A DNA stretch of 64,000 nt, taken from assembly GCA_947377285.1 (NCBI GenBank), contig CANCFT010000017.1, forward strand, positions 1 through 64,000, given 5' to 3'. Both the position numbers and the translations under genes were made by a program. Under the pieces are notes generated by a model. The model did no database searches. It was not told the origin of the DNA and worked only from the letters and a program-made list of their open reading frames with translations. Below, in pieces: positions 1-64,000 of this stretch; within the stretch, counting starts at the first letter, position 1, and the number at the start of each line of letters is the position of its first letter. The DNA comes from Bacteriovoracaceae bacterium (lineage in GTDB: Bacteria; Bdellovibrionota; Bacteriovoracia; Bacteriovoracales; Bacteriovoracaceae).

Positions 1-303
1 ACTTTTAGAGAGGCAGCTCAATTATTTGGTATTTCGACCGGTGCAGTTAATGCCTGTGTGAAGCTTTATAAAAAAGAAGGAAGTCTCACTCAAAATAGAA
101 AGCGTACTGCAGAATTTAAAGGTGAAATGAATGATTATCGACATCAAGCTCAAGTAAAAGAACTCAAGCAAGTAATTGGTGATCTCTATCTTGAGAATCA
201 AATGCTAAAAAAATTTCTCAACAAATCTCTACACATCAAAAAGTTCGCTGGGTCCGTGATAACCACAGAAAACTTGGATCAATTGCAAGAGGATGTCGAA
301 TGA
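1..303 (+). CDS. IS3-family transposase OrfA (5' end missing)
   Basis: OrfA binds the ends of the insertion sequence. The open frame runs in from the window edge, so the start is missing; a GTG at 58 is internal and should not be taken as the start. The first visible residues ([20 protein letters not shown]) form a helix-turn-helix as expected at the OrfA N-terminus. The following [19 protein letters not shown] is the leucine-zipper-like coiled coil used for multimerisation. The stop overlaps the first OrfB ATG as ATGA. The -1 frame is open well upstream of that ATG, which suggests that OrfAB is also made by frameshifting within this gene. Confidence 0.88.
207..213 (+). promoter_or_regulatory. 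Candidate -1 programmed frameshift site (A7)
   Basis: Seven A residues read as A_AAA_AAA in the OrfA frame. The -1 frame is open from here through the OrfB ATG at 300 and encodes a plausible OrfB N-terminus ([14 protein letters not shown], then [15 protein letters not shown]). Slippery A-runs at this place are standard in the IS3 family. I did not identify a stimulatory hairpin. Confidence 0.55.
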
Positions 304-1139
304 TTGGCATCGCAAAGTCGACTTACTATCACAAACCACGTCGTAAGGAGATGCAATTATCAAGTGATTTGGAACTAAGAGACGCGATTGAAAATATTCA
401 TCTTGAACTTCCTGGTTATGGTTATAGAAGAGTTCACGAACATCTTTTGCGAGAAGGAAAACGAGTTAATTCCAAGCGTATTCGAAGAGTGATGAAAGAG
501 CATTCACTTCTCTCTTGCGTACAACGATTAATGCGTCCTAGAGGGGCTTTAACGGGAATAAAACTATCTCATCCTAACTTGATCAAGGGGAAAGAAATAA
601 ATGGCCCTAATCAAGTATGGGCAACAGATCTGACTTATATACGTTTAGAAAAAGAATTTGTTTTTCTAAATGCCGTTATAGACGTTTATACGAGAAAGAT
701 TGTTGGCTGGTCGATAGGAAGAGTTATGAATCATGAATTCTGTTTGGAGGCGATGAAGATTGCAATCAAACAATACAATCCACCAGAGGGAATTATTCAT
801 CATTCAGATAGAGGAACTCAGTATACTTGCGAAGCTTATATCAGATTTTTGATGGAACATAAATTTCAGATTTCAATGTCGAGGCTGGCAACCCCAGAAG
901 ACAATGCCTTTATTGAATCATTTTTTAAGACCCTTAAAAAGGAGGAGGTTTATTTTAAAAAATATAAAACGATGAAGGATGTAATAAATAATTTGCCAAA
1001 TTTTATCGATGAAGTTTATAACAAGAAGAGGCTTCATTCGAGCTTGGGTTATCTAACCCCAAGTGAATTTGAAGATAACGTATTAAAAATTAACCCAGCT
1101 AATCGACCTGTGCTCAAAATATGGGGTAAGGCGGTTTGA
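300..1139 (+). CDS. IS3-family transposase OrfB (DDE integrase core)
   Basis: This is the catalytic transposase subunit, a retroviral-integrase-like nuclease that cuts and joins the IS ends. The DDE triad is complete. Numbered from the ATG at 300, the residues are D110 (WATDLTYI), D170 (HHSDRGTQY) and E206 ([10 protein letters not shown]), with 59 and 35 residues between them, the typical IS3 spacing. The HTH_21-like N-terminal region ([12 protein letters not shown]) and the C-terminal [19 protein letters not shown] motif are present. The functional product is probably an OrfAB fusion through the A7 site at 207-213 rather than a protein begun at 300, because the homologous N-terminal sequence extends upstream. 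No frameshift or stop interrupts it. Confidence 0.93.
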
Positions 1140-1199
1140 TCTCAGGGGCGCATTCCACGTTTTAATGCAAAACTAAAAATATTTTGGTAAAAGATTTTT

Positions 1200-2165
1200 A
1201 TGAAAAATCATCGTTTCATTATGGAAAAAATCTTATTTAAGAATAACTTCCTACCTAAGTCACATTTTAGGACTATTAATCAAAATGATATCGTTGCATT
1301 AGGTGAGCTTCTATACGAAGCAGATCTTGGGACAGTTGATGATGAAGGTTTTCCAGTTGAAGACTCAATAGAGGAAATCAAAAATACTTTGACAGGAAAG
1401 TATGGGGAATTCTTAGAAAGTGCTTCTTTCATTGCTATCGAAAATTCAAAACCTATTGCCGCTGTACTTTTTACTTTCTATGAAAAAGAAGCAATGCCAT
1501 TGCTTGCTTTTACCATGACTCATCCAAATTATAAAAATAAAGGACTCTGCAAGGATTTATTACAAGTTGCTTTTGCACAACTCGAAAAAGATAACTATCT
1601 GAAATGTTTTCTGGCTGTGAATGCAGCTAACCTTCCAGCTGTTGCTGTTTATAAACGTGTTGGATTTGAAATTCGTGAATCAACCAATTTAAATAGCAAA
1701 GCGAAAGATTTTTGGAATGCCTATCTTTCACAATTTCCCAAAGGCCAACTTCCTACAATAAGTGTAAATAATCCACTTTTTGTTGAAAGTTCTTTTGCAG
1801 GCAATCCTGCTATTACAGATGACTTAGTTCAACTTGTAATCAAAGGTAAAAAAATTGCGGGCAGTAGTCTTGTTCGAGATTTTCAAACGGTCGGAGACCC
1901 ACTACCTAAAGTCGGTAATTTTTGGATTGCCCTCGATAAAAATGAAGAACCGAAATGCATTTTGAAGACAGTCCGAATTGAGATTAATAAATTCAAAAAT
2001 ATTACAGATGAAATAGCTAAGGCTGAAGGCGAAGGTGATTGCACTGTTAAATATTGGAAACAAGTACATCAAGATATCTATACACCATTCTTAGAGCATT
2101 GGGGTATAGAGGATTTGAATGAGGCTGAAGTCATTACAGAATTTTATGAAGTTGTTTATAAATAA
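1200..2165 (+). CDS. GNAT acetyltransferase fused to an ASCH (YhfF-like) domain
   Basis: This looks like a two-domain protein. Residues about 23-160 form a GNAT N-acetyltransferase: the acetyl-CoA loop is HPNYKNKGLCKDLL, followed by the late strand and helix NAANLPAVAVYKRVGFE. Residues about 170-321 match the ASCH fold of the YhfF type: FWNAYLSQFP, KGKKIAGSSL, LPKVGNFWIALD, the acidic EGEGD and YWKQVHQDIY. ASCH domains are RNA-binding or nucleoside-processing modules, so the substrate could be an RNA or a modified nucleoside, but this is inference. ATG 1200 has only a weak upstream purine run, and Met8 (1221) is an alternative start. The gene stands alone between the IS and a terminator, so it may be IS- or island-associated cargo. 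Confidence 0.72.
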   Translation: MKNHRFIMEKILFKNNFLPKSHFRTINQNDIVALGELLYEADLGTVDDEGFPVEDSIEEIKNTLTGKYGEFLESASFIAIENSKPIAAVLFTFYEKEAMPLLAFTMTHPNYKNKGLCKDLLQVAFAQLEKDNYLKCFLAVNAANLPAVAVYKRVGFEIRESTNLNSKAKDFWNAYLSQFPKGQLPTISVNNPLFVESSFAGNPAITDDLVQLVIKGKKIAGSSLVRDFQTVGDPLPKVGNFWIALDKNEEPKCILKTVRIEINKFKNITDEIAKAEGEGDCTVKYWKQVHQDIYTPFLEHWGIEDLNEAEVITEFYEVVYK

Positions 2166-2204
2166 CTAAGAATCGAATCGGGACTCAAACTAAAAAATAT
2201 ATTT

Positions 2205-2245
2205 AAAAATCACAGGGCTGGTAAATTCGGCCCTATGATTTTTTT
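2205..2245 (+). terminator. Intrinsic terminator after the GNAT-ASCH gene
   Basis: A 14-bp stem, AAAAATCACAGGGC paired with GCCCTATGATTTTT with one mismatch, has an 11-nt loop and runs into a T-tract. Confidence 0.8.
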
Positions 2246-2378
2246 GAGATTAAAGTCTCCACCTTTTAAAACAAAACCCAGGAATTGAGAATTTGTCGTT
2301 TCTGGATTAAAAGGCAGGCAAGTAGCTTTACGAAGGTCAGAATATTTAATCATCAATATTCCTTAGGCGTTGCCATAA

Positions 2379-2625
2379 TCGCTTATAAACGAAAATAAAG
2401 CATCCTCAATATCGATTCATCGATTTGTTCGTTTAGAAACCTTTGAAAATTTTGTGGAGAGCTGGAAAGGAGTGCTTGCTAACGCCAGTGAAGAAATAAA
2501 GAAAAAGATTATTCACAAGTTTATTAAAAAAATTGAAATCGGTAAAAATGAAATCACTATTCACTGGTTAGTGGACGAAGATCATTACAGAACGGAGTTG
2601 GCCATAAAGGCCAACTCTTCTTTAT
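2379..2625 (+). pseudogene. C-terminal remnant, possibly of a serine recombinase
   Basis: An open stretch without a proper start encodes ENFVESWKGVLANASEEI, then KKKIIHKFIKKIEIGKNEITIHWLV. This resembles the C-terminal tail of large serine recombinases, where a helix is followed by a strand of the type (K)xIExxxxxIxIHW. The resolvase catalytic domain is absent, and a stop in the same frame lies at 2376. The frame then runs on into the antisense of the tRNA gene, which is not meaningful protein. The simplest reading is a leftover of an integrated element beside a tRNA gene. The family assignment is tentative because only about 60 residues remain. Confidence 0.4.
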
Positions 2626-2677
2626 CAGGCAAAAATCAAAAATTTGTTGTGGTTAGTGGTTCGCAAAGCTTGATAAA

Positions 2678-2754
2678 TGGCGGATTCGGTAGGAGTCGAA
2701 CCTACGACCTACCCCTTAGAAGGGGGTTGCTCTATCCAACTGAGCTACGAATCC
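2678..2754 (-). tRNA. tRNA-Arg (anticodon UCU)
   Basis: On the minus strand the sequence folds into a full cloverleaf. The acceptor is GGATTCG/CGAATCC, the D-stem GCTC/GAGC, the anticodon stem ACCCC/GGGGT with loop CTTCTAA (anticodon TCT, reading AGA), and the T-stem GTAGG/CCTAC with TTCGACT. The discriminator is G and CCA is encoded. Total length is 77 nt. It lies beside the recombinase-like remnant. Confidence 0.96.
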
Positions 2755-2892
2755 GTATTAAGATATTGGAGATGAGAAAAATAATAGTTTAAACTCATAA
2801 TGTCAAGCGAAAGATCATGAATATGTCCTTCTAAGTCCTTAGAATTTTAAATAAATCTTTGCTGATTAAGCCAGAGGACATAGACTAGGGAC

Positions 2893-4206
2893 ATGCCAGA
2901 TCAAAAGATAAAAAGCTTTTATTCTACCGATGAACTCCGTGCTCATATCTTGAGCGGGGAGCCGACTCTTTTCCATTCGTCTCAAACTTCTACAGTCATT
3001 CCTTTCGAAAATATTAGGGGGGTATTACAAACTAATACAACGCTAGGAAATCTTTCAACAATAAAAGGTCATTTAGAATTTACTGCTGAAAAAAATCTTT
3101 TAGTAAAAGGATTTGTAACTTGGAAAGAAGCCAAAGAATTTTGCCGAAGCCATGCTAGAGAAATTATGACTTCTCCAACTGAGGAGTTGGCCGGAGTCCT
3201 AGCAGGGATTGCAACAAGTTGTACGGGAGAGAGATCGTTTGGTTTTAAAAATCTTAGGTCTCAAATTGTTGAATTAAATTATATAAATCACGAAGGAATT
3301 GAGCAAAAATTATTAGCTGATAAAAAATTAGATATTGCAGTTGATCTTTTGGATTATCAAAAGGACTTTGCTCCTTATGCAGATTTTAAGAATGCACCTT
3401 ACCCTAGACTTTTAGTTGAAACTGATTTAATGACTGGAACTGAAGGACAATTGGGTATTATTAGCTCTGCTGTTATTAAAACAATTCCCTATGAAGAAGA
3501 AACATATCTTTTTATTCTACTACCTAAGTGGGAAGAAAATGATGAACCACATTTAGAAATTTTTCACGCAGTTCAAGCTTTTCGAAATGAAATTAGGGCG
3601 TGTGAATTTATTGATTCGAACTCACTTTCTTACTTGCCTCCGGAAAAAAATCCAGGAAAAAATCAAGATGTTGTTTTTTTAGAAGTGAGAAAGAGTGATT
3701 TCGAATACGTTTATGAAAACCTACTTACTAAACTCACGTTGATAAATGAGGAAAATATTTTTGAAATGGCTTCAGGGAAATGCCGTGATTTAAGAGTTAG
3801 TGTTCCTAGGGCAATTTTTGAAGTGAATAGCCGAATGGGCGTAAGTAAAAAAGGAACAGATGTTCAAGTGACACCTGCTCATTTTAAAGAGTTGCTTAAT
3901 TTTTATAGAAAATATACAAGTCTAGGAGTTGCCTACAATCTCTTTGGGCATTTTGGAGATGCACATTTGCATTTTAATTTTATGCCAACTCCTGATAAAA
4001 ATGATTTTTGCAATCAGCAATTAGAAGAACTCTATCAAGCAGTCTTAAATTGGAATGGTTCTCCATTTGCGGAACATGGAATTGGTTTATTAAAGAAAAA
4101 ATTTATTGCCCCTTTCTATAGTGACAATCAAAGAAAAGTCTTTCATGCACTTAAACAAAAATTTGACCCCAAAGGGCAATTCTTCCCTGAAGGATTCATG
4201 TCATGA
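2893..4206 (+). CDS. FAD-linked oxidase (glycolate/D-lactate dehydrogenase-like)
   Basis: This is probably a flavin-dependent dehydrogenase acting on a 2-hydroxy acid or related small substrate; the substrate cannot be read from sequence. The N-terminal half is a PCMH-type FAD-binding domain, with SCTGERSFGFKNLRSQIVELN (about 114-134) and the GTEGQLGIISSAVIKT motif (about 181-196). The C-terminal half carries the FAD-oxidase C-domain signature FGHFGDAHLHFNFMP (about 351-365), then EHGIGLLKKK and the terminal KFDPKGQFFPEGF. At 437 residues it is close to the GlcD/Dld family length and has no Fe-S domain. No signal peptide is visible, so it is cytoplasmic or peripheral. Its stop overlaps the rsgA start as ATGA, which indicates translational coupling. 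Confidence 0.78.
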   Translation: MPDQKIKSFYSTDELRAHILSGEPTLFHSSQTSTVIPFENIRGVLQTNTTLGNLSTIKGHLEFTAEKNLLVKGFVTWKEAKEFCRSHAREIMTSPTEELAGVLAGIATSCTGERSFGFKNLRSQIVELNYINHEGIEQKLLADKKLDIAVDLLDYQKDFAPYADFKNAPYPRLLVETDLMTGTEGQLGIISSAVIKTIPYEEETYLFILLPKWEENDEPHLEIFHAVQAFRNEIRACEFIDSNSLSYLPPEKNPGKNQDVVFLEVRKSDFEYVYENLLTKLTLINEENIFEMASGKCRDLRVSVPRAIFEVNSRMGVSKKGTDVQVTPAHFKELLNFYRKYTSLGVAYNLFGHFGDAHLHFNFMPTPDKNDFCNQQLEELYQAVLNWNGSPFAEHGIGLLKKKFIAPFYSDNQRKVFHALKQKFDPKGQFFPEGFMS

Positions 4207-5153
4207 AAGTCAAGGCCCGTGTTTTTAAGTCAGCAAAAAGAGAATTTGATTGTAAAATCCTAGAGACAGGTGAAATGGTTGTTGCCACCGCCCTTGGCAA
4301 TCTCTTAAAGGGAGATGAAAATACCATAGTCGTTGGTGATTTTGTCTTAATCGAAAATAAAACTATTGTCGAAGTTCTTCCTCGAACAAATGAAATGTAT
4401 CGTTTAATAATTCGCGAACAAAAAAAGAAAGTCACTGCTTCGAATTGTGATCTTTTAGTTATTGTAAGTTCTGTTTCAAAACCTGAATACAAAAGAGGAA
4501 TCGTCGATCGCTTTTTAGTGCGGGCCCATCAATGGGGAATTAGACCTTTGATGGTTTTTAATAAAATGGATGAATACGATCAAAATATTTTAGATATTCA
4601 ATTTGAATTCGACCGCATGAATAATTTAGGGATTGAATGTTTTGAGGTTTCAGCAGCAATACCTGGCTATGAAAAGCAATACTTAGATTTGGGACTTGTT
4701 GATTTAAAATCAAGACTCCTTCATAAAACATCTATTTTCTTAGGGCAGTCTGGAGTTGGAAAGAGCCGCTTAATTAGCCAAGTTTCCGAAGGAAAAATCA
4801 ATCTGCTCTCTAATGAAGTAGGGCGAGTTGGGAAAGGAAAGCATACAACAACGTGGAGTGAGATTGTTGACTGTGAAAGTATGTCATTAATTGATTCACC
4901 AGGAATTAGGTCATTTGGAGTTGAAGATTTATTGGAAGAAGACTTAATAACGTACTTTCCAGATTTAGAAGCGGGGGCCGTTCAATGTAAGTTCTCGAAT
5001 TGTGCTCATGCAGAAGACTCTAAAGGCTGCTATTTTTATACAAAACTCGATCAAAGCTCTCGTGAAACTCACTTATTGATGTCTAGACTTGAGTCTTTTT
5101 GTCGGATGAAAGAAGAAATTTCCGAAACCCCAAGTTATCTAAAAAAGCCGTAA
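4203..5153 (+). CDS. rsgA: Ribosome small subunit-dependent GTPase RsgA
   Basis: This circularly permuted GTPase assists late 30S subunit maturation. It has an N-terminal OB fold (about 1-65), then G4 NKMD (120-123), G1 GQSGVGKS (181-188), the switch sequence GKGKHTTTW and G3 DSPG (231-234). The order G4-G1-G3 is diagnostic of the family. The C-terminal zinc knuckle is C262, C267, H269 and C276. Length (316) is normal. It is coupled to the upstream oxidase gene by a 4-nt overlap; the two genes have no obvious functional link. The next gene starts 53 nt after the stop. Confidence 0.96.
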   Translation: MKVKARVFKSAKREFDCKILETGEMVVATALGNLLKGDENTIVVGDFVLIENKTIVEVLPRTNEMYRLIIREQKKKVTASNCDLLVIVSSVSKPEYKRGIVDRFLVRAHQWGIRPLMVFNKMDEYDQNILDIQFEFDRMNNLGIECFEVSAAIPGYEKQYLDLGLVDLKSRLLHKTSIFLGQSGVGKSRLISQVSEGKINLLSNEVGRVGKGKHTTTWSEIVDCESMSLIDSPGIRSFGVEDLLEEDLITYFPDLEAGAVQCKFSNCAHAEDSKGCYFYTKLDQSSRETHLLMSRLESFCRMKEEISETPSYLKKP

Positions 5154-5206
5154 AAAATAAAATCAATCAACCGAGAAGATACATAGTATTAACTTGGGAG
5201 AATGTT

Positions 5207-5668
5207 ATGTCTGATTTCAAAGTTCTCGATTTTAACAAGAAAAAAGCAGATACAATTGAACAAAAAAGACGGGCCTTTAATCGAATTGTTTTTCAAAATT
5301 TTTTAGGCGCTTATTCTGTTATAGATGATAATGGCTCTATTTATCCTGTGACTCTTGTTGATATTGCAGGGGATGGTTGTTCATTTCAAGTTCCATGGAA
5401 TCCACTAAAAGACAAAAAATTAGCACAAGATTTTGAAGTCAATATGAGAATGTATTTTACCAATGCGTCTTACGTACCAGTCATTATGAATGTGCGTCAC
5501 ATAAAAGAAGTTATTCATGACGATGGAACCACTCATATTCAATATGGTTGTGAGTTTGATAAGTCAGTGGGTTCATTTGAAGCTATGCAAAGCTTCATAG
5601 ATTTTCTTTATAAATTTGCTGAACACTCTGCCATAGACAAAGGCGACCACAAAGTTTATTTCAAATAA
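5207..5668 (+). CDS. PilZ-like domain protein
   Basis: This is a 153-residue protein with a probable PilZ domain, the fold that binds cyclic di-GMP. The RxxxR motif is RAFNR near residue 22. The second motif, normally (D/N)xSxxG, is DIAGDG (about 52-57), with Ala for Ser, so binding may be weak or lost. It has no membrane segment and no fused output domain. ATG 5207 is chosen because a GGGAG ribosome binding site sits 7 nt upstream; the frame is open further 5' but overlaps rsgA. In predatory relatives many PilZ proteins link c-di-GMP to motility and invasion, but no partner is indicated here. Confidence 0.6.
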   Translation: MSDFKVLDFNKKKADTIEQKRRAFNRIVFQNFLGAYSVIDDNGSIYPVTLVDIAGDGCSFQVPWNPLKDKKLAQDFEVNMRMYFTNASYVPVIMNVRHIKEVIHDDGTTHIQYGCEFDKSVGSFEAMQSFIDFLYKFAEHSAIDKGDHKVYFK

Positions 5669-5685
5669 CTCTTCTTTTATGATAG

Positions 5686-5716
5686 CTTTGTACTCCAAGA
5701 CTCTCGGAGTACAAAG
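5686..5716 (+). promoter_or_regulatory. Perfect hairpin covering the next gene's ribosome binding site
   Basis: CTTTGTACTCC and GGAGTACAAAG form a perfect 11-bp stem with a 9-nt loop. The right arm contains the GGAG that serves the ATG at 5720. No T-tract follows, so it is less likely to be an ordinary terminator and could control translation. Confidence 0.55.
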
Positions 5717-5719
5717 ACT

Positions 5720-6925
5720 ATGAAATTGGCCATTATCGGCTCTGGTCCGCTCGCCATTTTTTGCGCCCAACATTTTGACCATCTCGGTGCAGAAGTTACT
5801 CTTTTTCAAAAAAATGCCCTAGGCGGAAATGCACGATTTCTTTCTGGTCATTTTCCAAGCATGGAAGTGGCTTATCGAAATGAACTTATTACTCTCAATA
5901 ATTTTTGGAATGAAAAATTAGTTCCGGTTATTACCGAAATTGAAAATAAAAACCTCACCAAAGCTGGAGAAGTTTTAAGAGTTCATAAAAGATTTTTACA
6001 TACAGGTGAGAAAGTTAACGGCAAATCGCGACTCCATGATTTATTTAGAGTTATATTTTCGGTAAATCCCAAAGAGTCTATTTTAAAACAATTAGAGGAA
6101 AATCCTGAAATGTTTAAACAACTTGGTGAGAAAGTTATTAACTCTCTCCATTTGCCAGTTGAGAGTTTTGAAGATTTTGATATTGTCATTGAAGCCCGAG
6201 GGTTGGGGAGAAACCCTAACGGAATGGGACCATCTAAATCCATGGCCTTAAATGAAAATAATATTAAAAATCAAGCTGCACTTTATTATGAAAAAAATAT
6301 TTTAGAACAAAGTCAGCAAATAGAAAAAAAGAATCTTGTTTTAGTCGGTAATGGTGAATCAGCTGCACTTGCTCTTTTAAAAAACAAAGATTGGCTACTA
6401 TCTCATCGCTCTCATACTCTTTCTTGGGTAAGTCCTTTGCCTTGTAAAAGTTTTATTCATAACACTTGGATAAGTTTCGAGCTAGATCAATTACTAAAAT
6501 TAGTACAAGACAATTTTGAAAAACAAAAAGATGCTTTTGATAAAAAAATGTATGAATGGCGCGATTTAGAAGATTATATTAAAGCGAAAATTCCAAAACC
6601 AATTGAACCAGAATCTCAATTAATAATTTATGAAGGTTATGACGTCACTTCAGTTGATCGACTCCTGGATCGTGAAGGCGTGTTTGCCACTATTGAGAGC
6701 CCAGATTTTAGAGAGTATGCAAAAGTTTCAAATGATCTAAAAACCTTACCAGCGGAAGCCATTTTTATAGCCAACGGGATTGATACTGAAGAAACAATAG
6801 CGAATGGTTTAGAAATCGATGAGCCAGGATTCTATCGTTTAGCTGCAGACAATTTAGATGATGGAATAAATCAAATTCAATATATAGAAGACAAAATATT
6901 AGCCTTCTTCTCGAGAGCTCCATGA
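5720..6925 (+). CDS. FAD/NAD(P)-binding flavoprotein of unknown substrate
   Basis: The N-terminus MKLAIIGSGPLAIFCAQHF is a dinucleotide-binding beta-alpha-beta fold (GxGxxA). It is followed by an acidic/aromatic strand end (VTLFQK) and a GG motif (LGGNARF). A second Rossmann segment, NLVLVGNGESAALALL (about 208-223), suggests NAD(P)H binding. The late AIFIANGID resembles the C-terminal FAD contact of pyridine-nucleotide oxidoreductases. It lacks a CxxC redox pair, which argues against a thioredoxin reductase; a monooxygenase-like or ferredoxin-reductase-like role is possible. The next gene overlaps by 4 nt. Translation may be limited by the hairpin at 5686-5716. Confidence 0.7.
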   Translation: MKLAIIGSGPLAIFCAQHFDHLGAEVTLFQKNALGGNARFLSGHFPSMEVAYRNELITLNNFWNEKLVPVITEIENKNLTKAGEVLRVHKRFLHTGEKVNGKSRLHDLFRVIFSVNPKESILKQLEENPEMFKQLGEKVINSLHLPVESFEDFDIVIEARGLGRNPNGMGPSKSMALNENNIKNQAALYYEKNILEQSQQIEKKNLVLVGNGESAALALLKNKDWLLSHRSHTLSWVSPLPCKSFIHNTWISFELDQLLKLVQDNFEKQKDAFDKKMYEWRDLEDYIKAKIPKPIEPESQLIIYEGYDVTSVDRLLDREGVFATIESPDFREYAKVSNDLKTLPAEAIFIANGIDTEETIANGLEIDEPGFYRLAADNLDDGINQIQYIEDKILAFFSRAP

Positions 6926-7677
6926 GAATGAAATTGAATGCTTTTATTTTTTTGATCACAATACTCATTTCAAGTTGTGCTAGCTTAAGTAATTCATCAA
7001 TGCAACCTCGGACCGTTGAAGATTATTATGTTTCAACAGGTGTAGAAAAATATTTTTTAACTGATATTCCTAGCTGGGCGAACTTTGATCAAAAAGCCAG
7101 CTGCTTTCGAAAAACCAATATTCGCTATTTTGACATTGATGCTTTAATGAAAAGTTATGGCCTTAATTACAATATGGCCTTGCAAGTTCAGTCGAGTTTT
7201 AACGATGAGTTTTCACAGTTTAAAAGTGGTGATGAAAAGCACATAGTGACACTTAAAGAAGAAGAAATACTTTTTTACAAAGTGAGTGAAAAAGTAAATC
7301 AAAAAATTCTTTTTTTTGATCCACCAAATTTTAAACGTATCAATCTTGTATGGTTAGATGAAGTAGTTGGGGATCCAGTTAAAGAAAAAAAATTGAAACA
7401 ATTTTTAAATTCGAGCATTATGAACACCGGGGTCCCTGTTCTTGTGAGTTTTTGCCTAACTAAACAAGAAATAGAAAATCAGTTTACTGATTTAAATGTT
7501 AAAATGATTACAGCTGAACTTTTTTCAGTTTTCAACAGCCAGGGAGCAAAGACTCCAGGATTTAAATTAGAGCTGGATCAATTTTTTAATCCAACTCAAA
7601 AAATTTATTTCTATTCTCAAAAAAATTCATTACCAATTGACGCAGTCAAGGGAACTTTTAAAATTTTAAATTATTAG
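6922..7677 (+). CDS. Predicted lipoprotein, unknown function
   Basis: A short basic N-terminus (MRMKLNAF), a hydrophobic stretch and the lipobox LISSC indicate a lipid-anchored envelope protein of about 230 mature residues. I recognise no domain. The rest is mixed alpha/beta, with DIDALMKSYGLNYNMALQVQ as a clear helix. The start codon overlaps the preceding stop (ATGA); Met3 is a possible alternative start. Coupling to the flavoprotein upstream and the cyclophilin 10 nt downstream suggests one transcript, without revealing its task. Confidence 0.72.
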   Translation: MRMKLNAFIFLITILISSCASLSNSSMQPRTVEDYYVSTGVEKYFLTDIPSWANFDQKASCFRKTNIRYFDIDALMKSYGLNYNMALQVQSSFNDEFSQFKSGDEKHIVTLKEEEILFYKVSEKVNQKILFFDPPNFKRINLVWLDEVVGDPVKEKKLKQFLNSSIMNTGVPVLVSFCLTKQEIENQFTDLNVKMITAELFSVFNSQGAKTPGFKLELDQFFNPTQKIYFYSQKNSLPIDAVKGTFKILNY

Positions 7678-7687
7678 GGAGATCGTT

Positions 7688-8221
7688 ATGTTTGGAGCAA
7701 GTATCAAAAAAAGTGATTACAAGGAAAATGTTGACCGCTTAACTGCAGTATTTACAACGAATGCAGGAGAATTTGAAATTGAACTTTATGCCAAAGAATG
7801 CCCAGAAACAGTTTGGAATTTTGTTAACTTGGCAGAAGGAAGACAAGAAACTAAAAAACAAGGTCCATATTATGATGGTTTAGTTTTTCACCGTGTAATA
7901 GAAAACTTTATGATTCAAGGTGGATGTCCAGAAGGATCTGGTAGAGGTGGACCAGGTTATAAATTTCAAGATGAATTTAGTCCAGCTTTACGTCACAATG
8001 TTGCAGGGATTTTATCAATGGCCAATGCAGGTCCAGGGACCAATGGTTCGCAATTTTTTATTACTTTAGTACCGACTCCACATCTTGATGGAAGACACAC
8101 GGTATTTGGTCAAGTAACAAAAGGTATGGACGTCGTTTCTAAAATTGGGAAAACGCAAACTGGTCCAGGGGATCGCCCAGTTAAAGATATAATTATTGAA
8201 AAAATTTCAATTCTTCGTTAA
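7688..8221 (+). CDS. Cyclophilin-type peptidyl-prolyl cis-trans isomerase
   Basis: It catalyses cis-trans isomerisation of Xaa-Pro bonds during folding. The cyclophilin core is intact: FHRVIENFMIQGG with the catalytic Arg, SGRGGPGYKFQDE, LSMANAGPGTNGSQFFIT, and HLDGRHTVFGQV. There is no signal peptide, so it is a cytoplasmic PpiB-type enzyme; 177 residues is a little longer than E. coli PpiB because of a short N-terminal extension. A GGGAG site precedes the ATG by 6 nt. Confidence 0.95.
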   Translation: MFGASIKKSDYKENVDRLTAVFTTNAGEFEIELYAKECPETVWNFVNLAEGRQETKKQGPYYDGLVFHRVIENFMIQGGCPEGSGRGGPGYKFQDEFSPALRHNVAGILSMANAGPGTNGSQFFITLVPTPHLDGRHTVFGQVTKGMDVVSKIGKTQTGPGDRPVKDIIIEKISILR

Positions 8222-8271
8222 GATTTTATCGTTAGAGAAATTTAAACATAAACTAAATCTAAGGAGATTTA

Positions 8272-9336
8272 ATGAAGAATCTAAGTGCAGTAGCAATGAT
8301 TGCTACTCTTGTTTCAGCCAGTGCTTTTGCCGGTGATCATACGATCAATGCTGTTGGTCGAGCTGGTTTGAATTATAAAGATAACGATGTCAAAAAAACA
8401 GGAACTGCTAATTCAAGTTCTATGAGTTTTGATTATTTAAGAACAACATTTGCTGGAGTTGTTACTCCTTCTGTTAAGTATTTTTTAACGACAGATTTAC
8501 TTGCCGCAAGTGGAGCCAATGATACTGTTGATGGAACTGCAACTTTTATTGATGAAGCTTATTTAACAAAAACTTTTTCTTTTGGAACATCGCTAATCCT
8601 TGGTAAAAAAGCAGTTGCAGCTGGTGGTAGAGAATACGATTATTTAAACTTTGATCGTTATACAACTTCTTATTATTTCCAAGCAACTCCAGCAAATCAA
8701 GTTGGTGCTACATTGTCTCATGAAGTAGCTGGGCAAACATTAATGCTTCAAGCTTTCAATGGGAATAAAAAAAATGGTACAACTGCTAATGCTCAATCAA
8801 AATATGGTTACGCAGCTGTATGGAATGGAAGTTTATTAAATGGAATGATTAAGCCGATAGTTGGTTATACAGTTGCTCCAGAAGCACTAGGTGATTCAAC
8901 TACAGTTACTGCAACTCGAGTTAACAAAGGAAATGATAATTTCCTTTCAGCTGGTGTTCAATTCAACACTCCTCATGACATCATGTTCGAAGTTGATTAC
9001 AACCTTCTAACAGAAAAAGATGCAGCAGGAACTACAACAGCTAAAAAAGATTTGAAAACGACTTCAATCGTAGGCCAAATCAGATACAACGCTGAAAAAT
9101 TTGCTCCCTTCTTAAAGTACATCGCTGACGAAAGAAAACTTGCTTCAACTAAAACTGATTCAAGAATGGCGTATGACGTTGGTGTTGAATTTAAAGAATC
9201 AAAAGACGATGCCGTTAGATACCATGTTGTTTACTCTGGAAGCACAGTCAAATCTGGAATTAATACGACAGAAGTTAAATCATCTCCAAAATCAGTAATG
9301 GTTGGAATGAAATTTGACGCTTCAATTTTAAAATAA
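8272..9336 (+). CDS. Outer-membrane beta-barrel (porin-like) protein
   Basis: A signal peptide (MKNLSAVAMIATLVSASAFA, cleavage before GDH) precedes about 334 residues. These are rich in alternating polar/aromatic strands with Gly/Asn/Thr turns, as in a 14-18-strand barrel. Examples are SMSFDYLRTTFAGVVTPSVK, RYTTSYYFQATPANQVGATL and the last strand SVMVGMKFDASILK. The last residue is not aromatic, which is slightly atypical. A strong AAGGAG site lies 6 nt before the ATG. It may be a general porin or a phosphate-porin-like channel. No specificity can be assigned. Confidence 0.72.
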   Translation: MKNLSAVAMIATLVSASAFAGDHTINAVGRAGLNYKDNDVKKTGTANSSSMSFDYLRTTFAGVVTPSVKYFLTTDLLAASGANDTVDGTATFIDEAYLTKTFSFGTSLILGKKAVAAGGREYDYLNFDRYTTSYYFQATPANQVGATLSHEVAGQTLMLQAFNGNKKNGTTANAQSKYGYAAVWNGSLLNGMIKPIVGYTVAPEALGDSTTVTATRVNKGNDNFLSAGVQFNTPHDIMFEVDYNLLTEKDAAGTTTAKKDLKTTSIVGQIRYNAEKFAPFLKYIADERKLASTKTDSRMAYDVGVEFKESKDDAVRYHVVYSGSTVKSGINTTEVKSSPKSVMVGMKFDASILK

Positions 9337-9349
9337 TTTCTCTTATTTT

Positions 9350-9382
9350 GATCGCCTAGAATTCACCGAAATCTAGGCGGTC
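9350..9382. terminator. Hairpin between convergent genes
   Basis: GATCGCCTAGA pairs with TCTAGGCGGTC (11 bp, one G-T pair) across the porin/recJ junction and the last codons of recJ. Neither side has a good T-tract, so termination is inferred from location only. Confidence 0.4.
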
Positions 9383-11056
9383 AATCATTAACTGAATCGA
9401 TTCATTTCCATTAAAACGATTAAGTCCTAAGGTGAAATAAACAGACAAGTCTTCATGCTTTAAGTTTTGAGTTGAAAAAATATCTTCTGGTCCTCGAGCT
9501 TCATATTTCCCAATATAGTTAAAACTAATTCCTTTTAATTTTGTTTTTTGCTTAGAAAAATTCCATCTGACATGGGCTTCTTTTAAAACATCATAAGAAT
9601 CTAAATGGACACCTTTGATTTTGAAAATTGGTTTTTCATTGCCCATTCCAAATGGTTCGAGCAAGTCGAGATCGCGCATCAACTGCGGATTTATTTCACC
9701 AGCATCAATTTCTAAGTCATAAAACTCCATTCGGGTTCGTTCAATGGCCGGGATATCTTTTAAAAGGTTATTCATGTTTGAAATAAATTCTTTTAAATTT
9801 TCTTTATTCATGGAAAGACCGGCAGCTGCTTTATGTCCTCCGAATTTTATAAATAGATGTTCGTTCTTTTTTAAGAGGCTAAAAATATCTAGAGTTCCCG
9901 CACTTCTGCAAGAAGCTTTTATAACCCCAGGATGCTCTGAATCTGTAAAAATAATGGCCGGTGCTTTGAACGTATCAACCATTTTAGAAGCGACAATTCC
10001 AATAACTCCTTCATGCCAATGAGGCTGATAGACAATGGTAATTAAATGCTCTTCTGCACTTCCTAAATTTTTTCTTTCACGCAAGACTTGTTCTCTTGCT
10101 TCTTTTGAAACTTCATTTTGAATATACTTTCTTTCATTATTGCAATTCACTAAATGGTCGTAACATTCGCGGGCTTTTTCAGGTGTACTGGCAATTAAAA
10201 GTTGTAAGGCTAATTCTGGATGATCAAGGCGGCCCTTTGAATTAATAAGTGGCCCGATATGAAATGCCAATTTTTCTGACGGGATAATTTTAGCTTTAAG
10301 TTCATCTGCCGTGAAAAATGCGCGCAATCCAGGGTACTGTGTTTCTTTTAACAGTTTTAGTCCATGGCGTACTAATTTTAAATTTACTGGACTTAAATGA
10401 GCAAGGTCACAAATAGTTCCGATCGCTACAAATTGAAGTAGAGGATAAAGTGTTGGAAGGTTTTTTCCAGTTAGTGCCAAGTCTGATCGAATTTGAACAG
10501 CGAGAGCAAAGGCCACTGCAACCCCTGCAAGAGTTTTTAATTCACCAGCTTCTTCTTCATCACGTCTATTTGGATTAATGACAGCAAAGGCATCTGGCAT
10601 CGTATCACGGGCATCTTTATGGTGATCCGTAATAATTAAATCTAATTCAAGACTTTTAGCCTTATCTGCGGCTTCATTATTTGTGATACCACAATCGACT
10701 GTGATTAGGACGCGAATATTTTTTTCAACTGCTTCATCTATTGAAGAAAGATGCAAACCATAACCTTCTATAAAGCGAGAGGGTTGAACGATATCAATTT
10801 CGACACCCATCATTTGAAAAAAATGATAAAGGAGTGCACATGATGTTGTCCCATCGACATCATAATCGCCATAAACTCCAATTTTTTGATTGAGATTTAT
10901 AGCTTCAATAATTCGTTTGGAAGCGACTCCTAAATCTTTGAGTTTTGTAAGTTCCGGCATGGATTTTAAGTCCCATGACAAAAAGTGTTCTATTTTTTTA
11001 GGATCAAGACCTTTTTTATCAAAGAGTCTTTGAATAATGGGATGTAGTTGTTGCAT
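9356..11056 (-). CDS. recJ: Single-stranded-DNA-specific exonuclease RecJ
   Basis: RecJ is a 5'-3' ssDNA exonuclease of recombination and mismatch repair. The DHH phosphoesterase motifs are present: YGDYDVDGT (D64, D66, D68), TVDCG (D121) and DHH at 144-146. The DHHA1 motif FGGHKAAAGLSM lies near residue 415, and a C-terminal OB-like domain follows. Length (566) matches the family. The gene converges on the porin gene, with a hairpin across the junction. A zinc-ribbon gene lies 36 nt upstream on the same strand, so they may be co-transcribed. Confidence 0.96.
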   Translation of the reverse strand: MQQLHPIIQRLFDKKGLDPKKIEHFLSWDLKSMPELTKLKDLGVASKRIIEAINLNQKIGVYGDYDVDGTTSCALLYHFFQMMGVEIDIVQPSRFIEGYGLHLSSIDEAVEKNIRVLITVDCGITNNEAADKAKSLELDLIITDHHKDARDTMPDAFAVINPNRRDEEEAGELKTLAGVAVAFALAVQIRSDLALTGKNLPTLYPLLQFVAIGTICDLAHLSPVNLKLVRHGLKLLKETQYPGLRAFFTADELKAKIIPSEKLAFHIGPLINSKGRLDHPELALQLLIASTPEKARECYDHLVNCNNERKYIQNEVSKEAREQVLRERKNLGSAEEHLITIVYQPHWHEGVIGIVASKMVDTFKAPAIIFTDSEHPGVIKASCRSAGTLDIFSLLKKNEHLFIKFGGHKAAAGLSMNKENLKEFISNMNNLLKDIPAIERTRMEFYDLEIDAGEINPQLMRDLDLLEPFGMGNEKPIFKIKGVHLDSYDVLKEAHVRWNFSKQKTKLKGISFNYIGKYEARGPEDIFSTQNLKHEDLSVYFTLGLNRFNGNESIQLMIDRLDFGEF

Positions 11057-11092
11057 ACCTATTCATAACATTTCTGTGTGAAATAGGCACTA

Positions 11093-11341
11093 TTACCAGA
11101 GTACTGTAAGACCTTTTATGAGATCTTCTTCATGAATCTCATGGCCCTGAGCGAAAAGTTGCTCAAATTCTTTTTGAGATTTGGAATGAACCTTAGAGAA
11201 GTAGTTGACAGGGAGAAATGATTTTTTACATTTTCCACATTTCTGGACTTCGTGTGCCGATTCCATAATGTGACCACAAATATGGCATTTTTTAATAATC
11301 AGTTTACTTTCGTTTTCAGTGTTGTTTAATTCTACCTTCAT
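11093..11341 (-). CDS. Small zinc-ribbon protein
   Basis: An 82-residue protein carries two CxxC knuckles (CHIC near 19-22 and CGKC near 35-38) that should hold one zinc. A helical tail follows (SKSQKEFEQLFAQGHEIHEEDLIKGLTVLW). It has no signal or membrane segment. An AGGA site lies 7 nt before the ATG. Proteins of this size can act as transcription or translation accessory factors, but I recognise no named family. It probably shares a transcript with recJ. Confidence 0.68.
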   Translation of the reverse strand: MKVELNNTENESKLIIKKCHICGHIMESAHEVQKCGKCKKSFLPVNYFSKVHSKSQKEFEQLFAQGHEIHEEDLIKGLTVLW

Positions 11342-11540
11342 GATAAATCCTGTTTCATTGAAGTAGCATCCATTGCTTTTATTAATCTTAATTTATAGCT
11401 AAATATTCCCTAATTTGAGCTAACTTAATAGGCTTGTCGAAATGTTTAAAATTAAACTTAGAAAAAAGGGAATATTTTACCGGTTATTTTTGATTACTTG
11501 ATTAAAATGCTTAAATTTAGAAAGTTGAAAATGAGAAAAT

Positions 11541-11575
11541 AAAAAAAAGAGACACATTTTGTGTCCCTTTTTTTT
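11541..11575 (-). terminator. Intrinsic terminator after the coiled-coil gene
   Basis: Read on the minus strand, A-run-GGGACACA pairs with TGTGTCTC and runs into eight T residues, directly after the stop of the 11580-12728 gene. The mirrored A/T runs could make it work in both directions. Confidence 0.85.
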
Positions 11576-11579
11576 AAGC

Positions 11580-12728
11580 TTATATAATACTTCCGATTGT
11601 TCGCATTTGTTGTCTTGGTAATTGTTGAGGCTGTTGAAGCTGCTGATTCTGAGCAGGTGTTTGGTTAAAATCAAATCCATTATTTGAAAATGAAAATCCA
11701 TAATCAGTTGGTTCAAAGATTTGCTGACGATTTAAATTCATCCCTGTGCTTGAGTTGGGAAGCATTGAGTATGGGTTCGTGTAATTTGACCAAGGTGAAG
11801 CTTGCGCCGGAATTCCAATTTGTGATCCATAATAATTGTTAAGAGAATCCATCATTGAAGGATAAGCATTTACGTAATTATTCATCCCAAAAGCAGAATA
11901 GGCTGATGGGTCAAAGCCATTTTTTTGTGAATTAAAACTTGGTTGCATTTGAGAAAACATAGTCATCATTTGCGTTTGCATTTGCATTTGGTTTTGCATT
12001 TGAGCTGTAAACATCGATGTCATTTGAGACATAAGTGCAATAATTTCTGAATTATCTGCTTTTTGTAATTGAGAGTGTAATTTTTCAGCTTTTACTTCTT
12101 TTTCAGCTACGGGAGTTTTTACTTCTGGAGATGACGTTATTTTTAACTTTAGATCACTATTTTCTTTTTTAAGATTATCAAGTTCTTTAATGACATCTTC
12201 TTTGTCACTTAAAAGCTTTTTAACATCTGCTTCAAGTTTTTCTCCCTTAGCTTCTGATTTACAAACAACAACTTCAACTCTTGTTTTTTCAGTAGATACA
12301 ACTTTAACTTCAGAGTTTTTAATATCATTTTTTAATTTATCAACATCCGCTTTTTGCTCTAAAATAAGCTTAGTCAGAGCATCAATTTTTTCATCTGTTT
12401 TATTAACTTTTAAATTTTCAATTTCTTTTGATTTTTGAACCAATAAATCTTCTTTCTTTTTAAGCTCGTTTTCTAAGTTGGCGAGTTTTTCTTGAAGAGC
12501 TTTCATTTCGATTGATGTTACTGCCTTTTTAGTAACTGTTTTAGCCGCAGGTTTAGTTGCAACGGCTTTTTTGGCAACTGGCTTAATAAGTTGTGGTTTG
12601 ATATTAATTAATGATTCATTTGCCGGCATCCGGTTATATGAATGTTTATAAGTTATAATTGAATCTGGTGAAATTGAATGAATTGATAATATTGCTAAAG
12701 CTGCGAAAAAGAGTTTATTTGCTTTCAT
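11580..12728 (-). CDS. Exported coiled-coil protein with Met/Gln-rich C-terminus
   Basis: The hydrophobic N-terminus (KLFFAALAILSIHSI) looks like a signal peptide or anchor. It is followed by a Lys/Ala/Val-rich linker (VAKKAVATKPAAKTVTKKAV), a long predicted coiled coil (about 73-200, heptads of KLANLENELKKKEDLL type), and a low-complexity Met/Gln/Asn/Pro-rich tail (for example MQNQMQMQTQMMTMF, then QNQQLQQPQQLPRQQ). The composition suggests an extended periplasmic or surface scaffold. No enzyme domain is seen. The single Cys lies inside the coiled-coil region (VVVCKSE). I do not recognise a family. A terminator follows immediately. Confidence 0.66.
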   Translation of the reverse strand: MKANKLFFAALAILSIHSISPDSIITYKHSYNRMPANESLINIKPQLIKPVAKKAVATKPAAKTVTKKAVTSIEMKALQEKLANLENELKKKEDLLVQKSKEIENLKVNKTDEKIDALTKLILEQKADVDKLKNDIKNSEVKVVSTEKTRVEVVVCKSEAKGEKLEADVKKLLSDKEDVIKELDNLKKENSDLKLKITSSPEVKTPVAEKEVKAEKLHSQLQKADNSEIIALMSQMTSMFTAQMQNQMQMQTQMMTMFSQMQPSFNSQKNGFDPSAYSAFGMNNYVNAYPSMMDSLNNYYGSQIGIPAQASPWSNYTNPYSMLPNSSTGMNLNRQQIFEPTDYGFSFSNNGFDFNQTPAQNQQLQQPQQLPRQQMRTIGSII

Positions 12729-12832
12729 AATGAGTCCCCTTGTAAGTTAGATAAGAGTATCTATTACAAGAGATGTGCCAAACGCTAAGCAGCTGATAAG
12801 CAGTGTGAAAACAAAAATAAATTAAAAGCAAT

Positions 12833-12877
12833 GTCTAAAGTTTCAACAGATAAATTTTATCTGTTGAAACTTTAGAC
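12833..12877. repeat. 45-nt perfect palindrome between minus-strand genes
   Basis: Two perfectly complementary 22-nt arms flank one central T. The left arm begins GTCTAAAGTTTC and the right arm ends GAAACTTTAGAC. It sits 12-56 nt after the stop of the 12889-13272 gene on the minus strand, so it may end that transcript, although the following tract (TTTTAATTTATTTTTG) is interrupted. A protein-binding role is also possible. Confidence 0.6.
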
Positions 12878-12888
12878 ACACTTATTAA

Positions 12889-13272
12889 TTATTTTACAGT
12901 ATCTATGGCCTTAAGAGTTTGGTTCATTGATTGTTCTAATTTACGAGCAAGTGCTAGTTCTTGTTGAAATCGAATTTGTTCCATTTTTCTTTCAACCATT
13001 ATTTTATTTCTTTCTTCTAGGCGTTCTCTATAAATTTTCAATCGATCTGATTGAGAAAGTCTTCTAAGAACTTTTTTAGGAGCTGCGACTTGGACTTCTT
13101 TTGCTATTGCTGGAGCTACTCTTACTTCTTTTACTTCTTTAACTTGGTATTGCCCTTCAATATCCATTGATGGAGATTGAATCGCTTCGTCGGCCAAAGT
13201 CAATTCATCAGAATTTGTTTCAGCTTTTACATTTAATGAAAATAAGACGCCTAATAACATTAAGAATTTCAT
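12889..13272 (-). CDS. Small exported helical protein
   Basis: The signal peptide MKFLMLLGVLFSLNVKA precedes ETNSDELTLADEAIQ and a Lys/Val-rich stretch. A charged helix rich in Arg, Glu, Gln and Met follows (about 70-125: LKIYRERLEERNKIMVERKM), predicted as coiled coil. It is 127 residues long. No family is recognised. A GGGGAGGA site (minus strand) precedes the ATG. It resembles its downstream neighbour in being an exported coiled-coil protein, so the two could serve the same envelope structure. Confidence 0.62.
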   Translation of the reverse strand: MKFLMLLGVLFSLNVKAETNSDELTLADEAIQSPSMDIEGQYQVKEVKEVRVAPAIAKEVQVAAPKKVLRRLSQSDRLKIYRERLEERNKIMVERKMEQIRFQQELALARKLEQSMNQTLKAIDTVK

Positions 13273-13344
13273 AGTTCCTCCCCAGAGATTTAGTACTTTA
13301 TGTAGAATAGGGGAGATAGGCTGTCTAGTGGTGTGTAAAAAATA

Positions 13345-13388
13345 TAAGCCCGTCTTTAATATAAATTAATATAATAAAGACGAGCTTA
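13345..13388 (-). terminator. Terminator after icd
   Basis: On the minus strand TAAGCTCGTCTTTA pairs with TAAAGACGGGCTTA (one mismatch) around a long AT-rich loop, and TATATTTTTT follows. It lies 9 nt after the icd stop. Confidence 0.65.
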
Positions 13389-13397
13389 AATGAGATA

Positions 13398-14624
13398 TTA
13401 GAACTTTAGAGCATTTTTAAGATTTGCATCGATACTATCTAGAAAACTTTCAGTGGTTAAGTACTTATCATTTGTTACTTTTTCACCATAAATACAAACA
13501 GCTAAGTCTTTTGTCATTTTTCCAGATTCAACTGTTTCAACACACACTTTTTCAAGTGTTTCACTAAAGTGAATTAATTCAGCGTTGTTATCTAGTTTAC
13601 CTCTGTGGCCCAATCCACGAGTCCAGGCAAAGATAGAAGCGATAGGATTTGTTGAAGTGGGTTTACCTTGCTGGTGCATTCTGTAGTGGCGAGTAACAGT
13701 TCCATGAGCAGCTTCTGCTTCCATCGTTTTTCCATCTGGAGTTATAAGTACGGAAGTCATAAGTCCAAGTGAACCAAATCCTTGAGCCACAGTATCAGAT
13801 TGAACATCTCCATCGTAGTTTTTACAGGCCCAAATAAAATCACCATTCCATTTAAGTGCACTTGCTACCATGTCATCAATGAGTCTGTGCTCGTAAGTGA
13901 TCCCTAAAGATTCAAATTTCTTCTTATAATCATTTTCATAGATATCTTGAAAAATATCTTTAAAACGACCATCGTATTTTTTTAAGATTGTATTTTTTGA
14001 TGAAAAATATAGGGGCCATTTTTTTGTAAGGGCCATATTGAAACAAGAATGAGCAAATCCTTTAATTGATTCATCAGTATTGTACATAGCTAGGGCCACA
14101 CCATCACCTTTGAAAGTAAAAACTTCTTTAGAAATTTTTTCGCCATTCGTTCCTTCAAAAGTTAGAGTCAACTTTCCAGGACCTTTAGTGACAAAATCAG
14201 TAGCTTTATACTGATCACCAAAAGCATGTCGGCCGATCATAATTGGCTTAGTCCAGTTAGGCACTAATCTAGGAACGTTCTTACAAATAATAGGTTCTCT
14301 AAAAACAGTTCCGTCTAAAATATTTCGGATAGTTCCATTGGGAGATTTCCACATTTCTTTCAATTTAAATTCAGTGACTCGTGCTTCATCTGGAGTAATG
14401 GTGGCGCATTTAATCCCAACATTATATTTTTTAATGGCTTCAGCTGCATCTACTGTTACTTGGTCGTTTGTTGCATCTCTGTGTTCCATCCCCAAGTCAA
14501 AATATTTAATATCTATATCTAAATAAGGGAGGATAAGTTTATCTTTAATAAACTTCCAGATGATTCTAGTCATTTCATCGCCGTCGAGCTCAACCACTGG
14601 GTTGGCCACTTTAATTTTTTTCAT
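13398..14624 (-). CDS. icd: NADP-dependent isocitrate dehydrogenase, eukaryote-like type
   Basis: It oxidatively decarboxylates isocitrate to 2-oxoglutarate in the TCA cycle. The sequence fits the homodimeric IDH1/IDH2-like subfamily: [14 protein letters not shown], the substrate loop [32 protein letters not shown], and [21 protein letters not shown] with the metal-binding Asp residues. [26 protein letters not shown] is the NADP-side loop. I take ATG 14624 rather than 14630 because the AGGA site lies 8 nt from it but only 2-3 nt from the first ATG; this gives 408 residues. It has its own terminator. Confidence 0.96.
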
Positions 14625-14706
14625 ACGCATATTCCTTTAGTTGAAGTTTCAGTTAAATCATAAGTGAGAAGCAAGTTGTTCGTCGATATGCAGTGCCGAT
14701 ATCTTA

Positions 14707-15105
14707 TTAAGAATTCTTCAAAAGATTAAAATACTTTTGGGCCCTTTCAACAATAGGCTGAAAGTTTGGATTCTTTACCATATATTCATTGGCGCCTGTA
14801 AGAATCACTTCTCTAATATCTTCTTCATTACTACTTTTAGAAACAAATACAATCGGCAAGGCTGACTTGGGTTTATTCGTCCTGATAAGTGAAATGATTT
14901 CCTTTGCCGGCATATCATGCATATTTTCATGCATAATTATAAGACAAATATCAGAGATTTTTTCTATTTGGTGTAATAAATGAAATCCACCTTCGGAGAA
15001 CTCAACTGTAAAACCTTGTAGTCTTAAGCGTGAAGCTAAGGTATCGCGGAAGTGAATATTCTCATCGGCGATAAGTATTTTAAATTTTTTTTCTTCAATT
15101 TGCAT
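14707..15105 (-). CDS. Receiver-domain protein lacking the phosphorylated Asp
   Basis: This is a stand-alone CheY-like domain of 132 residues. It has the acidic pocket D14/E15 (IADEN), the Ser of the switch position (FVSKSS) and Lys111 (MVKNP). The strand that should end in the phosphorylated Asp reads CLIIMHENMHDMP, which places His59 at the Asp position. It therefore cannot be phosphorylated in the usual way and is probably a protein-interaction module. It starts 5 nt after the large repeat-protein gene and lacks a visible Shine-Dalgarno, so it is probably translated by coupling to that gene. Confidence 0.75.
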   Translation of the reverse strand: MQIEEKKFKILIADENIHFRDTLASRLRLQGFTVEFSEGGFHLLHQIEKISDICLIIMHENMHDMPAKEIISLIRTNKPKSALPIVFVSKSSNEEDIREVILTGANEYMVKNPNFQPIVERAQKYFNLLKNS

Positions 15106-15110
15106 AATTG

Positions 15111-18100
15111 TTAATCGTATTTTTTTATAGCTGCTTTAACTAATTTTTCAGCTTCAGTATTAATTTTATTTTCTTCTTCTTTGGAAAAAATTGTACCTTT
15201 AAATTTAGGAAGTAATATATTTTCTCGAATGTAATTTTCAGCAATAATACCATTCGCTGAAGTTCTGATTTGTTCCCAGTTTAGAGATTTACTACCATAT
15301 AGTGCCTTGGCCATAAAACGAGTGAATCCATCAAGATTATTTATTTGATTTTGCACTGAAGATTTAATAATTTGATCTCCAAAATGAGGTGAACTCACTA
15401 ATGTTTTTATAACTCTATCTTTAACTGAATCCATTGCAGCAACCATTAATGGAGATTTTACACTTGCTTGATCCATTAAAATTGGTTTGAGCATTTTCTC
15501 CATTACCATGTCTTTAAGAGCTTTTCCTTCAGCACTCGCAAATATTTTGTCAAAATTATCTTTAGCGAGTAATGCTATTTTTAAATCTTTTGGCAATTCA
15601 GAGTCTGAGATTTTCTCAATAGATGATTTAACATCAGAGCGGATCATTGACTTCAAAAATTGATCGAGGGCCCCATTATTATAAAGAGTGTCTATTAAAG
15701 CTTTTCGAGAATCTGGATTTGTCGCAACGTCTTTTAAATCACCTGCCAGTTTCTTGGTAATCTCATCAAGTGTTCGCTTGGCAACTTCCGGAGAGTATTC
15801 AATATATTGAGCAATCATTAATGAGACAGGTTTTAAGATTGATTCTGCATTGGCCTGCAATGTTGGACTATAAGGAGTTGATGGGAGCAGACCACTAAGA
15901 CAAGGAATAAATCTAGCAAATTCATTTTTAACTATCAGAGTGGCGGCATCCTTTTCCTCGGTGCTCATCCAGGTATTAATAGTATTTGAAACTAAGTTAA
16001 TACCACGACGCTCTAATCCTTCAGTACAAGTAGAAAGTTTGTCTAGGAGTCCGTCTTGAATTTCATATTTTTTAAGATCATTGAGGCATTCATTGTATTT
16101 AAAAAGTATTTGCTCAATTGTCTTTTTTTGATCATTGTAAGAATTTAAGCCAAGAACGGATTGCATAAGCGAATTCAGTTTTAATTCCCCAAGCTCTTTG
16201 GCAAAATCTAGAGCAAATGATTTTGTACATTCATCCATTTTCTTTGAGACTTCACTGGCCTTTAAAGGCTGATCGACACAATTTGAGAAATTACTTTCAA
16301 CTACTTTTAGATTTTTGGGAACCGTATCTGTACTTAACTGTTCTAGTATTTGTTTTTTTTCATATGAGATGACAATTGATTTTGTGGCGGCTTTTGTAAG
16401 GTTGGCCACACATTCATTTAATTGATCATCTGTGGGAGTTAAGCCAATGCAGCTATTAAACTTTTGATTAACGAGTGTGTTTACTAATTCCTCAGAATCT
16501 TTAGGCGGCATCTTACCATTTGAACTTGCTCTAACTTGGGAAGTGGCAATGGTCATGGCAACGTCTTTTTTTAATGCCCCTGAGCATTGTGAGATTTTCA
16601 AATCTGTCGGAACTTCACCTAAGCATTTCTTGAATTGAGTTTCAACAAATTTATTGAGTATTTCAACTGTCTGTTGTGGTTCAATTTTTGAGTTGAATGC
16701 AGCAGATTGAACAGATGCTTTTGCTACTTCTAAAGCTATATTAAGTGTTAATTTGTTTGAGCAAGTGTTGATTTGAGAGTTGAGGTTTTGGGCTTCTGAA
16801 ATATTTGATGGTAATTGCTTTTCTAAACATTTTCCAAACTCGGTCATAGAAATTGCAGTAAGTTCTTTTTTATTAGATTGCGATTTCGGTATGGCAACAT
16901 CAAGCTTATTTGCAGCAATCGATTGAGAAAAAGTGATAATTGTTTTCTTTAGACAATCATCTCTCTGTTTTTGACTTTGATCATTACTCCAGCAAAGATC
17001 TAGAGTTTCTTTTCCTAAATTTGAAAATTTCAATCCTAAATTGTTATCATTTTTAAAAGAATCTTTAGCGGATTGACTTAAAGTTTTAAGTACAACCTTA
17101 TAGGTTATATCATTGGTCACTATATTTTCACATTTATGTGTATCAAGCATACCAGCATTTCGAATATTATTTTTTTTCTGAGATTGTACACAATCTTTAA
17201 AATTTTTTGATTCATCAAGACTTATTTTTTCTATTTCGGTTTTTTTAAAATTAGATTTTACGGATGAATTTGTATTTATTTTATCTTGAACAATCTGAAT
17301 TCCGGTATTGCTAACGAGTCCATCAATGCAATCCATAAACTGTTCACTAATTCCAGTATTTACTGATTTATCTGTGCCGACTTTTTGAGTACAAGTTGTA
17401 AATTCAGGCCAAACTAAATTCTTAACAGACTTTGCAATTACCGGAGTTGAAGTTGCTTCAGAAATAGTTTTAGATAATTTAGAGTCCGTTACACTTATAA
17501 CCCCAGATCTCATTGCGACTAATGCACAATCTTCTACATCACTGGCCAAGTTTTTAGTTTTAGCGAGGCATGATTTGTAAATGTTGACTTGATTTTTATT
17601 AAAACTGTTCTGTAAATCTTCAGGCATTGATGAACTTAAATTAGTTCGCGAAAGTTCGTATACAATACCAATCCCGGCACTTGGTACTAAACTAGTTGTC
17701 AGTGTATCCATGCAATAGCTAGCATCATATTGCGAATTTTTAGATCGACCGATACATTCTTGAAAGGGGGCTAAGATCTTTTTAACCCAAATTTCTCTTC
17801 GGGCCGAGTCGGTGACTCCTTTAGCGCTAAGAATTTTATCGACAAAACCCCCAACTAATTTATTTCCTAGAAATTCATAAAATCGAATTAATTTAGAGTC
17901 ACTTAATCCTTCACTTAGATAAGTATTTTTTCCTTCTTGTGCAATTTTATCCACAAAAGAGTCCAGTTCACCGGGTTTTGGAAAATAACTAGTCAGGTCT
18001 TTTGAATAAGGGGCAATTTTTTTTTTAACAAGAGCAACAGCATCAGTGTTGATGATGTCACCAATTCCAACTTTAACTTTTGAAGCGAATGTTTGAGACG

Positions 18101-18212
18101 AACTTGAAGATGACTCATAACTAGCTGGAGTAATGATAGAAATATCATCAATTTCCCCAGCGAGAATTTTGAAATTTGAAACCATTAATAATAAAAAGAG
18201 AATAATTTTCAT
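15111..18212 (-). CDS. Large exported protein with ten Cys-pair repeats
   Basis: After a signal peptide (MKIILFLLLMVSNFKILAG) and a Ser-rich stretch come ten tandem repeats of about 62 residues, each with a Cys pair. The pairs are 153/167, 215/229, 274/295, 341/361, 407/420, 462/484, 530/543, 588/601, 645/662 and 709/729, with a last Cys at 771. The surrounding pattern is a helix ending (F/Y)xxC, a polar loop of 12-21 residues, a second Cys, and another amphipathic helix. This suggests disulphide-clasped helical hairpins stacked into a rod. Residues 780-1033 are Cys-free and helical. I recognise no known repeat family. An AGGA site lies 7 nt before the ATG. It forms an operon with the pseudo-receiver gene downstream. 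Confidence 0.72.
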   Translation of the reverse strand: MKIILFLLLMVSNFKILAGEIDDISIITPASYESSSSSSQTFASKVKVGIGDIINTDAVALVKKKIAPYSKDLTSYFPKPGELDSFVDKIAQEGKNTYLSEGLSDSKLIRFYEFLGNKLVGGFVDKILSAKGVTDSARREIWVKKILAPFQECIGRSKNSQYDASYCMDTLTTSLVPSAGIGIVYELSRTNLSSSMPEDLQNSFNKNQVNIYKSCLAKTKNLASDVEDCALVAMRSGVISVTDSKLSKTISEATSTPVIAKSVKNLVWPEFTTCTQKVGTDKSVNTGISEQFMDCIDGLVSNTGIQIVQDKINTNSSVKSNFKKTEIEKISLDESKNFKDCVQSQKKNNIRNAGMLDTHKCENIVTNDITYKVVLKTLSQSAKDSFKNDNNLGLKFSNLGKETLDLCWSNDQSQKQRDDCLKKTIITFSQSIAANKLDVAIPKSQSNKKELTAISMTEFGKCLEKQLPSNISEAQNLNSQINTCSNKLTLNIALEVAKASVQSAAFNSKIEPQQTVEILNKFVETQFKKCLGEVPTDLKISQCSGALKKDVAMTIATSQVRASSNGKMPPKDSEELVNTLVNQKFNSCIGLTPTDDQLNECVANLTKAATKSIVISYEKKQILEQLSTDTVPKNLKVVESNFSNCVDQPLKASEVSKKMDECTKSFALDFAKELGELKLNSLMQSVLGLNSYNDQKKTIEQILFKYNECLNDLKKYEIQDGLLDKLSTCTEGLERRGINLVSNTINTWMSTEEKDAATLIVKNEFARFIPCLSGLLPSTPYSPTLQANAESILKPVSLMIAQYIEYSPEVAKRTLDEITKKLAGDLKDVATNPDSRKALIDTLYNNGALDQFLKSMIRSDVKSSIEKISDSELPKDLKIALLAKDNFDKIFASAEGKALKDMVMEKMLKPILMDQASVKSPLMVAAMDSVKDRVIKTLVSSPHFGDQIIKSSVQNQINNLDGFTRFMAKALYGSKSLNWEQIRTSANGIIAENYIRENILLPKFKGTIFSKEEENKINTEAEKLVKAAIKKYD

Positions 18213-18439
18213 GGTCCATTCCTATCTTTAGTACACCGTACTATAACGGCATAAATGGGAGTTATCTTTAAGATTTATAAAGAATTGGCTTGATTGAATG
18301 GGGCCAAAAAGGGACTTAACTCCTTACAGAAGTAAAAAAAGGCTTACAGTTGAGCGAAATTGTCGACTATCAAAGAGTCTCAGTGTTAAGAAGATAACAA
18401 TCATACGCAGTTTTTGCGGGCATCAATGAGGAGTTCAAA

Positions 18440-19288
18440 ATGGGAAATCATATTAAAGTTTTAGCTAAATTAAGTTTGCTTTCAGCGTTATTAGTATTCG
18501 CTAGCTGCGGAGGCGGCGGCGGTGGATCTTCTTATGGTCCAAAATCATCTCCATATATCTACGCATCTGATTACGTTGCAGCTTTAAATAGTGTAGATGG
18601 AACTTATTCAACATCACTTCAATTAGATACTTATCAAACATTGCGTTCAGCTCAACCAGGTCAAGAGCAATGGTTTGTTATTTGGGACGCAAAATATTCA
18701 GAATATAAAGCGGTTAGTTTAAACTATGTGCGCACTATTGTTTATTACGATTATTATTCAAATAATCAAGCTGTCGCATCAGAATTTAGATCAATTGAGA
18801 GAGGTGATATTCTTTCTGGTCAAATTAATGGGGATTATTACGGGAATGATTACGAAGTTGTTGATCGCCGTATAAGTGGTTATTACGAAGGAAGAAATTC
18901 TGGATACCTTTACGAAGATGAAGCAGGATCATTAGATGTAAGTCTAATGGCCAAAGAAAAAGAAAAAATGAATTTTTATGAAAAAGCATCAAAAGTTTCA
19001 TTCGTTTATAACGTAAGTTTAGAAACTTCTATGTCAATGGTTACTCTAGGTACTAAAATAGAAAAAATGCTTTCACACGGTAACGGAGAACTTACTCAAA
19101 AAGACCAAACAGCTCTTATGGGAGATTTGAAAACGTTAACTGGAGTTAGTTTAGAAGAGATCCAAGCAGCTTCTACTGATCCAAAATTAAAAGCAGATGT
19201 CCTAGCTAAAGTCGCAGAAAAAATTGGTACTACTTCTCAAAATCTTGAACAAAAATTTCTTCCAGAAGTTTTTGGAATTACACTTTAA
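18440..19288 (+). CDS. Predicted lipoprotein with poly-Gly after the lipidated Cys
   Basis: The N-terminus has a signal and lipobox (LLVFASC) followed by GGGGGGSS, a flexible tether often seen on outer-membrane lipoproteins. Residues about 35-150 are rich in Tyr, Ser and Asp with beta-type spacing (for example YYDYYSNNQAV); residues 170-282 are helical (LMGDLKTLTGVSLEEIQ). No family is recognised. A GAGGAG site lies 7 nt before the ATG and a strong terminator follows, so it is a single-gene unit. It diverges from the repeat-protein gene with a 227-bp shared upstream region. Confidence 0.72.
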   Translation: MGNHIKVLAKLSLLSALLVFASCGGGGGGSSYGPKSSPYIYASDYVAALNSVDGTYSTSLQLDTYQTLRSAQPGQEQWFVIWDAKYSEYKAVSLNYVRTIVYYDYYSNNQAVASEFRSIERGDILSGQINGDYYGNDYEVVDRRISGYYEGRNSGYLYEDEAGSLDVSLMAKEKEKMNFYEKASKVSFVYNVSLETSMSMVTLGTKIEKMLSHGNGELTQKDQTALMGDLKTLTGVSLEEIQAASTDPKLKADVLAKVAEKIGTTSQNLEQKFLPEVFGITL

Positions 19289-19315
19289 ATACGAATAATT
19301 AGATTAAACTAAATC

Positions 19316-19344
19316 AAAGGGCTCCATTTGGGGCCCTTTTTTTT
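19316..19344 (+). terminator. Intrinsic terminator after the poly-Gly lipoprotein gene
   Basis: AAAGGGCTCC pairs with GGGGCCCTTT (one T-G pair), followed by a run of T. Confidence 0.9.
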
Positions 19345-19436
19345 AATCAAATTCCCAATGTAAAATTTTCTTGATCCCTATTCATTTTACTCTTTGCTGA
19401 GTAAGTTCCATTGAAAGTATTCAATGGAGTTACACT

Positions 19437-20630
19437 ATGTTTAAATTAACCGTCTTTTTTCTAATGTGTTTGTTTTTTTCCGAATCAAATGCCTTTTTGG
19501 TTACAACTTACAAGACAGATAAATTAAATTATCAAGTTCCAACTAGAGTTATAGTTGCTGGAGCGGGTGATAACTTAGGGACACTTTTCCAACAAGTCGC
19601 AAGAAGCAAGGCCCTTAAGTATAATCAGCTCAATTCAACTGAACAAATTGTATTAATTACGGCAAAAGAACCAGATGGAGATAATAAAGCACTTTTAAAA
19701 AGTTGGGGCTTTACTACTCAAAGTGATAGTTGGCATACGTTTAACGGAGATACGCTATTAGATGAAGTTGTGAAGTTTAAGCAAATTGCTTCAATAGATA
19801 TTTTTAGCCATAGTTCCGCTCAGCACGGTATTCACTTAGATGGAAGAGCACACCGCTTAACTTTGAATACTAAAAACTTAGATAGATTAAAAGGGCATTT
19901 TATGAAAGATGCTTACGCCTTTCTTCACGGTTGTAATGCTGGTTTTATGTTAGCTCCATTCTTGTCTCAAGTTTGGGAGATCCCAGTGGCCGGTGCAATG
20001 ACTTCTACAAATTTTCAAAGACTTCATAATGATGGAAATTACTATTTAACAGAAGAGGGATTTTTTCCTAATACTGATTGGGCCCAATCAAATGATAAAA
20101 CATTTGATACTAGCATGGCCTGTAACGCTGGTTTATGTAAAAGATTAAAACCAGACAATAATCCTTACACTGGTTTTTGGGGAGAGTACACTGAAGGTGG
20201 ATTACCATTTTTTAAATTCTTTTGTTCAAAAAATTCAACTGAAGTTTGTACACGAATCATGGCCAAATCTCTATTAAGTTATATTGGGACAACTAATTTA
20301 AAACCTACTTCTAATCTCACAGAATATAGAAATGCGGTTGTAGATTTCCTGTGTCCAGTAAGTGCTAAAAAAGATCTACGTAAAGAATGTGAAGCAAATC
20401 TAGAAAATGCACTAGTTACAGGGGACTATACTTACAACCCATTTACAAAAACACAAGTTCAATGCGATTTTCAAAAATGTGAAGCCGAAATTAAATGTAA
20501 AAATGTCATTCTTTCAACAATCGCAAAACCTGGTACATGCGAATTGATCAATACATTTGAAGGAAAAGCGACAACAATTGTTAGAGAATACAAAGCTTAT
20601 ATGGAAGCTTATAAATATTTAGCGAATTAA
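19437..20630 (+). CDS. Secreted caspase-like (DUF4347/CHAT-type) protein
   Basis: A signal peptide (MFKLTVFFLMCLFFSESNA) precedes a domain with the layout of caspase-fold peptidases. One strand ends in DIFSHSS, with candidate catalytic His125, and a later strand ends in FLHGCNAG, with candidate Cys166. VAGAMTSTNFQ follows, like the strand after the Cys in DUF4347 and CHAT proteins. The C-terminal third (about 265-397) is Cys-rich (CDFQKCEAEIKCK) and probably disulphide-linked. The family call rests on the His/Cys arrangement and the HGCNAG motif and is moderate. A GGAG site precedes the ATG; a terminator separates it from the next gene. Confidence 0.52.
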   Translation: MFKLTVFFLMCLFFSESNAFLVTTYKTDKLNYQVPTRVIVAGAGDNLGTLFQQVARSKALKYNQLNSTEQIVLITAKEPDGDNKALLKSWGFTTQSDSWHTFNGDTLLDEVVKFKQIASIDIFSHSSAQHGIHLDGRAHRLTLNTKNLDRLKGHFMKDAYAFLHGCNAGFMLAPFLSQVWEIPVAGAMTSTNFQRLHNDGNYYLTEEGFFPNTDWAQSNDKTFDTSMACNAGLCKRLKPDNNPYTGFWGEYTEGGLPFFKFFCSKNSTEVCTRIMAKSLLSYIGTTNLKPTSNLTEYRNAVVDFLCPVSAKKDLRKECEANLENALVTGDYTYNPFTKTQVQCDFQKCEAEIKCKNVILSTIAKPGTCELINTFEGKATTIVREYKAYMEAYKYLAN

Positions 20631-20635
20631 AAAGT

Positions 20636-20674
20636 AAATCCAACTGTCCAAAGTTTAGACAGTTGGATTTTTTT
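20636..20674 (+). terminator. Intrinsic terminator with 17-bp stem
   Basis: AAATCCAACTGTCCAAA pairs with TTTAGACAGTTGGATTT around a single G with one mismatch, then continues into T residues. The centre reads GTCCAAAGTTTAGAC. Confidence 0.85.
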
Positions 20675-20742
20675 AATTTACCAAAATTTAAAGTGTTGAG
20701 GCTCTATATAAGTATTGGATCGAATCTTGCTTACAAAGCTTT

Positions 20743-23700
20743 ATGAAGACATTAATACTTTCGCTCTATCTATTTTCAATTAGCATTATTCTCCAGGCAG
20801 GTGAATCGGTTGTGCCTTTGCAAAAAGGTGTAAGGATACCAAGTGATGATTTGCTGTATGAAGGTAAAGTACTCACTTCACGAGAGGCACAGAGTTTAAG
20901 CAATACTAAACAAATTGACCTCTCTCTATTGCAACCAAAACCAAATCAGATTTGGCAATCTGAAAAAACTTTGCTGAATGACCAAGAGGTTATTTCATTA
21001 GAAGAGCAAAGTACGTTAACTTTTGAAGGGTCTCTGACCTCTAATACGGGCCTCTATCGATTTAATGCCATTGAATTGAATGGTTCAAAAATTTATACCA
21101 TTCATCTCGATAAGACATTACATTCGTTACTTTTAAGAAAAAATATTCTTCGCAATTTGGGCTATAATATTCCGGCCATAAAATATCTAAAAAAAGTGAC
21201 GATCGAATTTAAAACGCTTGAAGACCGTGAACAGTTTTTAAAAAAAGACATTCCAGAGAACACACTTGGTGCAGCTGAACGCTGGGTGAAAAATATTAAT
21301 GGATTAAGTCTTGATTTGTATGATGTTGCTGTGACAGAGCCTTCCGAAAATGATTTTTACAATATCGCGATGGGCGTTCCTACTCAAACTTTGAATAGCC
21401 GCACACTTCGATCCTTACTCATTCCTTATTCAATTCTAGATTTATTTGAAAGTATCAATCAGTTTAGCTGGGTAGACGGAAAAATTGACAACAATGCAGT
21501 AATTCTTTCTCATTTTACAGGGAATGAATTCTCAACAACATTAGAAGATGCTCAATGGATGTTAAGAAAATTTAACTTATTATCACGTTCAGATATTGAA
21601 TCATCTGTTCGATTGTCGTTTTTTCCTGAGGATGTTGGAGCTGTCGTTGTTGAAAAAATTATCTCTCGAAGAAATTCACTCAATAAACTATTTTCAGAAA
21701 AAGCTCAAGATTTACCTTTTAATCAGAAAATTACAATTGCTGAAGTTGTAAAATCTGGAAAAGTCATTCAAAAGGAATATCCTGGTTACGCTTCCCGTTT
21801 TGCTTATGGTGATGCAGATTCTCCATTTGCCCAATTACAATATTATTTATATTCAAAGATTCAAAGTAACGTGATTGATAATCTTATTGCAAAGTTCAAT
21901 ACAAATTTAGTTGGATACGATCTCTCAAAGATTCGCTCTGATTTTTTTAAAAAACAATTTTCTGACGGACTTAACCATTTTCTTCAAACAGGAGAGATTA
22001 ATCCAATCGGTATTTCAACTTGGAGTACTCCAACTTTTAATGCCCAATTAATTTTTTCGAGAGATATTGTTTTAGGGAATTATCTAGGCACTGATAATCT
22101 TGTTCAGTTGGCAGATACATTTGGTGGAAGCATTGACCTTGGACTTTATATGGGAGTCGAAGGATTTGGAAACAATTTATCAAGTGGAGTTAAAGCAAGT
22201 ACGGCATTAGTCAGAACATTTTCTCATGTTAAACCAGTGAAAAGTTTAAAACTTAGCTTAAAAGAGCCATATAAAAATATGTTTGTAAATCTTTTGAAAA
22301 GTACACTGAAAGAGCAATATTTTTCATTGTCAGAATTACAAAATGCAACTGATTCAAAAGATGAAAAAGCTAAAAAAGTCCAAAATATATTAAAAGAAAT
22401 TAATAAATATTTAGATACAGGCGAATCCCTAATTATGACTGATCGATTAATGCCATCAGCAGAAGTGAAATTAAATTTTGCCACTGGTTTAATTGGCGCC
22501 GGAGTCGGAGCTTCCGTTGGTGTGACTACTGTTAAGCGTATTCAATTTTATAAGAAGAGTGCAAAAGTTCTTCAGATCTATGACGATAAAGGTTTTGTTG
22601 AAGACATTAATTTAAGTTTTCAGTTAAATGAGTATATTCCTATTTTAAAAGTGACTGGTAAATATAATCGTGGAAATTACAATTTAAAGTCTTACATGGT
22701 TAACCTTTCATCTGACCTTGATGAAAATCCGAATCTTTATTCAAACTCTCTTGGAGTATACAATATCCTTAAAGATAAAAACTTTGAATTACTTAATACA
22801 ACAACAACTCCAGTAAAAATGCTGGCCGAATTTAAGGACCGATCATTGGCTTTTTCACTTTTCTTTTGGAAATTGAAAGCAGTGAAAGGGAAGACATACT
22901 ACAATTTAGAAGCAAAAGATGGATTGAATGGTAGTTATTTTAGTTTGAATAAAGATTTTTTAAATGGAATCAACACAGAATCTTTTTCCAAGCAAATAGC
23001 TAATTATTATCTAGCTGAACAAACGGCCGGAGATGTAGCTCTCTCAGTTGATGGTGAAGCCAATCCAGGAGACAGTTTTTTTGGACGCTCAACAACGAAA
23101 TCAATTCGTTTTGAAGCTGCACTCACAAGCGAGAAGAAATTTGAGCGCAAGTTCCTTTCATTATCAGATTCAAAAATGGGATGGGCGCTCAAACCTCAAA
23201 AACTAATTATGATGATGAAAGCTGTTAATGATAAATTTCAAACTCAACTTTTTGATACGACTCAAGTTGATTTTGAAAAATTGAGGTTGTTCAAAATTGG
23301 TTATCATTTGAATTTATACGACAAAGGAATTGAACGGCTTAATAACATCAAACTTTCTGAGATTGAAGCCATTGAGACTCGTTATAAAGTTGAACGTAAA
23401 TGTTTTGGGAATCAAACTAATAACGAAACAGCTCAATGTGGCGATTTGAAAATGATTAAATGGAATTTAAAAAAATGTCAAAAAACGCAATTAGATGAGG
23501 ATCTCGCTAGTTGTGATGTTGAATTAGTTGAGCAATTGTTTGCTGATTTAAATTTTGAAGATTTTAAAACTATTATAGGACTGAATAATTTATATGTCTT
23601 CGCTACGATGGATGGATTTAGACAGAATTCTGAAATTTTAAACGACACAATTTATTCCAACACTATTGGCAAAATTGGAAGTAAAGAGTGGAGTGGACCT

Positions 23701-23775
23701 CTCGATGTTGTCCGTGAACTCTTGGGTCTTTCTAATGGCGAATTCTCTGGAAGTTGGATGAGGGAGTCAATATGA
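20743..23775 (+). CDS. Large secreted protein of unknown function
   Basis: The signal peptide MKTLILSLYLFSISIILQA is followed by about 990 residues without a recognised domain. The N-terminal 100 residues resemble a propeptide-like beta/alpha region. A glycine-rich hydrophobic segment (LIGAGVGASVGVTTVK, about 582-597) is the only membrane-like patch and is short. Residues 590-760 alternate hydrophobic and polar residues as in beta sheets. Four Cys lie near 880-930 (CFGN, CGDL, KKCQ, SCDV). Its stop overlaps the subtilase start as ATGA, so the two are translated together. This suggests it is a partner, substrate or chaperone of that protease. Confidence 0.62.
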   Translation: MKTLILSLYLFSISIILQAGESVVPLQKGVRIPSDDLLYEGKVLTSREAQSLSNTKQIDLSLLQPKPNQIWQSEKTLLNDQEVISLEEQSTLTFEGSLTSNTGLYRFNAIELNGSKIYTIHLDKTLHSLLLRKNILRNLGYNIPAIKYLKKVTIEFKTLEDREQFLKKDIPENTLGAAERWVKNINGLSLDLYDVAVTEPSENDFYNIAMGVPTQTLNSRTLRSLLIPYSILDLFESINQFSWVDGKIDNNAVILSHFTGNEFSTTLEDAQWMLRKFNLLSRSDIESSVRLSFFPEDVGAVVVEKIISRRNSLNKLFSEKAQDLPFNQKITIAEVVKSGKVIQKEYPGYASRFAYGDADSPFAQLQYYLYSKIQSNVIDNLIAKFNTNLVGYDLSKIRSDFFKKQFSDGLNHFLQTGEINPIGISTWSTPTFNAQLIFSRDIVLGNYLGTDNLVQLADTFGGSIDLGLYMGVEGFGNNLSSGVKASTALVRTFSHVKPVKSLKLSLKEPYKNMFVNLLKSTLKEQYFSLSELQNATDSKDEKAKKVQNILKEINKYLDTGESLIMTDRLMPSAEVKLNFATGLIGAGVGASVGVTTVKRIQFYKKSAKVLQIYDDKGFVEDINLSFQLNEYIPILKVTGKYNRGNYNLKSYMVNLSSDLDENPNLYSNSLGVYNILKDKNFELLNTTTTPVKMLAEFKDRSLAFSLFFWKLKAVKGKTYYNLEAKDGLNGSYFSLNKDFLNGINTESFSKQIANYYLAEQTAGDVALSVDGEANPGDSFFGRSTTKSIRFEAALTSEKKFERKFLSLSDSKMGWALKPQKLIMMMKAVNDKFQTQLFDTTQVDFEKLRLFKIGYHLNLYDKGIERLNNIKLSEIEAIETRYKVERKCFGNQTNNETAQCGDLKMIKWNLKKCQKTQLDEDLASCDVELVEQLFADLNFEDFKTIIGLNNLYVFATMDGFRQNSEILNDTIYSNTIGKIGSKEWSGPLDVVRELLGLSNGEFSGSWMRESI

Positions 23776-26654
23776 TTTGCAAATATTTAGTTTCCTTAAT
23801 TTCGGCAATACATTTTATTAGTCATTCATTTGCTGCTGACCCAATAAGTTTTAGTGATCCATTGTTCTCAAAGCAGTGGGCCCTGAAAAATAGCGGTCAA
23901 GGTATTTATAAATCGATTTCTGATCTTGAGCGAATTAAAATTGTAGGAATTCCAGGAAGCGATATCAATTGGGTCGATACTAACTTAATTCCAACTACAA
24001 AAAAAGAATTAATTGTTGCAGTCTTAGATAGTGGGTTAGATACAGGCCATCCTGATTTGGTCGGACGAATTTGGTTTAATGATCAACTTTGTACGAATGC
24101 ACCTAACGCCAAAATTCTTCCTTGTAATGGTTTTAATTTTTTAGATGGAAACAATAATTTAACTGACGATGTCGGTCACGGAACTCACGTGGCAGGAGTT
24201 ATTGCTGCCAATCGAAATTCAATTGGTATTGCTGGAGCAGCTGATCCTCGTATTAAAATAATGCCGCTAAAAGTATTAAACTCTCAGGTTAATGGTTTTG
24301 TTTATAATGGAAAACTTATTACTGATGTTATTGCAGATGCAATGGTTTTTGCTATTAAAAATGGAGCGGAAGTAATCAACTTGAGTTTGGGCTGGCCAAA
24401 ACTGATTGATACTATAAAGGTTCGACAAGCATTCCAAATGGCCGAGGAACGAAATGTAATTGTCATAGCTGCTTCTGGAAATAATAGTAAAGACTTGCCG
24501 ACCTTTCCTTGCGCTTATGAAAATGTTGTTTGTGTTGGAGCTGTTGATAATAGAGGAGAGTTAACTGATTTTTCTAACCATGGTTCGAAAGTTGATATCG
24601 TTGCTCCGGGCGAATATATTATTAGCACTATCCCACGTGCGATTGAATCAAGAGTCCTTCGAATAGCTAATTATGATGTTAAACGAGGATCGAGCCAAGC
24701 AGCACCTTTTGTCACGGCTGCAGTGGCAACTCTAAAATTATTAAATCCAGGATTGAGTAACGATTTAGTCCGGTCCTTATTATTTCAAAGCTCTGAACCT
24801 TTAAAACAATCAACAAATAATCGATTTGTAAAATATGGGGCCCTTAATTTCAAAAATCTTTTAGAGAAAGTAAAGGCTATCTCTGAAGTTGCATTTGTTA
24901 TACCTCAATTAAAAGATATGACGGAAATTAAATTTCACTCAGCTGATAAACGTTTTGCCTTTAAATTACCTTTGAAAAATATTTCAACTCAAAATTATAC
25001 AGGAAAGATTTGTCTTGAGAGTTCTTCTACCGCCATTGAGTTTGATCAAAAATGTTTTGAGGTTAAAAATCTACAAGGATTTGCCTCAACTTTAATTCAG
25101 ATAAATGGGCGCTTGTTAGATTTATCTCTCGACTCTCATATCCAGATATCTGTTCAAATTGATCAAAAAATCTTTAATACTAGCTTAGTTTTTAGCAGGG
25201 ATTTAAATCAAGATACCGAACTCAAGACACACGTGATTCAAGGCGGGAATTTTGATGAAATGGGAATTCTCAATGGAGAACGAAAAATATCAAAAATGAT
25301 CAGAGTCATTGATAAATACCACCGGATCAATCATCCAGAATATTTTTATTTGGAAAAAGCTAAGCAAACAGCAACATCAACAGTCGTCTCATTTTTAACT
25401 GCTGAAAATGGAGACAATAACTATAAAGTCAAGTCGATTACCCTCCCAGTCGTCAATCGAGTCCTATCCATTCATCGTCAAGATATTAATCATGATGGAG
25501 TTGTAGATATTTTTATTTATGCACTTTCGGCTAAAAAAGACCAACTCTTATTTTTTAACTTTGATAATCAACTCAATCCACTTTTTGGAAAATATTCACT
25601 ATGGTCTATGCCCCTTTCAACTTTTGAAGGTTTGCCTATTGATGGTGGAGTTGAAAAATTTGAATGGACACAGATTACTCATCCACAATTGGGAAGTCTC
25701 ATTGTTCCTTCTATTTTTAGAAGTTACTCAATGCCAGAAGCGGATAATTCAAAAAATATTTTGGACCGAATCACTCAAACGACGAATCACCAATTTTATT
25801 TGAATCCTAAACTTCAATCAACTGATGATTCAATGAAAATTGAATTGCGAGTTTTAGACACTGTCAATGCAATGAAAAAATTGAGAAATGATTTTCAATT
25901 ATATTCCAATCAAACCATTCAGCTTTTCAAGCCTTTGCCTCAAACACAAGAGCAATCCCAAAACGGTGAAATACACTCGTTACTTTCTATAGAAACGGAT
26001 GGACAAAAAATTTATAAAGAAATGATTTTAAAATCTGTTGGTTTAAGCTCTCAAGACACCAATGGAATCTTTGGATTAGAAAGTGCATTAGTCTATCCGT
26101 TGATTGATACTGCAACTGGAAATTTATCATCAGATTTTCTTTTTACATCTTTACTCAATCGCTCAGGCGCTGAATTTCTCATTCAAAGTCATTCGACATT
26201 TTCTGATCCTCTCATTCTTACTCAGGAATGGGAAAATCCCATTATTGGAGTCATCGGAGGTTTTAACAAATTAGAAGAGAGAGCTTTTTTGGTTGAAAAT
26301 CGTTCAAGCCTTACTTTGCTCAAATCTAATGGCGAGCGCTCAGATCTTCCAATCTACCGGGATTCTAGTTTTCCTGGGCAAAATTTTTCGGAAACGCTCA
26401 TGCCAATTTTGGTTCAAGGGCTTCCAGGAGTTTACGTCAATTCTACTTTGATTTACGGATCACGTCTTTACAGTATGATAGACTCTAACTCTGGTCTCAT
26501 AAGGCCATTGCAATTGAGTGTTGATATTCCCGATGGATGCGTCCCGTTAAACCCAGAATCCCTCGAAGAAAAAACTCAATTTCATTATTCCTTTTTATGC
26601 GTTGATCAAAACAAGCAAACGTCTCTGAAATTTCTTCCATTGCTTGGGCATTAA
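23772..26654 (+). CDS. Secreted subtilisin-like serine protease (S8) with long C-terminal region
   Basis: The catalytic triad is complete: D86 in AVLDSGLD, H136 in GHGTHVAG and S308 in GSSQAAP, with the oxyanion Asn near 237 (AASGNN). The signal peptide MICKYLVSLISAIHFISHSFA supports ATG 23772, preceded by GGGAG; an in-frame TTG 18 nt earlier is less likely. There is little prodomain between the signal and the catalytic domain (about 75-345). Residues 350-960 are beta-rich and carry a calcium-loop-like DINHDGVVD near 569, as in FG-GAP repeats. It is coupled to the 1010-residue gene upstream. It is probably exported for digestion of prey or environmental protein. Confidence 0.9.
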   Translation: MICKYLVSLISAIHFISHSFAADPISFSDPLFSKQWALKNSGQGIYKSISDLERIKIVGIPGSDINWVDTNLIPTTKKELIVAVLDSGLDTGHPDLVGRIWFNDQLCTNAPNAKILPCNGFNFLDGNNNLTDDVGHGTHVAGVIAANRNSIGIAGAADPRIKIMPLKVLNSQVNGFVYNGKLITDVIADAMVFAIKNGAEVINLSLGWPKLIDTIKVRQAFQMAEERNVIVIAASGNNSKDLPTFPCAYENVVCVGAVDNRGELTDFSNHGSKVDIVAPGEYIISTIPRAIESRVLRIANYDVKRGSSQAAPFVTAAVATLKLLNPGLSNDLVRSLLFQSSEPLKQSTNNRFVKYGALNFKNLLEKVKAISEVAFVIPQLKDMTEIKFHSADKRFAFKLPLKNISTQNYTGKICLESSSTAIEFDQKCFEVKNLQGFASTLIQINGRLLDLSLDSHIQISVQIDQKIFNTSLVFSRDLNQDTELKTHVIQGGNFDEMGILNGERKISKMIRVIDKYHRINHPEYFYLEKAKQTATSTVVSFLTAENGDNNYKVKSITLPVVNRVLSIHRQDINHDGVVDIFIYALSAKKDQLLFFNFDNQLNPLFGKYSLWSMPLSTFEGLPIDGGVEKFEWTQITHPQLGSLIVPSIFRSYSMPEADNSKNILDRITQTTNHQFYLNPKLQSTDDSMKIELRVLDTVNAMKKLRNDFQLYSNQTIQLFKPLPQTQEQSQNGEIHSLLSIETDGQKIYKEMILKSVGLSSQDTNGIFGLESALVYPLIDTATGNLSSDFLFTSLLNRSGAEFLIQSHSTFSDPLILTQEWENPIIGVIGGFNKLEERAFLVENRSSLTLLKSNGERSDLPIYRDSSFPGQNFSETLMPILVQGLPGVYVNSTLIYGSRLYSMIDSNSGLIRPLQLSVDIPDGCVPLNPESLEEKTQFHYSFLCVDQNKQTSLKFLPLLGH

Positions 26655-26656
26655 TG

Positions 26657-26740
26657 ATATCTTCCCCGGATGAAAACTTGAATTACTCGTTCTGATCCAT
26701 TGGGGGTCAGGACCTAATTTTTATTAGTCCAGGGGGATAT
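26657..26740 (+). promoter_or_regulatory. Candidate autoregulatory leader of the S6-S18 gene
   Basis: The 87-nt gap before the ATG can form three helices. ATATC-TT-CCCC (26657-26667) pairs with GGGGGATAT (26732-26740), which contains the Shine-Dalgarno. Inside are CTGATCC/GGTCAG (26692-26710) and GGACCTAAT/ATTAGTCC (26710-26730), each with one bulged base. Leaders bound by the S6:S18 pair are known in other bacteria; a match to that specific motif is inferred, not shown. Confidence 0.45.
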
Positions 26741-26741
26741 T

Positions 26742-27383
26742 ATGATTTATGAGTTGTCCGTAGTGACAAAGCCAGAGCTCGGAGCAGAAGCTCATGCACA
26801 GATCGCAGAGATCGTTAAAGACACATTAAAAGGATTCGAAGGAGAACTTTTAATTGCTGACGATTGGGGAAAACTTCACTTAGCACAACCGTATTCAAAC
26901 GGTTCTAAACACGGTCACTTCCATTACTTTATGTTCAAGTCAAACACTCAAGCTAACACTGAGTTGACAAGAAGATTTGGGATCAATGAAGGTGTTATGC
27001 GTTCAATGGTTTTCGTTATTGGCGTAGATGCTGAAAAAGAAGAACTTGCGAAAAATTTCAAATCACCATTTTCAAAAACTAGAAACGGATCTGTTCTTGA
27101 TAACAAGAGAGATGACGATGAAGAAGGTTTCGAAGATATGGAAGATGATAGAAGAAAATTTGCTAAGAGAAAATCTTGCTGGTTTACAGCTAAGAAAATC
27201 AAAGCAGATTGGAAAGATCCTCAAACTTGGAACTGGTTAGTAAGTGAATTTGGAAAAATTTCACCAGCTAGAGTTTCTGGGATTTCAATGAAACACCAAA
27301 GATTTTCTAACTCAGCTATTAAGCATGCTAGAAATCTAGGGATTTCAAGTTACCTATCTAACCAAACTGCTGGTAGAGCGTAA
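26742..27383 (+). CDS. Fused ribosomal proteins bS6 and bS18
   Basis: Residues 1-105 are bS6 (MIYELSVVTKPELGAEAHAQ, ending at RSMVFVIGVDAE). Residues about 138-213 are a complete bS18 (RKSCWFTAKKIKADWKDPQT, then WLVSEFGKISPARVSGIS and the end AIKHARNLGISSYL). They are joined in one frame by an acidic linker (RDDDEEGFEDMEDDR) with no stop between them. The two proteins are neighbours on the 30S platform, so a fusion is physically plausible. An internal ATG at 27138 (Met133), 10 nt after AAGG, could also yield separate S18. AGGGGG lies 5 nt before ATG 26742. Gene order (S6, S18, DUF2232, L9, dnaB) is the usual one. Confidence 0.92.
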   Translation: MIYELSVVTKPELGAEAHAQIAEIVKDTLKGFEGELLIADDWGKLHLAQPYSNGSKHGHFHYFMFKSNTQANTELTRRFGINEGVMRSMVFVIGVDAEKEELAKNFKSPFSKTRNGSVLDNKRDDDEEGFEDMEDDRRKFAKRKSCWFTAKKIKADWKDPQTWNWLVSEFGKISPARVSGISMKHQRFSNSAIKHARNLGISSYLSNQTAGRA

Positions 27384-27389
27384 TAAGAA

Positions 27390-28403
27390 ATGACAACTCC
27401 AGAAGTTCAACATAGCAAAATTTTTGATCAGCGAGCATCGTTCGGGAAACTAGTGTTTCTTGCTGTCATTTCAATTGCTCTTTGCTCTTTTGGGCCCCTT
27501 TCAGTATTTGCACCAGTTCCATTGATCTTGGCGTTTCTTCTATATGGACGATTAACCACATTGTTCATCGGCGGAGTTTGCACCAGTGCTCTTTGGTTTA
27601 TTTCAGTTAAATTTGCCATCCCAATGATGATCGCAGGAATGTACTTAACGGCATTTTTGTATGCCATCTTGATCGCAGAAATTATTCTTAGAAATATTAA
27701 TCCAGTAAAAGGATTGATTTACGCTGGAATGGTTTTAGTGACTCTCGTTGGTGGATCGTTGGTTGCTTATAATCAATTAAGCAAAGTATCAGTGAAAACA
27801 GAACTTAAAACTTCTGTAACTAAACTGATGCAAATGGTGAAGGAACAAAATAAGGATAATGCTGTTCTCAATTCAAACGGAGAAGAAGCTCGCGCCTTTC
27901 AAGATTTTATTTCTAAGCCAGAAGAGCTTGCGAATGAAATTTTTGGTGTCTTGCCTGCAGTTATTTTTGTGTTCGCTTTCTTTGGCCTATGGATTTGTCT
28001 TTATATGACACTTCGAAATGTCAGCGTTTGGCGATTTAAACACCCTTATCCGTTTAGTTTAAAAGACCTGATTAATTTCAGGGCTCCTGAATTTTTCGTA
28101 TGGCCATTGATATTATCTTTGGTGTGCGTTGTAGGAGCTGAATACGGTCTTCCTAAAGTAGCTGTTATAATTGGTACAAATCTTCTTTACTGCTTGGGAG
28201 TGTTTTACTTATTTCAAGGGTTCGGCGTTTATAATGCTTTTTTAAAGTATTTAAAAATTGGCGGATTTTTGAAAACAATGTTTGTTGTTTTCACTTTGGT
28301 GATGGCGTACAAATTTTTGGCCCTACTCGGAATGTTTGATCTATGGTTTGATTTTAGAAAATTTTTAACGAACAAAAAAAAGGACGAAGGAGATATATTA
28401 TGA
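27390..28403 (+). CDS. DUF2232 integral membrane protein
   Basis: This is a polytopic inner-membrane protein of 337 residues with about eight hydrophobic segments, for example FLAVISIALCSFGPLSVFAP, ALWFISVKFAIPMMIAGMYL, AVIFVFAFFGLWICLYMTLR and TMFVVFTLVMAYKFLALLGM. Position between the S18 and L9 genes and the fold are typical of DUF2232 proteins, whose function is not established. A soluble loop (about 130-175) separates two membrane halves. It starts 6 nt after the S6-S18 stop without a clear binding site and overlaps rplI by 4 nt, so it depends on coupling. Confidence 0.75.
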   Translation: MTTPEVQHSKIFDQRASFGKLVFLAVISIALCSFGPLSVFAPVPLILAFLLYGRLTTLFIGGVCTSALWFISVKFAIPMMIAGMYLTAFLYAILIAEIILRNINPVKGLIYAGMVLVTLVGGSLVAYNQLSKVSVKTELKTSVTKLMQMVKEQNKDNAVLNSNGEEARAFQDFISKPEELANEIFGVLPAVIFVFAFFGLWICLYMTLRNVSVWRFKHPYPFSLKDLINFRAPEFFVWPLILSLVCVVGAEYGLPKVAVIIGTNLLYCLGVFYLFQGFGVYNAFLKYLKIGGFLKTMFVVFTLVMAYKFLALLGMFDLWFDFRKFLTNKKKDEGDIL

Positions 28404-29014
28404 AAGTTATTTTAACTGAAAAAGTTCCAGCTCTTGGAAATATCGGTGAAATCGTTAACGTATCAGCAGGTCATGCTAGAAATTATCTAGTACCAAATGG
28501 CTTTGCAATGGTTGCTGATGATTCAAACAAAAACTTATTGGCAGCTCAACAAAAAAGTCTTGCGAAAAAAATCCAAGGCCAAAAAGATGCAGCTAATGAA
28601 TTAAAGAAAAAAATCGAAGGGATGACTATCGAACTTATTAAAAAAGTTGGAGCGTCAGGAAAACTTTTCGGAACTGTTACTAACGCTGAACTTTCTAAAG
28701 AATTAGAAGTGCGCGGAGTAGAAGTAGAAAGAAGATTAATCCACTTAGAAGCTCCTATTAAAGGACTTGGACTTTTCAATGCAAAAGCAAAGATTTTCCA
28801 AGACGTAGAAGCAACTTTCAAAATTAAAATTTCTATTGATCCTAAACAAGCTGAAGAGCTTAAAAAGAATCAAGAAGAAGCTCTTAAAAATGCTGAAGCT
28901 CGTAAAAAAGCTGCTGCAGAAGCTAAAGCTAATGGAACAACTGAAACTGCAGTTGTTGAATTAACTGAAGAGCAAAGATTGAAAGCTGAAGTTGATAAAC
29001 TTTTAAGATCTTAA
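28400..29014 (+). CDS. rplI: Ribosomal protein bL9 with C-terminal extension
   Basis: bL9 binds 23S rRNA near L1. The N-domain MKVILTEKVPALGNIGEIVNV with VSAGHARNYLVPNGFA is canonical, followed by the long connecting helix and a C-domain (LFGTVTNAELSKEL, then HLEAPIKGLG). At 204 residues it is about 50 longer than usual. The extra tail (about 152-204) is Ala/Glu/Lys-rich and helical. The start lies in the ATGA overlap with the DUF2232 gene and has GGAG upstream. A terminator follows. Confidence 0.96.
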   Translation: MKVILTEKVPALGNIGEIVNVSAGHARNYLVPNGFAMVADDSNKNLLAAQQKSLAKKIQGQKDAANELKKKIEGMTIELIKKVGASGKLFGTVTNAELSKELEVRGVEVERRLIHLEAPIKGLGLFNAKAKIFQDVEATFKIKISIDPKQAEELKKNQEEALKNAEARKKAAAEAKANGTTETAVVELTEEQRLKAEVDKLLRS

Positions 29015-29050
29015 TTTTTTAAATTTTAAATAAATTAATTAAAAATTTAC

Positions 29051-29085
29051 AAGAGGGCCTCTATCAAGAGGTCCTCTTTGTTTGT
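29051..29085 (+). terminator. Intrinsic terminator between rplI and dnaB
   Basis: AAGAGGGCCTC pairs with GAGGTCCTCTT (11 bp, one G-T pair), followed by TGTTTGT. The weak T-tract may allow read-through into dnaB. Confidence 0.7.
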
Positions 29086-29095
29086 AGGTAAAATT

Positions 29096-30448
29096 ATGGC
29101 GAGCAATAATAACAATCAAGTCAATGAACTTCCTCACGACCTATTAGCTGAAAAAGCGATGGTAGGATGCTTGATTATCGATGGCTCGGTCTTTGATGAA
29201 ATCTCAAATTTAAAAATTGCCCAAGAACATTTTTATGATCCTCGCTACGGCATGATTTATGATGTCATCGCCGATCTTTCTCTAGCTAACAAAGCGATCG
29301 ATTACGTAACTGTCTGCTCGAAACTCCAAGAAAAAGGAAAACTCGAAGAAATTGGCGGACAATCTTTTGTCCTAAGTTTAGTTGAAGACCAAGCGTCTTC
29401 TGCTAACGTTTATGATTATGCCAAAATTGTAAAAGATAAATCATCTATGAGAGAAATTATCCGTACGGCCATGAGAGTGGTTCAGATGGGAATGTCTTTC
29501 GCTGGAGATGCGGATGATTTTATCCAAGAAGTAGAATCAAGTTTTTTTAAACTTACCAATGATGCCAAGACTGGTTCAATGGTGAAGTTAAATGCAACTT
29601 TAAAACAAAACTTAAAAGAATTAGAAGATACTTCACGTCTTATGGGTGAGATTGCCGGGCTTTCTACGGGCTACCCTCGTTTAGATGAATTATTATTGGG
29701 GATGCAGCCTGGTCAATTAATAGTACTTGCTGCTCGTCCTGCAATGGGAAAAACGTCTTTGGCCCTAAACGTAGCAGTGAGTGCTTGTATTCAATCTGGA
29801 CTTCCAGTGGTTATTTTTTCATTAGAGATGTTAGCGACGGAATTATCGATGAGACTTCTTACAGGGCGAGCGAAAGTTGATTCAAAACGAGTTCGGAAAA
29901 AAGCATTCTTAGATACCGATCTTCGAAGTATTGCTAAAGCGACTCAAGAGCTTTCATCTCTGCCGATTTATATTAATGATTCTGGGAATACGACAATTCT
30001 CGATATTCAAAGTCAGAGTCGAAAAATTAAAGCAGATCAAGGGTTGGGATTAATTGTCATCGACTACTTGCAGTTGATGGGATCGACCAGTAAAAATATT
30101 CAACGTGAGCAACAGATTGCTGAGATCTCGCGTGGACTTAAGACTATGGCCAAAGAGCTTGGTTGCCCAGTTATTGCACTTTCACAGCTAAACCGAGGTG
30201 TAGAGTCTCGTCCAAACAAGCGTCCGTCGACAGCGGATCTTCGCGAGTCTGGAGCGATTGAGCAGGATGCTGATATTGTCATGTTTGTTTACCGTGATGA
30301 AGTATACTATCCAGATACTAAGGAGCCAGGGATTGCCGAAATTATAGTAGGTAAAAACCGTGCTGGAGAAATTGGAACAGCAAAGCTTGCGTGGGTTGGA
30401 GCTTACACTAGTTTTGAAAACCTAGCAGCTCATCGTGACGGACAATAA
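29096..30448 (+). CDS. dnaB: Replicative DNA helicase DnaB
   Basis: This is the hexameric helicase that unwinds DNA at the fork. The N-terminal domain (LPHDLLAEKAMVGCLIIDGS) binds primase. The RecA-like C-domain has Walker A ARPAMGKTSLALNV, Walker B VIDYLQLM and DLRESGAIEQDADIVMFVYR with the arginine-finger region. I chose ATG 29096 (TAGGT upstream); a TTG at 29078 lies in the terminator stem. The product has 450 residues, normal for the family, with no intein. The 3' end overlaps pabB by 14 nt. Confidence 0.97.
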   Translation: MASNNNNQVNELPHDLLAEKAMVGCLIIDGSVFDEISNLKIAQEHFYDPRYGMIYDVIADLSLANKAIDYVTVCSKLQEKGKLEEIGGQSFVLSLVEDQASSANVYDYAKIVKDKSSMREIIRTAMRVVQMGMSFAGDADDFIQEVESSFFKLTNDAKTGSMVKLNATLKQNLKELEDTSRLMGEIAGLSTGYPRLDELLLGMQPGQLIVLAARPAMGKTSLALNVAVSACIQSGLPVVIFSLEMLATELSMRLLTGRAKVDSKRVRKKAFLDTDLRSIAKATQELSSLPIYINDSGNTTILDIQSQSRKIKADQGLGLIVIDYLQLMGSTSKNIQREQQIAEISRGLKTMAKELGCPVIALSQLNRGVESRPNKRPSTADLRESGAIEQDADIVMFVYRDEVYYPDTKEPGIAEIIVGKNRAGEIGTAKLAWVGAYTSFENLAAHRDGQ

Positions 30449-31613
30449 TCTCTACACCATCATTCCTTATAAAAATACCTTAGTAAAAATGGTTGATGCA
30501 ACCCGGGCATTTGCTTATTACTTAAACCATTCAGTTAATTTGCTCACCGGTGAAAAAAAATCATGGGATTTTAAACTTTGGATAGATGAAAATCGGTCTG
30601 TCTTATTAGAAACTTCATCTCAAGAGCAACGGGTAATTCATTTGTTTTATGAATTATCTTTTTTAATTGAAAAAGAATTTCACCTTTTAAATTCAGACCA
30701 GCTTTTAGTCATTGATCTTATTTTTACTTCTCACTATGAAATTAACGAGAAGTCTGCTGGAGACTTTTTACCGATTAAGTTGAAGGCAATTGAGTTGCCT
30801 GATAGGGGAAACTATAAAAAAGCATTTAAAGAAGGTTATAAAGAATTATTAAAAGGGAATTGTTACCAATTTAATTTAACTCGGCCTTATTTATATTCGT
30901 TTAATAAAAATCTTGGGCCCTCTGATTTTATTTTTTCTCTTTGGAAGAAAGTTCAATCTCGTGGAGCTTTTGGTTCTGCGACTTTTATTCCTTATTTTAA
31001 TAAACTTTTATTAAGCAATTCTCCAGAGTGTTTATTCCAGTATGAAAATGGAAAAATATCTTCCATGCCAATTAAAGGAACGATGAAAAGAGAGGACTCA
31101 AAAGATTGGAAAGAGTTATGGAAAATATTGGTGAATGATAAAAAAAGTCAGGCAGAACTTTTTATGATTACTGACTTACTAAGAAACGATCTTTCTCGTA
31201 TCGAGTTGCCGCGGGCGCGAGTAACAAAGAAAAAATTTCCCAAATTAGTTCCAGGCCTTCTACATCAATATTCTCAAGTTGAAGTTGAATTAAGTGCAGC
31301 AGTAAGTTTATGGAGAGTTATTGAGAAATTGTTTCCAGGGGGAAGTATTACGGGGGCACCAAAGAAAAAGGCCATTGAACTCATAGAGAAACTCGAAAAG
31401 AGGGAACGTGGTTTTTATTGTGGCTCTACGATCGTATTACACAAAAATTTATTAAGTGCTTCAATCAATATTAGGTCTGCGGTTGTGGATTTTAATGAAC
31501 AGAGTTTACTGTATCAGGCGGGGGGCGGCATAACATTGCTTAGCGATGCAGATGAAGAATTCGATGAAATGACTTACAAACATAATAGCTTCATAGATAC
31601 CCTAACTCTATAA
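30435..31613 (+). CDS. pabB: Aminodeoxychorismate synthase component I (PabB-type)
   Basis: It converts chorismate and glutamine-derived ammonia to aminodeoxychorismate for folate. The chorismate-binding domain is clear: SPECLFQ, PIKGT (212-216), LLRNDLSRI, FPGGSITGAPK and the final YQAGGGITLLSDADEEFDE. Lys214 in PIKGT distinguishes PabB from anthranilate synthase, which has PIAGT. The N-terminal third is poorly conserved. The GTG start at 30435 lies inside the end of dnaB with no Shine-Dalgarno; an ATG at 30489 is the next candidate. No pabA or pabC partner lies nearby. Confidence 0.85.
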   Translation: MTDNNLYTIIPYKNTLVKMVDATRAFAYYLNHSVNLLTGEKKSWDFKLWIDENRSVLLETSSQEQRVIHLFYELSFLIEKEFHLLNSDQLLVIDLIFTSHYEINEKSAGDFLPIKLKAIELPDRGNYKKAFKEGYKELLKGNCYQFNLTRPYLYSFNKNLGPSDFIFSLWKKVQSRGAFGSATFIPYFNKLLLSNSPECLFQYENGKISSMPIKGTMKREDSKDWKELWKILVNDKKSQAELFMITDLLRNDLSRIELPRARVTKKKFPKLVPGLLHQYSQVEVELSAAVSLWRVIEKLFPGGSITGAPKKKAIELIEKLEKRERGFYCGSTIVLHKNLLSASINIRSAVVDFNEQSLLYQAGGGITLLSDADEEFDEMTYKHNSFIDTLTL

Positions 31614-31667
31614 AATTGTTGAATTTCTAATAAATTCTTACATCTTGATCATAATGGACAACAATAT

Positions 31668-31697
31668 TTGACATGCAATTCTATGAATAGATATGAT
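31668..31697 (+). promoter_or_regulatory. Sigma-70-type promoter
   Basis: TTGACA, an 18-nt spacer and TATGAT lie upstream of the 65-residue gene, leaving a leader of about 110 nt. Confidence 0.6.
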
Positions 31698-31814
31698 TTT
31701 TTTGCGTCATAGTAATTGACTATTTGGCCAAGAAAAAATCTTGGAATTTTTCGTTGAAGGATCGGCGGAATTTTTTTGGATTGGCCAAGTGATTAGAAGA
31801 CAAAGGAGTGTTGA

Positions 31815-32012
31815 ATGGAAGCCCAAGGTTTACAAGATGTGTCGAAACCGGCCCCTGAGGAAGTGATTTCTGTAGTCTCGCTTGCTGAGTTAACTGGTTT
31901 TCCAGTTGAGTACATCAAAAAAGAACTTTTGCTTGATGGAGCTGATGAGGAAGATATGACTATGGAAGAATTAAGAAAGAGAGTTTTAGCTTATCTTGAT
32001 TCGAGTTTTTAA
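31815..32012 (+). CDS. Small acidic protein, unknown function
   Basis: The 65-residue product has a compact helical pattern: VVSLAELTGFPVEYIKKELL, then DMTMEELRKRVLAYLDSSF. This could be a small winged-helix or helix-turn-helix-like adaptor, although the net charge is acidic, so protein rather than DNA binding seems likelier. AAAGGAG lies 7 nt before the ATG, a consensus promoter lies upstream and a strong terminator downstream. It is therefore a real, probably well-expressed single-gene unit. No family is recognised. Confidence 0.75.
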   Translation: MEAQGLQDVSKPAPEEVISVVSLAELTGFPVEYIKKELLLDGADEEDMTMEELRKRVLAYLDSSF

Positions 32013-32069
32013 GAAAATTATAATGATTAATAAAACCTTTTGTCAGTAGGACTTTTGGTTTTAGTTACT

Positions 32070-32100
32070 AAAAAGCCTAGCTTATGCTAGGCTTTCTTTT
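32070..32100 (+). terminator. Intrinsic terminator
   Basis: AAAGCCTAGC and GCTAGGCTTT form a perfect stem with a TTAT loop, followed by CTTTT. Confidence 0.9.
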
Positions 32101-32183
32101 ACTAGAAAACTTAACTCCATAGGATTTTTCAAACGGATCCATCAAAAAAAACCGATTATTGCCTTCTTTATTCTGTATCTTCA

Positions 32184-32996
32184 TTGGAAGAATTTTTTAA
32201 AACACATTTTCAAACTAGTGGCTCAAAATTAAAAAAATATTTTGATAAAAATTATTTAAAGCGCTCATTTATTGAAAAATCGCTAGTTACTTTACCAATA
32301 AATTTTGTGAACGATGGCCTCATTCATCCAATATATGTCGGTCCGGAAATAGATATCATAGCTGAGAATGAGTATTTTTTAGTGATGAACAAGCCCGAAA
32401 ATATTTTTGTACATCCACTTGTTTATGATGAACAAAATAATTGTTTGAGTTTTTTGAGATCTACAAGACCTGAAATTTTAAAGGTGAATTCAAAAAACTA
32501 TGATAGAGGACTTTTGTATAGATTAGATTTTGAAACATCTGGTGTATTGATTTATGTAAAAAAAGACGAAGATTATCAATCATTGCGTGAAAATTTTAAA
32601 ATAGTAGCTAAGAAAAAAACTTACCTATGCTTGGTTGAAGGTGATTGCCAACTAAGCGGGATTTTTACTCATTATTTTTCATCAAAGGAAGAAAAAGGAA
32701 AACGTGTTTCGGTAAGCGATAAATTAGGAATTGGTGATTGTGGAGAATTTGTTTTAATTCCCAAGAATTATGATCCACTTACAAATGTGACATTAATGGA
32801 AGTTGAATTAAAAACAGGACATAGGCACCAAATCAGGGCCCAGCTGGCCCATCTTGGGTTTCCATTGAGAGGAGATGTTTTTTACGGAGGAGTACCCGCA
32901 CGTAGACTGTATCTTCATGCTTTAAATTATCAAATCATCTTCATGGACCAGCTTTATTCTTATAGTATAGAACCCAAAGATTTTAATGGTTTATAG
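32184..32996 (+). CDS. RluA-family pseudouridine synthase
   Basis: It isomerises uridine to pseudouridine in rRNA or tRNA. The RluA core is visible: FLVMNKPENIFVHP, GLLYRLDFETSGVLI with catalytic Asp115, KKKTYLCLVEG, and KTGHRHQIRAQLAHLGFPLRGD. The first 55 residues may be a degenerate S4-like RNA-binding region. The start is uncertain: TTG 32184 has no binding site, whereas the frame is open from 32115, and an AGGAT at 32121-32125 sits 7 nt before an in-frame ACG (32133, giving xDPSKKTDYCLLYSVSS). The target nucleoside cannot be inferred. Confidence 0.85.
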   Translation: MEEFFKTHFQTSGSKLKKYFDKNYLKRSFIEKSLVTLPINFVNDGLIHPIYVGPEIDIIAENEYFLVMNKPENIFVHPLVYDEQNNCLSFLRSTRPEILKVNSKNYDRGLLYRLDFETSGVLIYVKKDEDYQSLRENFKIVAKKKTYLCLVEGDCQLSGIFTHYFSSKEEKGKRVSVSDKLGIGDCGEFVLIPKNYDPLTNVTLMEVELKTGHRHQIRAQLAHLGFPLRGDVFYGGVPARRLYLHALNYQIIFMDQLYSYSIEPKDFNGL

Positions 32997-33001
32997 TTAA
33001 T

Positions 33002-33031
33002 TCTTGAGTTTTTTAGTAAACAAACTCAAGA
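33002..33031 (+). terminator. Hairpin after the pseudouridine synthase gene
   Basis: TCTTGAGTTT and AAACTCAAGA form a perfect 10-bp stem with a 10-nt loop 6 nt after the stop. There is no T-tract downstream, so termination is only likely by position. Confidence 0.4.
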
Positions 33032-33090
33032 GGATGGCCAATATAACCGACAAGTTTAGTAGCCTTTAAACTCTATATTAGGATTTATCG

Positions 33091-34041
33091 ATGTCTGAGA
33101 TGCAATTGATTTTTAACGATACGTTTTGGAAATTTTTAGTGTCGCTCGAGGAGCTTAAAGAGAAACAAGATAAAAATTTATTTTGTACTTTACTCAATAT
33201 AGATGAAGCCGCCTTTAATCAATTTCAAGATTTTTTAACTAGATTTGATATTCAATGTATTAGTGATGATTCTTTTATTTTTCCCTTGAAAGAGAAGTGT
33301 AGAATTAAAATGGAATTTTCTCTCTCTGAATGGCTTGCACTTCAGGCGAGTTTCCACCGTCCAGATGACCGAAATTCTTCTGAATATTATTATCAAAAAA
33401 TTGTTCATAACAAATTATTAATTGCTCAAAAAGCATTTGAGCAATTTAATCTCTATCGCAAACCTGCTCATCAAGCTGTTAAGTCAAGTGATATTGAAAA
33501 TCTTAAAAAGAAAATAGACTATCTTATTTGCAATAGAAAACTAATGAAAATTGAATTTTTAAATAATAAATTATGCATGGCCTATCCGCATCGCCTCGTT
33601 TTTTTAGATGGTATTTTATGTGTCATCGGTGAAAATAGTGAAGATAAAACGCTGGTGTATTTTGGAGTGGAAGATATAAAAGATATCGTTGATGTCGATA
33701 AAATATATGAACCTAACTTAAGTCAAATTGAGATCAATGAATTTATCTGTCACGTTAGATTAATCAATGGAAAAGAGGAAAGATTAATCCTGAAAGTTTA
33801 CAGTCAATACGAAGCTGATCTACTTCCAAGTTATCATTTTTTAGGAAATCCGTTTGTCACTTCAAATCCTGAAGGAGATATGATTTGGGCCGCCACAATT
33901 GAAATGTGTGATGATCTATTTATTTGGCTTTATAGTATGAAAGAGAGGGCCGAAGTATTAGATCCAGGGCACGTTCGTAAAGAATTTGCTCATTTTTGTG
34001 AAATGAACAAAGAACCAAATGGTTTGAAGAAAGTTTCTTAA
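33091..34041 (+). CDS. WYL-domain regulator-like protein
   Basis: Residues about 145-215 resemble a WYL ligand-sensing domain (MKIEFLNNKLCMAYPHRLVF, then GILCVIGENSEDKTLVYFGV). The C-terminal part fits the WCX extension (FIWLYSMKERAEVLDPGHVR). The N-terminal 85 residues are expected to hold the DNA-binding winged helix, but the sequence there (LFCTLLNIDEAAFNQFQDFL) is divergent. WYL proteins usually regulate transcription in response to nucleotides or ssDNA. An AGGA site lies 7 nt upstream of the ATG. It is convergent with alkB, 6 nt apart, and I see no defence genes around it. Confidence 0.68.
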   Translation: MSEMQLIFNDTFWKFLVSLEELKEKQDKNLFCTLLNIDEAAFNQFQDFLTRFDIQCISDDSFIFPLKEKCRIKMEFSLSEWLALQASFHRPDDRNSSEYYYQKIVHNKLLIAQKAFEQFNLYRKPAHQAVKSSDIENLKKKIDYLICNRKLMKIEFLNNKLCMAYPHRLVFLDGILCVIGENSEDKTLVYFGVEDIKDIVDVDKIYEPNLSQIEINEFICHVRLINGKEERLILKVYSQYEADLLPSYHFLGNPFVTSNPEGDMIWAATIEMCDDLFIWLYSMKERAEVLDPGHVRKEFAHFCEMNKEPNGLKKVS

Positions 34042-34047
34042 TTTTTT

Positions 34048-34620
34048 TTAATAAATATATCTATAAGTAAGATTTAACCTAGGTCCACTTACTTTAGTGC
34101 TTTTGGAAATTTTATGTAACCAAAAGTGTTGTAGCTCATTTTTCATCACCAATAAACTTTTTGATTTTAATTCAATAATTTTATTGGGAATTGAACTGTC
34201 AAATCGATGCTTTAAATGAAATTTTCTGGTAACTCCAAAACTAAGAGATGCAATTGTGGGATTGTTACCTAATTCTTTTTCATTATCAGAATGAAAAGAC
34301 ATATGGTCCTGCCCATCCCGGTAATAATTTATTAAAACTGAGTTAAATTTTGTTTCTAAGTCCTGCTCAAGTTGGTCTTTGATTTTTTTTAAAAGTGGGG
34401 TCCATTCAATTGTAATCATTTTAATTTTTGAGTATTGATATTCAATTCCAGCGTCTCCATACCAAGCAGTCTGACGTGGTTGAGGGTAGGTTTTTCCAAA
34501 CATGGTTATAGAGTCATTTCTCCAAGAAATATCGCGAATGATATCCTCCATCAAATCTTCTATATAGTTATCGCTATATTCTATGACACCGTCATGATTT
34601 AAGATAATTTGGCTTTTCAT
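34048..34620 (-). CDS. AlkB-like 2-oxoglutarate/Fe(II) dioxygenase
   Basis: It probably repairs N-alkylated bases by oxidative demethylation. The iron ligands are H110 and D112 (SFHSDNEKEL) and H169 (FWLHKI); the 2-oxoglutarate-binding arginines are R181 and R187 (PRLNLTYR). The preceding TAWYGDAGIEYQYS and NYYRDGQDHMSFH match the ALKBH2/3-like group rather than E. coli AlkB. Length 190 is typical. The Shine-Dalgarno is a weak AGGT. It may have its own promoter in the 81-bp divergent gap with the methyltransferase gene. Confidence 0.9.
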   Translation of the reverse strand: MKSQIILNHDGVIEYSDNYIEDLMEDIIRDISWRNDSITMFGKTYPQPRQTAWYGDAGIEYQYSKIKMITIEWTPLLKKIKDQLEQDLETKFNSVLINYYRDGQDHMSFHSDNEKELGNNPTIASLSFGVTRKFHLKHRFDSSIPNKIIELKSKSLLVMKNELQHFWLHKISKSTKVSGPRLNLTYRYIY

Positions 34621-34701
34621 TACTATACCTATTTTACTTTTTGAGCTATCTTGAGCCTATTATAGATCGAAAAAAAACATAATTGAAACGAAGGATTGAA
34701 T

Positions 34702-35361
34702 ATGCAAATGGTCGACAAAAAAATTGAAGAATACTGTATTTCTAAAAGTACATTGCCATCAAATGATTGCGATCGGATAGAGACTTATACACGTGCAAAT
34801 GTACATGGTGCAGGAATGCTCATCGGAAAAATGGAAGCTTCACTTATTGGCTTTTTACTTCGATCCATTGGGGCCAAGAGAATTTTAGAATTGGGAACAT
34901 TCACGGGTTATTCTGCACTGGCCATGGCAGAAAATATTCCTGATGATGGAGAAGTCATTACCGTTGATATTAATCAAACTACTGGAGCATTGGCTCAAGG
35001 GTTTTGGAATCAATCAAGTCAAGGACACAAGATTAAAAGTTTAATTGGCAATGGCCTAGAAATAATACCTACTCTAAGTGGAAGATTTGATTTTGTTTTT
35101 ATCGATGCAGACAAAAGAAATTATATAGATTACTTAAAACTTACAATTCCGCTTTTATCTCCACAGGGAATAATTGTCATTGATAATGTTCTGTGGGATG
35201 GAAAAGTATTACCAGATGTTGAATTGGACTTAAGTGAACACCGCGATAGAAATACTGAGTTTATTCGATTAGTGAACGATACTATTGCTCAAAACGAAAA
35301 TTTATATGGCACACTTTTGCCGATTCGTGATGGTATGTTTTTAATTAAAAAATTGGCATAA
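34702..35361 (+). CDS. SAM-dependent O-methyltransferase (COMT/CCoAOMT-like)
   Basis: It transfers a methyl group from SAM to a hydroxyl, usually of a catechol-like compound. Motif I is ILELGTFTGYSALAMA and the acidic ribose contact is VITVDIN. FDFVFIDADKRNYIDYL carries the metal-binding Asp residues, followed by IIVIDNVLWDGKV. The fold matches the class I metal-dependent family; 219 residues is the usual length. ATG 34702 is preferred because AAGGA lies 6 nt upstream; an in-frame TTG at 34696 is too close to it. It has its own terminator. Confidence 0.9.
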   Translation: MQMVDKKIEEYCISKSTLPSNDCDRIETYTRANVHGAGMLIGKMEASLIGFLLRSIGAKRILELGTFTGYSALAMAENIPDDGEVITVDINQTTGALAQGFWNQSSQGHKIKSLIGNGLEIIPTLSGRFDFVFIDADKRNYIDYLKLTIPLLSPQGIIVIDNVLWDGKVLPDVELDLSEHRDRNTEFIRLVNDTIAQNENLYGTLLPIRDGMFLIKKLA

Positions 35362-35363
35362 AA

Positions 35364-35387
35364 AAGCCTCTGAATTATCAGAGGCGC
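35364..35387. terminator. Hairpin terminator between convergent genes
   Basis: GCCTCTGA and TCAGAGGC form a perfect stem with an ATTA loop, A-rich on the left. The tail on the right is only moderately T-rich (GCTTATAAATTTTT). Confidence 0.75.
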
Positions 35388-35413
35388 TTATAAATTTTTA
35401 GAATTATTTAAAT

Positions 35414-36013
35414 TTATTTATTAAATAGAACGTAACTGTGATCCAAGTAACAAACTTCATGTCGAGGATCGGCCTTACATAATAAGTCTAATTCTTTGAC
35501 GAATTCCTTACTTTGGTTTTCAAGGGACTTTTTTAATTCATTTAAATTTGAAATCAATTGAGTCGCTTCATCTTTTGTTAATAACACACCAACTTCAGAT
35601 CCTGCTACAAATAAAGCAGAAGCGGGAATACCAATCAAACCAATAATTGCAAATGCCTCTTCTGCGTCTGTTGGGTTTGGTAATCGTCCAGATAATTTGT
35701 AAATTCCCATTCTCTTTGATTGAATAAGCATTGATGCCCCAATCGCAATAGTAGAGGCAGCTAAGACTATGGCCGAAGTATTTCTAATACTCACATAAGA
35801 CTTATGGTTTTCACTACTCTTTTGAACTTTAGATAATTCAGTTTCAAAATTGGCTATTTCCTTTCTGCCTTTAACTAAATTATTTTGTAGTTCAACAATT
35901 TTAGTTAAGCGCTCTTCACTAGTTGAAGCGATGGATTCGTTAACTCTATTTGAAGAAAAAGCTGCAGTTGAAAAAGATAGTACTAGGGCAATCGTAAGAC
36001 ATTTATGAAACAT
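35414..36013 (-). CDS. Exported/membrane protein with coiled coil, unknown function
   Basis: A signal peptide (MFHKCLTIALVLSFSTAAFS) precedes a coiled-coil region (about 30-75, EERLTKIVELQNNLVKGRKE). Two hydrophobic segments follow (TSAIVLAASTIAIGASMLI and AFAIIGLIGIPASALFVAGS), and then a second helical stretch (ATQLISNLNELKKSLENQSK). Two Cys lie in the tail (LLCKADPRHEVCYLD). The layout suggests a hairpin-anchored inner-membrane protein with periplasmic coils. No family is recognised. It is transcribed convergently with the O-methyltransferase gene. Confidence 0.62.
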   Translation of the reverse strand: MFHKCLTIALVLSFSTAAFSSNRVNESIASTSEERLTKIVELQNNLVKGRKEIANFETELSKVQKSSENHKSYVSIRNTSAIVLAASTIAIGASMLIQSKRMGIYKLSGRLPNPTDAEEAFAIIGLIGIPASALFVAGSEVGVLLTKDEATQLISNLNELKKSLENQSKEFVKELDLLCKADPRHEVCYLDHSYVLFNK

Positions 36014-36157
36014 AAAAACTCCTTTAGTCGGTACAATATTAAATTGCTTATTAAGAAGATTTTAATGGAGGTTCATATTTTTTAGGCAAAGGTAGATCAA
36101 TTTTACATAGTGTTATTTTTTAGTCAGTCTATCTTCCTAAAATAACGTAGAATGAGT

Positions 36158-36163
36158 TATAAT
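36158..36163 (+). promoter_or_regulatory. Possible -10 element
   Basis: A perfect TATAAT lies 25 nt before the methyltransferase ATG. The -35 region is poor, so this is tentative. Confidence 0.3.
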
Positions 36164-36187
36164 TACAGTTAAATAGAAAGGGTCACC

Positions 36188-36913
36188 ATGAGTGAGAATA
36201 AGCCAATTGCCTTAGAAGCCTACGAATTACTAGCAGAGTCCTTTGATAGACTTGCGCCGAGTAAAGCAGAAAATGCCTACATAGAACAACCTGCAATGAG
36301 AAAAGCCGTGGGGGAAGTCAGAGGGCTTAAAATATTTGAAGCTGGCTGTGGTCCAGGGATACTTGCTGAATATTTAATTCACGAAGGGGCCAAAGTTGTA
36401 GGATATGATGTTAGTCCTAAGATGATTGAGTTAGCTAAAAAACGAAACCAGAAAAATGCCATGTTTTTTGTAGCGGATGGAGCAATTCCTCTTCCTCTAG
36501 ATACATCTCACAATGGTCAGTTTGATATGGTGGTTGCTTCTTTGGCCATCGATTATATTAAAGATTGGTCTATACCCTTGGCCGAATTTCATCGGTTACT
36601 AAAACCTAAAGGTAAATTTATATTTACCATTCAACATCCATTAGGTTCTTGGAATTGGTATAAACCTGAGTGTGCTTTTGGAGTTCAATATGTAGAAGCA
36701 ACTTGGAAAGGATTTAATCAAGAGCCAGTTGTCATGCCAGATTATTACCGTTCATTCGAAGAAGTTATTAATCCACTTATAAATGCTGGTTTTAAAATTA
36801 AAAAAATTGAAGACTTAAAACCGATCGATGCACTCAGAACACTTGACCCCTTTAAATTTGGCAAATTTTCAAAGCTTGCCTCATTTATGTGTGTAATAGT
36901 CGAAAAAGAATAA
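36188..36913 (+). CDS. Class I SAM-dependent methyltransferase
   Basis: Motif I is KIFEAGCGPGILAEYL (about 51-66), followed by VVGYDVSPKMIELAKKR, then the motif II region FDMVVASLAIDYI and LKPKGKFIFTIQHPL. This matches the Methyltransf_11/25 group acting on small molecules. The C-terminal part (TWKGFNQEPVVMPDYYRSFE) presumably shapes the substrate site. The substrate is unknown. AAAGGGTC precedes the ATG. The 185-residue gene follows 29 nt downstream. Confidence 0.88.
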   Translation: MSENKPIALEAYELLAESFDRLAPSKAENAYIEQPAMRKAVGEVRGLKIFEAGCGPGILAEYLIHEGAKVVGYDVSPKMIELAKKRNQKNAMFFVADGAIPLPLDTSHNGQFDMVVASLAIDYIKDWSIPLAEFHRLLKPKGKFIFTIQHPLGSWNWYKPECAFGVQYVEATWKGFNQEPVVMPDYYRSFEEVINPLINAGFKIKKIEDLKPIDALRTLDPFKFGKFSKLASFMCVIVEKE

Positions 36914-36942
36914 ATTAATCAAATCAATACAAAGGATAAAAA

Positions 36943-37500
36943 ATGAACTTTAAAAAATATATTGCTGATGCTTGGGCCAGTCATGCTGAAGATCCAAGAA
37001 AAGTAGCTTATGAGTTCAAGCAAAATTTTCAATTAATGGAAACAGAAGAAGATGTCACGTCCATAACTCGGCTCATTGTTCATGTGTGCGGTGAACATTT
37101 AGGAGAGTGGATGTTGGGGATAGATTTACTTAGAAAGTTAAAAAATAATGCAAAGATTAGTGATCCAAGTGAAATGAATCGATACATGGCCATTTTAAAT
37201 CTTGGAAATAATCCGAATACATCGATTGAGAATTTTTCTGCCTCAGATCAAGCTCGGATTTATGTTAGCACCGCTTCTGCTTTGGCCAATTTAGGTGGGA
37301 TTAAAATCGCAGATAAATTTTTAAAATTAACAGATGAAATTGCCACAACAAGACTTTCTAAAGAAGATCCAGCGCTGAAAACAATCTCACTCTTTACTCA
37401 AAGTATTGCTTCATCATTTGAATCAAGAGCAGAAAAAACAACTCAAGAAATTGAATTGCTAAATCTTGCCACTACTCTTGCTCAAAAATATAATCTGTAG
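36943..37500 (+). CDS. Helical protein of unknown function
   Basis: The 185-residue product appears wholly alpha-helical, with amphipathic helices of 15-20 residues (for example ITRLIVHVCGEHLGEWMLGI, then RIYVSTASALANLGGIKIAD). This resembles a TPR-like or HEAT-like adaptor, but no motif is clear enough to name. It has no signal peptide. AAGGATAAAA lies before the ATG. Following the methyltransferase gene closely, it may share its transcript; it is convergent with the aminopeptidase gene, 2 nt apart. Confidence 0.6.
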   Translation: MNFKKYIADAWASHAEDPRKVAYEFKQNFQLMETEEDVTSITRLIVHVCGEHLGEWMLGIDLLRKLKNNAKISDPSEMNRYMAILNLGNNPNTSIENFSASDQARIYVSTASALANLGGIKIADKFLKLTDEIATTRLSKEDPALKTISLFTQSIASSFESRAEKTTQEIELLNLATTLAQKYNL

Positions 37501-37502
37501 TT

Positions 37503-38441
37503 TTAAAAACGGTCAGTGGCGCACACGAGTGCGTCGGTGATCCCTTTTTCAGATAGTGAGTGTCCAGCATCAGCAATTAAGTGAAACTCTGCTTCTGGAA
37601 AAGCGCGGTGAAGATCCCATGCGCTTTCAGCAGGACAAACAACATCGTATCTGCCTTGAACGATGACTGTCGGAATATGACGAATGACTCCAATATTATT
37701 GAGTAAAAAATTATCTTCTGCAAAAAATCCTTTATTCACGAAATAATGACATTCAATGCGAGCAAATGCATCTGCAAATTCATCCTCACCAAAGCGAGCA
37801 ACTACATCTGTATCTGGAATTAATTTTGAAGTAGAACCTTCCCAAATTGACCAAGCTTTCGCGGCAATTTTTCGAGTGTTGGCATCAGTTGATGTTAATC
37901 GTTTGTAAAATGCGGAGACAAAATCATGGCGTTCTTCTAAGGGGATAGGTTGTACATAACCTTCCCATGCATCGGGAAAAATTTTCGAACAACCTTCTTG
38001 GTAAAACCAATCAATTTCTTTTTTTCGTAATAAGAAAATACCACGAAGAAAAAGTTCGATGCATGAATTAGGATGTTTAATCGCGTAGGCCAAAGCGAGA
38101 GTTGAACCCCACGATCCTCCAAAGACGGACCATTGCTTTATTGAAAGGTGATTTCGAAGCGACTCAATATCTGCAACTAAATCCCAAGTTGTATTTTCTT
38201 TTAATTCGGCAAATGGTGTGCTTTTACCACAACCTCTTTGATCTAATAAAATAATTCTCCATTTCTCTGGGTTAAAATATCTGCGATAATTTGCAATGAT
38301 TCCTCCACCAGGGCCACCGTGCAAAAAGACCACTGGTTTTCCTTTTGAATTACCTGCTTCTTCAAAGTACATTGTGTGAAGTTCAGAGACCTTAAGAAAA
38401 CCAGAGCTGTATGCTTCAATTTCAGGGTACATTTCTTTCAT
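37503..38441 (-). CDS. pip: Proline iminopeptidase (alpha/beta hydrolase, S33)
   Basis: It releases N-terminal proline from peptides. Family signs are the oxyanion HGGPGGG (about 41-47), LLDQRGCGKSTP, and the nucleophile elbow GGSWGSTLALAYA (Ser near 110). A late VVCPAESAWDLH follows, with the catalytic Asp before it (QGRYDVVCP), and His in DAGHSLSEKG. The length of 312 matches bacterial Pip. No signal peptide is present, so it is a cytoplasmic enzyme for peptide scavenging. Confidence 0.93.
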   Translation of the reverse strand: MKEMYPEIEAYSSGFLKVSELHTMYFEEAGNSKGKPVVFLHGGPGGGIIANYRRYFNPEKWRIILLDQRGCGKSTPFAELKENTTWDLVADIESLRNHLSIKQWSVFGGSWGSTLALAYAIKHPNSCIELFLRGIFLLRKKEIDWFYQEGCSKIFPDAWEGYVQPIPLEERHDFVSAFYKRLTSTDANTRKIAAKAWSIWEGSTSKLIPDTDVVARFGEDEFADAFARIECHYFVNKGFFAEDNFLLNNIGVIRHIPTVIVQGRYDVVCPAESAWDLHRAFPEAEFHLIADAGHSLSEKGITDALVCATDRF

Positions 38442-38499
38442 ATTTATTCCTTTGACATTGGTATTGGTTTAGAAAATCGTGCATGTTATCCTACCTTAT

Positions 38500-40788
38500 A
38501 TGTACAAACAAATCGAAGGTTTTATTTTATCGGGATTGAGTTTTGACTATCAAGATCATTTAGTCCTAAAAATCTATGGACAATCTAATGAAGGGACTTT
38601 CTTAGTCACACTTAATCAATTTCAAAATTATTTTTTTGCAGAAAGTAAAATTCCTACAAGTATGAAATGCCTTGATGAAACCTTTGTAGAGAAAATAATG
38701 TGTCGAACACAAGCAGATTTAAAAAATAAAAAAATTCAATTAGAGTCCCAAGGATTGAGAAGTTTTGAGGCAGATGTCAGGCCACTAGAGCGCTATTTAA
38801 TGGACAATGGATTTTTTGCTCAAGTAAAAATTTCGGGTGAAGCTAAAATCATAAATGGCATTCTGACATTTAATAATCCTCAAATGGATAAAAGCCATTT
38901 TTATCCAGAATGTAAAATCATGTCCTTTGATATTGAGACTGGGAAAGATGGCAGGCTTTATTCATTGGCTTACTCTTATCGATCAGCAGCGTACATTGAA
39001 GACAAAATCTTCATGTTGGGAATAGGTGAATCCACTAAAGAACTCAATTTTTGTTCAAGCGAAGTAGAGATACTTGAATCTTTTCAAGCGTCAACTCAAC
39101 GATTAGATCCAGATATTTTTACTGGTTGGAATGTTATTGGCTTTGATTTTCATTTTTTAGAAAAAAAAGCAAAGCAATTCAATATACCTCTATTACTAGG
39201 AAGGGGAAAACGAAATCTTGAATTGTATAAAAGCAATAGAGGAGAGTGGAATTTAAATCTAGAAGGTCGAGTTATCATTGATGGACCAAGGGCTTTAAAA
39301 ACAAATTTTTTTTCTTTTGAAAGTTATAAATTAAATGACGTAGCAAAAGAAGTTTTAGGTGTGGGAAAAGATATTGACGAAGATGAAGTATATGATAAGT
39401 GGGATGAAATTGAACGCCGCTTCAGAGAAGATAAAGTATCTTTAGCAAAGTACAATTTAAGAGATGCTCAATTAGTTTTGGAAATTTTTGAAAAAACAAA
39501 ACTCTTGGACCTCTTGTTCAACCGTTCCCTAATTTCAGGATTGCTTTTAGATAAAGTCGGTGGATCAACAGCTGCTTTTGATCATTTTTACTTACCAGAG
39601 TTGCACAAATCTGGTTTTGTAGCGCCAAATGTCTTAGATATAGAATGGGAGAGACAGGCCAAGGGAGGCTTTGTTTTAAATCCAAAAGTCGGAGTCCATG
39701 AAAATGTTTTAGTAATGGATTTTAAAAGTTTATATCCTACTCTTATTGAAACTTTTCTCATCGATCCACTTTCAAGAACTAAAAAATTGATAAATCCCCT
39801 AACAACTCCAGTGAATTTTACTTTTTCGAGAGACCATCATATTTTACCTGCTAAAATTTCTGAGTTACTCAATAGACGTGCTCTAGCTAAAAAAGATAAG
39901 AACTCTCAGCTTTCACAAGCAGTAAAAATATTAATGAATAGTTTTTATGGTGTAATGGGCTCCAGTGGTTGTCGATTTTACCATGAAGATTTGCCAGATG
40001 CGATCACTGGAACAGGGCAATGGCTTTTAAAAGCGGTTATTCATTTTTTAGAAGAAATGGGATTAGTTGTCCTTTACGGCGATACCGATTCACTTTTTGT
40101 CCAATTGAAAAGTATCGACGATCATGTAGAAATTGGTCGAGAAATTGTTAAACAGGTAAACCAGTTTTTACTTGAAAAATTACAAACTGATTTCTCAGTC
40201 GTTTCTCATTTAGAAATTCAATATGATAAATTTTTTAAAAAATTAATCCTTACCTCAACTCGTGGAGAAGTAGGTGGTGCTAAGAAAAGATATGCCGGAT
40301 TAGTACTTACCTCGGCTCCTAATGGATTTCATGAAGAAATGGTACTTACAGGAATGGAATATGTGAGATCTGATTGGAGTGCCCTGGCTCGAAATTTTCA
40401 ATTTGAATTGATTAGAAGAGTTTTTTATAATGAAGATTTGGAACTCTTTATTAAACAAACTCTGTCGGATTTATTAGACAAAAAATTAGACTCCTCTTTG
40501 GTTTTAAGTAAACGTTTATCAAAGCCATTAGAGGAATATATTAAAAATATCCCTCCACACGCCAAGGCAGCTAAATTATTATTTGAGAAAAAAGGTATTT
40601 TAAAAAAGCGCCCCCAGTATGTAATGACTTCGAGAGGGGCCATTCCGATTGAATTGCCCCATGAGGATCTAGATTACGATTATTATATCGATCGCCAGTT
40701 GGCCCCTGTCGCTGACAGTATTCTTTCATTGTTAGGAAAAACTTTTGAAGGCATTAGGGGTCAGCAACTCTCACTTTTCTCATTTTAG
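38500..40788 (+). CDS. polB: Family B DNA polymerase (Pol II-like)
   Basis: This is a repair/translesion polymerase with proofreading. Exo I is FDIETG (D144, E146), Exo II FTGWNVIGFDFHFLEKKA, and Exo III YNLRDAQLVLEI. Polymerase motifs are A DFKSLYPTLIETFLIDP, B KILMNSFYGVMGSSGCRF and C YGDTDSLFV. Length (about 762) agrees with E. coli Pol II. Neither ATG 38500 nor the in-frame GTG at 38479 has a good ribosome binding site; ATG is chosen because MYKQIEGFILSG fits the start of related enzymes. YihY- and YggT-type genes follow on the same strand. Confidence 0.93.
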   Translation: MYKQIEGFILSGLSFDYQDHLVLKIYGQSNEGTFLVTLNQFQNYFFAESKIPTSMKCLDETFVEKIMCRTQADLKNKKIQLESQGLRSFEADVRPLERYLMDNGFFAQVKISGEAKIINGILTFNNPQMDKSHFYPECKIMSFDIETGKDGRLYSLAYSYRSAAYIEDKIFMLGIGESTKELNFCSSEVEILESFQASTQRLDPDIFTGWNVIGFDFHFLEKKAKQFNIPLLLGRGKRNLELYKSNRGEWNLNLEGRVIIDGPRALKTNFFSFESYKLNDVAKEVLGVGKDIDEDEVYDKWDEIERRFREDKVSLAKYNLRDAQLVLEIFEKTKLLDLLFNRSLISGLLLDKVGGSTAAFDHFYLPELHKSGFVAPNVLDIEWERQAKGGFVLNPKVGVHENVLVMDFKSLYPTLIETFLIDPLSRTKKLINPLTTPVNFTFSRDHHILPAKISELLNRRALAKKDKNSQLSQAVKILMNSFYGVMGSSGCRFYHEDLPDAITGTGQWLLKAVIHFLEEMGLVVLYGDTDSLFVQLKSIDDHVEIGREIVKQVNQFLLEKLQTDFSVVSHLEIQYDKFFKKLILTSTRGEVGGAKKRYAGLVLTSAPNGFHEEMVLTGMEYVRSDWSALARNFQFELIRRVFYNEDLELFIKQTLSDLLDKKLDSSLVLSKRLSKPLEEYIKNIPPHAKAAKLLFEKKGILKKRPQYVMTSRGAIPIELPHEDLDYDYYIDRQLAPVADSILSLLGKTFEGIRGQQLSLFSF

Positions 40789-40823
40789 TATTAAAATGTT
40801 GAACTTTCCGTTAGCATTAGGTC

Positions 40824-41747
40824 ATGGATTCAATTACTCAATTCACCAAAGATGGTTTCCGGAATTTGTATAGGGGTGCCATCCTTTTTTATCATAAAAA
40901 AGGGACGACTCTTGCTTCATCGGCCAGTTTTTATGCACTCATTACAATTGTTCCATTTGCTCTCTTGATGGTGAGATGCATTGGTTATTTTTTAGGTAAT
41001 CTTGATAAAACCCAAAAATATTTATTTTTAATTGGTTCTCAGTTTTTTCCAGAAGTCGCCCCTCAACTTTTAACAAAGTTACAGTTACTAATCAAAGGAC
41101 CTCTATTTGCTGGAACGAATTTTACATTGCTCAATTTTTTCTTTTTAGCTGTATCGACAATTACTTTTTTGAATTCTATATGGTTGGGAATTTATTTCAT
41201 CACAGAAGATAAAAATATACTTTCACTTTGGAGAATATTAAAAGGATTTGTTATTATAGGTATGACACTTTTAATGTTAGGTCTCATTTTTATCCTTCCT
41301 CCTGTTATTATTTATATAATTAAATTTATGCAATCGAATTTAATAACTCAGTTTTTTTATGATAATTTTGAATTTTTGCGCCCTGTAATGAATTTTTTAT
41401 TAAAAGTGAATTTAAAAAAATCTTACTGGCTAAATTCTAACATTCTCCATATTGGAATATTGATTGTTTATTTTACAATTCTCTATAGATGGCTTTTTTC
41501 ATGGAAAATCCAACTCCATGAGGCTTTTGTCGCCGCGATGGCATTTTCATTTTCAGTTTTTTTAGGAAAATCAATTTTTTGGATCTATATTTATTATGTA
41601 CGAGCAAGTTTAATGCGAAACTATGGTGATCTTTATACTTCCGTAATGGGAGTTATTTGGCTATTTTATCTTATGTGTTTTTTCTTTTATGGAGCATGTG
41701 TTTGTCATGTCTATAAAGAAAAGAGGGAGTCGAGGGGAGAGCTATGA
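40824..41747 (+). CDS. YihY/UPF0761-family inner-membrane protein
   Basis: A 307-residue polytopic protein with six likely membrane segments, for example ASFYALITIVPFALLMVRCI, LLNFFFLAVSTITFLNSIWL, IIGMTLLMLGLIFILPPVII and IWLFYLMCFFFYGACVCHVY. The ASFYALITIVPF and YTSVMGVIWLFYLMCFFFYGA motifs match the YihY family, often mislabelled ribonuclease BN. Its function is unresolved. The start is close to polB and the stop overlaps the YggT-type gene by 4 nt. Confidence 0.88.
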   Translation: MDSITQFTKDGFRNLYRGAILFYHKKGTTLASSASFYALITIVPFALLMVRCIGYFLGNLDKTQKYLFLIGSQFFPEVAPQLLTKLQLLIKGPLFAGTNFTLLNFFFLAVSTITFLNSIWLGIYFITEDKNILSLWRILKGFVIIGMTLLMLGLIFILPPVIIYIIKFMQSNLITQFFYDNFEFLRPVMNFLLKVNLKKSYWLNSNILHIGILIVYFTILYRWLFSWKIQLHEAFVAAMAFSFSVFLGKSIFWIYIYYVRASLMRNYGDLYTSVMGVIWLFYLMCFFFYGACVCHVYKEKRESRGEL

Positions 41748-41971
41748 ATATTATCCGAACACTTTTAGACTATTATATTTTCGCACTTATCTTAGACGCA
41801 ATTTTAAGTTTTTTCCCGAATCTCCAAGAAAAAAAATGGAGGAAACAATTAAAAAAAGTTTGTGATTTTTCCTGTGATCCTATTCGGAGAATACTGCCAC
41901 CAAATTTGCCATTCGATTTTTCTCCCTTCCTTGTTATTTTGACAATTAATCTACTTAGATTTCTCTGGTAA
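41744..41971 (+). CDS. YggT-family small membrane protein
   Basis: The 75-residue product has two hydrophobic segments (LLDYYIFALILDAILSFF and DFSPFLVILTINLLRFLW) flanking the family motif CDPIRRILPPNLPFDFSPF. YggT proteins are implicated in osmotic or membrane functions and in cell-division-linked operons, without a firm biochemical role. It is coupled to the YihY-type gene by an ATGA overlap. Confidence 0.85.
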   Translation: MNIIRTLLDYYIFALILDAILSFFPNLQEKKWRKQLKKVCDFSCDPIRRILPPNLPFDFSPFLVILTINLLRFLW

Positions 41972-41998
41972 ATATTTTATTTTTTTCTAGAGAAAAAC

Positions 41999-42028
41999 TT
42001 GTCAAGAAAGGTATTTACCTTTTACAAT
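41999..42028 (+). promoter_or_regulatory. Promoter with palindromic spacer
   Basis: TTGTCA, an 18-nt spacer and TACAAT. The spacer holds AAAGGTA-TT-TACCTTT (42007-42022), a perfect inverted repeat, which is a natural place for a repressor to bind. It drives the 42078 gene. Confidence 0.55.
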
Positions 42029-42077
42029 AATTACTGAGATTAAAAATGCTCCATTCAAAGGATTTGATAGGATTTCA

Positions 42078-43007
42078 ATGAACCAACCAGAAATGAGTTT
42101 AGATTTACTCCTGCAAGAAACCCTGGCTTTATCAGAGTATCTTCGTACTACAAATTTTCCTAATCCAAATCCTGAATCGATCCAACAATCATTCCTAGAT
42201 CATTCCGATGTTGATGATGATTATCTCTACGACTTAGCTGATAGTTTGATTTCAGATATCCCAGAAGAAATAGTTGTAGTAGAAGAAATCAAAGAAGTTG
42301 AGCATGTTTTTAAAACTGATTCGCGCATCTATCCAGAGGCACCGGGGATTATCTATAAAATTGATAATGCGAGTAGTACTTTTTGCGTGCGAGGATATTC
42401 TTCGGCCAATATACGACAATCGTTTAAAGAGTTGGAGCAAAAGGATTCTTGTAAACGAGTTATATTGAAAATTGACGAGCCGACTAGTTTGGATTCTGTG
42501 GAATTTTTTGAAACTAAAAGTGTTGAATTGGCCGATGCAATTCGTGAGCAAGTCATTAATCGACGTTTTCCCCACCAAGAAGATGCTCTTTGCAATTTAA
42601 GTGATCCTGGTTTTAGTTGGTGGATGAACATAGATCAAATATTAAACGACAGGTTTGAAATATTTTTTCGTTCTCATGGAATCAATCGAGCCGAGAAATA
42701 TATTCAACTCGGTCCTATAGGGGATAGTGGAGTTGCTTCACTTCGTATGAATCAAGCTCGTACATTACTTCGCAGTTCATTTCCGATTAGTGAATTTTCT
42801 TGTGATGATAAGAGTTTTACAGTAGCGTCTTCAAAACCTGACCATTTAAGTTTTATCTCTTTTAAAAATATTTTTCTCGAAGGCATTAATCATACAGAGC
42901 TAGAGAATTTTCCAGATAACGGCATTGGGCGGACTTTGTACTATTACTTTCACGAACTAGCAGTTGTGAGAAAGTTTTGGATTGAAGTCAAAACAAAGCT
43001 CGGGTAA
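42078..43007 (+). CDS. Protein of unknown function
   Basis: A 309-residue soluble protein with an acidic N-terminal third (DHSDVDDDYLYDLADSLISD) and a mixed alpha/beta remainder (AEKYIQLGPIGDSGVASLRM, then EFSCDDKSFTVASSKPDHLS). I see no signal, membrane segment or catalytic motif. AGGA lies before the ATG, and a promoter with a palindromic spacer lies 50 nt upstream. The FtsB-like gene follows after 47 nt, so they may be co-transcribed and act around cell division, but this is only positional. Confidence 0.62.
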   Translation: MNQPEMSLDLLLQETLALSEYLRTTNFPNPNPESIQQSFLDHSDVDDDYLYDLADSLISDIPEEIVVVEEIKEVEHVFKTDSRIYPEAPGIIYKIDNASSTFCVRGYSSANIRQSFKELEQKDSCKRVILKIDEPTSLDSVEFFETKSVELADAIREQVINRRFPHQEDALCNLSDPGFSWWMNIDQILNDRFEIFFRSHGINRAEKYIQLGPIGDSGVASLRMNQARTLLRSSFPISEFSCDDKSFTVASSKPDHLSFISFKNIFLEGINHTELENFPDNGIGRTLYYYFHELAVVRKFWIEVKTKLG

Positions 43008-43054
43008 AATAGAATAAAACAGGATGTTTTAGATCTTAACGACAGGATGTTTAC

Positions 43055-43795
43055 TTGGAATTTTCATTTGATAGATCGAGAGAATCAACTCCAAAGCCTA
43101 GTAGCTCTGAAGCAGGGCCCCATAATTCTTCGGAAACTCTAGACACTCCAGACACTTCCACTATAACTAACGAAAGACTTAGAAAAGCTATTGAGAAAAA
43201 TCGTGCAAGACAAGCCGAAAGAAATCGCAATCAGTCTCCACCTCCAGTTCAACAGCAATTTGGGCAAGTGGAAGAACAAGAAAAAATAAATGAAGAGCCT
43301 TTGAAAGAGAATCCTCCACCTAGACCGCGAGCAGAAGAGCGGGCCCGTTCATCGTTGCCCAAATCAGATTCTGTAGTAACAAGAAGATCTGTCGCTAAAC
43401 CTGATGAGGTTGATTTTACTCCAATTAAAAGGGCACCTAGAAAAGTGGCCAGTCAATTAAGTTATACAACATCAAGTCGAAAAAAATCAAAACCAATGGA
43501 CCCGACTTTAGAAAAATACTTAGTCAAAGGAAGTTGGATTTTTTGCTTAGTTATGATTTTACGTTTGATATTTGCTAATGGTGGAGTCACTGATTTTTAT
43601 TCACAGCGCTCACTTTATAATGATCGTTTAAGTGAATTGAGTCGTATCAAAAAAGAAAACATGCAACTCGTGATGGAAATTGAACGCATGCAAACTGATG
43701 TTGCATTTCAAAAAAAATTAGTGCGAGATAACTTAGGTTTTATTGCTTCTGACGAGTTTTTAGTGCTATTTCCTGTAGAGAAATCGGTCCAATAA
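43055..43795 (+). CDS. FtsB/DivIC-like septum protein with long disordered N-terminus
   Basis: The C-terminal 95 residues fit FtsB/DivIC: a membrane segment (GSWIFCLVMILRLIFANGG), a coiled coil (RLSELSRIKKENMQLVMEIE) and the conserved end LVRDNLGFIASDEFLVLFPV. These proteins link FtsL and FtsQ in the divisome. The first 140 residues are Pro/Arg/Ser/Glu-rich and probably disordered, facing the cytoplasm, and are absent from ordinary FtsB. The start is TTG 43055, supported by AGGA 7 nt upstream; no ATG fits. Its 3' end overlaps the convergent DUF192 gene by 56 nt. Confidence 0.72.
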   Translation: MEFSFDRSRESTPKPSSSEAGPHNSSETLDTPDTSTITNERLRKAIEKNRARQAERNRNQSPPPVQQQFGQVEEQEKINEEPLKENPPPRPRAEERARSSLPKSDSVVTRRSVAKPDEVDFTPIKRAPRKVASQLSYTTSSRKKSKPMDPTLEKYLVKGSWIFCLVMILRLIFANGGVTDFYSQRSLYNDRLSELSRIKKENMQLVMEIERMQTDVAFQKKLVRDNLGFIASDEFLVLFPVEKSVQ

Positions 43796-44255
43796 ATTTC
43801 AGAGAATCATCTTTATTGAGGACTTTGCTGAATTTTGCTCCGGACTTAATTTCAAGAACAAATTGAGCAACGTAAGTTGAAGTTTGATAAATTGCAGGTG
43901 GTTCTTTATACCCGGCATGGGCCGGAACATTTTTTTCAATAGCTACAATTTTCAAATTTTGGTCCAAAAAAATAATGTCTAAATTAAAGAAAGTATTGGG
44001 CATCCAAAATCTTCTTGGTCCCATTTCGGGATTCACAAAAAGCATTCCATGCGACTCACTAAAATCTTTTGGCATTAATCCACTTAGTCCTTCAGTGTGT
44101 TCTTTATGGGTTAGCGCTAGTCTTAATTCAACTGAGGCGCCTTTGGGGTTTTGCATCGAATAGAGCTCTTTACCAAAAGCAATTTGGCCGAATATGAACA
44201 TTGGCAAAATAAGATTTTTAATGAGCTTTAGGAATGATTGAGTTATAGTGGTCAT
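43740..44255 (-). CDS. DUF192-family exported protein
   Basis: The sequence matches DUF192 (COG1430): VELRLALTHKEHTEGLSGLM, then GMLFVNPEMGPRRFWMPNTF and LDIIFLDQNLKIVAIEKNVP. The function is unknown. ATG 44255 is preferred over an ATG 66 nt upstream because AGGA lies 7 nt before it and the product begins with a signal-like MTTITQSFLKLIKNLILPMF, ending near FGQIAFG. This gives 171 residues. It diverges from aspS with a 53-bp gap and ends inside the FtsB-like gene. Confidence 0.85.
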   Translation of the reverse strand: MTTITQSFLKLIKNLILPMFIFGQIAFGKELYSMQNPKGASVELRLALTHKEHTEGLSGLMPKDFSESHGMLFVNPEMGPRRFWMPNTFFNLDIIFLDQNLKIVAIEKNVPAHAGYKEPPAIYQTSTYVAQFVLEIKSGAKFSKVLNKDDSLKFIGPISLQEIALKTRQKQ

Positions 44256-44308
44256 GATATTTCCTCGGTGTTCTGGGGAAATTGTCCCTAATTTTAGAGG
44301 AGAAATCA

Positions 44309-46117
44309 ATGGCCCATGCAATTAAAGGATTAATGAGAACTCATCATTGTGGGGAACTTAAAGCATCAGATATTGGCTCTAAAGTGACGCTTTGTGGATG
44401 GGTTAATAAGTATAGAAACTTAGGAAGTCTTCATTTCATTGATTTGCGTGATAAATACGGAATGACTCAATTAGGATTTGTGAATTTTGAAAATGTTGAA
44501 GGAAATCATTTAGACGAACTTAGAAAATGTTCACTTGAGTCAGTTGTTTTAGCTACAGGTATAGTTGTGGCTAGACCTACTGAAGCTCAAAACGCAAATA
44601 TGGATACAGGGGCCATAGAAGTCCAAGTAACTTCTTTATCACTACTTTCTAAATCAGATATTGATACAATTCCTTTTCTACCTTTCGGTTCAGTAGAAGC
44701 CACTGAAGACTTGAGATTAAAGTACCGATACCTAGATCTTCGGACTAAAAAATTACAAGACATCCTTTTACTACGTTCGCGTACAATGAATACAATTCGA
44801 ACACTTTTGACAGATGAAGATTTTGTTGAAGTTGAAACTCCGATTCTTTATAAATCAACACCAGAAGGTGCTCGGGACTATATTGTTCCTTCTCGCGTTC
44901 ACCCTGGTCAAGTCTATGCACTTCCTCAGTCTCCACAAACGTTGAAACAATTATTAATGATTGGTGGAACTGATAAATATTTTCAAATCTGCCGCTGCTT
45001 TAGAGATGAAGATTTGCGAGCTGATCGCCAACCTGAGTTTTCTCAAGTTGATATGGAAGTTTCATTTGCCACTCAAGAGTACATGAAAAACTTAGTTGAA
45101 AAAATGCTTAAAAAAGTATTTAGCTTAAGTTCAGATTTTACCCTTCCAATGATGACGTATGCTGATGCTATGAATATTTATGGTTGCGACAAACCAGATG
45201 TCCGTTTTGGTTTAAAGCAAATGATCGTAACAAATATTTTTAAAGGTTCTGATTTTGCGACTTTTAGTACAGTCGCTGAAGCAGGGGGCCTGATTAAAGC
45301 TATTTTTGTGCCTGAGTCAGTAGGTCAATTCACGAGAAAAGACACAGATGCTTTCCCAATAGTGGTTAAGCCGCATGGTGGAAAAGGAGTCGCTTTTTAT
45401 AAACTCTCAAAAGGCGAACGTAGCACAGGGATTTCTAAATTTATTACTGATGAAATTGAATCTCAATTGTTTTCACTTTCAGAAGAAAAAGGCGATGGAA
45501 CATGGTTGTTTTTTGCTGATAATGTTCATTCCGTTGCCCACGCTAGTGCTGATGCATTAAGAAGGAATTTAGCCCATAAATGTAACTTAATTGGATCAGG
45601 AAAAGCATTTTTATGGGTCTATGATTTTCCTCTTTTAGAGTGGAGTGAAGAAGCAGCAAGATTTACTGCATGTCACCACCCTTTCACGATGCCTGCTAGA
45701 GAGAAACTTGATATCTTTATGAATTCTGATCACCAAGACCCAAATGGTCCATTGGGAAAATTAACGGCAGAAGCATATGACGTTGTTTGTAATGGATATG
45801 AAATTGGAGGCGGGTCTATTCGTATTTATGACCAATCTGTTCAAGATAGAATGTTTAAAGTTTTAGGTTTTACCCCTGAAGAAACGAAGAATCAATTTGG
45901 CTTTTTTATTGAAGCTCTAAAATATGGTGTTCCTCCTCATGGTGGATTGGCCTTTGGATTAGATCGACTTATTATGATATTAACGGGCACAGATTCTATC
46001 CGCGATGTTATTGCATTTCCCAAAACATCTTCTGCTAGTGATCTAATGTCACATGCCCCCTCAAGACCAAGTGCTGCTCAACTCAAAGAATTGCATTTTG
46101 ATTGGACAAAATCTTAA
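44309..46117 (+). CDS. aspS: Aspartyl-tRNA synthetase
   Basis: It charges tRNA-Asp (possibly also tRNA-Asn). The N-terminal OB anticodon-binding domain ([20 protein letters not shown]) precedes class II motif 2 [22 protein letters not shown] (here written with the Arg of FRDE). The bacterial GAD insertion lies about 280-420, and motif 3 is [14 protein letters not shown]. At 602 residues it is full length. ATG 44309 has GAGGAG upstream. If no GatCAB-independent AsnS exists in the genome, it could be non-discriminating; this window does not show it. Confidence 0.97.
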
Positions 46118-46214
46118 GAGATGAATCCATAGTTTTTAACTCAGTTTAATTTTTTTTAATCAATTATTCTTATCTTTGCTCAAGGTCGATAATCCATTTT
46201 AGGAGATATCGATT

Positions 46215-46970
46215 ATGAGTGGATTATTTTTAGGTTTATTGGGTGGTATAGCTACGAGTGCTGCAATTATAATAGGCGCACTTTTTGTATTTTTCATTGA
46301 ACTCTTTTCATTCAATTATCAAAAGAATATTTTTTTTTCAAAAAAATTAGATTTTCTCATCGGTATTATTCTTTTTATTACATCTTTTAGTCTATTAGCT
46401 CCTCAAAAACTAGAATTACTTCATGAAAAAAATATTAAGCTAGTTTTTTTAATTTTTATTTTAGGAATATGCCTATTTTTACTTTTACAAAAAGGTTTAA
46501 AAACTATTTTAGAAATGGTTGTCACAAATAATCTTAGTGATAAAAAGAGAATTCTTTTTATTTTATTTCTATTTTTTAAAAATAGTCCTATCGGAATGGC
46601 AGCAGGAATTGCAATGAATCTAACTCATTCTGGTGAAGGAAATTCATTATTAGTTTTACTCTTTATTTATAATTTTTTTAATGGAATTGTCTTGGCCATT
46701 TATTTCTTATCTATAGGTAAAGATCCACTCCTTTCATCTCTCGGGATTTTATGTTGTGCACTTTTGTCGAGCATTTCAGGATTGTGCATTGGATATTGGG
46801 GAAATGAGAGTATTTTACTTCTTGCTATTGTATTAGCTTTTTCAGGAGGAGCCATTATTGCTCCAATAAAGCTTTTTATTCCGAAAACGCCAACGTTATT
46901 TTATAACCCAAAATGGATAAGTTTACTTACAGTTGTATCCATTTTCATTATTTGGAAGGAGATTTTATGA
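46215..46970 (+). CDS. ZIP-like integral membrane protein with altered metal-site residues
   Basis: A 251-residue protein with about seven or eight membrane segments, arranged like ZIP metal transporters. The two segments that should carry H-N-x-P-E-G read KNSPIGMAAGIAMN and YNFFNGIVLAIYF, so the usual His and Glu ligands are replaced. Either it transports something else or it is a structural relative; the family call is moderate. GGAG lies before the ATG. It overlaps dps by 4 nt, which points to a role in metal or oxidative-stress homeostasis. Confidence 0.55.
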   Translation: MSGLFLGLLGGIATSAAIIIGALFVFFIELFSFNYQKNIFFSKKLDFLIGIILFITSFSLLAPQKLELLHEKNIKLVFLIFILGICLFLLLQKGLKTILEMVVTNNLSDKKRILFILFLFFKNSPIGMAAGIAMNLTHSGEGNSLLVLLFIYNFFNGIVLAIYFLSIGKDPLLSSLGILCCALLSSISGLCIGYWGNESILLLAIVLAFSGGAIIAPIKLFIPKTPTLFYNPKWISLLTVVSIFIIWKEIL

Positions 46971-47443
46971 AAGCAAAAATTGATATTGGAATTAGCGAAA
47001 AGCACCGAGAAGAGATTTCAAAAGGGCTGTCACATTTTTTAGCAGACAGTTATACTCTTTATTTAAGAACTCATAATTTTCATTGGAATGTAACAGGTCC
47101 AATGTTTCAAACACTCCATTTAATGTTTGAAGGCCAGTATAATGAATTGGCTTTGGCAGTAGATGTAATAGCTGAAAGAATTAGGGCCTTGGGTTTTAAA
47201 GCTCCGGCCAGTTATCAAGAGTTTTCAAAACTGACATCGATAAAAGAACAGCTTGGAGATTTAAGTGCAATGCAAATGGTGGCCGAATTAGTTCATGGGC
47301 ATGAACAAGTAATAAAAACGGCTAGAGGTATTTTTAGTATGGTCACTGAAGCTAATGATCAACCATCTGCTGACTTAATCATTCAAAGACTTCGAGTTCA
47401 TGAAAAAACTGCATGGATGTTGAGAAGTATGCTTGAATCGTAA
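46967..47443 (+). CDS. dps: Dps-family ferritin-like protein
   Basis: It forms a 12-subunit shell that oxidises and stores iron and protects DNA. The ferroxidase residues are H39 (HNFHWNV), H51, D66 and E70 (TLHLMFEGQYNELALAVDVI, AERIR). The length of 158 is typical. ATG 46967 has GGAAGGAG 6 nt upstream and overlaps the stop of the ZIP-like gene. The N-terminal tail has few Lys residues (MKAKIDIG), so DNA binding may be weak. Confidence 0.94.
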   Translation: MKAKIDIGISEKHREEISKGLSHFLADSYTLYLRTHNFHWNVTGPMFQTLHLMFEGQYNELALAVDVIAERIRALGFKAPASYQEFSKLTSIKEQLGDLSAMQMVAELVHGHEQVIKTARGIFSMVTEANDQPSADLIIQRLRVHEKTAWMLRSMLES

Positions 47444-47449
47444 TTCTTT

Positions 47450-48025
47450 TTAAGCAGCAATATCTTGATCAGGCAATTCAGCGTTTTCTTCTTGCATTTT
47501 AATTGAATCAATTAATGTAAGTTGAAATTCTGTGCCAAAAGATTGTGTAGACATTTTATTTTCGTCTTTGCGATCGTAGGTAACATTTGTATTTGAAAAA
47601 ATATCGGCGATACTTTTTTCATCTTTTCTTACAAATGAAAGTGCAAATAAAAATGAACCAAACATCGCACAGACGATATAAGAAAAAGAGCGCTTCATGG
47701 ACTGATTCAGAGTTAACTCTGAATCAAGAAGTTCATCATTTGTAATTACTTTTAAACCAAATAATGTTTTTCCCATTGTTCGACCATTGGTTACAAAATA
47801 AAAAATTGAAAAATAAGCAAAAGTTAAAGATAACAAAGAGACAGAAGTCATTAGTGACAATTTATGTATTAAAAATAATTGAGCACGTAGTGGAAAATGG
47901 AAAAAGACGGTTTTTAAAAATCCAGTGAATGATGCCATTAAAAAATAATTGGTTACTACCACTATGAAAAAGTCTGTAGTGAGTGCATAAACTCGTTTTT
48001 TCAACATATCATTATTTTGTTTCAT
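47450..48025 (-). CDS. RDD-family membrane protein
   Basis: The 191-residue protein starts with the RDD signature KRVYALTTDFFIVVV and carries the second family motif NGRTMGKTLFGLKVI. Membrane segments are FIVVVTNYFLMASFTGFL, SVSLLSLTFAYFSIFYFV and SYIVCAMFGSFLFALSFV. RDD proteins have been linked to ion exchange and transport, but the role here is open. The GGAGGAATC ribosome binding site can pair with an upstream TTCCTCCAT. It lies 73 nt after mutS on the same strand. Confidence 0.85.
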   Translation of the reverse strand: MKQNNDMLKKRVYALTTDFFIVVVTNYFLMASFTGFLKTVFFHFPLRAQLFLIHKLSLMTSVSLLSLTFAYFSIFYFVTNGRTMGKTLFGLKVITNDELLDSELTLNQSMKRSFSYIVCAMFGSFLFALSFVRKDEKSIADIFSNTNVTYDRKDENKMSTQSFGTEFQLTLIDSIKMQEENAELPDQDIAA

Positions 48026-48027
48026 GA

Positions 48028-48076
48028 TTCCTCCATGACCTTTGCCACTCTAAGTCTTATCGAATGGATGGAGGAA
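48028..48076 (-). promoter_or_regulatory. Inverted repeat covering the RDD gene ribosome binding site
   Basis: On the minus-strand transcript TTCCTCCAT (48068-48076) is complementary to ATGGAGGAA (48028-48036), which contains the Shine-Dalgarno, with a 31-nt loop. Confidence 0.4.
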
Positions 48077-48098
48077 AAAATGAGGCTTTATCAATGGA

Positions 48099-50750
48099 CT
48101 AATTTAGTTCTATATGTGTTTTTAGCTGATTGAGCTTTATCAATGCATCAATTGGAGTCATCTTCATGACATCCATTTTTGATAATTCCTTCTCTAGTTC
48201 TTGTAAATAAAGGGGAATCTCAATAGTTTTTAAATCAGGAAGAAAACAAAGTTGAGAGCTGCTCGATGTATTTTTTTCTACAAGATTATGGGACGTAACA
48301 GGATTGTGGTGTCCGGTTTCTAATTGGTTCAGAATTTCTTGTGAGCGTTTCAATACACTTTGTGGAAGGCCTGCCAGGCTAGCTACATAAATTCCAAAAC
48401 TTTGTGATGCTGCTTTTTCAACTAATCTGTATAAAAATTGAACCTGTCCTTTGTGGCTAATAGTATCCACTGTAAGATTTTTAGCCGCTGGATTTTGGTC
48501 AGCTATTTCAATTAGCTCGTGATAATGGGTGGCAAAAAGTGTTAAGGCTTTAGTCGTTTCAATAAAATGTTCAACTAATCCCCAGGCAATAGAAAGCCCG
48601 TCATAAGTTGATGTTCCTCTTCCGACTTCATCTAAAATAATTAGTGATTTGTTTGTTGCATGACGAAGGATTTCAGCTGTCTCGGCCATTTCAACCATAA
48701 AGGTTGATTGACCTTTTAAAATATCATCACTGGCGCCAAGCCTGCTAAAAAGAAAATCACATAATCCAAGATGAGCAACTTTTGCTGGAACAAATGATCC
48801 CATTTGAGCAAGAAGCTGAATGATGGCCACTTCACGCATGACTGTTGTTTTACCGGCCATGTTAGGACCTGTTATTAAACCGAAATAAACTTTTTCATCT
48901 AGTAAAAGATCATGGCAAACAAATTGGTCTTTAATTAATGATTTAATTAGTGGGTGAAAGCCACTTTCAATATGAAGAATTTGTTTTTTATCATCTAGTA
49001 AAGGACGAGAAAAACCTTCTTGAAGTGCGATGCTGGCTAAACTTTGAAATGAATCTATTAAAGCAATATGACCAGACATGGTCATAATTGAATGGCTTAA
49101 ATTGTGAACAGAAGTAATTAACTCTTTAAATATTTCTCGTTCAAGTTTTTCTAATTTTGATTGAGCTGTAATAGTTTCTTTTTCTAATTGAGTTAGTTCC
49201 GGAGTTGTGTAGCGTTCAGCATTCACCAATGTCTGGCGACGGTCAAAATTCGCTGGAACTTTTTCAGTGCTACCTTTAGAAACCTCAATAAAAAATCCAG
49301 TCACGTTGTTTGATTTTATTCTTAATTTTTGGATACCGCTTTCTGAGCGAAGCCGTGTTTCCATTTTTAAGAGTTCTTCCCCGACGTTCAAGTGAAGTTT
49401 GGCAAGACGATCACGTTCAACATGCACACCTGAACGAATTAAATTACCTTTCTCTAAACTCGCCCCAATTTCATCATTTAAATTTTTAGTAATTGATTCA
49501 GCGAGAGTTACTAGTTTTTTTATCTCACTCTGGGAAAGTTCAATTTTATGTGGAAGTGATTTATTCATTTCTAAGAGACTAACAAAAGCTATGATCGCAA
49601 CTGCCAAGTTGATTAAGTCAGTGGCAGATCCTTTATTCATGGAAACTTTCGCCAGAATCCGTTCAATATCTCGTATTTTAGATAGTTCTAATCGTTGATC
49701 TTTAATGAGTGAGTTGTGATTAATGAGGGATTCAATAATATTGAGGCGGTCATTAATTTCTTTTAAATTATAAAGTGGTGTGGAGAATAAGTTTTTAAGA
49801 AGCCTAGCTCCCATCGCCGTTTCTGTTTTATCAAAAAATCCTAATAAAGATTCTTTATATGTTTCGCGAGTCCTAGGTAAAATTTCTAATCCAGTAAGTG
49901 TCGGCAAGGTAATTTTCATGGCACCAGTATTAGAAATCATTTTAAAAGGACGAATATGCATAAAACTTTCTAATAACTGAGTTGAACAGACATAAAAAGC
50001 AAGAGCACCAATTGCGGAGAGAATATCTTCATCTAATTTTAAAATTTTATCTCGTTTAAACCCAGGAATAATTTTTTCAATATAGAGTTCAGAGAATTTA
50101 GGTGTGAAATACTCAACACTCAAGTGCGTCTTCAATACACCATAATGAGATAAGAGACTTTCGACTTCTGGTTCATCCCACTGTCCCATATATGTAATGA
50201 ATTCTCGAGGAGCGATCATTCGTAATCCCTCTATGAAATTTTCAAAACCTAAGTATTTATGTCCCATGAAATCACCAGTAGTGAAATCGAGGGCCACTAA
50301 AAAATAATCATTTCCTTTTTTATAAGTGGAAACCATGTATCGGTGTTCATGACCTTGAGTTTTATCCAAGTCAAATGGCATTCCAGGACTTACGACTTGA
50401 GTAACACCTCGTTTAACAATACCGACAGCATCTTTTGGATCTTCTATTTGTTCACAAATGGCAACTTTTAAACCTTGGTTGGTAATTCGGTCTATATAAA
50501 CAGAAGCTGCATGGTGAGGTATACCGGCCATTGGAATTGGAGTATCTCCAATTTTTCCTCGGTGAGTAAGTGTGATATTTAAAAGTCGTGCAGTCGTTTT
50601 AGCATCTTCAAAAAATACTTCGTAAAAATCCCCCATGCGAAACAGCAAGAGAGTATCAGGATAATTTTTTTTAATTTGAAAATACTGATCCATCATAGGA
50701 GTAAGTTTTTGGCCTTGGTCAATTATATTTTGAAGGTCTTTTAATGACAC
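48099..50750 (-). CDS. mutS: DNA mismatch repair protein MutS
   Basis: It recognises mismatches and small loops. The N-terminal mismatch-binding domain has MGDFYEVFFEDA (Phe and Glu of the FxE reader). The C-terminal ATPase has Walker A GPNMAGKTTVMREVA, STFMVEMAETAEIL, Walker B LIILDEVGRGTSTYDGLSIAW and FATHYHELIE. At 883 residues it is full-length MutS1. The start is GTG 50750 with AAGGA 6 nt upstream. No mutL neighbour is present. Confidence 0.97.
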   Translation of the reverse strand: MSLKDLQNIIDQGQKLTPMMDQYFQIKKNYPDTLLLFRMGDFYEVFFEDAKTTARLLNITLTHRGKIGDTPIPMAGIPHHAASVYIDRITNQGLKVAICEQIEDPKDAVGIVKRGVTQVVSPGMPFDLDKTQGHEHRYMVSTYKKGNDYFLVALDFTTGDFMGHKYLGFENFIEGLRMIAPREFITYMGQWDEPEVESLLSHYGVLKTHLSVEYFTPKFSELYIEKIIPGFKRDKILKLDEDILSAIGALAFYVCSTQLLESFMHIRPFKMISNTGAMKITLPTLTGLEILPRTRETYKESLLGFFDKTETAMGARLLKNLFSTPLYNLKEINDRLNIIESLINHNSLIKDQRLELSKIRDIERILAKVSMNKGSATDLINLAVAIIAFVSLLEMNKSLPHKIELSQSEIKKLVTLAESITKNLNDEIGASLEKGNLIRSGVHVERDRLAKLHLNVGEELLKMETRLRSESGIQKLRIKSNNVTGFFIEVSKGSTEKVPANFDRRQTLVNAERYTTPELTQLEKETITAQSKLEKLEREIFKELITSVHNLSHSIMTMSGHIALIDSFQSLASIALQEGFSRPLLDDKKQILHIESGFHPLIKSLIKDQFVCHDLLLDEKVYFGLITGPNMAGKTTVMREVAIIQLLAQMGSFVPAKVAHLGLCDFLFSRLGASDDILKGQSTFMVEMAETAEILRHATNKSLIILDEVGRGTSTYDGLSIAWGLVEHFIETTKALTLFATHYHELIEIADQNPAAKNLTVDTISHKGQVQFLYRLVEKAASQSFGIYVASLAGLPQSVLKRSQEILNQLETGHHNPVTSHNLVEKNTSSSSQLCFLPDLKTIEIPLYLQELEKELSKMDVMKMTPIDALIKLNQLKTHIELN

Positions 50751-50861
50751 TTTTCATCCTTAGCGTTAATACTTGATATTGATAGTCAACTGTAGCAAAA
50801 ATACGCTGACTTAGTAAAGAAAACTAGAGGGATTAGAGAAAATATAAGAAAAAATAAATGC

Positions 50862-50891
50862 TTAAAATTATAAGAATTTGGGGGGTATAAT
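50862..50891 (+). promoter_or_regulatory. Promoter of the lpt-rpoN operon
   Basis: A perfect TATAAT (50886-50891) with TTAAAA 18 nt upstream and a short leader to the TTG at 50933. Confidence 0.5.
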
Positions 50892-50932
50892 ACGATAAGA
50901 TTAGGAACATAGATTTACCTTAGGAATGCGGT

Positions 50933-51949
50933 TTGAAGTTTCGCCAATTTTCCATTATTTTTCTTTTTTTCGCCATTTGCTCTGGATTGGTTTTCTTATC
51001 TTATGGAGGTCGTTTTAATACATTCGGACAGGAGCATTCAGTTCCTCCTAAAGAATCTTTACATGACACTGTAGATGAGAGTTTTTTTAAAAATGTGTCC
51101 TATTATTCGGTAGAAAGTTCAAAACCATTTTTAGAATTAGAATCAGTTGAATTGAGTATTTCTGCAATTGATGGAGTCGTCATCAGTTTTAATCCGTCAG
51201 GGACAGTTTATCGATATGAAAAAGGAAGTGAGAAATCTCTTGAACCCATTTTATTTCAAGCAAAAAATTCTAGGGCACTTTTGAAAAAGAAAGAACTTTA
51301 TTTAGAAAATGACGTAGAAATAAAAATGTCTAACACTCATTTGACTGCACAAAAAGTTTCAATTTTATCTGCAGGTGAAATTCTAAATGCCACTAATAAT
51401 GTAAAAACTTTAAGCACAATTGAAAAAACAAGTGATGAAGTTTTGGTCAATTCTCAATCGGCCATTTATTACCCAAAACTGCAAACAATTGAGTATCAGA
51501 ACAAAGTTACTGGGTCTATTAAACGAAAACGAGTTTATGAACAAAATGTGAGCTTTGCAACCGATTTTTTAACCCTAAAAGCACCTTTGAGTCTGATCGA
51601 AATGAAGGGTAATGTTTCATTAAAAAAAGAAAATTTAGATGCTTTTGCTAACAGAGGTGAAGTCTTTTTAGAGAACTACAACAAAAGACTCAAGTATTAC
51701 GCTCTTTATGACGATGTTAGATTACAGGAAACCTTAGTTAATGGGAAAAAACCATTAATAAGAAAAGCCTTTGCTGAAAAACTCGAAGGATTAATTAGCG
51801 AGAAAAAAGTTATTCTTACTGGATTGCCAAAAGTTTTTCAAGAGCGCGATGTAATTAAAGGGAATAGAATTATAATTAGAGAGAATGTTGAATCTGTAGA
51901 GGTTGATGATGCCAATACAAATATCACATTGGAAAAAGATAAGACTTAA
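50933..51949 (+). CDS. LptC/LptA-like LPS export protein
   Basis: An N-terminal membrane anchor (FSIIFLFFAICSGLVFLSYG) is followed by beta-jellyroll repeats of the LptC/OstA type. Residues 35-130 read like LptC (VESSKPFLELESVELSISAI). Residues 140-320 contain OstA-like strands (ALLKKKELYLENDVEIKMSN, LIEMKGNVSLKKENLDAFAN, KVILTGLPKVFQERDVIKGN). At 338 residues it is long enough to combine both bridge proteins. The start is TTG 50933, with AGGA 7 nt upstream; the ATG at 50926 is in another frame. lptB follows 33 nt downstream, confirming the pathway. Confidence 0.72.
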   Translation: MKFRQFSIIFLFFAICSGLVFLSYGGRFNTFGQEHSVPPKESLHDTVDESFFKNVSYYSVESSKPFLELESVELSISAIDGVVISFNPSGTVYRYEKGSEKSLEPILFQAKNSRALLKKKELYLENDVEIKMSNTHLTAQKVSILSAGEILNATNNVKTLSTIEKTSDEVLVNSQSAIYYPKLQTIEYQNKVTGSIKRKRVYEQNVSFATDFLTLKAPLSLIEMKGNVSLKKENLDAFANRGEVFLENYNKRLKYYALYDDVRLQETLVNGKKPLIRKAFAEKLEGLISEKKVILTGLPKVFQERDVIKGNRIIIRENVESVEVDDANTNITLEKDKT

Positions 51950-51982
51950 ATAGGTAATGACTAAGGATTAGGTCAAAAAAAG

Positions 51983-52711
51983 ATGGAACAAATTAAGCTT
52001 GAAGCTTTTAATTTAAAAAAAACTTACGCTGGAAGAAATGTTGTTAAAGACGTTACAATTTCAGTTGGACAAGGAGAAGTTGTAGGGCTTCTAGGTCCCA
52101 ATGGTGCTGGAAAAACGACATCTTTTTACATGATGGTAGGTTTAGTAAAAGCAGACTCTGGAAGAATTACGTTGGACGATAAAGATGTAACAGAGCAACC
52201 GATTCATAAACGTGCTTTAAATGGTATTGGGTATCTTCCGCAAGAGGCTTCAGTTTTTCGAGATTTAAGCATTGAAGAAAATATCATGGCCGTTTTAGAA
52301 AATAGAGATTTATCTCGTCGAGAGAGATTAGATTTAATGGAAACTCTTATACAGGATTTTAAGTTAAATCATGTGAGACACTCCAAAGGATCAGCACTTT
52401 CGGGGGGAGAAAGAAGGCGAGTCGAAATTGCTCGGGCACTAGCACTGGAACCAAAATTTGTTTTATTAGACGAACCCTTTGCAGGAGTTGATCCACTTGC
52501 CGTTGGAGATATTCAAGCCTTGATTCAAGGATTGAAAGTTCGGAATATCGGCGTCCTTATTACTGACCATAATGTTCGAGAGACATTAGGAATTGTCGAT
52601 CGAGCTTATATTATGAATAGTGGGGAGTTACTCGTGAGTGGGTCACCTGCAGAATTAATTAACGACGAGAGAGCAAGGAAGTTCTACTTAGGAGAAGAAT
52701 TCAGGATGTAA
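51983..52711 (+). CDS. lptB: LPS export ABC transporter ATPase LptB
   Basis: LptB powers LPS extraction from the inner membrane. Walker A is GPNGAGKTT, the Q-loop region [20 protein letters not shown], the signature [16 protein letters not shown], Walker [14 protein letters not shown] and the H-loop [23 protein letters not shown] is typical of LptB rather than other ABC ATPases. Length 242 is normal. It sits between the LptC/A-like gene and rpoN, the classic arrangement. Confidence 0.96.
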
Positions 52712-52734
52712 TTCGCAAAATAAAAGGTAAGACT

Positions 52735-54180
52735 ATGGCCATTAAAATGTCCCAAGGTTTAAGACAAACGCAAAATCTTGCAATGACTCCCCAGTTGCAA
52801 CAAGCGATTAAACTCCTCACACTTACCCATTTAGAAATGACAAATGTTATTGCTGAAGAAATGGTCGAAAATCCAATGCTAGAAGAAGCAGGTGGAGAAA
52901 ACGATAGTGAGACACCCGGTGACGATGTAAGAGAGGCCACATCAGAAGATTTTTCTGAAGCCCCATTAATGAAAGAAAAAGATGATTTTGATTGGGACTC
53001 TTATGCAGATTCTTTCAATTCAAATTCATCCGCCCCTAATATGGCCAGTCCTTCATCAGATTCAGATGAAATGCCTGGTTATGAAAACATTGTTTCAAAA
53101 TCTTTAACACTTGCTGAGCATTTAGAATGGCAACTTAAGATGGAAGTTTTAAGTGATTCAGAATGGAAATTGGCCCATTTAATTATTGGCAATATAAATG
53201 ATGATGGTTACCTCGATGCAAACTTTGAAGACTTAATTGCAGAATCAGGATTAAAGCGCTCTGATGCCTTTGATCTTCTTGAAGTCATTCAAAGACTTGA
53301 TCCGGTAGGATGTGGATCTATAAATTTACAAGAATGTTTATTAGCGCAAGCGAGAATTGCTGAAGAACGCTCTCCTTTACTAGAAAAAATTATTCGTGAT
53401 CACTTGGAAGATTTACAAAGTAAAAATTTTGAGAAAATTTCAAAAGCTTTAGGGGTTACATCTGAACAAGTGAAAAAAACGTCATTATTACTTCAAAATT
53501 TTCATCCAAAGCCAGGACGATTAATTGCTACTCCTGAAACTCATTATATCTTGCCAGATATTTTTGTTGTTGAAGTAAGTGGAGAGTTTCAAGTTGTTGT
53601 TAATGACGAAGGAATTCCACGCTTAAAAATTTCAAAACTCTACCAGGAAATGATTAAGCGAGGAGCAGGTCATAAAACTGATGAAGCTTCAGAGTTTGTT
53701 AAAGAAAAATTGAGATCAGCTGAGTGGCTAATTAAATCTATTCAAAATAGACAAAAAACGATTGAAAAAGTTTCTAAAGCAATCGTGGCCAAACAGCAAG
53801 ATTTTTTTAAAAAGGGACCAAAACTTCTAAAACCGATGGTTTTAAAAGATGTTGCAAATGAAATTGGAATGCATGAGTCTACCGTTTCAAGAGTTACAAC
53901 AAATAAGTATATGCACACTCCTTTAGGAACTTTCGAACTTAAATATTTCTTTAATACAGGTATAGGAGGAAAAGACGGAGGTACTGATATTGCCAGTGAA
54001 GTTTTAAAAATGAAAATAAAATCAATCTTTGAAGCCGAAAACCCACTGAAACCATTATCAGATCAAAAAGTTGTGGAGATTTTAGCTAAAGAAAATCTCG
54101 CAGTAGCACGAAGAACAGTTACAAAGTATCGTGAAATGTTAGGCGTAATGCCTTCATCAAAACGAAAAGAAAAAAACTAG
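52735..54180 (+). CDS. rpoN: RNA polymerase sigma-54 factor
   Basis: Sigma-54 directs polymerase to -24/-12 promoters and needs enhancer-binding ATPases. Region I is Gln/Leu-rich (LRQTQNLAMTPQLQQAIKLL), followed by an acidic region II (about 50-110). The core-binding domain and HTH (DVANEIGMHESTVSRVTTNK) come next. The C-terminal RpoN box is ARRTVTKYREMLGV (usually ARRTVAKYRE). At 481 residues it is complete. A short gap separates it from lptB and hpf. Confidence 0.97.
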   Translation: MAIKMSQGLRQTQNLAMTPQLQQAIKLLTLTHLEMTNVIAEEMVENPMLEEAGGENDSETPGDDVREATSEDFSEAPLMKEKDDFDWDSYADSFNSNSSAPNMASPSSDSDEMPGYENIVSKSLTLAEHLEWQLKMEVLSDSEWKLAHLIIGNINDDGYLDANFEDLIAESGLKRSDAFDLLEVIQRLDPVGCGSINLQECLLAQARIAEERSPLLEKIIRDHLEDLQSKNFEKISKALGVTSEQVKKTSLLLQNFHPKPGRLIATPETHYILPDIFVVEVSGEFQVVVNDEGIPRLKISKLYQEMIKRGAGHKTDEASEFVKEKLRSAEWLIKSIQNRQKTIEKVSKAIVAKQQDFFKKGPKLLKPMVLKDVANEIGMHESTVSRVTTNKYMHTPLGTFELKYFFNTGIGGKDGGTDIASEVLKMKIKSIFEAENPLKPLSDQKVVEILAKENLAVARRTVTKYREMLGVMPSSKRKEKN

Positions 54181-54206
54181 GACCGCACTATCCACAAGGG
54201 CATTTT

Positions 54207-54569
54207 ATGAAAATTACAACCTCTTTTTTGCATTTGGAACACACTCCAGCACTTGACCAAAAAATTGCTGAAACAACTGAAAAGCTGACAAAATTCTTTA
54301 AAGACAAAGGGACGATCAAATGGTCGTGTTATGTAAAAAATGGTGAACATTTCGCAGAAATTTACTACCATGCACCTCACTGCGAATACCATTCTACAGC
54401 TTGGTCGCCGAATCTATACCATAGTATTGATATGGCCGTTGATAAAATAGAAAAACAAGCATTTAAGAAAAAAGATAAATATAATAAGATTCACAGAGAT
54501 AAAGCAGAAATGATTATCCTGGAACCAGCAGATGCCTGGATGGACCAAGATGATGAAGATGTTGCTTAA
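54207..54569 (+). CDS. hpf: Short ribosome hibernation-promoting factor
   Basis: It binds the 30S decoding region and stabilises inactive ribosomes. The sequence has the HPF/YfiA fold (MKITTSFLHLEHTPALDQKI, then LYHSIDMAVDKIEKQAFKKK). At 120 residues it is the short type, without the dimerisation domain of long HPF. An acidic tail (DAWMDQDDEDVA) closes it. AAGGG lies before the ATG. It is the last gene of the lpt-rpoN operon, ended by a strong terminator. Confidence 0.9.
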   Translation: MKITTSFLHLEHTPALDQKIAETTEKLTKFFKDKGTIKWSCYVKNGEHFAEIYYHAPHCEYHSTAWSPNLYHSIDMAVDKIEKQAFKKKDKYNKIHRDKAEMIILEPADAWMDQDDEDVA

Positions 54570-54581
54570 ATAGAATAACTT

Positions 54582-54612
54582 AAAAAAGGCTGAATAATTT
54601 CAGCCTTTTTTA
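54582..54612. terminator. Bidirectional terminator
   Basis: AAAAAAGGCTGA and TCAGCCTTTTTT form a perfect stem with a 6-nt loop between hpf and the convergent receiver gene, touching the latter's stop. Confidence 0.92.
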
Positions 54613-55011
54613 TTTGAGGGCCATGAGTTTTAAAATTTTATTGCGAATATCTTCCTCTGAAAATGGCTTAGGTAAATAGGATTTCACTCCGCTAATAGTA
54701 ATTTTTTCGACCATTGTTTGATTGAGTGTTTCTGAAATAACGATGACATTATTTTTCGAATTTAGTGACCGGTCATTCATTTCTCTTAACACATCCAATC
54801 CACTTTTTTTAGGCATATTTAATTCCAGAACTATTAAAGCAAACTTTTGATTGCGCAATTTACTAGAAGCACTTGCCCCATCTTGAGTAATAAGAATGTT
54901 GCGAAAACAACCTAAACTTTCACAATAGGTTTTTATTTTTGCTCCACTTTCAGGATCAAAATCAACGATTAGAACGTCCCCTTGGGGTTGTGCTTTTTTT
55001 GCAATAATCAT
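54610..55011 (-). CDS. Receiver-domain protein with Glu at the phosphorylation site
   Basis: A stand-alone CheY-like domain of 133 residues. The acidic pocket is present (D17, D19 in IVDFDP), as are a Ser at the switch position (VISET) and the KP pair (Lys115, LPKPF). The strand that should end in Asp reads ALIVLELNMPKKSG, placing Glu63 at the phospho-acceptor. Glu often mimics the phosphorylated state, so it may be constitutively active. There is no output domain and no kinase nearby. A regulatory partner is unknown. Confidence 0.8.
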   Translation of the reverse strand: MIIAKKAQPQGDVLIVDFDPESGAKIKTYCESLGCFRNILITQDGASASSKLRNQKFALIVLELNMPKKSGLDVLREMNDRSLNSKNNVIVISETLNQTMVEKITISGVKSYLPKPFSEEDIRNKILKLMALK

Positions 55012-55182
55012 ATAAGGGCTCCTTTTTGTATGATTATAAGGCTAAATTGTTCTAAAATTTAAGTGTCGAAAATAACTAAGAAAAAATTAAACACATTAGT
55101 GCTAAGGCTTTTAACTTGCCGACATATAAAGGCACAACGAGGGCCAGGCCAGAGTGGCATTAGAATTGAAGTATTCCTCAAT

Positions 55183-56439
55183 ATGAATTTTTTTATTATT
55201 ACATTCAAAGAGTTAAATAGATTTGAAAAAGGAAATTGTCTAAATTTTAGACACGTAAGCCTGCTATTATTCAATTTGTCAGTCCTACTTATGTTTATGA
55301 GCTGTGGAAAAGTCGTTAATCAAAAAAGAGACTATGAAAACTACAATAAGAACATCTCCTTTCTACTAATGGAAAAACAGTGCACAAATAAGCAAACAGA
55401 AACAAGTTTTGGCAAATCGATCCGAACTTTATATGAATTTGAAGTTCAAAAATCACCTCAGCTTTTTTTCAACCTCAATCCCAGATCTTATAATTACGAA
55501 AGTCCTCTCATCTTAAGCAAAATCCGGCTAGAAACTGCTTATCAAACACTAAAAAGTCAAAGTGATTTAAACCCGCCGCAACCTAATACAATTGCTGAAG
55601 ATATATATTATCTTTTTAATGAAAGTAGGCGATTTGAAGACCAAAAATGCTCATTTATAAATCTTACAGAAAAAAAGAAGAATGATATTAGACCTTATTT
55701 AAATATTGCTCATCATTGTTATAAAAAATTTCAAAATGAAATTTGTGATGAAAGTGAATACCAAAATATGGATAAGTCTACTGAGTCATGGACTAGAGAA
55801 AATGCAATTGAACTTTGTAACTCTTTTGAAAAAAAGATATCCTGCCAGGTTGAATATCTTATCAATTTAAGAAATAACTCACTTAGTAAAATGATAAATC
55901 GTTACTATCTTCGTTTTCAAGAGGAGCGCTACTCGGCACTTTTTAAACTCCGGACCGGACATCAAAAATATAAATGCCAGAAATCGAATGATGAAAAAAC
56001 AATAATGACTGTAAAAGTTTTAGAAAGTTCATATTCTCATGAACGCCTTGTAGATTTACTCCATTATGTAGAAAAGGTTTGGACGAACTCACAATTTGCT
56101 TTAAAAATTGAATTAGTAACTTCTTATAGTGATGACGTTGTGACTTTAATACCTACGTCTAAAGGAATTTCTTATGTTCCAGACGATAATAACCGATTAG
56201 TTTACCTCAGCTCCCAAATGGATAATGTTATAGCGAAACAAGTACTTTCTCATGAGTTTGGACATGTATTAGGTTTTCCAGATTGTTATATAGAATTTTT
56301 TGATAATTCAAAAAAAGAGTTAGTTTATTATGAGATATCTCCAAAAAATACGAATATTATGTGCTCATTAAAAGCGGGTGTGAAAGTTGAAGATGACTAC
56401 TTTAAACAACTCGCACAGAACTCTTGCCTCTTTAATTAA
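55183..56439 (+). CDS. Metzincin-like zinc protease lipoprotein
   Basis: The zinc motif HEFGHVLGFPD (357-367) is HExxHxxGxxD, as in snapalysin-type metzincins with Asp as third ligand. TNIMCSL with Met393 is a plausible Met-turn. A hydrophobic stretch ends in the lipobox MFMSC (Cys41), so it should be lipid-anchored outside the inner membrane. Residues 45-300 are Cys-containing and helical without a known domain. ATG 55183 lacks a Shine-Dalgarno, and the frame is open to a GTG at 55063, which would give an implausibly long N-region. The start is therefore uncertain. Confidence 0.68.
   Translation: MNFFIITFKELNRFEKGNCLNFRHVSLLLFNLSVLLMFMSCGKVVNQKRDYENYNKNISFLLMEKQCTNKQTETSFGKSIRTLYEFEVQKSPQLFFNLNPRSYNYESPLILSKIRLETAYQTLKSQSDLNPPQPNTIAEDIYYLFNESRRFEDQKCSFINLTEKKKNDIRPYLNIAHHCYKKFQNEICDESEYQNMDKSTESWTRENAIELCNSFEKKISCQVEYLINLRNNSLSKMINRYYLRFQEERYSALFKLRTGHQKYKCQKSNDEKTIMTVKVLESSYSHERLVDLLHYVEKVWTNSQFALKIELVTSYSDDVVTLIPTSKGISYVPDDNNRLVYLSSQMDNVIAKQVLSHEFGHVLGFPDCYIEFFDNSKKELVYYEISPKNTNIMCSLKAGVKVEDDYFKQLAQNSCLFN
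55238..55252. repeat. Short palindrome GTCTAAA-T-TTTAGAC
   Basis: A perfect 15-nt palindrome in the N-terminal coding part of the lipoprotein gene. The same half-site bounds the 12833-12877 palindrome and lies at the core of the 20636-20674 terminator. Confidence 0.35.
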
Positions 56440-56460
56440 AAAAGAGTCATAATTATTAAT

Positions 56461-56784
56461 ATGAAGAATCACAACCACAATCAAGATGAAGAAGACGGTG
56501 GAACCTCCACCATCACTAGAAATAAAGTTGAATTGCCTAAAAAATATAAAGTTTTGCTTCATAATGATGACTACACCACTATGGAATTTGTTATCTTTAT
56601 CCTTCAAAGTATTTTCCATAAATCATTAGTCGAAGCTGAAAAAATCATGATGGAAGTCCATAAGACAGGTGTAGGGCTTTGTGGTGTTTATACTTTTGAA
56701 ATTGCCGAGACTAAGTCCAAAAAAGTTGAAATTTTGGCCCGTGAAAATGCACATCCTTTAATGTGCTCAATTGAACCTGAATAA
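56461..56784 (+). CDS. clpS: ClpS adaptor protein
   Basis: ClpS delivers N-end-rule substrates to ClpAP. The core KYKVLLHNDDYTTMEFVIFI with Asn and Asp of the N-degron pocket, then VEAEKIMMEVHKTGVGLCGV and ENAHPLMCSIEPE, is canonical. The N-terminus (about 1-30) is a flexible, charged extension rich in His, Asn, Asp and Glu. Length 107. clpA follows after 11 nt, the usual pair. Confidence 0.96.
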   Translation: MKNHNHNQDEEDGGTSTITRNKVELPKKYKVLLHNDDYTTMEFVIFILQSIFHKSLVEAEKIMMEVHKTGVGLCGVYTFEIAETKSKKVEILARENAHPLMCSIEPE

Positions 56785-56795
56785 AGAGATTTTGA

Positions 56796-59144
56796 ATGCA
56801 AAGTAAAAACTTAGACCTCATTATAAATAGTACTATTTTAAAAGCGAACCAACTTCAGCACGAGTATCTCAATTTAGAAATCCTTTTTTGGGCGATGTTA
56901 ACTGATCCACTGGTAAGAAGTATTTTAGAGCATTCAGGAGTAGATTTACCTAAATTAGAATCAGAACTGAATACATTTTTAAATGATCAAAGTCATTTTA
57001 GTGTTTTATCACTTACGGCCATCCAAGAACTTTCCAACGAACAATTTCCCGATTTAGAATTGCGAGAACTCGCTCGCAAAAATGGAATTCTTTATCAGCC
57101 GGAGATTTCGTTGAGCTTAGAGCGAGTTATTCAAAGGGCCGCTATGCACGTCCAGTCTTCAGGAAAAAAAGAAATATTGGGAATTAATCTACTTGTCGCC
57201 TTATTTAATGAGCAAGAAAGTTTTGTCAATTTTCTTTTAAAAAGTCATGGAGTCGAAAAATTTGAAGTCGTGAAACTTATTGCTCACGGTATCGATAAAC
57301 CGATGAATAGTGAATCCTCACTTAATGATGAAATACGAGCTGAACTTGGTGGTGAAAAAGCTGAAAAGCCTAAGAGTGCTTTAGAAGAATATTGTTTGAA
57401 CCTAAATAATGAAGTTCTTCTCAATCGTATTGATCCTATTATTGGTCGAGCTGAAGAAATTGAAAGAGTCGCACAGATTTTAAGCCGCCGAAGAAAAAAT
57501 AATCCCCTTTTAGTTGGAGAAGCTGGAGTTGGAAAAACGGCTATCGCTGAAGGCTTAGCCTATAAGATTGTCAAAGGTGAGGTTCCAGATCTTCTCAGAA
57601 ATTCAACAGTTTTTAGCTTAGATTTAGCAAGCCTACTTGCTGGAACAAAATACCGCGGAGACTTTGAACAAAGATTAAAAAATGTCATGAAAGAGCTTAT
57701 GTCTTATAACGATAATGGAAATGGCGAAGCCATATTATTTATCGATGAAATTCACACACTCATGGGGGCCGGGGCCACTAGTGGTGGATCAATGGACGCT
57801 TCAAATTTACTTAAACCTGCTTTAAGTTCTGGAAGAATTCGTTGCATTGGCAGTACTACTTATGAAGAGTATAGAAAATTTATTGAAAAAGATTCTGCTT
57901 TCAATCGCCGCATGCAGAAAATCGATGTTAACGAGCCAACAATCGATGATACATTTAAAATCCTATTAGGCTTAAAATCTAAATTCGAAGATCATCACCA
58001 CGTCAAATACTCAAATACTATAGTAAGACTAATTGTCGATTTGACCCATAAACATATTACGGATAGAAAAAATCCAGACAAATCTATTGATGTAATGGAT
58101 GAAGTAGGGGCGATGATTAGAATCATGCCGGAATCAAAACGGCATTTGAATGTGAGCAAAAAAGATATTGAGACAATAATCGCAGCGATGGCAAAAATTC
58201 CTAAAATGTCGGTGGCCGGTGATGAAAGAGAAAAACTGAGAAGCTTAAAATCTCATTTACGACTCTCTATTTTCGGGCAAGATCAAGCTGTTGACCTTGT
58301 TGCCGATGCGATTTTGTTATCTAGGTCAGGCTTAGGTCATGAACAAAAACCCATTGGCTCATTTCTTTTTACCGGGCCCACGGGAGTAGGAAAAACTGAA
58401 CTCGCGAAGTCATTGGCGCGTGAAATGAGTGTTCATCTCGAGCGTTTTGACATGTCTGAGTATATGGAAAAACATTCTGTGGCAAAGCTCATTGGAGCTC
58501 CTCCGGGATATGTAGGTCATGAAAGTGGAGGGATTTTAACCGATGTTATGAAGAAACACCCTCATGCTGTTTTACTTTTGGATGAAATTGAAAAGGCACA
58601 TCCTGATATCTTTAATATTTTATTACAAATCATGGATCACGGGACATTAACTGATTCGCATGGACGTTCAACAGACTTTCGAAATGTTGTTCTAATTATG
58701 ACATCCAATGCTGGCGCAAAAGAAATGGAAGGGGGCTCAATTGGAATCAATAAAGAAGCCAATGCACTCTCTTTTAAACGCGATCAAAGGATTAAAGAGT
58801 TCTTTTCACCAGAATTTAGAAACCGATTAGATGCGATTGTTCATTTCAACAAGCTAGGTGATGAGCAAATCTTAAAAATTGTCGATAAATTCATCATTCA
58901 ACTTGAAACGAAGCTCGCCGAAAAGAATGTAGAGCTTAAAATTTCTGAATCTGCACGAAATTATCTCGCTAAAATTGGATTTGATCCACAAATGGGGGCA
59001 AGACCACTTGCTCGAATCATCGATACTGAGATCAAGAAGCCACTTTCTCATGAAATTCTTTTCGGAAAACTCGAAAAAGGTGGTGTTGTTGAGGTCGCAT
59101 TGGATGATATTCACCAAAAAATCGTCTTTAACTTCCCCAATTAG
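56796..59144 (+). CDS. clpA: ClpA ATP-dependent protease ATPase subunit
   Basis: This AAA+ unfoldase feeds ClpP. It has an N-terminal Clp repeat domain (about 1-150), D1 Walker A GEAGVGKTAIAEG with FIDEIHTLMGAG, and D2 Walker A GPTGVGKTELAKS with LLDEIEKAHPDIFN. NAGAKEMEGGSIG follows. The IGF/L-type ClpP loop is probably within D2. There is no ClpB-type coiled-coil middle domain, which supports ClpA. At 782 residues it is typical. Confidence 0.95.
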   Translation: MQSKNLDLIINSTILKANQLQHEYLNLEILFWAMLTDPLVRSILEHSGVDLPKLESELNTFLNDQSHFSVLSLTAIQELSNEQFPDLELRELARKNGILYQPEISLSLERVIQRAAMHVQSSGKKEILGINLLVALFNEQESFVNFLLKSHGVEKFEVVKLIAHGIDKPMNSESSLNDEIRAELGGEKAEKPKSALEEYCLNLNNEVLLNRIDPIIGRAEEIERVAQILSRRRKNNPLLVGEAGVGKTAIAEGLAYKIVKGEVPDLLRNSTVFSLDLASLLAGTKYRGDFEQRLKNVMKELMSYNDNGNGEAILFIDEIHTLMGAGATSGGSMDASNLLKPALSSGRIRCIGSTTYEEYRKFIEKDSAFNRRMQKIDVNEPTIDDTFKILLGLKSKFEDHHHVKYSNTIVRLIVDLTHKHITDRKNPDKSIDVMDEVGAMIRIMPESKRHLNVSKKDIETIIAAMAKIPKMSVAGDEREKLRSLKSHLRLSIFGQDQAVDLVADAILLSRSGLGHEQKPIGSFLFTGPTGVGKTELAKSLAREMSVHLERFDMSEYMEKHSVAKLIGAPPGYVGHESGGILTDVMKKHPHAVLLLDEIEKAHPDIFNILLQIMDHGTLTDSHGRSTDFRNVVLIMTSNAGAKEMEGGSIGINKEANALSFKRDQRIKEFFSPEFRNRLDAIVHFNKLGDEQILKIVDKFIIQLETKLAEKNVELKISESARNYLAKIGFDPQMGARPLARIIDTEIKKPLSHEILFGKLEKGGVVEVALDDIHQKIVFNFPN

Positions 59145-59464
59145 GCATTTTTTTACCTCCAAATCATTTTATTTTCTCTCATGTTGGCTTCAAATCGAAG
59201 TTTAGAGAGTGATGCTCAAAAAAAGTTTTAATTGTTTTTACAAGTGTGGAAAACGTCTGAAACATCGATGTATAAAGCATTTCAGCGATTCATCGAAGGT
59301 GATAAACCCACTTTTAAAGTGCCTCTGAGGCGATTAAATGAAAAAAAAAACTAAAGGAATAAAAAAAACATACGAAAAATAAAACATACATGTTACTTTT
59401 TGTTTGCACGAAAATAAAAAAATGTTTATTCTTAGTAAAAGAATAAAAACTTTTGGAGGGTTTT
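59145..59464. other. 320-bp intergenic region after clpA
   Basis: It has no convincing gene. A GTG-started 36-codon frame at 59244-59354 lacks a binding site. The right end carries a possible promoter at 59404-59432 and the GGAGGG site of the histone-like gene. The rest is AT-rich with long A-runs. Confidence 0.6.
59404..59432 (+). promoter_or_regulatory. Possible promoter of the histone-like gene
   Basis: TTGCAC and TATTCT with a 17-nt spacer rich in A. Both boxes are imperfect. Confidence 0.35.
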
Positions 59465-59620
59465 ATGGCTGTTAAGAAAGCAACAAAAAAGGCTACTAAA
59501 AAAGTAGCAAAGAAAGCAACGAAGAAAGTAGTAGCGAAAAAAGCTACGAAAAAAGTAGCTAAAAAAGCTACAAAAAAAGTAGCTAAAAAAGCTGCTGTTA
59601 AAGCTGCTGCTAAAGCTTAA
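59465..59620 (+). CDS. Histone H1-like Lys/Ala-rich peptide
   Basis: The 51-residue product is built almost wholly from Lys, Ala, Thr and Val, in units of KKATKKVA (MAVKKATKKATKKVAKKAT and so on, ending AAVKAAAKA). This is the composition of the histone-H1 C-terminal tail and of bacterial Hc1-like or AlgP-like nucleoid proteins. It should bind DNA non-specifically and compact it. GGAGGG lies 5 nt before the ATG, and a UUCG-capped terminator follows, so a small, well-expressed, single-gene transcript is likely. It is too short for most gene callers. The coding DNA itself is repetitive. Confidence 0.82.
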   Translation: MAVKKATKKATKKVAKKATKKVVAKKATKKVAKKATKKVAKKAAVKAAAKA

Positions 59621-59639
59621 TTTTTTAAGCGCACTAGTT

Positions 59640-59668
59640 AAAAAAGGGACCTTCGGGTCCCTTTTTTA
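59640..59668 (+). terminator. UUCG-tetraloop terminator
   Basis: AAAAAAGGGACC-TTCG-GGTCCCTTTTTT, a perfect 12-bp stem with a T-run. Confidence 0.95.
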
Positions 59669-59783
59669 TTTCCCCAAGCCCAATTCTTACCTCTTCGATT
59701 TACATCCCACTTTGAACCTGCTATTTTCGCCACCTACATTCTATAAACGAGTAGCTGATAAGGCTTTTTAACAGGGTAATCTT

Positions 59784-61244
59784 ATGGCAACAGGTCTGGG
59801 CACTAGAGGCAATGGTCCTCGCGAACAATCGATAATTGATCCTATTACAGGCTTAAAAAAAGTCATTATGGGTGATCTCGAGTTTCCTCCACGCAAGGTT
59901 TGGATGAAAACTTTTGGCTGCCAAATGAACTATCACGATTCGGATAGAATTGCGGCCCATCTTCAAGACCTAAACTTTACAACAACTACTGAATTAGAAG
60001 AGGCAGACCTAGTTCTCTTTAATACTTGTGCTGTAAGAGACCTTTCGAACAATAAATTTTATTCTCAATTAGGTGAAATTAAACACGCTAAAAAGAAAAA
60101 AAATGGTCTAGTCGTTGGGATCGGGGGTTGCGTGGCCCAAACTGAAGGAAAGGAATTGGTCCAAAAATATAAACATCTCGACTTTGCTTTTGGAACTGAT
60201 GTTATTGATACAATCAATGACATGGTTTTTAGAGTTTATGCGGGGGACTCAAAGTTTACGATTAATTCTTGGGATCGAAGTGAAAATTTTTCCATTGAAA
60301 CAAAAGTAAGTGGAGATTCTCCTCAAGCATTTGTGAATATCATTAAGGGCTGCAACAAATACTGCACTTATTGTATTGTTCCCTATACTCGAGGCAAAGA
60401 GCGCTCTCGCTTAATGAACGAAGTCGTGGCAGATGTCACAAAATTAGTAAAATATCAGGGGATACAAGAGGTCACACTCTTAGGACAAAACGTAAATTCC
60501 TATGGAAAAGAAAATGGCGAATCACTTGCCATGTTAATAACTGAACTCGATAAAATTGATGGACTTGAAATTATCAGATACACCACTTCTCACCCATATG
60601 ATGTTAGTAATGAGCTTATTGCAGTTCATGGAACTTCAAAAAAATTATCTAAACATCTCCATCTTCCAGTACAATCAGGCTCAGCAACTGTCTTAGAGAG
60701 AATGCATAGAGAGTATACGCCTGAACATTATCTTGGATTACTAGCAAAACTTAGAGCTGCACAACCTGAGATCGTTCTTTCTACAGATATTATTGCAGGA
60801 TTTGTGAATGAAACAGATGATGAACACAAGGCAACCTTAGATTTATTAGATAAAGCACAATTTGATTTTATTTATTCTTATGTTTATTCAAAACGTAATA
60901 AAACGAGGGCCGCTAATTTTGAAGATTCATTATCTGATGATGTTCGAGGTGCACGTTTGCGGGAAATTCAAGCTTACCAATTGGAAATTCAAAACAAAAT
61001 TCATCAGACTATCATTGGTAAAACATTCAGAGTTTTAGTTGATAGTGATGGAAATATGGGTGGAGTGAAAAAATGGAAAGGGCGAACAAACTGTAACAGA
61101 ATTGTCCACTTTGTCCCAATAAATGACCAAATTGATTATAAATGGCATTGGGTTGATGTAAAAATCACATCGGCCACCGCACTTTCTTGCCAAGCTGACC
61201 TGGTGGCCGACTTGGGCAAGATTGCACCTTCTTTAATTCAATAA
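59784..61244 (+). CDS. miaB: tRNA-2-methylthio-N6-isopentenyladenosine37 synthase MiaB
   Basis: This radical-SAM methylthiotransferase acts on tRNA A37. The UPF0004 domain carries C46 (KTFGCQMN), C82 (NTCAVRD) and C116 (GIGGCVAQ) for the auxiliary cluster. The radical-SAM cysteines are C190, C194 and C197 (KGCNKYCTYCIVPYTRG). The C-terminal TRAM domain includes FRVLVDSDGNMGGVKKWKGR. An N-terminal extension of about 35 residues precedes the usual start. GGGTAA precedes the ATG. Confidence 0.96.
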   Translation: MATGLGTRGNGPREQSIIDPITGLKKVIMGDLEFPPRKVWMKTFGCQMNYHDSDRIAAHLQDLNFTTTTELEEADLVLFNTCAVRDLSNNKFYSQLGEIKHAKKKKNGLVVGIGGCVAQTEGKELVQKYKHLDFAFGTDVIDTINDMVFRVYAGDSKFTINSWDRSENFSIETKVSGDSPQAFVNIIKGCNKYCTYCIVPYTRGKERSRLMNEVVADVTKLVKYQGIQEVTLLGQNVNSYGKENGESLAMLITELDKIDGLEIIRYTTSHPYDVSNELIAVHGTSKKLSKHLHLPVQSGSATVLERMHREYTPEHYLGLLAKLRAAQPEIVLSTDIIAGFVNETDDEHKATLDLLDKAQFDFIYSYVYSKRNKTRAANFEDSLSDDVRGARLREIQAYQLEIQNKIHQTIIGKTFRVLVDSDGNMGGVKKWKGRTNCNRIVHFVPINDQIDYKWHWVDVKITSATALSCQADLVADLGKIAPSLIQ

Positions 61245-61258
61245 AATATGTCCTATAA

Positions 61259-61287
61259 GAGGGGGGAATTTCTTCCCCCCTCTCTCG
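61259..61287 (+). terminator. GC-rich intrinsic terminator
   Basis: GAGGGGGGAA-TTTC-TTCCCCCCTC, a perfect 10-bp stem followed by TCTCGTT. Confidence 0.85.
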
Positions 61288-61333
61288 TTACTCGACTTTT
61301 AGTTGCTAGAATAGACTATAAGTCGAGGTGACT

Positions 61334-61948
61334 GTGAAGTGTTCTAAAATTCTTATAATGATTTTATTTATTCTACCAATAAAAGCTTTTGCAGTTTTTG
61401 AATTTGATTTTGATTTTGGTTACGACAAACAAATATATGGATCATCCAGACAAAATTCAGTCGTAAGTCGAAATTATTCTGTTGGAATTTCTAGTTATTT
61501 ATTCGATTTGACGGCGCTTGATTTAAACGTTTCTGACACTAAAGATACAACTTCACAATATGACCGCTACACAGTGGCCACTGGAATAGATGTTGTCGCT
61601 CAACAAAATAGAGTTTCAACTAAAGTTTTTGGAGCGGGGTTAAAGCAAATGCTCGCAGGAAGAGGTTCGAGGATCGTACCAATTATTAGTGCCGGGTATG
61701 CCCGAGAGTTTGTCGTTTCATCAGGCGATATCACCGTAGAAAATACGGGAACATTAGCTCAAAGTAAATTTAATTTAGCTGAGAGTAATCAAAAATATAA
61801 TTCTGTTTTTGGCTCATTTATATTGCAGATTAAATTAACTGAAAGTTTTTCACTAAAAGGTTCTGTTAAAACGCTTTTCCCGGCTTTTGAATTCAATAAA
61901 GCAAAGGATAATATAAAATATTTAGTTGGTTTTGCATGGATTTTTTAA
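61334..61948 (+). CDS. Small exported beta-rich protein (possible outer-membrane barrel)
   Basis: A signal peptide (KILIMILFILPIKAFA) precedes about 180 residues of alternating strand pattern (FEFDFDFGYDKQIYGSSRQN, then NYSVGISSYLFDLTALDLNV). The C-terminus IKYLVGFAWIF ends in an aromatic, as in outer-membrane barrels of 8-10 strands. GTG 61334 is taken as start because GAGG lies 5 nt upstream; a GTG at 61328 overlaps that site. It overlaps the next gene by 13 nt, so they form one unit. Confidence 0.66.
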   Translation: MKCSKILIMILFILPIKAFAVFEFDFDFGYDKQIYGSSRQNSVVSRNYSVGISSYLFDLTALDLNVSDTKDTTSQYDRYTVATGIDVVAQQNRVSTKVFGAGLKQMLAGRGSRIVPIISAGYAREFVVSSGDITVENTGTLAQSKFNLAESNQKYNSVFGSFILQIKLTESFSLKGSVKTLFPAFEFNKAKDNIKYLVGFAWIF

Positions 61949-62988
61949 AATTTGTGCTGTTAACATTATTAGTTAGTGGTTGCGCTAAATTTGATTATCT
62001 CTATGAGCAAAGTTTAGGGCAAATTTCTCTGCAATCAAAAGCGAGAGATAATCAAGAAATGTTAAAAAATGTCCGCATCCCTAAAGACCAAAAAGAAAAA
62101 ATTAAAAAAATTCAATCGCTAAAAAAATATTTTTATCAGTATTGGGGAAAAAAAGAGACGGCCATTTACTCTCAGACAACAATGCTTCAGAACAAAGCTG
62201 TGACATATCTTGTTGTGGCCTCTCCGTTTCAGGAAATTAAAGCTGAGGAGACTTGTTTTCCATTGATGGGATGTTTTCCTTATTTAGGATTTTTTAATCT
62301 AGCTTCTGCCAAAGAATTTGCGAAAAAGAAAGAAGCGGAAAGTTTCGTAACCTGGGTTCGCCCTGTCTATGCTTATTCAACGCTAGGTTATTTTACAGAT
62401 ACAATTTTATCTTCATTTTTTCATTATAATGATTATGAATTAGCTGAACTCATTTTCCATGAATTATTTCACACTATCTTTTTTATTAATAACCAGGTCG
62501 AACTCAATGAAAATTTGGCCAATTATTTTTCAAAAGAAATGCTTGAGGAATATTTTAAAAATACTAACCAGCTAGACTATTTACGTATTCAGCAAAAAGA
62601 AGAATTAGAAGATAAAGCATTGCGCAAGGCGGTTGTTTCATTAACGACTGAGCTCCAGGAGCATTATAAAAAATTATTGCCTGCTAATAAAGAAGATTCG
62701 ATTGCAATTTTAGATGAGTTTCTGGAAAAAAGATTTAAACCAGAAATTTTAAAAAAATGTCAGGAAATCAATATTCCTCCCAAAAATTGTTTTCCTATTC
62801 AAAGGCAATGGAATAATGCCAGCTTTGCGGCTTTTCTTACTTATGAGAAAAAATCTGATGATCTCGAAGGACTCCGTCAAAAACTTGGGTTAGACTTAAG
62901 AGGTTATTATAAATTTATTTCTGATAAATATAATGACTATAAAGAACAATCAGAGGTACCTGAGTTTTCAACATACCTCTTTAAATAG
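61936..62988 (+). CDS. DUF2265-type putative aminopeptidase lipoprotein
   Basis: The sequence has the marks of the COG4324/DUF2265 family: CFPLMGCFPYLGFFNLASAK, AYSTLGYFTDTILSSFF, and the zinc motif FHELFHTIFF (H175, E176, H179) with a downstream ELNENLANYF supplying Glu192. A lipobox (LLVSGC, Cys16) anchors it in the envelope. Peptidase activity in this family is predicted rather than well tested. It overlaps the beta-rich protein gene upstream; the ATP-grasp gene starts 11 nt downstream. Confidence 0.82.
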   Translation: MDFLKFVLLTLLVSGCAKFDYLYEQSLGQISLQSKARDNQEMLKNVRIPKDQKEKIKKIQSLKKYFYQYWGKKETAIYSQTTMLQNKAVTYLVVASPFQEIKAEETCFPLMGCFPYLGFFNLASAKEFAKKKEAESFVTWVRPVYAYSTLGYFTDTILSSFFHYNDYELAELIFHELFHTIFFINNQVELNENLANYFSKEMLEEYFKNTNQLDYLRIQQKEELEDKALRKAVVSLTTELQEHYKKLLPANKEDSIAILDEFLEKRFKPEILKKCQEINIPPKNCFPIQRQWNNASFAAFLTYEKKSDDLEGLRQKLGLDLRGYYKFISDKYNDYKEQSEVPEFSTYLFK

Positions 62989-62999
62989 GTATAAATGAA

Positions 63000-63950
63000 A
63001 TGAAACATGTTTTTTTTATCGATCCCATTAACAAATTAAGCCCTAAAAAAGACAGCTCTTTGATGCTTGCTTCAACGATGAAGCAGCTTGGAATGGAAGT
63101 TTATTTATTATTTGAAGTTGATTTTTATTTAAATAATAAAAAAATTCCTGAATTTCAACTTTATGATTTTCAAGCTGAATTTTATGATGATGGATGTTAT
63201 CTAAAATCTTTTACGTTAGGAACTTCAATCCCAAAGAAATTGACTCCAGAAGATATTCTACATATGAGAATAGATCCGCCATTTGATACGCGCTATTTAC
63301 GTTATTTATGGATGCTGCGGTTTTATCAATCACAAGGAATTCGAGTCGTGAATTCACCAGATGGTATTTTAAAGTTTAATGAAAAACTTCATGCTTATGC
63401 CCAACCCTCATCTCTTGCTAGTTTTGTTGGAAGTAGTGTGGCCGAATTTATGGTATTCGCTGATTCTATGAAAAAAGAAAATCATCACGAATTAATTCTT
63501 AAGCCATTAGATCTTTTTCAAGGGATAGGGGTTGAAAAAATTTCATTAGACAGAACAGATTTAAAAGAAAAATTTGAATTGAAAGTTATTGAAAATAATG
63601 GACCTGTCGTAGCACAACCTTTTTGCAAGGAAGTTGTAAGCGGAGAAATTCGTTCTCTATATTTCAAAGGAATTGAACTTGGATCTATTTTAAAAATTCC
63701 GAAAAAAGGTGAGTTTTTGGCCAATATTGCTCAAGGTGCAGACTTTCACGCAATAGAGCTCGGCCCTAATGTGAAAAATGAATGCAATAGAATTTGCAAA
63801 GAGTTGCTTTTGGATGGTGTCGATTGGGTTGCTTTTGATATAATGGGTGAGCACGTCTCTGAAATAAATATTACTTGCCCGGGACTTTTAGTAGAAGTTA
63901 GTTTCGCACATAAAAAAAATTTAGCACGTGAACTTATTTCTATGATTTAA
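63000..63950 (+). CDS. gshB: Glutathione synthetase-like ATP-grasp ligase
   Basis: It resembles prokaryotic GshB, which joins gamma-glutamylcysteine and glycine. The N-domain has HMRIDPPFDTRYL (cf. RxDPPFD) and RVVNSPDGILKFNEKL. The ATP-grasp part has ELILKPLDLFQGIGV, PVVAQPFCKEVVSGEIRSLY and the metal-binding end FDIMGEHVSEINITCPGLLV. Some glycine-rich-loop residues differ from E. coli GshB, so a related dipeptide-ligase role is possible. No gshA is visible. The window ends 50 nt after its stop. Confidence 0.8.
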   Translation: MKHVFFIDPINKLSPKKDSSLMLASTMKQLGMEVYLLFEVDFYLNNKKIPEFQLYDFQAEFYDDGCYLKSFTLGTSIPKKLTPEDILHMRIDPPFDTRYLRYLWMLRFYQSQGIRVVNSPDGILKFNEKLHAYAQPSSLASFVGSSVAEFMVFADSMKKENHHELILKPLDLFQGIGVEKISLDRTDLKEKFELKVIENNGPVVAQPFCKEVVSGEIRSLYFKGIELGSILKIPKKGEFLANIAQGADFHAIELGPNVKNECNRICKELLLDGVDWVAFDIMGEHVSEINITCPGLLVEVSFAHKKNLARELISMI

Positions 63951-64000
63951 GTTGAATTTTTACCACCAATCATCACGACTAGTTCGTTAACGATTTGACC

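Follow-up and report, generated by a model that had tools for sequence, protein, structure and literature searches.

A fused rpsF-rpsR gene encodes ribosomal proteins bS6 and bS18 in a single reading frame in most genomes of the class Bacteriovoracia

Nearly all bacteria have the ribosomal proteins bS6 and bS18. We have analysed a 64,000-nt stretch of DNA from a Bacteriovoracaceae bacterium (GCA_947377285.1, contig CANCFT010000017.1; hereafter the window) in which the two are joined in one uninterrupted frame, with no further copy of either gene found in the assembly. Judged from the genomes compared here, most members of the class Bacteriovoracia, which includes known predators, carry this fusion. 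To our knowledge, a natural fusion between two ribosomal proteins that marks a bacterial class is not otherwise known. Our reading, to which we assign a probability of roughly 80%, is that the product would be a permanently covalent bS6-bS18 that docks as the ordinary heterodimer does and probably regulates its own synthesis.

Results

bS6 and bS18 are joined in one frame in the window

The first-pass annotation of the window had described one 213-codon frame carrying bS6, an acidic linker and bS18 without a stop, lying in place within normal operon surroundings. Translation and Pfam agree with this description, and the downstream order of fusion, DUF2232 gene, rplI and dnaB is real; the end of a subtilase gene, at 26654, lies upstream. 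The features are as follows.

26742-27383, plus strand: fused rpsF-rpsR gene, 213 codons and stop (translation, Pfam, NCBIfam)
26742-27053, plus strand: bS6 part, residues 1-104 (Pfam; model pLDDT block means 92-96 at residues 1-110)
27054-27149, plus strand: linker, residues 105-136 (32 aa), acidic, with a K-x-P-like segment at its start
27138-27140, plus strand: in-frame ATG, linker codon 133, a possible internal start that is not conserved in the class
27150-27380, plus strand: bS18 part, residues 137-213 (Pfam, NCBIfam, alignment of fusions)
27390-28403, plus strand: gene for a DUF2232 membrane protein, operon neighbour
28400-29014, plus strand: rplI, ribosomal protein bL9, operon neighbour
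29078-30448, plus strand: dnaB, replicative helicase, operon neighbour

Residues 3-91 matched PF01250 (Ribosomal_S6; E 1.5e-16, 60.8 bits against a cut-off of 27) over positions 2-89 of the 90 in the profile, and residues 151-201 matched PF01084 (Ribosomal_S18; E 1.4e-12, 47.9 bits against a cut-off of 21). The more stringent NCBIfam equivalog for S18, TIGR00165, was passed (49.3 versus 38.75 bits) and that for S6, TIGR00166, was narrowly missed (40.5 versus 42.9 bits); on these profile scores, the S6 part is a divergent member of bS6. A search of the genome for a second rpsR had been proposed together with the annotation. When the whole assembly (3.45 Mb, 68 contigs, 92.75% complete) was searched with the profiles, no second match to S6 or S18 was found, which rules out a second copy of rpsR or rpsF within the assembly.

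The fusion recurs throughout the class

Another check proposed at the outset, a survey of relatives for the same fusion and linker, was carried out with profiles that started from the S6 half and the S18 half of the window's fused protein. An S18 match was present in 118 of 129 genomes of the class, one in each, and the 11 genomes lacking a match are all less than 90% complete. The DNA around all 118 S18 loci was then inspected for S6. Results showed that S6 and S18 share one open frame in 110 of the 118 genomes with detectable S18, the window's genome being counted once, so that the survey extends the finding beyond what a single window could show. The remaining eight comprise one gene that is fused up to the point where its contig stops (G110, in which the contig end truncates the gene and an apparent S6 tail and linker are in frame with S18), one that says nothing on fusion because the contig is cut inside S18 (G120), five two-gene members and one gene interrupted by a stop. 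These last six indicate that members of the class can exist without the fusion.

A frameshift or a missing stop in the assembly could in principle create such a frame, and the window does come from a draft of 68 contigs that is 93% complete. The same layout in 110 of 118 genomes, however, makes a local sequencing or assembly error not credible. One of these genomes, G042, is a 2-contig assembly with a contig of 3.4 Mb. Records without a metagenome-assembled genome (MAG) label show it too: in Bacteriovorax sp. BSW11_IV and DB6_IX one frame extends over query residues 1-208 and 1-210, respectively. These two were found among the best 80 of 108 loci in a search for close matches, which were mostly MAGs with titles naming Bacteriovorax, Halobacteriovorax, Bacteriovoracaceae, Bacteriovoracia or less specific taxa. 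We regard the chance of an artefact as negligible, and rejected an assembly error as the source of the one-frame layout.

Across the phylum, S18 was detected in 332 of 368 genomes, including 214 of the 239 outside the class. Among the matches listed, the out-of-class S18 frames measured 74-155 aa, which is too short for a fusion. At the 25 out-of-class loci that were read, S6 and S18 never shared one frame (0/25); a separate S6 lay nearby in 8, and the S6 profile gave no match within ~1.5 kb at the other 17.

Two-gene members have zinc ligands that the fused proteins lack

S6 and S18 are encoded by two adjacent genes in G019, G058, G059, G060 and G064 (loci L006, L017, L019, L035 and L099). 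From its likely start codon, the S18 of these members carries an N-terminal extension of 35-55 aa with a net charge of -4 to -10. In G071 (L037, minus strand), S6 and S18 lie in the same frame with a single TAA between them, and the S18 part has no ATG, GTG or TTG ahead of its core; a point error, a recent split and readthrough are candidate readings of this TAA. As a separate observation, G058, G059 and G060, a lineage with separate rpsF and rpsR, have two secA genes each.

In S18 proteins, the cysteines of a CxxC motif and of a later C-x-x-H bind zinc. Both the zinc-type CxxC motif and the later C-x-x-H cysteine are missing from all 110 fused S18 parts (regular expressions read 109 and 105 of the 110 and the remaining six were read by eye); in the window, the zinc-type cysteines of bS18 are absent except the first. 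The S18 of G071 is also devoid of zinc-type cysteines. All five two-gene members have CWFC together with the later C-x-x-H, as do 6 of the 25 out-of-class S18 proteins (L132-L135, L141 and L142); among the rest, cysteine is absent there from L120-L131, and L136-L140, L143 and L144 show at most a partial set. Retention of the zinc ligands gives the two-gene members an ancestral appearance and makes the fused clade appear derived.

Marker-gene trees speak neither for nor against the two-gene members being ancestral. rpoB was found in 53 of 61 genomes searched, being absent from the window's genome and from G019, and a tree of 50 genomes was built from it. Trees of rpoB, rpoC and secA combined were then inferred from 51 rows, with G287 omitted as a long branch, and from the 36 of these 51 with enough data. 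The p-values of the approximately unbiased (AU) test given here are rough, because the 51-row trees were fast searches and in the first 51-row test two constrained trees outscored the free one. Placing the fused rows in one clade without G071 gave p = 0.010 and 0.11 with 51 rows and 0.009 and 0.004 with 36, and one clade of the fused rows plus G071 gave 0.49 and 0.11 with 51 rows and 0.089 and 0.092 with 36. For a class split between fused rows plus G071 and the other five unfused members, the values were 0.062 (51 rows) and 0.093 and 0.074 (36 rows). A single clade of all six unfused members had p = 0.23 in the first 51-row test and was rejected in the second, and one of the five without G071 had p = 0.71 and 0.17 (51 rows). 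In the best free 36-row tree, G064, which is unfused, grouped within the fused rows (support 67), and G109, which is fused, stood beside the outgroup (support 73); taken literally, these placements would require several fusions or fissions.

The linker is selected as protein in the window's genus, and no internal start is conserved in the class

Measured between the profile matches, the linker of the 110 fused genes is 18-35 aa long (median 26), and after its first proline the net charge is negative in every one. A K-x-P-like motif, scored by regular expression, follows the S6 domain in 107 of the 110, and Pro109 is invariant in an alignment of 42 fusions (the window and 41 of the other 109). 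Within the window's genus, raw pN/pS pooled across all pairs of 11 genomes was 0.19 for the linker, compared with 0.24 for the S6 part and 0.11 for the S18 part, which indicates that in this genus the linker is translated and under selection as protein.

The first-pass annotation had also suggested that S18 might be made separately from an ATG inside the linker, and the codon at 27138, with AAGG 10 nt before it, is present as described. Full-length S6-S18 would then be accompanied by free S18. Within the window's genus the sequence is compatible with such a dual output, given that all 11 genomes retain the ATG and 7 of the 11 the AAGG, and across the class an in-linker start is preceded by a Shine-Dalgarno-like 4-mer in 20 of the 110 fused genes. 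As a general route, however, the suggestion fails: between the end of the S6 profile and the S18 cysteine, 45 of the 110 contain none of ATG, GTG and TTG, and 32 of the 110 offer no CTG, ATT, ATC or ATA either. A conserved internal S18 start is thereby excluded class-wide, single genera excepted, and internal initiation is ruled out as the general mechanism. Moreover, the ATG of the window's genus encodes the Met of EDMEDD, a conserved residue within a conserved acidic peptide, which would account for its conservation. Overall, we consider dual output quite unlikely.

Another route to separate proteins would be a precursor, that is, a single chain cut in the linker by a protease to yield ordinary bS6 and bS18, in the manner of the eukaryotic ubiquitin-ribosomal protein precursors. 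The linker runs into the least confident stretch of the structural model (pLDDT 53-66 at residues 121-150) and varies in length between 18 and 35 aa, so it is probably exposed, and trypsin-like sites might lie in the adjoining arm of S18, which is rich in Lys and Arg. Against cleavage, inspection of the 110 linkers by eye revealed no shared cleavage-like motif, the best-kept element (the K-x-P-like motif) adjoins the S6 domain, and the purpose of a cleavage step is not apparent. E. coli RimK modifies the free C-terminus of S6, and a RimK-family ligase is encoded in the genome (278 bits, on another contig than the window); its presence counts against an uncut fused chain, in which the C-terminus of S6 is not free. 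Other substrates of the family exist, however, and the searches for RimK and RimI were not diagnostic. Separately, a RimK-family match below the cut-off (48.8 bits) lies within the window at 63288-63944. We judge the precursor improbable, and favour a chain that would stay uncut on the ribosome.

The predicted structure and the conserved residues are compatible with an S6:S18 pair

An AlphaFold2 model built from the 42 fused sequences had a mean pLDDT of 85.4 and a pTM of 0.81, the latter suggesting a definite placement of the S18 part against S6. Block means of pLDDT were 87-96 through residue 120 and, after the drop at the end of the linker, 65-91 in the S18 part, with the value of 65 at residues 171-180. 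Among the best 50 of 1368 Foldseek matches in the PDB, TM-scores normalised by target against solved S6 chains ranged from 0.61 to 0.92 and the alignments covered 89-111 columns, about the length of S6 alone. In a phmmer search of PDB sequences, each of the best 60 of 92 rows likewise covered one stretch only, either S6 or S18.

W157, K158, K194 and R197 are invariant in the 42 aligned fusions. Mapped by eye, W157/K158 are taken to correspond to E. coli S18 Y23/K24, at the interface with S6, and K194/R197 to K60/R63, which contact RNA, as these residues are described in the available part of PMC4647458.

bS6, bS18 and bS21 surround the anti-Shine-Dalgarno tail in Bacteroidia, according to the accessible text of PMC9976891. 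bS21 was present in all 13 genomes examined here, and the S6-S18 fusion is thus not coupled to loss of bS21.

A candidate regulatory leader precedes the fused gene

The available part of PMC4647458 describes an RNA element ahead of rpsF in E. coli, to which the S6:S18 heterodimer binds and through which translation is repressed, and reports that overexpression of S6 or S18 alone did not repress rpsF. A similar arrangement precedes the fused gene.

26685-26741, plus strand: leader with ACUCG, a hairpin and GUCCAGGGGG (Shine-Dalgarno), resembling the S6:S18-binding rpsF leader

Leaders of this kind are widespread in the class. In an alignment of 49 of them, the typical one consists of ACUCGCUC, a hairpin closed by GGGC and a Shine-Dalgarno of the CCAGGAGG type. 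Of the 110 fused genes, 107 have enough upstream DNA to be scored, and all 107 carry a Shine-Dalgarno-like 4- or 5-mer. A CUCG-anchored hairpin with a score of at least 7, under an anchor and stem rule of our own choosing, occurred in 38 of these 107 leaders and in 28 of 2140 shuffles. By eye, the element was also recognisable in G064, in G071 and at the out-of-class loci L132-L135 and L142, where rpsF is unfused; it was not recognisable in G019, G058, G059 or G060.

RNAalifold and a covariance model applied to the MAFFT alignment of the 49 leaders returned no consensus pairs, as far as is visible because the hairpins were misaligned. Rfam gave three unrelated chance-level matches only at 26500-28500 of the window with E values up to 10, and no match at gathering thresholds in 20 loci, although Rfam may hold no rpsF_leader family. 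From the leader sequences we infer that the fused protein probably keeps the autoregulation by its leader.

Discussion

We propose that the gene is expressed as one chain of 213 residues (~24 kDa), so that all S6 and all S18 would come from a covalent bS6-bS18. Its two parts would fold and dock like the ordinary S6:S18 heterodimer, the flexible acidic linker spanning the distance from the C-terminus of S6 to the N-terminal arm of S18, and the joined protein would bind the 30S platform as a single unit. Such a fusion would hold two proteins that work together in any case to a 1:1 ratio of synthesis. Its product would probably act on the leader immediately ahead of the start codon and so repress the mRNA that encodes it.

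It also seems likely to us that most of the class has a 30S subunit with a permanently covalent bS6-bS18, which would have been fixed early alongside the loss of the zinc cysteines and would leave the ribosome with one protein fewer and an intramolecular heterodimer. This would represent a stable change in the parts list of the ribosome, in which two normally separate core proteins are encoded joined. If true, the class offers a natural experiment in 30S assembly, in which a secondary-binding heterodimer has become intramolecular and its synthesis is forced to 1:1, and the few unfused lineages together with the one stop-interrupted case provide a comparison within the class. The fusion can serve to recognise most of the class at the molecular level, and may affect the extraction of single-copy marker genes for phylogenies and completeness estimates. 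A search of titles and the beginnings of abstracts in the open-licence literature found no report of a natural S6-S18 fusion.

Ribosomal proteins within fused chains have a known precedent in the ubiquitin-eS31 and ubiquitin-eL40 precursors, as presented in the available part of PMC6721733. In those precursors the ribosomal protein is joined to ubiquitin and cut free, whereas in the fusion it is joined to another ribosomal protein, and we saw no sign of cleavage. The leader resembles the rpsF_leader of PMC4647458, in what that source makes available, in that a hairpin and a Shine-Dalgarno lie directly before the S6 start; unlike it, the leader described here has neither an Rfam match nor a consensus fold and is a candidate by sequence alone. 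The closest comparison is the rpsF-priB-rpsR-rplI operon of E. coli K-12, in which rpsF and rpsR are separate and priB lies between them. As in E. coli, both families are complete, rplI belongs to the same operon and a leader-like element stands before the S6 start; S6 and S18 of E. coli act as a heterodimer (PMC4647458, in part), which is the state presumed for the fused protein. The two systems differ in that here no stop, start or intervening gene separates the proteins, which form one polypeptide, and the fused chain has neither the free C-terminus of S6 nor the free N-terminus of S18.
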